Shown here piece by piece: positions 1-36,721 of a stretch of DNA of 36,721 nucleotides. A model generated the notes under the pieces. The model had not been told where the DNA came from, made no database searches, and saw only the letters and a program-made list of their open reading frames with translations. Both the position numbers and the translations under genes were made by a program. Origin of the DNA: Verrucomicrobiaceae bacterium (GTDB taxonomy: Bacteria > Verrucomicrobiota > Verrucomicrobiia > Verrucomicrobiales > Verrucomicrobiaceae); NCBI GenBank assembly GCA_027487315.1, contig JAIYDW010000109.1, positions 1 to 36,721 on the forward strand, given 5' to 3'. How positions within the stretch are numbered: position 1 is the first letter of the stretch; each line of letters opens with the position of its first letter.

Positions 1-1
1 G

Positions 2-130
2 AAGCCAGGTGAGCGGGTCATGGCTGGCGAGGCAACGCTCAAGGTGAGGCGGATGGCGCGGGCGAGGGTGAAGCAGTTGGAGATGCGACTGCCGGAGCGG
101 AAGGCTGAAGAGAAGGAGGTGGAGCCGTGA
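2..130 (+). CDS. C-terminal end of a CorC/HlyC-type protein (5' partial)
   Basis: An open frame enters from the left edge and gives 42 residues before a TGA stop. The segment is rich in Arg and Lys and contains RRMARARVKQLEMRL, which resembles the last strand of the CorC_HlyC domain that ends many CNNM/CBS-domain membrane proteins (the TlyC/CorC, 'hemolysin-like' group). The assignment rests on this short stretch and on the next gene, which is a second CNNM-type protein whose start codon overlaps this stop. Tandem pairs of this family are common. The protein probably sits in the inner membrane with a cytoplasmic tail and may act in divalent cation handling. Only the tail is visible, so the call is tentative. 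Confidence 0.5.
   Translation, partial: KPGERVMAGEATLKVRRMARARVKQLEMRLPERKAEEKEVEP
113..120 (+). promoter_or_regulatory. Strong Shine-Dalgarno site
   Basis: AAGGAGGT lies 6 bases before a GTG (127) and 9 bases before an ATG (130), inside the end of the upstream gene. It is a near-perfect match to the anti-Shine-Dalgarno sequence. It supports coupled translation of the following CNNM gene and shows that this organism does use such sites, in contrast with the ATP synthase genes further on. Confidence 0.7.
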
Positions 131-1068
131 TGCTGACCCTGGTGGTGATTGTTTGTTTGCTGGTCTCGTTTGTGTTGGCGGGCTGTGAAGCCGCGCTTCT
201 GGCAGTGAGCCGGGTGAGGGTGAGGCATGCGGCGAATGAAGGGGATCGGAGGGCGAAGCGATTGCTTCCGATGATTGAAAATCGGGATGCCATGTTGGGT
301 GCGGTGACGGTGGCGAATCACGTGGCTGCTCTGGGCGCTTTTTTATTGATGGCTTGGAAACTGGTGGGGTGGGCGGGGCAGGGAGGGTATGCGGTGGCGT
401 TTTTGCTGGGGTTGCCGATTTTTTTGGTGGGGCTTGAGATTTTGCCGAAAAAGCTTTTTCGGCGCTATCCGTTTCGGATGCTGCGACGGGCGGTGCCTTT
501 GTTGCGGGTGGTGGGGGTCTTTCGACCGTTGTTTGGAGGACTGTTAGGAAGGCGCGAAGGAGGGAAGTTTAGCGAGGAGGTGCCGGAAGATTCGGTGGCG
601 CGCGAGGATTTGCGGGTATTGGCGGTGGCGTTGGCCAGGCAGGGGCAGATATCAGAGGGATCCTCGATTTTGATCCGAAGAGTTTTGGACTACAGGCGGC
701 TGCGAGTTAGGGATGTGATGGTGACTTTGAAACACAGCGTGGCGCTTGCACCGGAGGTACCTTTGCATGTGGCCGTCGAGTTGGCCAGGGGCCATGGATT
801 AGAGGCGGTGCCGGTTTTGGGTGATGACGGGAGATATGTCGGAGTGTTTGAGCCTGCACTTTGTGGGCCGCAATTGCCGCAGGATCGAATGGTCAGGCAG
901 CACATGCGAGCCCTGGAGCAATTGAGTGAGAATGAGTCGGCGCTGCGGGCTCTGCAACGTTTGCGGCGGCGTGGGAGAATGGTAGCGCTGGCGGTCTCGG
1001 AGACGGAGGTGCCGTGTGGTGTGGTGACAGAAGAAGCTTTGTTGAGACCCTTGTTGGGGGAACAATGA
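130..1068 (+). CDS. CNNM-domain (DUF21) and CBS-pair membrane protein
   Basis: The product is 312 residues from the ATG, which overlaps the upstream TGA; a GTG one codon earlier is equally possible. The N-terminal part matches the CNNM/DUF21 transmembrane domain: hydrophobic stretches near residues 3-20, 55-77 and 85-105, with the motif GCEAALLAVSRVRVRH after the first helix. The C-terminal part, from about residue 190, looks like a CBS pair with the typical lead-in RVRDVMV and the sequence LEAVPVLGDDGRYVGVF. There is no visible CorC_HlyC domain, so this is a shorter member of the family than the usual 400 or more residues. Family members act in Mg2+/Co2+ efflux or membrane repair; the substrate here is unknown. 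It forms a two-gene unit with the upstream partial gene of the same family. Confidence 0.8.
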   Translation: MLTLVVIVCLLVSFVLAGCEAALLAVSRVRVRHAANEGDRRAKRLLPMIENRDAMLGAVTVANHVAALGAFLLMAWKLVGWAGQGGYAVAFLLGLPIFLVGLEILPKKLFRRYPFRMLRRAVPLLRVVGVFRPLFGGLLGRREGGKFSEEVPEDSVAREDLRVLAVALARQGQISEGSSILIRRVLDYRRLRVRDVMVTLKHSVALAPEVPLHVAVELARGHGLEAVPVLGDDGRYVGVFEPALCGPQLPQDRMVRQHMRALEQLSENESALRALQRLRRRGRMVALAVSETEVPCGVVTEEALLRPLLGEQ

Positions 1069-1121
1069 AAAAGCGAGAATGCAAATTGCACAGAGAGGCG
1101 TGTTGAGGTTGGGTGTTGGGT

Positions 1122-1973
1122 ATGATTCAAGTAGAAGTTGTCGGAAGCCGTGTTTCGCAGTGGGGAGAGGGGCCGATTTGGCACCAAGGAAGGCTGCTGT
1201 ATGTGGACATTGAGTCCCATTTGATCGTGGCGTTTGATCCCGCGACCGATGAAGAAAGAGTTTGGAATGTTGGGCAGCGGGTGGGAACGGTGGTGCCCCG
1301 GATTGGTGGTGGGCTAGTATGGGCGGGAGATGATGGGTTCTACTTTTTGGATGAGACGAGTGGAGTCAGCACGGCGATCGCCGATCCGGAGATTGGGGTG
1401 TTGGATAATCGGTTCAATGACGGCAAATGCGATCCAGCAGGACGGTTATGGGCAGGCACCATTTGCCTGAAGAAACGTCCAGAGGCAGCTTTGTATTGTT
1501 TGGATACCGACCTGAGTGTGGCCAAAAAGTTTGCACCGGTGACGAACTCGAACGGGATCGTTTGGGCGCGCGATGGACAGACGATGTACTACATTGATAC
1601 CCCGAGTAAAAAAGTTCGTGCCTTTGATTTTGACGTAGCGATGGGTTCGATCTCTCAGGAGCGTGTGGTTTGGGACACCAGCGAGGATGAGAGTAGCCCC
1701 GATGGGATGACGATTGACAGCGAAGACCGTCTCTGGATTGCGTTTTGCCATGGAGGGAAGGTCGTTTGCTACGATCCGGTGGCGGGGCAAAAGCTGGAGC
1801 AGATTGATTTTCCGTGCATAGAGACGACGGCCTGTGCCTTTGGGGGGGCTGATTTGAGCGAGCTTTACGTGACGACGGGGGTCAAGCCTGGACTTGATGA
1901 GGCGGCGGCAGGCCGATTGTTTGTGTGCAGACCTGGGGTGATGGGGGTGCCTGCGACAGCGTTTGCGGGTTGA
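1122..1973 (+). CDS. SMP-30/gluconolactonase/LRE-family hydrolase
   Basis: A 283-residue six-bladed beta-propeller protein of the SMP-30 (regucalcin)/gluconolactonase family, which hydrolyses sugar lactones with a single bound divalent metal. The expected metal ligands are visible: Glu16 in WGEGPIWH, Asn144 in TNSNGI and Asp194 in SSPDGMTID. They match human regucalcin Glu18/Asn154/Asp204 in order and almost in spacing. NRFNDGKCDPAGRLWAGT is the family's central signature. No signal peptide is seen, so it is probably cytoplasmic and may feed a sugar-acid pathway. ATG 1122 is preferred over a GTG at 1113 because the family sequence begins right after it. Its stop abuts the stop of the convergent nuclease gene. 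The exact lactone cannot be read from the sequence. Confidence 0.88.
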   Translation: MIQVEVVGSRVSQWGEGPIWHQGRLLYVDIESHLIVAFDPATDEERVWNVGQRVGTVVPRIGGGLVWAGDDGFYFLDETSGVSTAIADPEIGVLDNRFNDGKCDPAGRLWAGTICLKKRPEAALYCLDTDLSVAKKFAPVTNSNGIVWARDGQTMYYIDTPSKKVRAFDFDVAMGSISQERVVWDTSEDESSPDGMTIDSEDRLWIAFCHGGKVVCYDPVAGQKLEQIDFPCIETTACAFGGADLSELYVTTGVKPGLDEAAAGRLFVCRPGVMGVPATAFAG

Positions 1974-2867
1974 TTAGCGAGGCTTGGTTGGTTTTGCGAC
2001 GGAGACGAATGGGGCGAGCCTTTCGAAGGTTGCGTTTCCAATTCCTGGAACTTCAAGAAGGCCATCGGTGCTTGAGAAGGGGCGGGCTTCAATCAATCGA
2101 AGAGCCATGACTTCCCCGATTCCCGGCAGGGAAAGCAATTCGTCGCGAGAGGCGGTGTTGAGATCGATGGGTGTACTAGGGGGCGATTTGGTGCCAGTGC
2201 CTTTGACGGCGGCGATTTCGGCCTCTTCCAGGCGTGCGGCGCTGCGTTCTGCGGGTAGTTCGTTCCAGTCTGTCTTTGACCAGGCTCCGAGGTCCTTTTT
2301 GGCGGCTATGATTTCGAGATCCTTTAGGTGTTCGCGCCATTCTTCGCCTGTAGTGCCTTCGGGACGTTGGCGGGCAACGCCGAACGCCCTTGCGAGGCCC
2401 TTGGATACCAGGAGTTCGGACAGGTCGTGGCCGGTGCTTGTCGTGACGAAGCCATAGATTCGCTGATAGCGGGAGTCGCCACGGGCATCGGCAAATGCAG
2501 TGTGGACGGTGAAAGGTTTGCTGAGCTGATTTTTTGTTTCCGTTTTGCCGTCGATGCCCAAGGTATGGGCCGTTTGCATGGAAGGGATTCCAAACCAGCG
2601 TTTTTGGTCACGAAGCCGGCGAGCATTGGAGTCGCTGCCTTCGACAGAGCTTTCCAGGCAATCAACTCCGTAAAGGCGAATGGTGCGCACGGTCCCATCT
2701 GGAAACCGAACTGGGAAACTGTCACCATCGGCCCAAGTTTCGTCGACGAATTGGCAATTGGGAAAGCTTTCGAGATCCGGATTTGCGAAGCAGGGAATGA
2801 TGTTTAGCAACAGAAGGGCGCAGATAAGGGGGCCAGCTGAAGTATGATGCCGGATTCGAAAAGCCAT
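1974..2867 (-). CDS. Secreted staphylococcal-nuclease-like protein with ComEA helix-hairpin-helix tail
   Basis: From the ATG at 2867 the product has 297 residues; an upstream ATG at 2912 would add 15 residues ahead of the signal peptide and is less likely. Residues 1-28 form a signal peptide (RIRHH, hydrophobic core, cleavage near CFA-NP). Residues about 38-190 are an SNase/TNase domain. The catalytic set is intact: Arg64, Asp69 and Glu72 in RLYGVDCLES keep the R-x4-D-x2-E spacing of staphylococcal nuclease, with Asp47/Asp49 upstream and a later Arg in RYQRIYGFV. Residues about 235-290 carry two helix-hairpin-helix motifs of the ComEA type (LNTASRDELLSLPGIG and LLEVPGIG), which bind DNA. The combination suggests an exported DNA-degrading or DNA-binding enzyme for nutrition or uptake. 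The physiological role is inferred. Confidence 0.88.
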   Translation of the reverse strand: MAFRIRHHTSAGPLICALLLLNIIPCFANPDLESFPNCQFVDETWADGDSFPVRFPDGTVRTIRLYGVDCLESSVEGSDSNARRLRDQKRWFGIPSMQTAHTLGIDGKTETKNQLSKPFTVHTAFADARGDSRYQRIYGFVTTSTGHDLSELLVSKGLARAFGVARQRPEGTTGEEWREHLKDLEIIAAKKDLGAWSKTDWNELPAERSAARLEEAEIAAVKGTGTKSPPSTPIDLNTASRDELLSLPGIGEVMALRLIEARPFSSTDGLLEVPGIGNATFERLAPFVSVAKPTKPR

Positions 2868-2937
2868 CGTGAAGCTTGGGCAAAATGATTTGTGGGTTTG
2901 AGTGGGCGGCATTGGAAGGGCTTACTGCATTTGGCTG

Positions 2938-2959
2938 CCGAATCGTGTCCCCGATTCGG
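2938..2959. other. Hairpin 1 in the leader before the ATP synthase operon
   Basis: CCGAATCG and CGATTCGG form a perfect 8-bp stem around a 6-base loop TGTCCC. No T-run follows on either strand, so it does not look like an intrinsic terminator. It shares the hexamer TCGTGT at the stem-loop border with two other hairpins (3026-3050 and 4533-4560). Confidence 0.5.
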
Positions 2960-3025
2960 TGGTGGTAAAAGAAGAATTCGATTCTGAGGGCGACTAGGAA
3001 TGTTTGTTTTGACAAAACCGTCGCG

Positions 3026-3050
3026 CCTTGCCGAGTCGTGTGCGGCAAGG
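3026..3050. other. Hairpin 2 in the leader before the ATP synthase operon
   Basis: CCTTGCCG and CGGCAAGG form a perfect 8-bp stem with a 9-base loop that contains TCGTGT. It is followed by purine-rich sequence, not by a T-run. It lies about 230 bases upstream of atpB in a stretch (2868-3258) that holds no convincing gene. It may be an RNA structure in a long leader or a protein-binding site. Confidence 0.5.
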
Positions 3051-3163
3051 AGGGCGGGAGGTCGTGAAAGAGGGCATTTGGGCAGGTGGGCCGGGCCGTC
3101 TGTGGTGACTTTTGGCTGGCAGATAAAAACCTGCAAAGCCTTTGAAATCGGGCAATGGAAGAC

Positions 3164-3183
3164 TTTGTGAAAAATTTCACAAA
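3164..3183. promoter_or_regulatory. CRP/FNR-type palindromic operator upstream of atpB
   Basis: A 20-base inverted repeat with 9-bp arms around two central A bases. Its core, TGTGA-N6-TCACA (3166-3181), is exactly the half-site arrangement of the CRP/FNR regulator family. It is 75 bases before the atpB start codon, and no other gene is nearby in the right orientation. This suggests that a CRP/FNR-family factor controls the ATP synthase operon, as would fit energy or oxygen status. A possible promoter follows (TTGCAC at 3190, GATAAC at 3211, only 15 bases apart), but it is weak. No regulator gene is in this window. Confidence 0.55.
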
Positions 3184-3258
3184 TTCATCTTGCACCGCTA
3201 TCGGCATGCAGATAACAATCCCCTCCGACCCCTTCGGAATGTTCGTTTTTTCGTCATA

Positions 3259-4155
3259 ATGACCACCGTCTTCTCCCCAACCCTTTTGCCGCTGGCGCTG
3301 AGCCAATCTGCCGTGACCCTTCTTGGGGAGCCGAGCAGTTTCACGGCGTTTGTGACCAATTCGTTGTTCGTAGCGCTGTTGGTTTTGGGGTTGATTCTGT
3401 GGGTGTCGAAAAAGGCGACGACGGGGATGACGATGGTGCCTCACCAGTGGCAGAATTTTTTCGAGCTTTTGATCGAGTTTTTGTATTCCAAGGTTGAGGA
3501 TATTGTTGGGCCAAAGGTTGCGCCTCGTGCCTTCCCGTTGCTGGCCACATTGTTTATTTTTATCGTCGTGGCGAACTACTTTGGTTTGCTTCCAGGTGTG
3601 GGGACGATCGGTTGGGGTGAAGGTCATGGATTTTTGAGTCTGGCTCACATTGAAAAGCCTTTGCTGCGCCCTGCCACGGCGGACTTGAATATGACCTTGG
3701 GAATGGCGCTTTGTTTCATGGTGGTGTGGTTCTACATCACGATCAAAGAGATGGGAGTGTGGGGATTTGTCACGCACACTTTCGGCCCAAAGGGCGGGCT
3801 GAAAGGCGTGATGGGAATGGTTGTGGCCGTGGTGTTTTTCATGGTGGGCTGGATTGAATTGGTCTCGATGGCTTTCCGTCCGGCTTCTCTGTCCTTGCGT
3901 TTGTTTGGGAATATCTTTGCGGGGGAAACTTTGCTTCACACCATGATGACCTTGGGGGAGAAGTTTGGATTGGGTGGCACGGCTCAGTTCATCCTTAGTG
4001 TTCTTGCGCCGCTGCCTTTTTACTTCATGGAGTTGTTGGTGGGCCTGCTCCAAGCGGTTGTGTTCACACTTCTGTGCGCCGTGTACATTCAGCTTTCAAC
4101 CACCCATGATGAGCATCACGACGAAGGTGATGGTCACGGTTCTGATGCCCATTGA
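3259..4155 (+). CDS. atpB: F1Fo ATP synthase subunit a
   Basis: Subunit a forms the stator half of the membrane proton channel. The 298-residue product has five or more hydrophobic helices. The signature RPASLSLRLFGNIFAGE carries the essential arginine (Arg214, equivalent to E. coli aArg210), which faces the c-ring. The N-terminus faces a 390-base leader. An in-frame extension back to 3142 would add 39 hydrophilic residues unlike the family, so ATG 3259 is chosen; no Shine-Dalgarno sequence precedes it. The C-terminus is rich in His and Asp (THDEHHDEGDGHGSDAH), an unusual acidic/His tail of unknown purpose. It is the first gene of the atpBEFHAGDC operon. No atpI is seen upstream. Confidence 0.96.
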   Translation: MTTVFSPTLLPLALSQSAVTLLGEPSSFTAFVTNSLFVALLVLGLILWVSKKATTGMTMVPHQWQNFFELLIEFLYSKVEDIVGPKVAPRAFPLLATLFIFIVVANYFGLLPGVGTIGWGEGHGFLSLAHIEKPLLRPATADLNMTLGMALCFMVVWFYITIKEMGVWGFVTHTFGPKGGLKGVMGMVVAVVFFMVGWIELVSMAFRPASLSLRLFGNIFAGETLLHTMMTLGEKFGLGGTAQFILSVLAPLPFYFMELLVGLLQAVVFTLLCAVYIQLSTTHDEHHDEGDGHGSDAH

Positions 4156-4252
4156 TTTCTAAACCCTTTGCCGTTGTGACCATGCCAAGCGTGTGGGTGA
4201 CGGACAAAACCACGATAAAGCAAAATTAACTCAATCTAGAATACACAAACTT

Positions 4253-4519
4253 ATGATGATGGAACTTATCTCCATGGCTGCCGATGCAGGCGCCGCTGCT
4301 GCTCCCGCCGTTGCTGCTGGCGTGAACGGATCTTTCACCCTTGGTCTTGCTGGCGCTGGCGCAGGCATTGGCATCGGTCTGATTGGTGGCAAAGCTGTTG
4401 AAGCTGTCGGCCGCAATCCTGGCGCCTTCGGTAACATTTTGACCCTTGGCATCATCGGGATGGCGCTTGCAGAAGCTATCGCCATCTATGCATTGATCAT
4501 CGCTTTCGGCGGCCGTTAA
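4253..4519 (+). CDS. atpE: F1Fo ATP synthase subunit c
   Basis: An 88-residue, two-helix proteolipid that builds the rotating c-ring. Helix 1 carries the Gly-rich packing motif GAGAGIGIGLIGG, the loop carries GRNPGAFG, and helix 2 carries the ion-binding carboxylate Glu74 in GMALAEAIAIY. The residue after Glu74 is Ala rather than Ser and there is no Gln in helix 1, so the Na+-binding set (Gln, Glu, Ser) is absent; this points to H+ coupling. Three ATG codons in a row (4253, 4256, 4259) could start translation, and no Shine-Dalgarno is visible. A strong hairpin follows the stop codon, which may protect this mRNA segment and favour the high copy number of subunit c. Confidence 0.95.
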   Translation: MMMELISMAADAGAAAAPAVAAGVNGSFTLGLAGAGAGIGIGLIGGKAVEAVGRNPGAFGNILTLGIIGMALAEAIAIYALIIAFGGR

Positions 4520-4532
4520 TTCGGTCCCGTTT

Positions 4533-4560
4533 GTCTGGCGGATCGTGTGATCCGCCAGAC
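4533..4560 (+). other. Perfect 12-bp hairpin between atpE and atpF
   Basis: GTCTGGCGGATC and GATCCGCCAGAC pair perfectly around a GTGT loop, 13 bases after the atpE stop. It is followed by a pyrimidine-rich run (TCCTCTTTCTCTTTCCTTTTTATC) rather than a pure T-tract. It could act as a partial terminator or as an RNA stability or processing element. Either would make the c subunit transcript more abundant than the distal genes, matching the higher stoichiometry of c. It is seen directly; its role is inferred. Confidence 0.7.
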
Positions 4561-4609
4561 TCCTCTTTCTCTTTCCTTTTTATCTGATTCTACCGTTACC
4601 TCTCTGGCT

Positions 4610-5128
4610 ATGACTTTCCTTGCATCCTCTGGTGGCATCGCAGACCAATTCGGGCTCGAATTGCCGAAACTCATCGCCCAAGTGATCATCTTTGGCATTG
4701 TTTTCTGGGTGCTCAAGACGAAGGCATTTGGTCCTATTATGGCCATGCTGGAGCAACGGCGTCAGCGGATTGCTGATGGCGAGTCGAAGTTGGAAAAGAT
4801 TTCCAAGGACCTTGCTGAGGCGGAGGCCAATGCGAAAGCTCGGATCGACGAGGCCAATGTTGAGGCGAGTCGGTTGGTTAAGGATGCAAACGAAAGTGCG
4901 AAAGCATTGGCTGAGCGCAAGCAACAGGATGCTGTGCACGAGGCCAACCAGATTATGGCCAAGGCCCGGGAGGCAGCTCAACTTGAGCATGAACAATTGA
5001 TGTCGCAACTGAAGCGCGAATTTGGCCGGATGGTCTCTGATGCCACCTCTCGTGTGACAGGCAAGGTGCTCAATAGCGATGACCAAAATCGCATCAATCA
5101 GGAGACGACAGCGCAGGTCTCTCTTTGA
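4610..5128 (+). CDS. atpF: F1Fo ATP synthase subunit b
   Basis: A 172-residue peripheral-stalk subunit. One membrane helix near residues 18-40 (LIAQVIIFGIVFWVLKT) is followed by a long charged helix rich in Glu, Lys, Ala and Arg that forms the coiled-coil dimer and ends near the delta subunit. Length and layout are typical. ATG 4610 is chosen because the ORF extension further upstream would run through the atpE-atpF hairpin. There is no Shine-Dalgarno. Only one b-type gene is seen, so the stalk is probably a homodimer. Confidence 0.94.
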   Translation: MTFLASSGGIADQFGLELPKLIAQVIIFGIVFWVLKTKAFGPIMAMLEQRRQRIADGESKLEKISKDLAEAEANAKARIDEANVEASRLVKDANESAKALAERKQQDAVHEANQIMAKAREAAQLEHEQLMSQLKREFGRMVSDATSRVTGKVLNSDDQNRINQETTAQVSL

Positions 5129-5162
5129 TTTATTTCATTTTTTTCTGCTCACACGCTAGCCC

Positions 5163-5558
5163 ATGAAAATCAGCAAAGAAGCCCGCCGCACATCCCGCCA
5201 GCTGTTCCGCGTCTGCATGGTGGACGGGAAGTTGGACGAGGCACGCGTGCGATTGGTGATGAAGCAAGTGATGGCGAGCAAGCCACGCGGTTATGTGGGG
5301 ATTCTTGATTTCTTTGCGCATCAAGTGCGCGGCGAACTGGAAAAGCAGCGGGCCCAAGTCGAAAGTGCGTCACCTTTGGATGCCAGCCAACATGACCAAT
5401 TGCAGAAGAGTTTGAACGCTAAGTATGGTCGTCAGCTGGCTCTTGAGTTTAGCCTAAAGCCTGAATTGCTTGGTGGCATACGCGTGCGTGTTGGCAGTGA
5501 TGTCTGGGACGGTTCCGTTAAGGCGCGTCTCGAAAATCTCAGGGCCCAACTGGCCTAA
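5163..5558 (+). CDS. atpH: F1Fo ATP synthase subunit delta, short form
   Basis: Delta ties the top of F1 (alpha N-termini) to the b stalk. The C-terminal half is clear: SASPLDASQHDQLQKSL followed by GGIRVRVGSDVWDGSVKARLENLRAQL matches the family's final motif. The protein has only 131 residues, against about 175-185 usually. The missing part falls in the N-terminal six-helix domain, which is reduced to about 65 residues. There is no frameshift remnant in the short gap before it (34 bases after atpF), so this is a compact form and not a broken gene. It may have a different alpha-binding surface. The start ATG has no Shine-Dalgarno, as in the rest of the operon. Confidence 0.88.
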   Translation: MKISKEARRTSRQLFRVCMVDGKLDEARVRLVMKQVMASKPRGYVGILDFFAHQVRGELEKQRAQVESASPLDASQHDQLQKSLNAKYGRQLALEFSLKPELLGGIRVRVGSDVWDGSVKARLENLRAQLA

Positions 5559-5612
5559 ACCTATTTGATAAACCGAAAATCAGTCATTCCCTTTTCCGAA
5601 CCCTAACGACCT

Positions 5613-7142
5613 ATGAGCAACATCCTTCAGGAGATTGAATCCCAAATCGCAGGCATCAAGACTGCCGTAACCAAGTCCAACGTGGGCGTTGTGCGCGAAA
5701 TTGGTGACGGAGCCGCACGTGTGGAAGGCTTGAGCGACGTGATGCTCAATGAAATGATCGAGTTTCCTGGCGGGTTGTATGGCCTGGCGCTGAACCTTGA
5801 AGAAACCGAGGTGGGCTGCGTGTTGCTTGGCTCTGGTGAGACGATTAAAGCGGGTGATGAAGTGAAGACAACTGGCCGTCTTTTGTCAGTTCCTGTCGGT
5901 AAGAGCCTTCTTGGTCGCGTTGTGAATGCTCTCGGTCAAGCTGTTGACGGCAAAGGTGATATCAAAGGCGAGGCGCAATACCCTGTTGAGAAGATCGCAC
6001 CTGGGATCATTGCCCGGAAATCAGTTTCCGTTCCGGTGCAAACGGGCATCATGTCGATCGACGCGATGATTCCGATTGGTCGGGGACAGCGGGAGTTGAT
6101 CATTGGAGACCGTTCGACGGGCAAGACGACGATTGCTGTCGACACGATCATCTCGCAGGCGCAGCAGAACAAAGCAGCCGAGCAGGGCAAGTTGGCCGGT
6201 CACAAGCCTCTCTATTGCATTTACGTGGCTGTCGGCCAAAAGCAATCGAACGTGGCCCGGGTGGTCAAGACGCTTGAAGACGCCGGTGCTATGGAATACA
6301 CGGTTGTGGTGAATGCGTCCGCTTCGGACAGCGCGGTGAACCAGTATCTGGCTCCGTATGCTGGTTGCGCGATTGGTGAATGGTTCATGGATCAAGGTCA
6401 GGATGTGTTGATCGTGTTTGATGACCTTTCCAAGCAGGCTGTGGCTTACCGTCAGGTATCACTGATTTTGAAGCGCCCTTCGGGTCGTGAAGCTTATCCA
6501 GGTGACGTGTTTTATCTCCACTCCCGCTTGTTGGAGCGTGCTTGCCGCGTGAACGATAACTACGGTGGTGGTTCGATGACGGCGCTTCCGATCATTGAAA
6601 CCCAGGCTGGTGACGTGTCTGCCTACATTCCGACGAACGTGATCTCGATCACTGATGGTCAAATCTTCCTTGAGACTGACTTGTTCTACCAAGGGATTAG
6701 GCCTGCTATTTCTGTGGGCTTGTCAGTGTCTCGGGTGGGTTCTGCGGCGCAAACGAAGGCCATCAAGAAGGTTTCAGGAACGACCAAGCTGGATCTTGCC
6801 CAGTTCCGTGAGTTGGCTGCCTTTGCTCAATTTGGTTCTGATTTGGATTCGGCGACCAAGGCGAAACTTGATCGTGGAGCGCGCATTGTGGAACTCTTCA
6901 AGCAGCAGCAGTATCAGCCGAAGAGTCTTTCGGTGATGGTGATTAGTCTGTATGCCATGCAGAAGGGCAATTTCGATGACGTTCCAGTGAATCGCATTCG
7001 TGAGTGCCAGGCCGCACTTGAAGAATACCTCGCGAATCGCAAAGCGGATCTTTTGGTCAAACTGGGGAACGACAAGACGCTTGATGGCAATGAAGACGAG
7101 ATCAAGGGCGCAATTGCCGACTTCAAGTCTTCCTGGAAGTAA
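5613..7142 (+). CDS. atpA: F1Fo ATP synthase subunit alpha
   Basis: A 509-residue non-catalytic nucleotide-binding subunit of the F1 hexamer. The Walker A motif GDRSTGKT (165-172) and the Walker B strand VLIVFDDLS are present. The arginine finger that reaches the catalytic site is Arg374 in [10 protein letters not shown]. The Walker A motif has Ser where nearly all alpha subunits have Gln (GDRQTGKT), a small but unusual change. The N-terminus ([14 protein letters not shown]) is of normal length, so the short delta subunit is not matched by an obvious loss here. It is preceded by a 54-base gap without a Shine-Dalgarno. Confidence 0.97.
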
Positions 7143-7182
7143 CGCATCCGGTTCTCACTTTAGATCTTAGCTTACTGCTCAC

Positions 7183-8064
7183 ATGCCTTCCACACGCGAC
7201 ATCCGCCGCCGAATCAAATCGGTCAAGAACACGGCTCAGATTACCAAGGCCATGCAGCTCGTCGCGGCTGCGAAGATGAAGAAGGCTCAGGATCTTGCCA
7301 ATCAAGGCCGCGCTTACAGCGAATTGATGAACCGGATTTTGGTGGCCTTGAAGGAAAGTGCCGAAGAGGGCATGCACCCATTCTTTCACGAAGGGCAGGG
7401 GTCAAAGACGCTGGTTCTAGTGATCACGACAGACAAGGGTTTGTGCGGGGCTTTGAATACCAACCTATTGAAGAAGGTCGTGCTTGCGGACTTTGGAAAC
7501 GAGGTGGAGTTCGTGACGATTGGGCGCAAGGGCTCCCAGTCGCTGGCGAGACTTCGCAAGACTTTGTCTGCGGATTTCCCGATCAAAGATCCCGCCAAGT
7601 TTTTGGAAGTCAGGTCGGTTGGCAACTTCATTCAGGACAAGTTCCTTACGGGTGAATACAAGCGTGTCCTCGTTGCTTTCAACAACTTCATCAACACGGT
7701 CACCCTTCTGCCGTCTATAGAGCAGCTGCTTCCTGTGAATCCGGTGACACTGGGCGGAAAGCGCAATTTCCAGGAAAAGGAAAAGGAGGTCGATGCGGCT
7801 ACTTTACCGGACTACACTTTTGAGCCGAGTGCGGAGCAGGTTTTTGCGACTGTATTGCCGCAGTACGTCAATGGCACGATTTATCAAATGGTTTTGGAAG
7901 CGCGCGCATCTGAACATTCCAGCCGAATGGTGGCGATGAAGAATGCGACGGACAATGCCAAACAAATGCTCAAGGACCTCAGTCTTGAGTACAACAAATT
8001 GCGGCAGGCCGCGATCACCAACGAACTCCTCGAAATCACCACTGCCAAGATGGCATTGGGTTAA
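7183..8064 (+). CDS. atpG: F1Fo ATP synthase subunit gamma
   Basis: The central rotor shaft, 293 residues, typical length. The N-terminal helix (RDIRRRIKSVKNTAQITKAMQ) and the C-terminal helix (ASEHSSRMVAMKNATDNAKQ, then a terminal stretch ending ITTAKMALG) form the coiled coil inside the alpha-beta hexamer. The middle holds the usual Rossmann-like domain with TDKGLCGALNTNLLKK. There is no sign of a regulatory cysteine insertion as in chloroplast gamma. It lies between atpA and atpD with gaps of about 40 and 33 bases. Confidence 0.96.
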   Translation: MPSTRDIRRRIKSVKNTAQITKAMQLVAAAKMKKAQDLANQGRAYSELMNRILVALKESAEEGMHPFFHEGQGSKTLVLVITTDKGLCGALNTNLLKKVVLADFGNEVEFVTIGRKGSQSLARLRKTLSADFPIKDPAKFLEVRSVGNFIQDKFLTGEYKRVLVAFNNFINTVTLLPSIEQLLPVNPVTLGGKRNFQEKEKEVDAATLPDYTFEPSAEQVFATVLPQYVNGTIYQMVLEARASEHSSRMVAMKNATDNAKQMLKDLSLEYNKLRQAAITNELLEITTAKMALG

Positions 8065-8076
8065 CCTTTCCTCTGA

Positions 8077-9558
<1,482 letters not shown>

Positions 9559-9658
9559 TGCCGTTAGCGCGTGAGTTTGATTCCGAAAGAATGGAATCGA
9601 ATTGCGGGCCAATTGATGATAGCGAACTGAGAACGGAAAACGAACCAACGATTCTTCA

Positions 9659-10075
9659 ATGCCTTTAAAACTCGAGATTGTAACTCCTGAGGCCCGCGTC
9701 TTTTCTGACGAGGTGGACACGGTAGTGCTGCCTGGCTACGAAGGGGAGATGGGGGTTTTGCCAATGCATGCTCCGTTGGTGACGACTTTGCTGCCGGGCG
9801 AGTTGCGGTTCACGAAAGCAGGGAAGATCACCGAGATGGCGGTAGGTGAAGGGTTGGTTGAGATCACGGGCCAGAGTGCGCGGATCCTGACTGATATGGC
9901 CATTCATGCTGAAGAGATTGACGAGAAAGCGGTGGAACAGGCGCTTGAACGAGCCAAGAACGCTCTTGCAAGCCTCAAACATGGGGAGCAGCAGGACGAG
10001 GTTGCGGCGGTGATGGCGAGTATTCAGCGCTCTACGGCCCAGTTGCATGTTAAGCGTCGGCGCAAGACAATTTGA
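9659..10075 (+). CDS. atpC: F1Fo ATP synthase subunit epsilon
   Basis: A 138-residue protein with the N-terminal beta-sandwich (LEIVTPEARVFSDEVDTVVLPG, then GEMGVLPMHAPLVTTLLPG) that contacts gamma and the c-ring. The C-terminal helical hairpin, ending in a basic tail, can inhibit ATP hydrolysis. It is the last gene of the operon. The 182 bases after it contain no convincing terminator hairpin and no gene. Confidence 0.94.
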   Translation: MPLKLEIVTPEARVFSDEVDTVVLPGYEGEMGVLPMHAPLVTTLLPGELRFTKAGKITEMAVGEGLVEITGQSARILTDMAIHAEEIDEKAVEQALERAKNALASLKHGEQQDEVAAVMASIQRSTAQLHVKRRRKTI

Positions 10076-10257
10076 TGGGTTTCAGTCAAGATTAACAGAA
10101 ATTACATCCGGATTGGATCATCATTTGCTGGACAAGCATTCGTTCGTCTGAAAGTCTGAGGGACTGCCGCGAAAAAGAAAGTTTGCAAATTTCCATCGAT
10201 TAAGCCACCCTGTTAAATCGAGGTCCTGATTATTAACCTTTGAAAACCATTTCGTTC

Positions 10258-10758
10258 ATGATGAACTCCCGATTGATTTTGCTTGGACTGGTAGCCTGCC
10301 TGTTTGCTTCGTGTTCGAGTTCGTCCCATTTGAAGGCCAGTCAGAAGGTTCTGGCGAAGACGAAGGTGATCCCAGGAGTGCGGACGACGGCTTATACGCA
10401 TACGGAAGCTGATCACATTCAGCATGGAACGAGCTCTGCGTTGGGTTCCAATTTGAAGTTTGGCAGGGTGCGTAGTGCGGCGGCAGATTGGTCTGTTTAT
10501 CCGGTGGGGACGGTGTTTCAGATCGAAGGCACGCCAAACGTTTATCAAGTGGATGACTATGGCTCGGCTCTGGTGGGGACGAACACGATTGACTTGTACA
10601 AGCCGGACAAAGATACCATGGACAATTGGGGTGTGCGGAAAGTGAACATTCGAGTCTTGAAATGGGGTTCGTTCAGCAAAAGTTTGGCCATCATGAAGCC
10701 GCGTGCAAAGCATGATCATGTGAAGAAGATGGTGCAGCGGATCGAGAAAAGTTCTTAG
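10258..10758 (+). CDS. Lipoprotein with a 3D (Asp-Asp-Asp) domain
   Basis: A 166-residue protein that begins with a lipoprotein-type signal (SRLILLGLVACLFASC, then SSSS), so it is probably anchored in the outer or inner membrane through a lipidated Cys. Residues about 45-140 resemble the 3D domain, a double-psi beta-barrel found in MltA-type lytic transglycosylases and related cell-wall proteins. The landmarks are TAYTHTEADH at the start, VDDYGSAL and NTIDLY near the end, which supply the conserved aspartates. It may cut or bind peptidoglycan. The start is one of two adjacent ATG codons; a TTG at 10240 is possible but adds residues before the signal peptide. The gap of 182 bases upstream suggests it has its own promoter, though I could not pick a good one. 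The next gene, nth, starts 14 bases later. Confidence 0.75.
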   Translation: MMNSRLILLGLVACLFASCSSSSHLKASQKVLAKTKVIPGVRTTAYTHTEADHIQHGTSSALGSNLKFGRVRSAAADWSVYPVGTVFQIEGTPNVYQVDDYGSALVGTNTIDLYKPDKDTMDNWGVRKVNIRVLKWGSFSKSLAIMKPRAKHDHVKKMVQRIEKSS

Positions 10759-10772
10759 CGGATGGGTTTTGC

Positions 10773-11429
10773 GTGACGAAGAGCGAACGTGCTGCGCATG
10801 TTTTGAGACGACTGGCGGAGTTGTATCCGGAAACTCCGGTGCCATTGGATCATGAGGATGCGTTTACTTTGTTGATAGCGGTATTGCTGTCGGCTCAGTG
10901 CACGGACATTCGCGTCAATCAAATCACTCCCAAGTTGTTTGGTGAGTTGGGGAAGAGGCCAGAGGATCTGGCTCGGCGGGAAGTGGAGGAAATTGAGGCG
11001 ATCGTGCGTCCGTGTGGGTTGGGTCCGCAAAAGGCGAAAGCGATTCGCCGATTGTCGGAGATTCTGCTGGAAGAGCATGAAGGCAAGGTGCCGGCTGATC
11101 TTGACGCGCTGGAGCGGTTACCGGGGGTCGGTCATAAGACGGCACAGGTTGTCATGGCGCAGGCATTTGGTGTGGCGAGCTTTCCTGTGGATACGCACAT
11201 TCATCGACTGGCGCAGCGGTGGAAACTGACGAATGGAAGGTCCGTTTTACAGACGGAGAGGGATTTGAAGCGATTGTTTCCTATGGAGTCATGGAACGCC
11301 TTGCATTTGCAGATCATTTTTTATGGGCGTGAGTATTGTTCTGCTCGCGGGTGTGACGGGACGGTTTGTCCGTTGTGTCGAGAACTTTTTCCGGAGCGAG
11401 TCAAAGCTGTTAAAGCCAAGAAGGCGTGA
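10773..11429 (+). CDS. nth: Endonuclease III (DNA glycosylase/AP lyase)
   Basis: A 218-residue HhH-GPD protein for base excision repair of oxidised pyrimidines. The helix-hairpin-helix LPGVGHKTAQ carries the Schiff-base lysine Lys122, and VDTHIHRL carries the catalytic aspartate Asp140. The 18-residue spacing equals that of E. coli Lys120/Asp138. The C-terminal cysteines are odd: Cys189, 194, 199 and 202 give C-x4-C-x4-C-x2-C instead of the canonical C-x6-C-x2-C-x5-C that holds the [4Fe-4S] cluster. The start is GTG, 14 bases after the lipoprotein gene, so the two may be cotranscribed. Confidence 0.92.
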   Translation: MTKSERAAHVLRRLAELYPETPVPLDHEDAFTLLIAVLLSAQCTDIRVNQITPKLFGELGKRPEDLARREVEEIEAIVRPCGLGPQKAKAIRRLSEILLEEHEGKVPADLDALERLPGVGHKTAQVVMAQAFGVASFPVDTHIHRLAQRWKLTNGRSVLQTERDLKRLFPMESWNALHLQIIFYGREYCSARGCDGTVCPLCRELFPERVKAVKAKKA

Positions 11430-11641
11430 TCGTGCGCGGCAAACTCCGAAGTTGGGGGCACTTTATTCGCTGCCATCGTTAGCCGTGCTAGCTGCAGGGA
11501 GACTTTTAACAGGATCGATTTGATGCAGTCCACCGAACCCTGGTGTCTTGTGTAGCCAAGCATGGCAAGGCCTGCGAAACCTTGAACATCGAAATTTGGG
11601 ATAAATAGTGGTGATAAGTCGATGATTCACAGAAAACAGGA

Positions 11642-11670
11642 TTGACGCTGAGGGCGCTAAACTCTTTAAT
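11642..11670 (+). promoter_or_regulatory. Sigma70-type promoter
   Basis: TTGACG (11642-11647), a 17-base spacer, and TTTAAT (11665-11670): five of six bases match at each box and the spacing is ideal. Transcription would begin near 11677, about 40 bases before the Pro/Ala-rich protein gene. The rest of the gap between nth and that gene (11430-11641) shows nothing recognisable. Confidence 0.6.
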
Positions 11671-11715
11671 GGAGTCTTACCCCACTTAAAAATCAGTTTC
11701 AGCATTCCCGTTTCC

Positions 11716-12663
11716 ATGAGCGACGACACTCCCACTCCGATTCCGCCTCCATCGACCCAAAAAACGAGCGCTGTGCCGTTGAAGAAGGAGACTGTGCGGA
11801 TCACGTTGCGTGCCAGGCCGGCAGCGGGTGTGACACAGGTGCGTGAGGCGACTTCGCCCGTGACTCCGATTTCTGCTGCTCCAAAGAAGGCGACAGCTCC
11901 GATTCAGTTGCCGTCCGCGCCATTGCCGCCGCCGGCTCCGAAGTCGAGCACGGCTCCAGTGGTGCTGCCTCCAGCGCCCATGCCACCGCCCTCGGCGCAG
12001 TTGACGCCACCTTCGGTAGGGCTTCCCGCGCCAACGGCTCCACGGCCTATGGCGCCTCCTGCCCCAAAGCCACCGGGTGCACCTTCAGTTCCTGGAGCTC
12101 CAGTAGCACCATCGGCGCCTATGGCTCCACGTCCGGCAGCGCCGGCGATCCCTGGGGCGGCACCTCGGGTTGAGACAGGTGCAGCGACTTCTCCGTTAGC
12201 TGGCGGAGCGGATATGCCATCGGCGACGGTCAGGATGAAACTGCCGACACAAGGAGGAGTGGCCGCACCGCGTCCGGCTCCTCGTGCCGTTGGAGCGGGA
12301 GGCACTGGTGCGCTACCCAAGGCTACGGTCAAACTTCAGCAAGGACCCGGTGTGGGGCGGCCTGGGATGCCGACACCATCGGCAGCGCCGGCAAAGCGTG
12401 TTTCGCAGCAAGACTCGGAGGAGTTTTACGATGAGAAGGACCCTGAGGCGGGATTGGTGCCTCTTTCGGTGGTATGCGTTGTGCTTGGCGTAGTGTTGCT
12501 TTTGATTCAAATGATGGCGACTGACACTGTGATGAGCACGCCTGCTAACCAGCCGTCTGCCTTGATGGTTCCTGAGGCAACGCGGGTGGATTGGGAAACC
12601 CAAGATGCGACAGGTGCTTGGAAGAGCAGTTTTGACCGGGTGCTCCCACAAATCCCTCAGTAG
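11716..12663 (+). CDS. Pro/Ala-rich protein with a C-terminal membrane segment
   Basis: I do not recognise this 315-residue protein. Residues about 1-240 are low-complexity and probably disordered, dominated by Pro, Ala, Ser and Gly with runs such as PLPPPAPK and MAPPAPKPPGAP. A single hydrophobic helix lies at about 247-270 (PLSVVCVVLGVVLLLIQMM), preceded by an acidic stretch (EEFYDEKDPEAG). A short, more polar C-terminal tail of about 45 residues follows. No signal peptide is present, so the long N-terminal part is likely cytoplasmic and the tail periplasmic. A short motif recurs in the disordered part: ETVRITL near residue 25, ATVRMKL near 172 and ATVKLQQ near 198. It may tether a partner near the membrane, but no function can be assigned. 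Confidence 0.75.
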   Translation: MSDDTPTPIPPPSTQKTSAVPLKKETVRITLRARPAAGVTQVREATSPVTPISAAPKKATAPIQLPSAPLPPPAPKSSTAPVVLPPAPMPPPSAQLTPPSVGLPAPTAPRPMAPPAPKPPGAPSVPGAPVAPSAPMAPRPAAPAIPGAAPRVETGAATSPLAGGADMPSATVRMKLPTQGGVAAPRPAPRAVGAGGTGALPKATVKLQQGPGVGRPGMPTPSAAPAKRVSQQDSEEFYDEKDPEAGLVPLSVVCVVLGVVLLLIQMMATDTVMSTPANQPSALMVPEATRVDWETQDATGAWKSSFDRVLPQIPQ

Positions 12664-12715
12664 GTCCAACTTAGATTGGATAGACTCGTTTCCGTTACCT
12701 TCATTTCCTCTCAAT

Positions 12716-12796
12716 ATGCAACTCCTTGCTTGGCTCGTTTTTCTTCTGTCTGCTGCCACTCTAGTGCTCAATGTGCTGACTCGTTCTGGAAGTTGA
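12716..12796 (+). CDS. Candidate small hydrophobic protein (26 residues)
   Basis: ATG to TGA gives MQLLAWLVFLLSAATLVLNV followed by LTRSGS. It is almost entirely one hydrophobic helix with a short polar tail, the pattern of a small membrane protein. It starts 53 bases after the Pro/Ala-rich gene stop, and no Shine-Dalgarno is visible. It could be coupled to that membrane protein or be chance. Only its composition and position support it. The following 127 bases (12797-12923) hold nothing I recognise. Confidence 0.35.
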   Translation: MQLLAWLVFLLSAATLVLNVLTRSGS

Positions 12797-12923
12797 TTTC
12801 ATCCTAGCCGGGGGGATGCTAGCGAACGACAGCTGAAGGGTTGGGGGGCATTGAGTGCCTCTCAGGCGAGATGTTTTGTGGGTTACCGAGACTTCAGGTT
12901 TGTTTTGAGGTGTTGAGCGCCGA

Positions 12924-13523
12924 ATGAAAACGCACCTTCGAGATCAGTTCAGAGAAATGTTTGCTGGTGCGGACAAGGAACTCTGGGCAAAGCAGTGCCG
13001 GGAGCTTGAAGGACAGGTGATTCGGTTCTGCTTGGATGCTTGCAAGCTTGGAAAAGGCAATGTGGTGACCTTATTTGGTGGATTGCGGAATGAGGTGGAT
13101 TTGGTGGCGAATGTGATGAGGGCATTGCTGGAAGAGGGATTGAGGCCGGCTCTTTTTGGCCTACAAGTCAATGAGGGCGAGGCGAATGCGAGGGAGATGG
13201 AGGCCTATTTGGTCGACGATCCGACCCAAATCAAACGCGGTCGATTCGGGGTCTGGGAGCCCGAAGTTTCAAAAACGTCGCTGGTGCATCCTGGAGAAAT
13301 CACCGTGGTGTTGGTTCCCGGCTTGTTTTTCTCTGAGAAGAATGGGGCTCGTTTGGGGCGCGGGGGTGGCTTTTTTGACCGGTATCTTGCCAGGACCCCT
13401 GCATCGGTGATGCGGGTAGGGGTGGGTTTGGAGTGTCAAGTGCGGGAGGGCATTCCTTTGGAGAGTCACGACCAAAGCATGGACTGGCTGGTGACCAATC
13501 AGCGGATTGTTTCCTGCTGCTAA
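12924..13523 (+). CDS. 5-formyltetrahydrofolate cyclo-ligase
   Basis: A 199-residue enzyme of the 5-FTHF cyclo-ligase family, which converts 5-formyl-THF to 5,10-methenyl-THF with ATP and returns folate to one-carbon metabolism. The ATP/Mg signature GRGGGFFDRYLA (145-156) and the late motif HDQSMDWLVT are clear. The phosphate-proximal segment VLVPGLFFSEKNGARLGRG is also typical. A GAGGTG sequence about 12 bases upstream could serve as a ribosome site. The stop codon overlaps the stop of the convergent royal-jelly-family gene by two bases. Confidence 0.88.
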   Translation: MKTHLRDQFREMFAGADKELWAKQCRELEGQVIRFCLDACKLGKGNVVTLFGGLRNEVDLVANVMRALLEEGLRPALFGLQVNEGEANAREMEAYLVDDPTQIKRGRFGVWEPEVSKTSLVHPGEITVVLVPGLFFSEKNGARLGRGGGFFDRYLARTPASVMRVGVGLECQVREGIPLESHDQSMDWLVTNQRIVSCC

Positions 13524-14785
13524 TCTCCGGAACGACCTGAGGCGGGAGTGCGTGTGCGGAACAGGCTGTAGGAGGGTTTGGCGTTTACGGAGGCCTTGTC
13601 TCCAAGTTTCGGAAGGGGGCGATTGGGTGAAAAAAAGTAGAGACGGCCATCCTGGCCGAAGGTGAGACTATCGGGCCAGAGGAGGCGGGCGTCGGAGACC
13701 AGGAGTTGATAGCTCTTGTTTTTGGGTTCGATGATGCCAATGCCTCGATTGGCGCTGTCCCCTAGATAGAGGTTGCCTTTGGAGTCGATCGCGATACTAA
13801 CCGAAGGCGGTTTGGTAGCATAATGTTCAATGGCTTTTGCCAGATCGGGAGCTGAACTTTTGGCGTTTCGAAGGAGTTTGGCGGGCAGCCTCTGGAGTGT
13901 GCGGGACTGGAGGGCGGAAAGGTAGAGCCATTCTCCTCGCCGGTCGATGGCCAATGAATCCACTCCGCACTGAGTGATCGTCGTGGTGCCATCAAGGCGG
14001 ACGGTGGAGCGTTCACTCAGGGCACTGATGGGTAAAGCGACGGAGGGATCTGGCTGGACGCAAGGGATGCCTTGGAGAACACGCCTGCAGAGGCCGCTTT
14101 CCAAATCTGCGACGATGATAGCGGCGTCCTGGCCATTTGCCGGGTCTGCGAGGTAGGCGAAGGGGGCTGAAGGGTCCAGCACCAGGTCGGTGCAAAAGGA
14201 ACTGGGGATCACGGCAGGGGGCGAAAGATAGACGACACGGTGGAGCCGCTCCTTGTCGATGTTCCAGCCTACCAGCTTTGGAGTTGTTTCGGAGCGTCTG
14301 CCATTGTCGAGCATCCACACGATGCCATCTTGGCCCACGGCGATGGCTTCCAGAGAATCGAGGGGGAGTCGAGCTTCGGCGGAAGCGGTGCTCATCCATT
14401 CATCTGGGAAGGGGATCACTTCGCCGGACCTGAGGATGCGTGCTGCCCGAAGATTGGGTTTTTCACGTTGATCGAGGGCGACCAGCCAATCGCCATTGGA
14501 CGAGGCCGTGATGGCGGCGGGTGCCAGAGTGAATTTGAGCACCTCTTCAACATTTTCGCTGATGGAGAAGGTGCCGGCGAGCGAAGAGGAGATGAGCGAG
14601 ACAAGGCCAAGAGCGCAGGCCAGGGGATGCTGGAATGCGGTTCTCCAACGAAGGGTAAATTGGCTGGTATGGTGAATGGGCACTGGTGATGAGTATCGGG
14701 CATTGGTGCGGGAAAGCCAAATGAAAGGAGAGACGATGAGGCCCGGATTGTCTGGAGCGGTGTTTGATTGCAAATGGAGGCTCAA
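13520..14785 (-). CDS. Major royal jelly/yellow-family beta-propeller protein, probably secreted
   Basis: A 421-residue protein. The central part matches the major royal jelly protein/yellow family: FCTDLVLDPSAPFAYLADPA, IIVADLESGLCRRVLQG and VDSLAIDRRGEWLYLSAL are hallmark segments of this propeller. Near residues 50-72 there is a hydrophobic signal-like stretch (LACALGLVSLISSSLAG). The long N-terminal part before it is unusual, and an internal GTG (at the Val of SSPVPIHH) could be the true start, leaving a normal signal peptide. Bacterial members are annotated as related to insect L-dopachrome-converting proteins, but their substrates are mostly unknown. It is on the opposite strand from its neighbours, and its 5' end is 18 bases from the dtd start, so a shared divergent control region would have to overlap coding sequence. 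Confidence 0.75.
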   Translation of the reverse strand: MSLHLQSNTAPDNPGLIVSPFIWLSRTNARYSSPVPIHHTSQFTLRWRTAFQHPLACALGLVSLISSSLAGTFSISENVEEVLKFTLAPAAITASSNGDWLVALDQREKPNLRAARILRSGEVIPFPDEWMSTASAEARLPLDSLEAIAVGQDGIVWMLDNGRRSETTPKLVGWNIDKERLHRVVYLSPPAVIPSSFCTDLVLDPSAPFAYLADPANGQDAAIIVADLESGLCRRVLQGIPCVQPDPSVALPISALSERSTVRLDGTTTITQCGVDSLAIDRRGEWLYLSALQSRTLQRLPAKLLRNAKSSAPDLAKAIEHYATKPPSVSIAIDSKGNLYLGDSANRGIGIIEPKNKSYQLLVSDARLLWPDSLTFGQDGRLYFFSPNRPLPKLGDKASVNAKPSYSLFRTRTPASGRSGD

Positions 14786-14803
14786 TCGCTATCTCGTGGC
14801 TTG

Positions 14804-15256
14804 ATGAGAATTTTGATTCAACGAGTATCGCGGGCGAGTGTGACCGTGGAGGGGCGGGAGACAGGATGTATTGGTGTGGGATTGCTCATTTTGGTTGGTA
14901 TTGAGGGCGGGGATACTGAAGATGATGTGGAGTGGCTTGCGACCAAGGTGATTGGGATGCGAATCTTTTCGGATGGGGAAGGGAAAATGAACCGGGATGT
15001 GAGGGAAGTGGGAGGGGAGATTTTGGTGGTCAGCCAGTTCACGTTGCATGCGAGCACCAAAAAGGGGAATCGGCCGAGCTTTATCCGTGCGGCGAGGCCC
15101 GAACAGGCGATTCCCCTTTACGAGGCATTCAAGTCAAAAGTCGGTCTTGCTTTGGGACGCGCGGTGGCTTCGGGGGAGTTTGGGGCGGACATGAAGGTGG
15201 AGTTGGTGAATGATGGGCCGGTCACCATTTGGATGGATTCCCAGGTCCGAGAGTAG
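14804..15256 (+). CDS. dtd: D-aminoacyl-tRNA deacylase
   Basis: A 150-residue enzyme that removes D-amino acids (and glycine mischarged on tRNA-Ala) from tRNAs. Both active-site motifs are intact and at the same residue numbers as in E. coli: SQFT at 77-80 and the cis-proline motif NDGPVT at 136-141. The N-terminus MRILIQRVSRASVTVEG is standard, so ATG 14804 is preferred over ATG codons at 14768 and 14774. Length is typical. Confidence 0.95.
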   Translation: MRILIQRVSRASVTVEGRETGCIGVGLLILVGIEGGDTEDDVEWLATKVIGMRIFSDGEGKMNRDVREVGGEILVVSQFTLHASTKKGNRPSFIRAARPEQAIPLYEAFKSKVGLALGRAVASGEFGADMKVELVNDGPVTIWMDSQVRE

Positions 15257-15345
15257 GATAAGAAGAGGATTGCGGAGGGCTCAGGTTGGGATAGTTTGAG
15301 GGCTGGCTAGACCTGAGATCAGGCACGTATCGTTACCGGCGTTGC

Positions 15346-17076
15346 ATGAAGCATTTTTTATTGACCCTGCTCCAAAAACCATCGACTTGGCTGACTGCCT
15401 TGTCGGCGGGGCTTTTGCTGGTGGTCCTCATGACGCCGGAAGTCGAACCAGGGAAAACGGAACGTGTTGAGGTTGTTTCGAAGTTGCCGGAAACCCCTCA
15501 GATAAGAGAAGGGGAATCTGAGAGCGGTGAAGCGAAGCCGATGGAGCCAGTTGCGACGGTGATCGAGACACCTGTGATGCCCGTTCCAATGACTGTTCCG
15601 CAGGAGCCCTTGGTGGAGGAAAAGATGGAAAAACAGCCTGTTTTGGTGGCACCTGAACCACCTCCTGTGCCGAAGGCTGTGGCGATTGGTCCGATTCAAG
15701 GTCCTCCAGATTTGGAAGCTCTGAAGAAGTTGCAAGAGGAGTGGGAGATTTCCTATCAGGGCGTGCCTGAACCGGAATGGATTGCTTCAATGATACGGGA
15801 GAGTTTTCAGGGACCTCCCGATTTAGCGAGTTTGACCCAGGCGATTGTGGCGCAGCAAGTTGGTCCCCCTTCACCTGCTGATGTAGGGCCTCCGTTCAGT
15901 GTTGGACTAGCTGGAGCCGAGGCATTGGTGGCTGACAAGGGCGACGCAAGCGGGGATGGGGCTGCTCCGATGCGGGGTGAGGACAGTGAATTCGCTCATG
16001 AGGAGGATGATGCGAAGGTGGCGGAAGGAAAGACTGGACTGCAGAAGCCGACGACGCGGATCACTCCGCCGGCCGCGACGCCCGAAGTGGCGGCCAAGAA
16101 GGCGCCTGAACCGGAGCCTCCGCCGCTGAGCGAGGAGACACTGCCTCCTGCTCAGGGTAATGTTTGGAAAGTGGTCAAGGTAGACGGAAGGGACTATGTG
16201 ACCGGGAATTCCGTGCAGCTTTTTTATCGTTTCAGCACGCACAAGGTGGAGGGCAATCATGTTTGGTTTCGAAATCCCAATCTGATCATCAAGGGGCAAA
16301 TTGGGAGTCAGGAACTGCTGGTGAATAACATCAAGTTTGTGATGAGTTACCCGATACTCTATCAGGGTGGGCAGGCGTTGTTTTCAAGGTTGGATCTTTG
16401 CAAATTGATCGAGCCGGTGATTCGGCCTTCCTACATTGGGAGCAGTGAGATCTTTAACACGGTGGTTCTGGATGCGGGTCATGGCGGGCACGACAGCGGA
16501 TCGAAAGGTGTTTATGGCTATGAAAAGAACTATGCACTGGCGATGGTGCTGGTGGTGCGTGAGGCTTTGATCAAGCGGGGCTTCAAGGTGATTCTGACGC
16601 GCAGTAACGACACCTTTTTGACTTTGCAGTCGCGTGTTGCTTTGGCCAACAAGACTCCCAACAGCATCTTCATCAGCATTCATTTTAACTCGGGTGGTTC
16701 GGCGGCGTCCGGGATTGAAACGTTTGCTTTGACGCCGCAGGGGAGTGCTTCGTCATTGGCCCGAGGGGGTGGGTTCAGCAATTCGGCGCGGATCGGGAAC
16801 CAGTTTGATTCGGAGAATATTGCCTTGGCAACTGCGGTTCATGCGCAGGTGGTGCATCGGTTCAAACTGATTGATCGGGGAATCAAGAGGGCGCGATGGA
16901 CGGTTTTGACGGGGTGCAACCGGCCAGGGATTCTGTTTGAAGGAGGGTTTGTGACGAATGCGCGAGAGTGCCAGCTGATCGCGTCGGATCAGTATCGGAA
17001 AGCGCTGGCCGAAGCGATTGGGGATGCGGTGACGAACTATCGCAAAGCCTTGGCGCCGAAGCCCGCCGGGAGGTAG
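15346..17076 (+). CDS. N-acetylmuramoyl-L-alanine amidase with a long N-terminal linker
   Basis: A 576-residue cell-wall hydrolase. An N-terminal membrane anchor or uncleaved signal (residues about 10-28, STWLTALSAGLLLVVLM) precedes a Pro/Glu/Val-rich linker of some 240 residues that contains a repeated QGPPDL motif. Residues about 370-570 form the zinc-dependent Amidase_3 domain. The ligands are His379 (LDAGHGG), Glu393 (YEKNYAL) and His446 (SIHFNS); the catalytic glutamate is Glu532 (FEGGFVTN). The set is complete, so it should cleave the amide between MurNAc and the stem peptide. Between linker and catalytic domain lies a segment (about 268-365) that may form a small regulatory domain. It could act in daughter-cell separation. 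Confidence 0.9.
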   Translation: MKHFLLTLLQKPSTWLTALSAGLLLVVLMTPEVEPGKTERVEVVSKLPETPQIREGESESGEAKPMEPVATVIETPVMPVPMTVPQEPLVEEKMEKQPVLVAPEPPPVPKAVAIGPIQGPPDLEALKKLQEEWEISYQGVPEPEWIASMIRESFQGPPDLASLTQAIVAQQVGPPSPADVGPPFSVGLAGAEALVADKGDASGDGAAPMRGEDSEFAHEEDDAKVAEGKTGLQKPTTRITPPAATPEVAAKKAPEPEPPPLSEETLPPAQGNVWKVVKVDGRDYVTGNSVQLFYRFSTHKVEGNHVWFRNPNLIIKGQIGSQELLVNNIKFVMSYPILYQGGQALFSRLDLCKLIEPVIRPSYIGSSEIFNTVVLDAGHGGHDSGSKGVYGYEKNYALAMVLVVREALIKRGFKVILTRSNDTFLTLQSRVALANKTPNSIFISIHFNSGGSAASGIETFALTPQGSASSLARGGGFSNSARIGNQFDSENIALATAVHAQVVHRFKLIDRGIKRARWTVLTGCNRPGILFEGGFVTNARECQLIASDQYRKALAEAIGDAVTNYRKALAPKPAGR

Positions 17077-17083
17077 AGGGTGT

Positions 17084-18280
17084 TTAGGGGTTAGTCGCTG
17101 CGAATGTCGACACTGCGGAGATGACTTCGGCGATTTGAGATTCTTGAAGTTCGGCGTAGATGGGAATGCTCAGGACTTCAGAAGCGAGTTGATGGGCAGT
17201 GGTGCAACCTTGTCTGGAAGAGGCTGGGAGGTGTTGGAAGCAGGGTTGCTGGTCGAGAGTGAGAGGGTAGTAGACTTCGCAGCCGATACCCTGATCGAGG
17301 AGGTGCTGCTTGAGGGCGTCACGACGTCCGGTGCCAAGAACGCGGAGGGTAAATTGATTCCAGATGTGGTCGTTGTGATCGTAGGCGACCGGAAGAATGA
17401 TCTTGATGCCATTTTCGGCGGCCCAAGTTTGCTGAGTTGTTGAACAATGACAGTGAATGGGGTTGGCTTGGGCGATTCCAGGAACTTGACTGAGTTGCTC
17501 AGTATAACGACTGGCGTTGCGTTGACGACCGATGGTGTAATCGGGGTAGTGAGGGATTTTGACTCGCAGGATGGCGGCTTGGAGCGCGTCGATCCGGAAG
17601 TTGCCACCAACGAGGTGATGGAAGTATTTTGGCTGCATGCCATGGTTCCGGAGGATGCGGGCTTTTTCGGCTAGGGCATCGTCTTGGGTGACCAAAGCGC
17701 CGGAATCGCCGAAACCGCCAAGATTCTTGCTGGGGAAGAAACTGTAGGTGCCGAAATCGCCCATGGTGCCGCAGGAGCGGCCTCGATAGCGGGCACCGAT
17801 GGCTTGGGCGGCGTCTTCGATGACCTTAAGGCCGTGCTCCTGAGCGAGGGCAAGGATTCCGTCGAGATCGGCACATTGGCCGAAGAGGTGGACGGGGATG
17901 ATGGCTCTGGTTTTGGAGGTGATTTTGGTTTTGGCGTCGGCCAGGTCGATGTTGAAGCAGACGGGGCAGGAGTCGACAAAGACGGGGGTGGCGCCGACGC
18001 GACTGACGCATCCAGCGGTGGCGAAGAAGGTAAAGGTGGGGACGAGCACTTCATCGCCGGGGCCAATGTCGAGGGCCATGAGGGCGAGAAGGATGGCGTC
18101 GGTGCCGGAGGAGACACCGATGCAATGGCGGGATTCGGTTAGGGCGGCGAGTTCGGCTTCGACTTGGTTGACCTCGTTGCCCATGATGAAATGGCCGGTC
18201 TTGAAGACGCTCTGGAAGGCGGCGGTGAATTCGGCTTCAAGAGGGTGGTTTTGGGCGTTGACGTCGAGGAGGGGGACCAT
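17084..18280 (-). CDS. DegT/DnrJ/EryC1-family sugar aminotransferase
   Basis: A 398-residue PLP enzyme that aminates a keto-sugar nucleotide. Start ATG 18280 is chosen because VPLLDVNAQN is the family's N-terminus; an upstream ATG at 18448 would add 56 poorly structured residues. The PLP lysine is Lys185 in FPSKNLGGFGD, and SSGTDAILLALMAL and EDAAQAIGARYRG are typical. It resembles the branch that acts on 3-keto sugars (WbpE/QdtB-like) more than PseC. A segment near residue 290-320 with HCHC and AAENGIKIILPVA is longer than usual. It points away from pseB, with about 190 bases between the starts, and probably makes an amino sugar for the same glycan. The substrate cannot be read from the sequence. 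Confidence 0.88.
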   Translation of the reverse strand: MVPLLDVNAQNHPLEAEFTAAFQSVFKTGHFIMGNEVNQVEAELAALTESRHCIGVSSGTDAILLALMALDIGPGDEVLVPTFTFFATAGCVSRVGATPVFVDSCPVCFNIDLADAKTKITSKTRAIIPVHLFGQCADLDGILALAQEHGLKVIEDAAQAIGARYRGRSCGTMGDFGTYSFFPSKNLGGFGDSGALVTQDDALAEKARILRNHGMQPKYFHHLVGGNFRIDALQAAILRVKIPHYPDYTIGRQRNASRYTEQLSQVPGIAQANPIHCHCSTTQQTWAAENGIKIILPVAYDHNDHIWNQFTLRVLGTGRRDALKQHLLDQGIGCEVYYPLTLDQQPCFQHLPASSRQGCTTAHQLASEVLSIPIYAELQESQIAEVISAVSTFAATNP

Positions 18281-18473
18281 GGGCGAGAGGGGTGAGAAGA
18301 TGATAGGTTGGGGGGGATGTCGGGGCTGATCAAAGGAATTTGGATGTTTTTCGTGTGTTTCGACTGACGGATCTTTGGGGAAGAGAGGGCAGAGGGACCG
18401 AGAAAGAGGTTGCTGATGGGTTGGAATAACGGCTATGTCAGGGCTCACCTCACCCTTTCAGCACTGGCAATTC

Positions 18474-19481
18474 ATGATTGAAACGAAGAAGATACTCATC
18501 ACTGGCGGCACCGGATCGTTCGGGAAGAAGTTTGTTGAAACGGTGCTCAAACGAAATCCTGAAGTCCCGCGGTTGGTGGTGTTTTCGAGGGATGAACTGA
18601 AGCAATATGAGATGTCCCAGCAATTTGGGATGGAGAAGTATTCGGGGCTTCGGTATTTCATCGGGGATGTAAGGGATCGGGATCGTTTGATGCGTGCGAT
18701 GGAGGGTATTGATGTCGTTGTGCATGCGGCGGCGCTGAAGCAGGTGCCGGCGGCGGAGTACAATCCGATGGAGTTCATCAAGACGAATGTGCTAGGGGCG
18801 GAGAACGTGATTGAGGCGGCGATCGACTGCGGGGTTAAGCAGGTGGTCGCGTTGTCGACTGACAAGGCATGTTCGCCAATCAATCTTTATGGGGCGACGA
18901 AGTTGTGTTCAGACAAGCTCTTTATCGCTGCGAATCGGATCAAAGGTCAGCACGACATACGGTTTTCAGTGGTGCGTTATGGGAATGTGATGGGATCCCG
19001 GGGGTCGGTGATTCCGTTTTTTATGGACCGTCGGAAGTCGGGTGTGTTGCCGATCACGCATGAGGAGATGACTCGATTCAATATCACGCTGGATGAAGGT
19101 GTGCGTTTGGTGATGGAGGCGTTGGAGTCTGGATTTGGTGGGGAGATTTTGGTGCCGAAGATTCCGAGTTATCGGATCACGGAGTTGGCGGAAGCCATTG
19201 GTCCGAACTGCGAGCGTCCGGTTGTGGGGATTCGTCCTGGGGAGAAGATTCATGAGGAGATGATTTCGACGGCTGATGCTTTGACGACGGTCGATTGCGG
19301 GAGCCACTACTGCATTTTGCCGCCTGGAGCGCCCGGGATTTGGGCGCACTACGAGAAGCTGGGTGCCAAGCCTGTGCCTCAAGGGTTCTGCTACAATTCC
19401 GGGACGAACGAGCAGTTTCTGACGGTGCCTGAGATTCGCGCTTTGATCACTGGGCATCTGGATTCGAGCTTCGCTGTCTGA
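18474..19481 (+). CDS. pseB: UDP-N-acetylglucosamine 4,6-dehydratase (5-inverting)
   Basis: The first enzyme of pseudaminic acid synthesis: it removes water from UDP-GlcNAc and inverts C5. The product has 335 residues. The Rossmann motif GGTGSFGKK is near the N-terminus. The catalytic segment STDKACSPINLYGATKLCSD has the DK and Tyr of the inverting PseB/FlaA1 type rather than the LegB type, and RYGNVMGSRGSVIPFF is also typical. ATG 18474 is preferred over ATG 18435 because the family begins with a few residues before ILITGG. No Shine-Dalgarno is visible. It leads the nonulosonate operon; pseC starts 3 bases after its stop. Confidence 0.94.
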   Translation: MIETKKILITGGTGSFGKKFVETVLKRNPEVPRLVVFSRDELKQYEMSQQFGMEKYSGLRYFIGDVRDRDRLMRAMEGIDVVVHAAALKQVPAAEYNPMEFIKTNVLGAENVIEAAIDCGVKQVVALSTDKACSPINLYGATKLCSDKLFIAANRIKGQHDIRFSVVRYGNVMGSRGSVIPFFMDRRKSGVLPITHEEMTRFNITLDEGVRLVMEALESGFGGEILVPKIPSYRITELAEAIGPNCERPVVGIRPGEKIHEEMISTADALTTVDCGSHYCILPPGAPGIWAHYEKLGAKPVPQGFCYNSGTNEQFLTVPEIRALITGHLDSSFAV

Positions 19482-19484
19482 GTC

Positions 19485-20645
19485 ATGCTGCCGTACGGAA
19501 AGCAGTCACTGGACGAGGCCGACATTGAGGCGGTGGTTGAGGTGCTGCGGTCTGATTTTTTGACCCAGGGACCGGCGATTCCCCGGTTTGAGGGAGCGGT
19601 GGCAAACTGGTGCGGGGCTGGACATGGGATCGCGATGGCGAACGGAACGGCGACGTTACATTGCGCGGCCAAGGCGATGGGGTTAGGGCATGGGGACTGG
19701 TTGTGGACGAGTCCGATTACGTTTGTGGCTTCGGCGAATGCGGGGCGGTATTGCGGGGCGAAGGTCGACTTTGTGGATGTGGATCCCGGGACGGTCAACC
19801 TGTCAGTCGGAGCGCTGGCGGTGAAGTTGGAGCAGGCGGAGAAGGAAGGGCGGTTGCCGAAGGTGGTGGTGCCGGTGCATTTTGCGGGGCAGTCGTGTGA
19901 CATGCCTAGCATTCATGCGCTGGGGCAGAAGTATGGGTTTCGGATCTTGGAGGATGCGGCGCATGCGTTGGGGGGGAGTTACGGGGGGGAACGGATTGGG
20001 AATTGCCGGTGGTCTGACGCGGTGTCGCACAGTTTTCATCCAGTGAAAATCATCACGAGTGGCGAGGGCGGGATGATCACGACGAATGACGATGAACTGG
20101 CTTGGCGCATTGGGACGTTGCGGACGCATGGGATCACGAGAGAGCCTGGGCGGATGACCCGCGAGGCGGATGGGCCTTGGTATTATCAGCAGTTGGAGTT
20201 GGGCTATAACTACCGGATGACGGATTTGCAGGCGGCGCTGGGGGCGAGTCAGATGAGTAAATTGGAATCGTTTGCGGCCAGGCGAAGGGAATTGGCGGAT
20301 TTTTATGATCGGGAACTGAGTGGGTTGCCCTTGCGTGCGCTGGCGCGAGATCCGGCAGGAGTCAGTGGTTGGCATTTGTACATGATTCGGTTGGATTTGA
20401 ATTCGATTCGGAAGACCCGCCGGGAAGTCTTCGACAGTCTGCGGGCACAAGGGATTGGAGTGAATGTGCACTACATTCCTGTGCATTTGCAGCCAGATTT
20501 TGAGAAGCTGGGATTCCGGGCTGGGATGTTTCCGGAGGCGGAGCGGTATTATGAGGAAGCGATCACGTTACCGCTGTTTCCGGCAATGACAGATGATGAT
20601 GTTGGACGGGTGCGTGGTGCACTGGTGGAGGCGCTCGGGCTATGA
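19485..20645 (+). CDS. pseC: UDP-4-amino-4,6-dideoxy-N-acetyl-beta-L-altrosamine transaminase
   Basis: A 386-residue PLP aminotransferase that acts on the PseB product and creates the C4 amine, later N7 of the nonulosonic acid. PseC hallmarks are VVVPVHFAGQSCDMPSIH, the PLP lysine Lys188 in SFHPVKIITSGEGG, and GYNYRMTDLQAALG. The length is typical. The stop overlaps the ATG (20642) of the next gene by 4 bases, so translation is probably coupled. In the standard pathway PseH would next acetylate the amine, but no PseH-like acetyltransferase follows. Confidence 0.93.
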   Translation: MLPYGKQSLDEADIEAVVEVLRSDFLTQGPAIPRFEGAVANWCGAGHGIAMANGTATLHCAAKAMGLGHGDWLWTSPITFVASANAGRYCGAKVDFVDVDPGTVNLSVGALAVKLEQAEKEGRLPKVVVPVHFAGQSCDMPSIHALGQKYGFRILEDAAHALGGSYGGERIGNCRWSDAVSHSFHPVKIITSGEGGMITTNDDELAWRIGTLRTHGITREPGRMTREADGPWYYQQLELGYNYRMTDLQAALGASQMSKLESFAARRRELADFYDRELSGLPLRALARDPAGVSGWHLYMIRLDLNSIRKTRREVFDSLRAQGIGVNVHYIPVHLQPDFEKLGFRAGMFPEAERYYEEAITLPLFPAMTDDDVGRVRGALVEALGL

Positions 20646-20659
20646 TGAAGGGGGATGCT

Positions 20660-21685
20660 ATGAGTCGAGTCATCGAAGCACAAACGGCGCGTCTCCTAGG
20701 ACCAAGGGAGTTGGTGTTTGAGACTGAGGTGCTGGACGCTGGTCGCCTGGCCGAAGACGAAGTCATGGCGGAGACGTTGGTGTCGGCTTTATCGGTCGGA
20801 ACCGAGATGGCGGCGTATAAGGGGTTGCCGCCGTTGCGTCCCGGGCCGGTGTATCCAAGAGTTGTGGGTTATTGCAACGTGGCGCGGGTTGTGGAGGTCG
20901 GTCACAAGGTCAAGGGATGGGCGGAGGGAGATGTGGTGCTGTCGCATCAGTCGCACCGAAGCGCGTTTGTGTGTAGAGCGGGTGATTTGTTGATTAAAGT
21001 GCCTGAGGGGACGGATCTAGGTGCGGCGGCGACGAGTTATTTGTTTCATTTGGGTTACTCTGCACTGCTCAATGCCGGTTTTCAGGTGGGTCAGCAGGTG
21101 GCAGTGGTGGGTTTGGGTGTCTTAGGGTTGGGAGCGGTTGCGTGTGCTGCGTTGGGAGGGGGGCGTGTGGCGGGTTTTTCGGAGCAGGTTGAAAGCCTGG
21201 AGAAGGCCGGGTTGTTTGGTGCCGATGTTCGTTGTCACAAGAGTGATGAGGCTGGGACTGAAGGCTATTTGGCGTCGACAGGGCAGGGTGGGGCGGATTT
21301 GGTGATTGTGACGGGCGATTCTTGGGCGGACTGGCTGCTGGCTTTGAAACTGGTGCGTCGGCGGGGGACGCTTTCGGTGATTGGCTTTCCGGGGCGGGGG
21401 CAGCCGGCTCCAGAGTTCAACCCTTTGGATCCGCAGTATTTTTATGAAAAGCAGGTGCGAATTCTAGCATCGGGATGGTCGCAAGACCGCAATGTCTCTC
21501 AGGAGGCGCTGTGGGCGGTGCGGCGCCGGAATTTGGGCTTTTTGCTGGACCAGATTCGGAGCGGGGGCCTGCCGGCGAGGGAGTTGATCAGCAGCGAGCA
21601 TTTGGGTAAGGAATTGGGGGAGGTCTATCGGGGGCTTGACGAGAATCGGGCGGGGCGTCTGTCGTGCCTTTTGCATTGGCGATGA
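20660..21685 (+). CDS. MDR-superfamily dehydrogenase (BchC/threonine-dehydrogenase-like)
   Basis: A 341-residue medium-chain dehydrogenase-like protein. The nucleotide-binding glycine motif is VAVVGLGVLGLGAVACAALGG at about 150-172. The catalytic-zinc cysteine of classical members is replaced in SALSVGTEMAAYKG, so it may not be a zinc alcohol dehydrogenase; this sequence resembles the BchC-type branch. ATG 20660 has a good ribosome site (AAGGGGG, 5 bases upstream). ATG 20642 overlaps the pseC stop and would add six residues. Its stop overlaps the start of the Gfo/Idh/MocA gene. The pair sits between pseC and pseG, where the standard pathway would have PseH. Its substrate is unknown; a sugar nucleotide or a precursor of an acyl group are options. 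Confidence 0.8.
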   Translation: MSRVIEAQTARLLGPRELVFETEVLDAGRLAEDEVMAETLVSALSVGTEMAAYKGLPPLRPGPVYPRVVGYCNVARVVEVGHKVKGWAEGDVVLSHQSHRSAFVCRAGDLLIKVPEGTDLGAAATSYLFHLGYSALLNAGFQVGQQVAVVGLGVLGLGAVACAALGGGRVAGFSEQVESLEKAGLFGADVRCHKSDEAGTEGYLASTGQGGADLVIVTGDSWADWLLALKLVRRRGTLSVIGFPGRGQPAPEFNPLDPQYFYEKQVRILASGWSQDRNVSQEALWAVRRRNLGFLLDQIRSGGLPARELISSEHLGKELGEVYRGLDENRAGRLSCLLHWR

Positions 21686-22758
21686 AGCGTGAGGTCACAA
21701 CTCCATTGCGCGCAGCCATTGTGGGTTGTGGGCGAATTGGTGCGAACACAGCTGAGCGGCTGAGGGAGACTTTGCCGCCGGTGTGGTTTCCGTACTCTCA
21801 TTTGGATGCGTTACGCGAGGTGGTCGGGGTGGAACTGGTGGCTGTTTGCGACCAAAACGAGGCGGCCGGGCGGATGGCGGCGGACACTTATGGAGCATCG
21901 AGATGCTATGTGGATGGTCTGAGGATGATTGATGAGGTTCGGCCAGATATTCTATTGATTGCGACTCGCACGGAGGGTCGAGCGAGGTTGATTGAACATG
22001 CGGCAGAGAAAGGGGTGGGGGGCGTGCACTTTGAGAAACCTTTGGCGCATTCAGTGATGGAGTGTCGGCATGCGTTAGCAGCGGCTGAGGTTGCCGGGGT
22101 GAAACTGAGTTACGGGGCGGTGAGGAGGTGCATGGATGTGCCGCGCCGGGTGAAGAAAGGAATTGATGCTGAGGAAATGGGTATGCTCAGGCAGATTGTG
22201 ATTGAGTGCGGACGGGTTGAATTGCTTTGGTCGCATCCGCATCACTTTGACTTGATCACTTTTTTTGTAGGCTTGAGCGACGTGGAAGCCATTCAGGCGA
22301 GAATGACCTTTGAGACGGCGGCATGGTCTGAGAGGGTGTTGGATGCGGATCCGATTGTTGAGGCGTTGTCGATTCAGTTCAGGGGCAGGCTGAGTGCGAC
22401 GATTCTGCCAACTGGTTCAGGAGTGGTGCGTTTGATTTGTGAAAGGGGAGAATATGTCATTGGTGGAAACACGTCTTGGCTTGCTGTCAGAGAATATGGG
22501 ACGGGCATTCGGGTGAGCGGTGAAAGGGAGGTCTCAGTTCCATTTACCATGAGTGGAAGACGGCGTGCCCTGATGGAGTTGGCATCAGCTGTGCGAGGTG
22601 AGGGGGCGACCTCCTACAGTGCTGCGGACATATTGCGATCTAATCAGTTGGGTCTTGCTGGAGCGTGGTCGGCCGTGAATCAAGGGCGAATGGTGAGGCT
22701 GGATGAAGTGCCAGACGATTTTACGGTGACGGGACGGAAGGGAGATTTGTTTGCATGA
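21682..22758 (+). CDS. Gfo/Idh/MocA-family oxidoreductase
   Basis: A 358-residue NAD(P)-dependent oxidoreductase. The N-terminal Rossmann motif is AAIVGCGRIGANTAERL and the family motif is HFEKPLAHSVMECRHAL (EKP with the conserved lysine). The C-terminal alpha/beta domain, with HPHHFDLITFFVG, supplies the presumed catalytic His. ATG 21682 overlaps the previous stop (ATGA); a GTG at 21664 would add six residues. The same 4-base overlap links it to pseG. This family oxidises or reduces sugars and sugar nucleotides. Together with the MDR gene it probably makes or alters an extra sugar or acyl precursor for this glycan. Confidence 0.85.
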   Translation: MKREVTTPLRAAIVGCGRIGANTAERLRETLPPVWFPYSHLDALREVVGVELVAVCDQNEAAGRMAADTYGASRCYVDGLRMIDEVRPDILLIATRTEGRARLIEHAAEKGVGGVHFEKPLAHSVMECRHALAAAEVAGVKLSYGAVRRCMDVPRRVKKGIDAEEMGMLRQIVIECGRVELLWSHPHHFDLITFFVGLSDVEAIQARMTFETAAWSERVLDADPIVEALSIQFRGRLSATILPTGSGVVRLICERGEYVIGGNTSWLAVREYGTGIRVSGEREVSVPFTMSGRRRALMELASAVRGEGATSYSAADILRSNQLGLAGAWSAVNQGRMVRLDEVPDDFTVTGRKGDLFA

Positions 22759-23813
22759 GGCGGGCGGTTTTTTTTCGGGCTGATGCCTCGCCTGAAGCTG
22801 GTTTGGGGCATGTGCGGCGGTGTGCGGTATTGGCGCAGGCTTGTCGTGAGTTGGGGGCTGAGGTTCATTTGATCGCGCGGTGGCGTGATGTGGCGATCGA
22901 GTCCGCAGGGGACTGGACGGGGGCGAAGATTCATGAGATGCCTTGGGAGTTGACGCCGGACGAGGATGCGGAGTGGGTGGTGAACGTGTGTCAGGAGTTT
23001 GGCATTGGGAAAGGCGTGCTTGACCACTATCGGTTGTCTGGAGCCTATCAGGAGAGGCTGGGAGAGAGTGAGTTGGAGTGGATGCAATTTGGGAACACAG
23101 GGCATGCACATCCTCTGTTGGGACGATGGGTACATGATGCGAGTCCCGGGGCTGAGATGACGGGTTATGAGGGTCGTGTGATCGGAGCTGGGACGGAGTT
23201 TTTGCTGGGGCCCCGGTATGCGTTGGTGGGTGAGGGCTTTCGGAGTGTTCGAGCGTTGCTGCCGGGGCCGAAAGAGGAGGCTGTCGAATCGATCTTGATC
23301 ACGTTTGGTGGCGGTGACGATCGCGGGGCGACGATGCGGGTGCTGGGTTGGCTGGATCGGCTGGGGTTTGAAGGTCGCAGACTGGTATTGACCGGGCCGT
23401 CCAATAGAAGTTTGGGAGCCCTTTGCGCGGCGGCGGAAGGGTCGGAGAGTTTGGAGGTGCAAGTAGGGAATTGGGAGCCAGCTGAGGCGATGGGCGGGTG
23501 CCAACTGGCGTTTTGTGCAGGAGGAACTTCTTTGAACGAGCTGGCTTGTCTGGGGCTTCCGGTAGTGATCCTGACGATTGCTGACAATCAAGTGGCCCCG
23601 GCTGAGGCCTGGCAGCGGGCGGGTCTTGGGAAGAATCTTGGGGCTGTGACTGAGGTGAAGGATTTGGCAGCGTGTGAGGTGATTGACTCGGTTTTAAGAA
23701 GGTCGGAAGAGCGATTGAGGATGGCTGAGAAAGCTTGGGGTAGTCAAGACGGTCTTGGGTCGCAACGTGTGGCGAGGAGAGTTCTTGGCTTGGTGGGGGC
23801 TGACGCTGATTGA
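22755..23813 (+). CDS. pseG: UDP-sugar hydrolase of the pseudaminic acid pathway
   Basis: A 352-residue GT-B-fold hydrolase that releases UDP from the 2,4-diamino-2,4,6-trideoxy-L-altrose nucleotide. The N-terminal motif FRADASPEAGLGHVRRCAVL contains the catalytic His of GHxxR, and the C-terminal half has FCAGGTSLNELACLGLPVV for UDP binding. It is longer than the 274-residue Campylobacter protein, but no acetyltransferase domain of the PseH type is fused to it. Its start overlaps the upstream stop, and pseF begins 39 bases later. Confidence 0.87.
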   Translation: MRRAVFFRADASPEAGLGHVRRCAVLAQACRELGAEVHLIARWRDVAIESAGDWTGAKIHEMPWELTPDEDAEWVVNVCQEFGIGKGVLDHYRLSGAYQERLGESELEWMQFGNTGHAHPLLGRWVHDASPGAEMTGYEGRVIGAGTEFLLGPRYALVGEGFRSVRALLPGPKEEAVESILITFGGGDDRGATMRVLGWLDRLGFEGRRLVLTGPSNRSLGALCAAAEGSESLEVQVGNWEPAEAMGGCQLAFCAGGTSLNELACLGLPVVILTIADNQVAPAEAWQRAGLGKNLGAVTEVKDLAACEVIDSVLRRSEERLRMAEKAWGSQDGLGSQRVARRVLGLVGADAD

Positions 23814-23852
23814 CATGAGGAGCACTTTCCGGCATTCGTCTTTCTTGTGTCT

Positions 23853-24542
23853 ATGTCTGCCATTGCCCTGATACCCGCCCGAGGGGGGAGCCGAAGAATT
23901 CCCCGGAAGTGTGTCCGGAGTTTTGCCGGGCTGCCGATGATTGCACACCCGATCAAGATTGCGCAGGCGAGCGGGTTGTTTGATCGCGTCATTGTGTCGA
24001 CGGATGATGCGGAGATTGCTGAGGTCGCCGAATCGTTTGGAGCGGAAGTGCCATTTGTAAGGCCGGCGGGGTTGGCGGATGATCACACGCCGATTATTGA
24101 GGTGGTTCGGCATACGATTCGGGAGTTGCGGGCTCAGGGGGTTGAGTTTGAGTTTTTGTGCCGAATCTTTGCGACGGCGGCGCTGCTTTTGCCGGAAGAC
24201 TTGAGGGCGGGCTTTTCGAGAATGAAGGGGGGAGCCCCCTTTGCGATGGGGGTGAAGGCATTCCCACACCCTGTGGAGAGGCGCTTGGCGTTAAGCGATG
24301 GGGGTCAAGTTACGATGGTGAACCCTGAGCACTTTGCGGTTCGGACTCAAGACCTGAGCGCAACTTACTATGACCCTGGACAGTTTTGCTGGGGGACGGC
24401 CAAGGGTTTCCTGAGTGATGTGGCTCCTTTGCTGACGCTAGGGACGCAAGGTGTGGTGCTGCCAAACTATCGAGGACTGGACATTGATGATGAAGATGAC
24501 TGGCGTCTGGCGGAGGCCGTTTTCATGCACTGCATGCGCTGA
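23853..24542 (+). CDS. pseF: CMP-nonulosonate (pseudaminate) cytidylyltransferase
   Basis: A 229-residue enzyme that activates the nine-carbon acid with CTP. The N-terminal motif is IPARGGSRRIPRK, followed by CVRSFAGLPMIAHPI. Most members have Asn after this Lys (KN); here it is Cys. STDDAEIAEVAESFGAEVPF and YYDPGQFCWG are typical of PseF. The gene has two possible starts, GTG 23847 and ATG 23853. The substrate may carry unusual N-acyl groups in this organism, given the neighbouring genes. Confidence 0.9.
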   Translation: MSAIALIPARGGSRRIPRKCVRSFAGLPMIAHPIKIAQASGLFDRVIVSTDDAEIAEVAESFGAEVPFVRPAGLADDHTPIIEVVRHTIRELRAQGVEFEFLCRIFATAALLLPEDLRAGFSRMKGGAPFAMGVKAFPHPVERRLALSDGGQVTMVNPEHFAVRTQDLSATYYDPGQFCWGTAKGFLSDVAPLLTLGTQGVVLPNYRGLDIDDEDDWRLAEAVFMHCMR

Positions 24543-24578
24543 TGGAGGGGAGAAACAATAGACAAGACTTTTTGACTC

Positions 24579-25481
24579 ATGACATTTGATGCAGAAGACC
24601 AAACGAAAGTGCGATTGACCGAATACGGATATTACGAGTTGGCTGAGAAGCCAACGCCGGAACGGCTCAAGGAGTATTATGCGGCGAAGTATTACCAGCA
24701 GTCAGTTCGCACTCACCAGCATGAGTATGGTGCTGCGGAGTTGTCGTTTCGCAGGAACAAGCTTGAGCAAAAGAGAATTAAAGTGGAGAGCCTACTTGAT
24801 CCACGTGAAGGACAGCGGCGATTCTTGGACATAGGAGCGGGTGAAGGTTTTGCCTTGGGTCATTTTGCCGGGGCTGGCTGGGAAGTGACGGGGATGGACT
24901 ACAGTTCGTTTGGTTGTGGTATGCACCATCCGGAGTTGTGTGACCGGCTGTTGGTGGGTGATTTGAACGAACTCATGGAGCAACTGAGGATGGATATGAA
25001 GAAGTATCAGTTGATCCTGATGGACAACGTATTGGAACATGTCCTGGAGCCATTGGAGGTCTTGAAGACAGTGAAAGAGTTGCTGGCGCCTGGAGGAGTT
25101 CTCATTGTGGAAGTGCCCAATGACTTTTCGGTTTTGCAGATGCGCCTATTGGAGTCGGGTCGAATACCGTCGCCGTTTTGGGTGGTTGCGCCGGATCACG
25201 TTTCTTACTTCAATCACCAGGGGCTGAAAGCCTTGGCCAAGGATGCGGGTCTTGAGCAGTGCGCTTTGATGAGTGATTTTCCGATTGATTTTGCGCTTTG
25301 CAATGAGCACACCAATTATGTGGTGGACAAGTCAAAAGGGAGGTCTTGTCATGGAGTGAGGGTTGAGTTGGACAACTTGATTCACGAAATTTCTCCAGAG
25401 GGGGCGAATCGATTGTATGAGGCGCTGGGGAGTCTGGGGCTGGGTCGGCAAATCGTTGCGTATTTCCGACAGCTGGTCTGA
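24579..25481 (+). CDS. Class I SAM-dependent methyltransferase
   Basis: A 300-residue methyltransferase. Motif I is FLDIGAGEGFALGHF, with MDYSSFG as the acidic strand end, and LILMDNVLEHVLEPLEVLKT and LLAPGGVLIVEVPND form the later motifs. The N-terminal 60 residues (YELAEKPTPERLKEYYAAKYY) recur in polysaccharide-locus methyltransferases. It lies between pseF and the sulfonate genes, so it may O- or N-methylate the nonulosonic acid or its acyl group. The 139 bases after it contain no gene and no strong promoter or terminator. Confidence 0.85.
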   Translation: MTFDAEDQTKVRLTEYGYYELAEKPTPERLKEYYAAKYYQQSVRTHQHEYGAAELSFRRNKLEQKRIKVESLLDPREGQRRFLDIGAGEGFALGHFAGAGWEVTGMDYSSFGCGMHHPELCDRLLVGDLNELMEQLRMDMKKYQLILMDNVLEHVLEPLEVLKTVKELLAPGGVLIVEVPNDFSVLQMRLLESGRIPSPFWVVAPDHVSYFNHQGLKALAKDAGLEQCALMSDFPIDFALCNEHTNYVVDKSKGRSCHGVRVELDNLIHEISPEGANRLYEALGSLGLGRQIVAYFRQLV

Positions 25482-25620
25482 AGCCCAAGAGGGGGGATTT
25501 TTTGGGTCGATTTCCGGGATTTGGTGCGGTTGAGCGTTGAAAATGAGTCATTCTTCTCTTTGCATGTGACTTCCAGCAGTAAGGCAGTCAAGCTGGTCAC
25601 CTGAATCCACTTTTCCTCTT

Positions 25621-27087
25621 ATGAATCCCTTTGTGAGTTGTCTTGGCCTCGTGCCACGGTCGGTCAAGCCCCGTCAGTCCGGGTTAACTATGGTTTTGGA
25701 TAAATTCATGGGGTCGAATGGGACTGCGGATTTGATCGAGACGGCGGGGGAGTATGTGGACGTGGTGAAACTGGGGTGGGGGTCTTGTGTGCTGTATCCC
25801 GAGGCAGCACTGGTGAAAAAGGTGGGGATGTTGCGGGACGCTGGGGTTCATGTGTGTCCAGGGGGCACCTTTTTGGAGACGGCGTTTGAGCATGGAAAGG
25901 TGGAGGTGATATTGGATCTGGCGAAGGAGATTGGCTTTGATGCGATTGAGATATCCAATGGGATTCACCCTGACATGACACGTGACGACAAGTTACGGAT
26001 GATTCGATTGGCCACGGAGCGCGGGTTTCACACGATGTCGGAGGTGGGCAAGAAGTTGCCCCAAGAGGATGGGGCGATGACGTATCAACAGCGGATTCAA
26101 GAGGTTAGGGAGGACCTGACTGCGGGCGCTCGGAAGGTGATCATGGAAGCGCGCGAGACGGGCACTGTGGGGATTTTTAAGGCGGATGGGAAGATCAACT
26201 CGGAACTGGCTTATGAACTATTCAAGCATGTCGATCCGGATTCGATCTTGTGGGAGGCGCCGCAGAAGGAGCAGCAGGTCTGGCTGCTGCGGCAACTTGG
26301 ACCTGAGGTGAACATTGGGAATGTGCCGCCTTCTGATGTATTGAGTTTGGAGTCGATGAGACATGGTCTGCGGGCGGATACCTTTCGAGATCACTGCAAG
26401 AACAGTTCGTGTGTTTTTCTGGAGCTTGGGGTAGGTGGGGCGCTGCGGGCACAGAGACGTGGTGATGTGGTGGTTGTGGTGGACGCTTTGCGGGCGAGCG
26501 CGACGATAGTCGAATGCCTGGACAAGGGTGCCAGGGAGTTGATTCCCGTGGTGAGCGCTCAGGATCTTCAGGGGGAGGTGACGATTGGAGAGCGGGGGGG
26601 GGCCAAGTTGCCGAATGCGGATTTGGGTAACAGTCCAAGAGAAATCACCCGGGAGGCGGTGGGAGGGAAGTCCGTGGTGATCACGTCGACCAATGGAACG
26701 GAATGTATTCGCACCGCCAAGGGGCCAAACAGTGTGGTGCTGATTGGGACGGTGACGAACTGCAAAGCGGTTGCCCAAGCGGCTGTGAGGATTGCGAAGG
26801 AGACGGGGCGGAACATCTCACTTGTGGCGGCGGGGAGGAACAACCTGCCTGCGATTGAGGATCGGGCGGGAGTGACGGAGATCATGAAGTGCATTGGGAA
26901 TGCCACACCACGAGGAACGTTAGAGCCGTGCTTCAGTGACAATTTGGAGCGTGACTTTCTTTCGAGCGACAGTGGTGTGAACCTGATCTCGCTGGGTTAC
27001 ATTGATGATGTGATCTATTGTTCGCGGCTGGACATCAGTGTGAGCGTGCCGATTTTCGATGGCGAACGGATTGTGGCCTTTGTTTGA
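25621..27087 (+). CDS. Fusion of phosphosulfolactate synthase (ComA) and 2-phosphosulfolactate phosphatase (ComB)
   Basis: A 488-residue two-enzyme fusion. Residues about 10-262 match ComA, which adds sulfite to phosphoenolpyruvate to give phosphosulfolactate: GLTMVLDKF, YVDVVKLGWGS, CPGGTFLETAFEHGK, FDAIEISNG and MSEVGKK in the expected order, then WEAPQKEQQVWLLRQLGPEV and LESMRHGLRADT. Residues about 275-488 match ComB, the Mg-dependent phosphatase that yields 3-sulfolactate: VVVDALRASATIVECLDKGA, ADLGNSPREI, ITSTNGTECI and AAGRNNLPAIEDRAG. These are the first two steps of coenzyme M synthesis in methanogens, but no later step (ComC, ComD/E) is present. The gene sits between pseF and pseI, next to an ATP-grasp ligase. 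I infer that it supplies sulfolactate to decorate the surface sugar. No Shine-Dalgarno precedes the ATG. Confidence 0.87.
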   Translation: MNPFVSCLGLVPRSVKPRQSGLTMVLDKFMGSNGTADLIETAGEYVDVVKLGWGSCVLYPEAALVKKVGMLRDAGVHVCPGGTFLETAFEHGKVEVILDLAKEIGFDAIEISNGIHPDMTRDDKLRMIRLATERGFHTMSEVGKKLPQEDGAMTYQQRIQEVREDLTAGARKVIMEARETGTVGIFKADGKINSELAYELFKHVDPDSILWEAPQKEQQVWLLRQLGPEVNIGNVPPSDVLSLESMRHGLRADTFRDHCKNSSCVFLELGVGGALRAQRRGDVVVVVDALRASATIVECLDKGARELIPVVSAQDLQGEVTIGERGGAKLPNADLGNSPREITREAVGGKSVVITSTNGTECIRTAKGPNSVVLIGTVTNCKAVAQAAVRIAKETGRNISLVAAGRNNLPAIEDRAGVTEIMKCIGNATPRGTLEPCFSDNLERDFLSSDSGVNLISLGYIDDVIYCSRLDISVSVPIFDGERIVAFV

Positions 27088-27097
27088 GATTGAGAAG

Positions 27098-28321
27098 ATG
27101 AGCAAGACACTAATGATCATAGGGGCGGGGCACGAACAGGTGCCGGCCATCAGAATGGCGGCGGAGATGGGTTATCGGGTGCTGACTACGGATCGAAATC
27201 CTGAGGCGCCGGGTGTCGCTCATGCGCATTTCTTTGAGTTGGTCAGCACGGGTGACAAAGAGGGGAATTTGGAGGCCGCGAGGAAGCATGCGATTGCCGG
27301 TGTGATGACGTTGGGGTCGGAGACGGCGGTGCCGGTTGTGGCGCATATCGCCCAAGTGTTAGGATTGCCGGGGTTTTCGGAGGAGACGGCCTACAAGGCG
27401 ACGAACAAGAACGCGATGAGGGCTGCGTTTGAGGCGTTTGGGGTGCCTGCGCCGGTGAGCAGGCCGGCATTAACCCTGGAGGAGGTGGAAGCGTTTGCTG
27501 AGGTGCATGGTTTTCCGCTCGTGTTGAAGCCGAGTGACTGTTCGGGTCAACGCGGAACGACGCGGGTGGATGAGATTGCGGGGTTGGAGGTTGCGTTGGA
27601 AAGCGCCTTGCGATTCTCGACAGATGGTCGGGCGATTGTGGAGACGTTTTGCGAGGGTATTGAGATCAACGTTACGGCTGCGGTGGTAGGCGGGGAGGTC
27701 CACTTTTTGTCGTTGTCTGACCGGATCACTGCGGAGCCACCGCATTTTGGGATCGCAATTGAACACATTTCTCCTCCACAGGTGGATGACGAGATGGCTG
27801 AGGCGATTCGGGAGGCCTCGCGGCTGGCGATCAAGGCGATCGGATTGACGGATGGGATTGCGTATCCGCAGGTGATTGCGAGTCCGAAGGGACCGCGGGT
27901 GATTGAGATTGCGGTCCGAATCCCGGGTGGTCACATGAGGGAGGTGGCGTGGTATCGTAGCGGGGTGGACATGATCGAGATTGCGATTCGGCAAGCGATG
28001 GGAAATGAGGATCCGTGGGGGAGTTGTCGGAGAATCCCGGCGAAAGCGGCTTTGTCAGTCAAATTCATCACGGAGTTGGATTGTCCGGACCATGGGGGGC
28101 GGAAGGTGGTTTCAATTGAGGGACTGGAAGAAGCGAGAGCCTTGCCCGGGGTGCATTTGGTGAGATTTTATCTGCAAGAGGGAGATACGATTCCGAGACT
28201 TGACAGTTCTGCCGCGAGGTTTGGTGCCGTGATTGCTTCGGGGGTAAATCGGGAGGAGGCCTGTCGATTTTCGCGGGAAGCAGCAGAAAAAATTGGGTAT
28301 CCCTTGTCGAGGGCGAAATAG
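27098..28321 (+). CDS. ATP-grasp carboxylate-amine ligase
   Basis: A 407-residue ATP-grasp enzyme. An N-terminal preATP-grasp Rossmann-like domain (TLMIIGAGHEQVPAIRMA) is followed by the ATP-binding lysine segment FPLVLKPSDCSGQRGTTRV and the lid strand IVETFCEGIEINVTA. The metal-binding end VIEIAVRIPGGHM has the E-x3-R pattern of the family. Such enzymes activate a carboxylate as acyl phosphate and join it to an amine or other nucleophile. Starting at ATG 27098, with GAGAAG just upstream, it follows the ComAB fusion by 10 bases, so cotranslation is likely. I infer that sulfolactate is the carboxylate and that a nonulosonic acid or its diamino-sugar precursor is the acceptor. Other acids are possible. 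Confidence 0.86.
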   Translation: MSKTLMIIGAGHEQVPAIRMAAEMGYRVLTTDRNPEAPGVAHAHFFELVSTGDKEGNLEAARKHAIAGVMTLGSETAVPVVAHIAQVLGLPGFSEETAYKATNKNAMRAAFEAFGVPAPVSRPALTLEEVEAFAEVHGFPLVLKPSDCSGQRGTTRVDEIAGLEVALESALRFSTDGRAIVETFCEGIEINVTAAVVGGEVHFLSLSDRITAEPPHFGIAIEHISPPQVDDEMAEAIREASRLAIKAIGLTDGIAYPQVIASPKGPRVIEIAVRIPGGHMREVAWYRSGVDMIEIAIRQAMGNEDPWGSCRRIPAKAALSVKFITELDCPDHGGRKVVSIEGLEEARALPGVHLVRFYLQEGDTIPRLDSSAARFGAVIASGVNREEACRFSREAAEKIGYPLSRAK

Positions 28322-28336
28322 AACCTTTTTAGAAAA

Positions 28337-29386
28337 ATGAGAATTGGCAAATTCCAAATAGATCGAAGTGATAGACCCTTTGTCATTGCAGAGCTTTCAG
28401 GGAATCACAATGGTTCTTTGGATCGGGCGATCAGGCTTGTCGAGGCGGCGGCGGCGACGGGGGCTCAGTGCGTTAAGTTGCAGACGTATCGGGCGGATAC
28501 GCTGACGTTGGATGTGACGGAGGGAGAGTTTGTGATTTCGGATCCGAAGTCGCTGTGGAAGGGGCGTTCGTTGCATTCGCTGTATGAGGAGGCGCACACG
28601 CCATGGGAGTGGCATGAGCCGATCATGAAGCGGGCGGCCGAGTTGGGGGTGGTGTGCTTCAGCAGTCCGTTTGATGAGACGGCGGTGGATTTTTTGGAGG
28701 GGCTGGATGTGCCTGCCTACAAGATTGGGTCGTTTGAATGCACGCATTTGCCGTTGTTGAAGAAGGTGGCGGAGACGGGCAAGCCGGTGATTCTTTCGAC
28801 GGGGATGGCGACAGTGGCGGAGATTGATGAGGCAGTGTGGACGTTGCGGGCGGGGGGATGTTCTGAGTTGGCGCTTTTGAAGTGCACGAGTTCGTATCCG
28901 AGCACGCCGGAGAATTCGAATTTGGCGACGTTGCCGCATTTGAGGGAGATGTTCGGGTGCGAGGTGGGCATCTCGGATCACACGTTGGGGATTGGGGTGA
29001 GTGTGGCGTCGGTGGCGCTGGGGGCGGTGATCATTGAGAAGCATTTCACGCTGGCGCGGGCGGATGGCGGGGTGGATTCGGCGTTTTCGATGGAGCCTGA
29101 TGAGATGAAGGCGCTGGTGGTGGAATCGGAGCGGGCGTGGCAGGCGATGGGACGGATTCACTATGGGCCGACAGCGGCGGAGCAGGGGGCGGTGAAGCGG
29201 CGACGGTCGATTTACCTGAGTGAGGATGTGGGGGAAGGGGAGGTGCTGAGTGAGGGCAATTTGAGGGTGGTGCGTCCTGGGCACGGGCTGGAGCCGAGGT
29301 TTCTGCCCTTGGTGTTGGGGAGGCGACTGAGGCGGGCGGTGACGAAGGGGACGCCGTTGAGTTGGGATTTGCTGTTGGAGGGGTAG
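28337..29386 (+). CDS. pseI: Pseudaminic acid synthase
   Basis: A 349-residue enzyme that condenses the freed six-carbon diamino sugar with phosphoenolpyruvate to give a nine-carbon acid. The NeuB-type barrel starts with FVIAELSGNHNG. The sequence SLYEEAHTPWEWHEPIM is a PseI signature not shared with NeuB or LegI. The metal-binding His of GVDSAFSMEPDE and IIEKHFTL is present, and residues about 290-349 form the SAF (antifreeze-like) domain (RRSIYLSEDVGEGEVLSEGNL). It is the last pathway enzyme here and begins 15 bases after the ATP-grasp gene. Both it and the ComA domain use PEP. Confidence 0.92.
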   Translation: MRIGKFQIDRSDRPFVIAELSGNHNGSLDRAIRLVEAAAATGAQCVKLQTYRADTLTLDVTEGEFVISDPKSLWKGRSLHSLYEEAHTPWEWHEPIMKRAAELGVVCFSSPFDETAVDFLEGLDVPAYKIGSFECTHLPLLKKVAETGKPVILSTGMATVAEIDEAVWTLRAGGCSELALLKCTSSYPSTPENSNLATLPHLREMFGCEVGISDHTLGIGVSVASVALGAVIIEKHFTLARADGGVDSAFSMEPDEMKALVVESERAWQAMGRIHYGPTAAEQGAVKRRRSIYLSEDVGEGEVLSEGNLRVVRPGHGLEPRFLPLVLGRRLRRAVTKGTPLSWDLLLEG

Positions 29387-29425
29387 GTGCGGAAAATGCT
29401 CTTTTTGGGCGAAATCTGAGGCCAA

Positions 29426-31000
29426 ATGGTTCAGGCTGCGCTTACTCCGGTCATGCTTAAAAGACGACTGCTCATCGCTCAGGGTCCACAACAGTTGTTG
29501 GTGGGGCTGGCGTGTCTGCGCCAGCGGGCGGAGGATGCGGGTGCTGGGGTGGTGTTTGAGGATGTTTTGGTTCTCGGCGATTTCATGGCGCCGGAGGTGG
29601 CGGAGGATGTGGACCAGATTTGCCGGATGCTGGCGAAGCAGCATGGTTTTGTGAAAGTGTGCAGCACGCATGATTTGGATGCGAGGTTGTATCGGAGAGA
29701 GTTGCCTTTGCCGGGCTATTTTGCGGGGGTTCTGCGCCGGATCGGGTGCCGCGAGTTTGATGAATTGATCTGCACACGAAACACGCAGACTCTGAATGAG
29801 GTGGTGATGCATGCGTTTGGTTCGGCGAGGCGAATCACGGTGGGGGATGGGTTGGGGGTGATTGACAACAGCAGTGTGCGATTTGCGGAGCCGATTTTGC
29901 CGACTGGGTATTTGGCGGTGGATGAGTTGCAGTCGATTTTGCCGATTGAGTCGGAACCGGGACTGTTTGGCAGGCTGGCGGTGGGGGCGATTGATGCCGG
30001 GAAGTATGTGGAAGCGGTACGGCGGGGGGCGGAGGCGCTGGAGGTGGAGGCGATGATGAAGCGTTATGATCCGGAGGTTTTTGAGAAGCCATCGGTGGTG
30101 GTGTTGATGACGAATCTGACGGAGGCGGGGTATGCGGCGAAGGCTGAGGATGAGGTGAGCTATTTTTTGGAGACGATGGTGCCGCATTTGACGGCGGAGA
30201 CGAGAGTTTGGATCAAGGGGCATCCGAGGCATTGCTATGGGCAGCCTGGGATGCTGGTCGAGCGGCTGGGAGCGTTGGGGTATCGGGCGTTTCACAGCGT
30301 GGAGATTGACCGGTTGCCGGTGGAGTGTCTGGCGGTGAGTTTGGCGAAGTCGAAGTTGTTGGCACTGCATTCGAGCAGTTGCGTGACTTGGAAGTTGTTG
30401 AATCCTGAGACATCGATTGTGATGGGCGTGCCCGAGGCGTTGGGGAACAGGTGGCTGATCAAATCGATCGGGGTGCCAGTCGGCTTAACGACACGGGTGG
30501 TGCAGACGGCGATGGCGGGGATGGGGAGGATGGAGCCGTTGAGTCGGGAGGCGATACGGTTGATTGCGGAATTGTCGCCACGGTGGGGGGTTGAGATGGG
30601 GCCGGCGTCGCAGCCGATGGAGCCTGAGATTTTGGAATGGGTGGAGGCGGCGATTGAGGGTTCCCGGCGGGAGTTTGCCAACATGGGGGATCGGCCGCCG
30701 GTGGATGTGCATGCGCGGGCGAAGGCGAGCAAGCATGAGGAGGCGATTTTGGGGGTGTTGGGGGTGGATTGTTGTGCGGGTGAGCGGGCGGGGTTGTTTG
30801 ATCAGATTTTGGCGGTGCCGGGTGCTGGCAATGGAAATGCAGAGAAGTTGCGGGCGGAACGGGACAAGTTGGAGGCCCGGGTGGGGCGGTTGACTGAGGA
30901 GTTGGAAGGGATTCGGGGGACGTGGGCGTGGGGTTGTCTGAGGTGGTTGTTCAAGCTTGAACGCGCGATTCGCTGCCGTAGTGGTGGGCGCAGACCTTAG
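29426..31000 (+). CDS. Sialyltransferase-like glycosyltransferase with C-terminal coiled coil
   Basis: A 524-residue protein. Three motifs resemble those of bacterial sialyl- and polysialyltransferases (GT38, GT52, GT80): an acidic-Gly motif GDGLGVID (from 140), an HP motif KGHPRH (264-269) and a Ser motif HSSSCVTW (from 315). The opening LLIAQGPQQLLVGLACL is like the start of polysialyltransferase-type enzymes. After about residue 400 come an acidic helical region and a coiled coil (AEKLRAERDKLEARVGRLTEELE) ending in a Trp/Leu/Arg-rich segment that could sit on the membrane. Since it follows pseI, I infer that it transfers the CMP-nonulosonic acid to the glycan or a protein. ATG 29426 or 29453 may be the start. 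The overall similarity is low, so the family call is moderate. Confidence 0.65.
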   Translation: MVQAALTPVMLKRRLLIAQGPQQLLVGLACLRQRAEDAGAGVVFEDVLVLGDFMAPEVAEDVDQICRMLAKQHGFVKVCSTHDLDARLYRRELPLPGYFAGVLRRIGCREFDELICTRNTQTLNEVVMHAFGSARRITVGDGLGVIDNSSVRFAEPILPTGYLAVDELQSILPIESEPGLFGRLAVGAIDAGKYVEAVRRGAEALEVEAMMKRYDPEVFEKPSVVVLMTNLTEAGYAAKAEDEVSYFLETMVPHLTAETRVWIKGHPRHCYGQPGMLVERLGALGYRAFHSVEIDRLPVECLAVSLAKSKLLALHSSSCVTWKLLNPETSIVMGVPEALGNRWLIKSIGVPVGLTTRVVQTAMAGMGRMEPLSREAIRLIAELSPRWGVEMGPASQPMEPEILEWVEAAIEGSRREFANMGDRPPVDVHARAKASKHEEAILGVLGVDCCAGERAGLFDQILAVPGAGNGNAEKLRAERDKLEARVGRLTEELEGIRGTWAWGCLRWLFKLERAIRCRSGGRRP

Positions 31001-31016
31001 CCAATCTCCTCCATCA

Positions 31017-33011
31017 ATGCCGACCCTTTCCGAACTCGAAAAAGAAGCCCACCGTCTCCTCAAAGGGGGAAGTAACATGGCGGCGCTGCGTGTGGCGGAG
31101 CAGGCGGCGAAGGAGCACCGGACAAGCCCGGGGGCGCATCATTTGCATGCGCGGATTCAGGAGATTTCGGCGCGGTATGAGGAGGCGTTGAGCAGTTATC
31201 GGGAGTGTGTTCGGCTGGGCGGGCATGGGGATGCTGAGAAGCGGGTGGAGGTTTTGCAGGCGGCTTTGGAACGGCCCAAGGTTGAGCATGTGCCGACGGG
31301 GTTGCGTTCGTGGCGGAGCGGGATGCCTTTGGCGGCTTTGACGAGCATTCAGAATGCGCTGCACAACTACAAGTACAAGGACACGCCACTGCAGAAGAAC
31401 CCGTTTGATTATGCGCTGTATCCGATGCTGCTGTGGCAGTTCAGGCCGCGGACGATCATTGAGATCGGTTCGAAGGAGGGAGGGTCTGCGCTGTGGTTTG
31501 GGGATTTATGCGATACCTTTGGGTTGGATTGTCAGATTCACTCGGTGGACATCGTGCGGGTGGCGACGGTGAAGCACAAGCGGGTGACGTTTCACGAGGG
31601 GGATGGTCGCAATCTGGGTGGGACATTCACTGAGAAGTTGCTGAAGCGGCTGCCGAGGCCATGGCTGGTGATTGAGGATGCCGATCACAGCTACGAGACG
31701 ACGCATGCGGTGCTGGAGTTTTTTGAGGATCTGATCACGACCGAGGACATGGTGGTGGTGGAGGATGGGATCATTAGTGATTTGTCATCGATGGAAGAGG
31801 GGGCGTCGGGGCCGCATCGGGCGTTGAAGAAGTTTTTGCATCGCAATTTTGCGGAGTGGGAGATCCTGCCGGAGTGGTGTGATTTTTTTGGGTACAACTT
31901 CACTTGGAGCAGCAACGGGTTCTTGAAGCGGACAGGGCTGAAGAAGTTGGGGACGGATGTGGCGCCCGAGCAACCGCAGGCGTTGGGGTTGGTGAGGGCG
32001 AAGGATTTTGCAGGGGCGTTGGAGGCATTGAAGGAGGCAAGCAGTTATGGGGCGGGGTATCTTCGGGCGTATTCTTTGTGGCGTTTGGGCCGGGTGGAGG
32101 AAGCGAGGGAGGAGGCTTTGGCGGAGGTGAAGCAGTTTGCGGGGCACCGGCAGGCGCAGAAGCTTTGTGAGTTGTTAACGGCGAGTCTTGAGGGGACGCG
32201 GATGGAGGTGGCGCCAAAGCCGCGTGCGCCGCTGGCGATAGGAGGGGCAAACGGGGTTTTGCCGATGGTCAATTTGGGGTGTGGGCATCATTTTCGCGCT
32301 GGGTGGGTGAATGTGGATGTGGTGCCGGCGGATGCATCGGTGCATGCGCATGATTTGACGCAGCCGTTGCCGTTTGCGGACGGGAGTTGCGGGGTGGTTT
32401 ATCACAGTCATGTGCTTGAGCATTTGCCGAAGGATGCGGCGCCGCGGTTCGTCGGGGAGTGTTATCGGGTGCTGGCGGAAGGCGGGATTTTGCGGGTGGT
32501 TGTGCCGGATTTGGAGGGGATTGTGAGGGCTTATTTGAGAGAACTGGAGGCGGGTGTGGCGGGAGACCAGGGGGCGGTGCAGCGGCATGAGTGGATGACA
32601 CATGAGTTGGTGGATCAACTGGCGAGGCATCGGTCGGGTGGGGAGATGATGAAGTATTGGAAGCAGGATCCGATGCCGGCGGAGGATTTTGTGTTTGAGC
32701 GGGTGGGGTGGGAGGTGAGGCAGTTTGTGGAGCCTTGGAGGGCGTCTGGGAAGGTGGAGGCGAAGGCTGTGAAGCCGGAGGCGAATGCGGTGGGGACGTT
32801 TCGGTTGGGGGGGGAGGTGCATCAGTGGATGTATGATCGGCTGTCGCTGGGGAGGTTGCTGGCGGAGGCTGGGTTTGAGGGGATCGAGGTGAAGTCGGCG
32901 GTGGAGTCGGGGATTGCGGGGTTTGCGGGCTATGAGTTGGATGCGGATGAGGCGGGGCGGGTGCGGAAGCCGGACTCGCTGTTCATGGAGGCTCGGAAGC
33001 CAAGTGCATGA
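31017..33011 (+). CDS. Fusion of a TPR-like region, cephalosporin-hydroxylase-type domain and SAM methyltransferase
   Basis: A 664-residue multidomain protein. Residues 1-80 are helical and TPR-like (LEKEAHRLLKGGSNMAALRV, then YEEALSSYRECVRLGG). Residues about 130-320 match the CmcI/cephalosporin hydroxylase family, a Rossmann domain with the SAM-type motif IIEIGSKEGGSALWFG, VIEDADHSYE and VVVEDGIISD. A second methyltransferase domain (about 425-650) opens with MVNLGCGHHFRAGWVNVDV, then HSHVLEHLPKDA and RVLAEGGILRVVVPD. The C-terminus has ESGIAGFAGYELDADEA. ATG 31017 is preferred over a TTG start inside the upstream gene. Members occur in exopolysaccharide loci and modify sugars, but neither domain's substrate is known here. 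Confidence 0.8.
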   Translation: MPTLSELEKEAHRLLKGGSNMAALRVAEQAAKEHRTSPGAHHLHARIQEISARYEEALSSYRECVRLGGHGDAEKRVEVLQAALERPKVEHVPTGLRSWRSGMPLAALTSIQNALHNYKYKDTPLQKNPFDYALYPMLLWQFRPRTIIEIGSKEGGSALWFGDLCDTFGLDCQIHSVDIVRVATVKHKRVTFHEGDGRNLGGTFTEKLLKRLPRPWLVIEDADHSYETTHAVLEFFEDLITTEDMVVVEDGIISDLSSMEEGASGPHRALKKFLHRNFAEWEILPEWCDFFGYNFTWSSNGFLKRTGLKKLGTDVAPEQPQALGLVRAKDFAGALEALKEASSYGAGYLRAYSLWRLGRVEEAREEALAEVKQFAGHRQAQKLCELLTASLEGTRMEVAPKPRAPLAIGGANGVLPMVNLGCGHHFRAGWVNVDVVPADASVHAHDLTQPLPFADGSCGVVYHSHVLEHLPKDAAPRFVGECYRVLAEGGILRVVVPDLEGIVRAYLRELEAGVAGDQGAVQRHEWMTHELVDQLARHRSGGEMMKYWKQDPMPAEDFVFERVGWEVRQFVEPWRASGKVEAKAVKPEANAVGTFRLGGEVHQWMYDRLSLGRLLAEAGFEGIEVKSAVESGIAGFAGYELDADEAGRVRKPDSLFMEARKPSA

Positions 33012-35788
33012 GGAGTTTGATTGTCAGCACCAGTGACATTGGCGGCGGGGCGGCGATTGCGGGGTATCGGTTGCACGAGGGGCTGCGCCGGATGGGACGG
33101 GACTGTGGGATGCTGGTGCGGGAGAAGTTGAGTGCGGATGAGGCGGTGGTGGTGTGGGGAGAGCGGAGTGATGCGGAGGCGGCGGGGTGGGATGCGTTGA
33201 CGAATGATTTGAGGCTGCGAGCGAGGACGGCGTTGAGCACGACGTATTTTTCGCTGCCGTGGCCGGGTGAGGATGTGGCGGGACATGAGAGGGTGAAGGA
33301 GGCGGAGGTGATTCATTTGCACTGGGTAGGGCATTTTGTTTCGCCGGAGGGTTTGCGGGCGTTGTTGCAGACGGGGAAGCCGGTGATTTGGACGCTGCAT
33401 GATGAGCGGGCCTTTACCGGGGGGTGTCACTATGCGGCGGGGTGTGAGGGGTTCTTGAATGGGTGCGAGGCGTGTCCGCAATTGAGGGCTGAGTGGCGGG
33501 TGATTCCGGAGCGGGCGCTGGCGTTGAGCAAGGCGTGTTCAATGGGGGTGCCGAAGCCGGTGATTGTGGCGCCGAGTCGGTGGTTGGCAGAGGAGGCGAG
33601 GCGGAGTGCTTTGTTTTCGGAGTGTCGGGTGGAGTGCATTCCGTATGGGCTGGATCTGGAGGTGTTTAAGGCGTCGGATCGGAGGAAGGCGCGGGCGTTT
33701 TTTGGGTTGCCGGAGGAGGCGCTGGTGATTTTGATCGGGGCGCAGAGTTTGGCGGAGCCGCGGAAGGGGTTTGATTTGGTGAGGCGGGCGATTGAGAGGG
33801 TGATGGCTGATGAGACGATGGCGGGGGCGGTGAAGGCGGGGAGGGTGGTGTTTGCGGCGTATGGGCAGAGTGGGGAGACGCTGAGGGAGACGCGGTTGCC
33901 TTTGGTTTTGCTAGGGGAGCAGGCGACGGCGGAGGAGATGGCGCGGGTGTTGAGTGCGAGTGATTTGTTTGTGTGTCCGAGTCGGGAGGACAATCTGCCG
34001 AACACGGTGATGGAGGCGATGGCCTGTGGGGTGCCGGTGTTGGGGGCGGATGTGGGGGGGATTCCGGACATGATTGAGGATGGGCGGAATGGGCGTTTGG
34101 TGGCGCCGAATGATGGGGAGGCTCTTGGGGTGGCTTTGTTGGAGATGATTCGGGAGCCTGCGATTTGGGCGGGATGGGGAGTGGAGGCGCGGCGGAAGTG
34201 TGAGGCGGAGTATGGGCTGGAGCGGCAGGCGGCGGCGTATGCGGAGCTTTATGAGGAGGTGTTGGTGGCGGCTGGGAGTCGGGGTGGGGTGGATGAGGTT
34301 GGGGTGGTCATTGAAGAAGCGCGGGTGGCTTTGAGGAAGGCGTGTGAGGCGGGGCGGGCGCTGCTGGATGAGGAGGCGGCGGAGCGGGAGCGGGTGAAGG
34401 AAATTTTGGGACGACAGGAGGTGAAGCTTTCGGCCAAGGATGAGTTGAAGGCGGTTGAAGAGCGGTTGAAGAAGATTCGCCGGAATCCGATGTGGTTTTT
34501 GTTTGGGGTGAATCGAGCGGTGAAGCGGCGGCGGGATGCTTTGAAGGCGGAAGTTGCGGTGAAGAAGGCGAAGAAGGCGGAAGGTAAGGTGAAGGCGAAA
34601 GAGGAGACGGTGACCAAGGCGGAGGTGGTGGAGAAGCCGAGGGCGGAGGTGCGGTCAGAGGGCGTGGGGGTGATGGGGGCGACGCTGATTGTGACGGCGG
34701 CGGAGATCAATGAGCGACATGGGACGGGGGTGCTTTTGGAGCGATTGTTTGGCGATGGGGCGGGGATGATTCATGTGCGGAGCATGAATTTGTATGGGGG
34801 GAAGACGCTGGGGGCGTTGCAGATTTGTTTGCCGCCGGGGGAGGTGGGGGGCGTGGATTTGGCGGGGCTTTTGAAGGGGAGTGAGGTGACGCGTTTGTTG
34901 TCGGTGCCGTATTGCGGGGGGGATGTGGAGAACACGCTGGCGTTGCAGGCTTTGACGGGGGCTCCGCTGGTGGTTTGGCTGATGGACCATCATTTGGGCG
35001 ATGGACCGCATCAGATTCCGAGGGCTTTAATGAAGCGGTTGTTGGATGGGGCGCAGTTGCGGTTGGGGATCTCGCCGGAGTTTTGCGAGTTGTATGAGAA
35101 GGAGTTTGGGCATGCGGTGCATTTTGTGCCGCCGATGGTGAATGCGGCCTTGGGGCAGCGGACGCTTTTGCATTTGCCGCCCGAGGCTTTTCTTCCGGCG
35201 ACGGGGGTGCTGCTGGGGAACATTTGGAGTCAGCGGTGGCTGAAGAAGTTGGCGGCGTCGGTGGAGGGGGCGAAGATTCCTTTGACGGCGTTTGGGCATA
35301 AGTCGCCGGAGTGGGTGAAGCATGGGGCGCTGGAGTCGAGTGTGCAGTTTCGGGGTTTTTTGCCGGAGGAGGATTTGGTGGCGGCGTTGCGTGGGCATCC
35401 GTATGCGGTGGTGCCGACGGGGACGATGGATGAGGAGGATGATTTGCCGGAGATCGCGCGGTACAGTTTGCCGTCGCGGACGTTGTATTTGTCGGCGGTG
35501 GGGAACTTGCCGATTGTGGTGACGGGTCATGCGGAGAGTGGGGTGGCGAAGTTTGTGAAGCGGCATGATTTGGGGGTGGTGGTGCCGTATGAGGGGAAGG
35601 CGTTGCGGCAGGCGGTGCAGTGGATTTGCAGGCCGGAGCAGCAGTTGCGGTTTCGGCGTCGGGCGGCGGCGATGGCGCCGGCGTTTGCGTGTGATGACGG
35701 GGTGGAGTGGCTTTGGAAGTCTTTGGAACTTGGGCGACCTTGCGATGAGCGGTGGTCAGAGGCGGTCTTGTCTGTTAGCAATGAGTGA
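33008..35788 (+). CDS. Double glycosyltransferase (GT4 domain, coiled-coil linker, second GT-like domain)
   Basis: A 926-residue protein. Residues 1-420 form a GT4-type retaining glycosyltransferase: STSDIGGGAAIAGYRLHEGL at the start, a WcaC-like WTLHDERAFTGGCHYAAGCE with CEACPQL, then VECIPYGLDLEVF and the donor-binding motif EDNLPNTVMEAMACGVPVL. Residues about 430-550 are a charged coiled coil, very rich in Lys, Glu and Ala. Residues about 555-915 look like a second GT-B protein (NIWSQRWLKKLAASVEGAKI, then SSVQFRGFLPEEDLVAALRG), more diverged. The start codon overlaps the previous stop (ATGA), so translation is coupled. The donor sugars are unknown. The protein probably adds two successive residues or acts as a scaffold with one active domain. 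Confidence 0.8.
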   Translation: MRSLIVSTSDIGGGAAIAGYRLHEGLRRMGRDCGMLVREKLSADEAVVVWGERSDAEAAGWDALTNDLRLRARTALSTTYFSLPWPGEDVAGHERVKEAEVIHLHWVGHFVSPEGLRALLQTGKPVIWTLHDERAFTGGCHYAAGCEGFLNGCEACPQLRAEWRVIPERALALSKACSMGVPKPVIVAPSRWLAEEARRSALFSECRVECIPYGLDLEVFKASDRRKARAFFGLPEEALVILIGAQSLAEPRKGFDLVRRAIERVMADETMAGAVKAGRVVFAAYGQSGETLRETRLPLVLLGEQATAEEMARVLSASDLFVCPSREDNLPNTVMEAMACGVPVLGADVGGIPDMIEDGRNGRLVAPNDGEALGVALLEMIREPAIWAGWGVEARRKCEAEYGLERQAAAYAELYEEVLVAAGSRGGVDEVGVVIEEARVALRKACEAGRALLDEEAAERERVKEILGRQEVKLSAKDELKAVEERLKKIRRNPMWFLFGVNRAVKRRRDALKAEVAVKKAKKAEGKVKAKEETVTKAEVVEKPRAEVRSEGVGVMGATLIVTAAEINERHGTGVLLERLFGDGAGMIHVRSMNLYGGKTLGALQICLPPGEVGGVDLAGLLKGSEVTRLLSVPYCGGDVENTLALQALTGAPLVVWLMDHHLGDGPHQIPRALMKRLLDGAQLRLGISPEFCELYEKEFGHAVHFVPPMVNAALGQRTLLHLPPEAFLPATGVLLGNIWSQRWLKKLAASVEGAKIPLTAFGHKSPEWVKHGALESSVQFRGFLPEEDLVAALRGHPYAVVPTGTMDEEDDLPEIARYSLPSRTLYLSAVGNLPIVVTGHAESGVAKFVKRHDLGVVVPYEGKALRQAVQWICRPEQQLRFRRRAAAMAPAFACDDGVEWLWKSLELGRPCDERWSEAVLSVSNE

Positions 35789-35796
35789 TTTTTGTT

Positions 35797-36633
35797 ATGC
35801 CTTCTCTTCGTCAACTTTTTGGATTGTCCCGCAATGACTCAGGCAAGGCGCTTGCTGCTGAGGTGAAGAAGTTGAAGCAGGTGATTCAGGAGGAGAGCAA
35901 GCGGGGGAGGAAGGAGACGGAGGCTTTGCGGAAGGCGATGGAGCAGCGGCTGGGGGCTTTGGGGTCGGCGGTGGAGGCGCGGGCGGGGACGATGGCGGGG
36001 ATGTTGAAGCGGCTGCATTTGTCCGGGGAAGATCCGAAGACGGTGATTGATATTGGGGCGTCCGACGGGCAGTGGACGAAGCTGGCGTTGGAGTGGTTTC
36101 CGCGCAGTGAGTATTTGCTGGTGGAGGCGCAGCCTTGTCATGCGGAGGCGCTGGCGAAGTTTGGTGAGGGGCGGGCGCAGGTGCAGGTGGCGATGGCGGC
36201 TGCGGGGAGGACGCAGGGGGAGATTCACTTCAATGTGTCGGATCCATATGGGGGTTTGGCTTCGACGACGCCTTTTGAGACGAACAATCTGGTGGTGCCG
36301 GTGACGACCCTGGATCATGAGATGGTGGCGAGGGGATTGAAGGGGCCGTTTTTGATCAAGTTCGACACGCATGGGTTTGAGGTGCCGATTTTGGAGGGGG
36401 CGGTGGAGGTGCTGAAGCAGACGCGGGTGATCATCATGGAGTGCTACAACTTCAAGATCAGTCCGGACTGTCTGACGTTCCCGGAGATGTGCGCTTTGCT
36501 CGCGGGGCATGGGTTCCGGTGCGCGGACATGGGGGATGTGCTGCACCGAGAAAAGGATGGGGCACTGTGGCAGATGGACATTGCGTTTGTCCGGGATGAT
36601 GCTGCGGTGTTTGCGGATAATCGCTACACCTAG
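35797..36633 (+). CDS. FkbM-family methyltransferase
   Basis: A 278-residue protein. An N-terminal coiled coil (residues about 15-60, rich in Lys, Glu and Ala) leads into an FkbM-type SAM methyltransferase domain: VIDIGASDGQWTKLALEWFP, then YLLVEAQPCHAEAL, VPVTTLDHEM and the family hallmark FLIKFDTHGFEVPILEGA. FkbM enzymes O-methylate sugars and polyketides. A GTG at 35785 overlaps the upstream stop and would add four residues; ATG 35797 gives the natural N-terminus PSLRQLFGL. It closes the visible part of the glycan cluster. Confidence 0.85.
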   Translation: MPSLRQLFGLSRNDSGKALAAEVKKLKQVIQEESKRGRKETEALRKAMEQRLGALGSAVEARAGTMAGMLKRLHLSGEDPKTVIDIGASDGQWTKLALEWFPRSEYLLVEAQPCHAEALAKFGEGRAQVQVAMAAAGRTQGEIHFNVSDPYGGLASTTPFETNNLVVPVTTLDHEMVARGLKGPFLIKFDTHGFEVPILEGAVEVLKQTRVIIMECYNFKISPDCLTFPEMCALLAGHGFRCADMGDVLHREKDGALWQMDIAFVRDDAAVFADNRYT

Positions 36634-36645
36634 CCTGGATTATTC

Positions 36646-36721
36646 ATGAGCCATCTACTGCAACCGCTGAAAAGCCAGAGTCTGCTGCGTTGGGCTTGTT
36701 TTGAAAGGCATCGAGCATTTA
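36646..36721 (+). CDS. Start of an unidentified gene (3' partial)
   Basis: An ATG opens 12 bases after the FkbM stop and stays open to the edge of the window, giving 25 residues that begin MSHLLQPLKSQSLLRW. No family can be recognised from this length. The position and strand fit another member of the glycan cluster, but it may be chance. Confidence 0.3.
   Translation, partial: MSHLLQPLKSQSLLRWACFERHRAF

Follow-up and report, generated by a model that had tools for sequence, protein, structure and literature searches.

To understand the genetic setting of a predicted sulfolactate-forming enzyme in a Verrucomicrobiaceae bacterium, we analysed a 36,721-nucleotide stretch of DNA (contig JAIYDW010000109.1 of assembly GCA_027487315.1, a Verrucomicrobial MAG; hereafter the window). 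Profile searches of its open reading frames revealed a run of plus-strand genes from 18435 to 29386 that makes up an operon for pseudaminic acid (Pse), a sialic-acid-like sugar:

18435..19481 (+), PseB-like UDP-GlcNAc 4,6-dehydratase/5-epimerase (PF02719, E 2e-100); the name PseB is inferred from family and position, an orthologue preceding PseC in the related loci L047, L048, L165 and L189 described below
19485..20645 (+), PseC, UDP-4-amino-4,6-dideoxy-L-AltNAc transaminase, which makes the free 4-amino group (TIGR03588, 528.3 bits against a cut-off of 423.5)
20642..21685 (+), zinc-type alcohol dehydrogenase family protein (PF00107)
21664..22758 (+), Gfo/Idh/MocA oxidoreductase (PF01408)
22755..23813 (+), divergent PseG-like UDP-sugar hydrolase (TIGR03590, 128.8 bits, below the cut-off of 153.55)
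23847..24542 (+), PseF, pseudaminic acid cytidylyltransferase (TIGR03584, 241.6 bits against 205.7)
24579..25481 (+), SAM-dependent methyltransferase of 300 aa, a candidate O-methyltransferase (PF13489)
25621..27087 (+), ComA-ComB fusion (ComAB; ComA residues 1-258, ComB residues 262-487), predicted phosphosulfolactate synthase plus 2-phosphosulfolactate phosphatase
27098..28321 (+), ATP-grasp carboxylate-amine ligase (PF02786, 45.2 bits against 19.8; PF18603, LAL_C2, 56.3 against 29.4)
28337..29386 (+), PseI, pseudaminic acid synthase (TIGR03586, 471.7 bits against 340.25)

The ligase frame is listed from 27059, where it would overlap ComAB, but its homologues align from the methionine at 27098, about ten bases behind the ComAB stop.

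We first examined the fusion itself. The frame at 25621-27087 begins with ATG, is open throughout and encodes 488 aa. Pfam ComA (PF02679) covers residues 13-253 (profile 3-243 of 243, 285 bits against a cut-off of 25.2, E 5.9e-85), and 2-ph_phosp (ComB, PF04029) covers residues 279-480 (profile 11-224 of 226, 142 bits against 26.4, E 2.1e-41). The nearest solved relatives are the M. jannaschii and B. subtilis phosphosulfolactate synthases for the first half and bacterial 2-phosphosulfolactate phosphatases for the second. In an AlphaFold2 model (mean pLDDT 93.2, pTM 0.81), residues 1-258 superposed on solved ComA 1qwg (Z 37.5, rmsd 1.3) and residues 262-485 on ComB 1vr0 (Z 31.4, rmsd 1.7), so the linker is only a few residues. 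A sequence-only reading had described two complete domains in one chain with a very short linker, and had proposed that lost catalytic residues or an assembly artefact would overturn this description. We found neither. In a 39-row alignment, all 42 positions conserved at 90% or more in 27 ComA rows and all 16 such positions in 17 ComB rows are kept. A 99%-identical fusion lies on a separate MAG contig titled Verrucomicrobiaceae (CANETF010000028.1; L047), and full-length fusions 43-66% identical to that of the window occur in seven other species-level genomes, four of them on chromosome-size contigs of 2.2-4.9 Mb. The reported fusion is therefore real. The score for the NCBIfam ComA equivalog (TIGR03849) was 278.5 against a cut-off of 280, although one other fusion (genome G454) passes at 288.6, and the ComB scores are well under their cut-offs.

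A scan of genome contigs and taxon-restricted searches identified the seven further fusions in L048 (a betaproteobacterial MAG), L049 (a Comamonadaceae MAG), L050 (Hydrogenovibrio UBA650), L164 and L165 (genomes G573 and G578, same order as L050), L189 (genome G1161, same class as L050) and L143 (genome G454, same family as L049). G573, G578, G1161 and G454 are the four with chromosome-size contigs. No fusion was found in the other 288 genomes of the window's own phylum that were searched. In a maximum-likelihood tree of ComA domains, the fusions of the window, L048, L049, L050, L164, L165 and L189 form one clade (support 100/99), with the window next to the L048-L049 pair (100/87), which suggests transfer between Pseudomonadota and Verrucomicrobiota. 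The G454 fusion lies just outside with weak support. We found no phage match and no confirmed viral contig, and the listed plasmid hits are separate ComA or ComB genes, the best being a Legionella pair, so a phage or plasmid origin was rejected.

In each of the seven clade members ComAB adjoins the ATP-grasp gene and PseI is in the cluster. The order is ComAB, ligase, PseI in the window, L048, L049, L050, L164 and L165. In L189, PseB-C-F-G run one way and methyltransferase, PseI, ComAB and ligase run the other, so the linkage survived a rearrangement. The methyltransferase has a homologue in L049, L050, L164, L165 and L189; L048 instead has a NanM-type sugar O-methyltransferase. The two oxidoreductases at window 20642-22758 are also present in L047, but no homologue was detected in the proteobacterial ComAB clusters. 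L047 has ComAB and the ligase, but PseI is not among the last 850 bases of its contig behind the ligase. An adenylylsulfate kinase gene (PF01583; L047:12767-13354, minus strand) lies there instead, which is compatible with local sulfur metabolism and is a possible link to sulfite supply or sulfation. The gammaproteobacterial L164 and L165 clusters lie beside flagellin-like genes, with a large MptE-domain (Maf-type) protein found in L164 and its homologue in L165. The outlying G454 fusion is also next to flagellins, with a DesI-like sugar aminotransferase (below cut-off) and a weak ATP-grasp match, but PseB, PseF, PseG and PseI homologues were absent from the stretch read. Unfused ComA-ComB pairs elsewhere (L051, L052, L054, L057 and L071) have neither the ligase nor PseI in the stretch examined.

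Considering that the known uses of sulfolactate are as a spore-type solute or in coenzyme M or sulfonolipid synthesis, we asked whether the Pse genes might simply be neighbours without a shared function. No later coenzyme M gene and no sulfopyruvate-route gene was identified in the window, as the sequence-only reading had said for coenzyme M, and seven loci from three groups keep ComAB, the ligase and PseI together. We consider this possibility very unlikely. In its favour is the case of Legionella, where ComA is fused to the C terminus of an acyl-AMP ligase plus carrier protein (about 970 aa) and followed by ComB (L013:11859-14771, a Legionella lytica plasmid; L053:7859-10774, L. rowbothamii); in L. 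lytica a BioF/serine-palmitoyltransferase-like enzyme precedes it. This arrangement looks like a sulfonolipid route, but its different fusion partner and its position elsewhere in the ComA tree rule it out as the same system. A gammaproteobacterial MAG (L054:836-4632) has ComA, ComB and then a frame that reads like an acyl-AMP ligase as separate genes.

We next looked for PseH, the enzyme that acetylates the PseC-made amino group with acetyl-CoA in the Campylobacter/Helicobacter pathway (PseB-C-H-G-I-F). The best TIGR03585 score in the window's whole genome (G000) was 21.7 bits against a cut-off of 93.1. The model was not over cut-off in any of the eight fusion-bearing genomes tested (G000, G289-G292, which are the genomes of L047-L050, G573, G578 and G454), and gave no match at E 0.001 in G292, G573 and G578. 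As none of the Verrucomicrobiaceae genomes tested passes this cut-off, its absence there is weak evidence, and the argument rests mainly on G573 and G578, which have other Pse genes on chromosome-size contigs. An acetyltransferase of another family could still acetylate N4. The gene in the place of PseH is the ATP-grasp ligase, whose relatives join carboxylates to amines and whose nearest characterised solved relatives are L-amino acid ligases (3vot, BacD). An AlphaFold2 model of the ligase (four rows, mean pLDDT 66.5) was too poor to use.

These results suggest that the fusion makes (R)-3-sulfolactate from PEP and sulfite, the ComA domain giving (2R)-phospho-3-sulfolactate and the ComB domain removing the phosphate, as is known for the two families. 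The ligase would then activate the carboxylate with ATP and form an amide with the 4-amino group that PseC places on UDP-2-acetamido-2,6-dideoxy-L-altrose. PseG, PseI and PseF would carry the substituted sugar to a CMP-activated pseudaminic acid whose N7 bears a sulfolactyl group, perhaps O-methylated by the methyltransferase. In the Gammaproteobacteria a Maf-type enzyme would put it on flagellin. A flagellin glycan is not supported in this Verrucomicrobium, in which no flagellin match was found in the genome, and the sugar may go to another surface glycan. The analysis itself establishes the fused domains, their retained residues, the clade, the conserved linkage and the lack of a PseH match over cut-off, whereas the activities and substrates of both enzymes, the attachment site, the order of steps, the product and the acceptor are inferred; there are no biochemical or glycan data, and the link between ComAB and the ligase is positional. 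We hold this model with moderate confidence. The sequence-only reading is partly supported: it was right that two complete, by sequence probably active, domains lie in one chain outside a coenzyme M context, and a dedicated use of sulfolactate is likely, but it missed the Pse operon and the adjoining ligase, which suggest that use (acylating an amino sugar). Its proposal of channelling or fixed stoichiometry is possible as an inference from the fusion alone.

Alternatively, sulfolactate may be attached at another site or stage, for example if the ligase acts on free or CMP-activated 7-amino-Pse, or joins sulfolactate to an amino acid or other linker that is then attached. The amino acid ligase relatives fit this view, and the PseG homologues of the window and L049 score below the family cut-off, which fits an unusual N4 substituent but does not fix the order of steps. 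However, no extra amino-acid or linker gene is conserved across the seven loci, and we regard this variant as unlikely. It is also possible, though less likely still, that the ComA domain of this clade has changed nucleophile or product, and that the ligase attaches a glycerate-like or other 2-hydroxy acid. The clade is distinct within the ComA tree, and its representative in the window scores under the NCBIfam equivalog cut-offs. Glycerate-type N- or O-acyl groups occur on pseudaminic acid in Campylobacter. A literature search here returned a review (PMC3958885). Against this reading, every near-invariant ComA and ComB position is kept, and the ComB homologue 1vr0 was solved with (2R)-3-sulfolactic acid bound (PMC2954221).

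Both halves of the fusion and the Pse pathway are known. Relative to ComA and ComB of methanogen coenzyme M synthesis and their B. subtilis relatives, the domains are homologous over their full length and the same two chemical steps are expected, but here they are fused and lie inside a Pse operon. Relative to the Campylobacter/Helicobacter pathway, PseC, PseF and PseI pass their equivalog cut-offs and PseB and PseG homologues are present, but the operon has ComAB and an ATP-grasp ligase where no PseH passes in the genome. The Shewanella oneidensis sfmABCDE flagellin modification operon (PMC3765264) likewise combines a NeuB-type synthase, a methyltransferase and an ATP-grasp gene (SO_3265), and an O-methylated acyl-like group was proposed on its nonulosonic acid; a TPP enzyme and a reductase stand in place of ComAB, and we found no sulfonate reported there. 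The nearest precedent found for the predicted product is the C. difficile type B flagellin glycan (PMC5207245), which carries a sulfonate on an amino sugar, but as taurine on a peptide linked to Fuc3N, and is neither a nonulosonic acid nor sulfolactate. In the open literature searched, which does not cover subscription papers, we found no report of sulfolactyl glycans and no paper joining sulfolactate with pseudaminic acid; the papers retrieved matched sulfolactic acid only and, by title, concerned other matters.

Related ATP-grasp ligases also occur without ComAB in Verrucomicrobial Pse-type clusters, where other plausible acid-forming genes are nearby: an octopine-dehydrogenase-like gene in L172 (genome G188) and an HMGL / 4-hydroxy-2-oxovalerate-aldolase-like gene in L169 (G207). 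With L171 (G217) and L173 (G191), these are sugar clusters in which such ligases sit beside octopine-dehydrogenase-like, HMGL-like or transketolase and short-chain dehydrogenase genes, as if each made a different acid to be ligated. The Shewanella operon fits the same pattern, although this generalization is inference. In the broadest view, which we judge only slightly more likely than not, pseudaminic acid N-acylated with 3-sulfolactate would be a new class of nonulosonic acid, sulfonated and doubly acidic, made by a transferable ComAB and ATP-grasp module that is one of several acid-making modules standing in for PseH. If true, this would link organosulfonate synthesis, known from coenzyme M and spores, to bacterial sialic-acid-like sugars and flagellin glycosylation, and would predict a permanently charged sulfonate on cell surfaces. 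It would also give a gene-level handle (comAB next to a ligase and PseI) to find such glycans, and suggests a more general rule in which Pse N-acyl groups are set by interchangeable acid-making genes coupled to an ATP-grasp ligase instead of an acetyltransferase.

Two further ComA-ComB-like reading frames, at 13586-15048 of contig C67 in genome G892 and at 6187-7362 of contig C12 in genome G932, contain in-frame stops and may be decayed fusions or adjacent pairs. Elsewhere in the window, 13520-14785 (minus strand) encodes a protein with a match to the major royal jelly protein family (PF03022).
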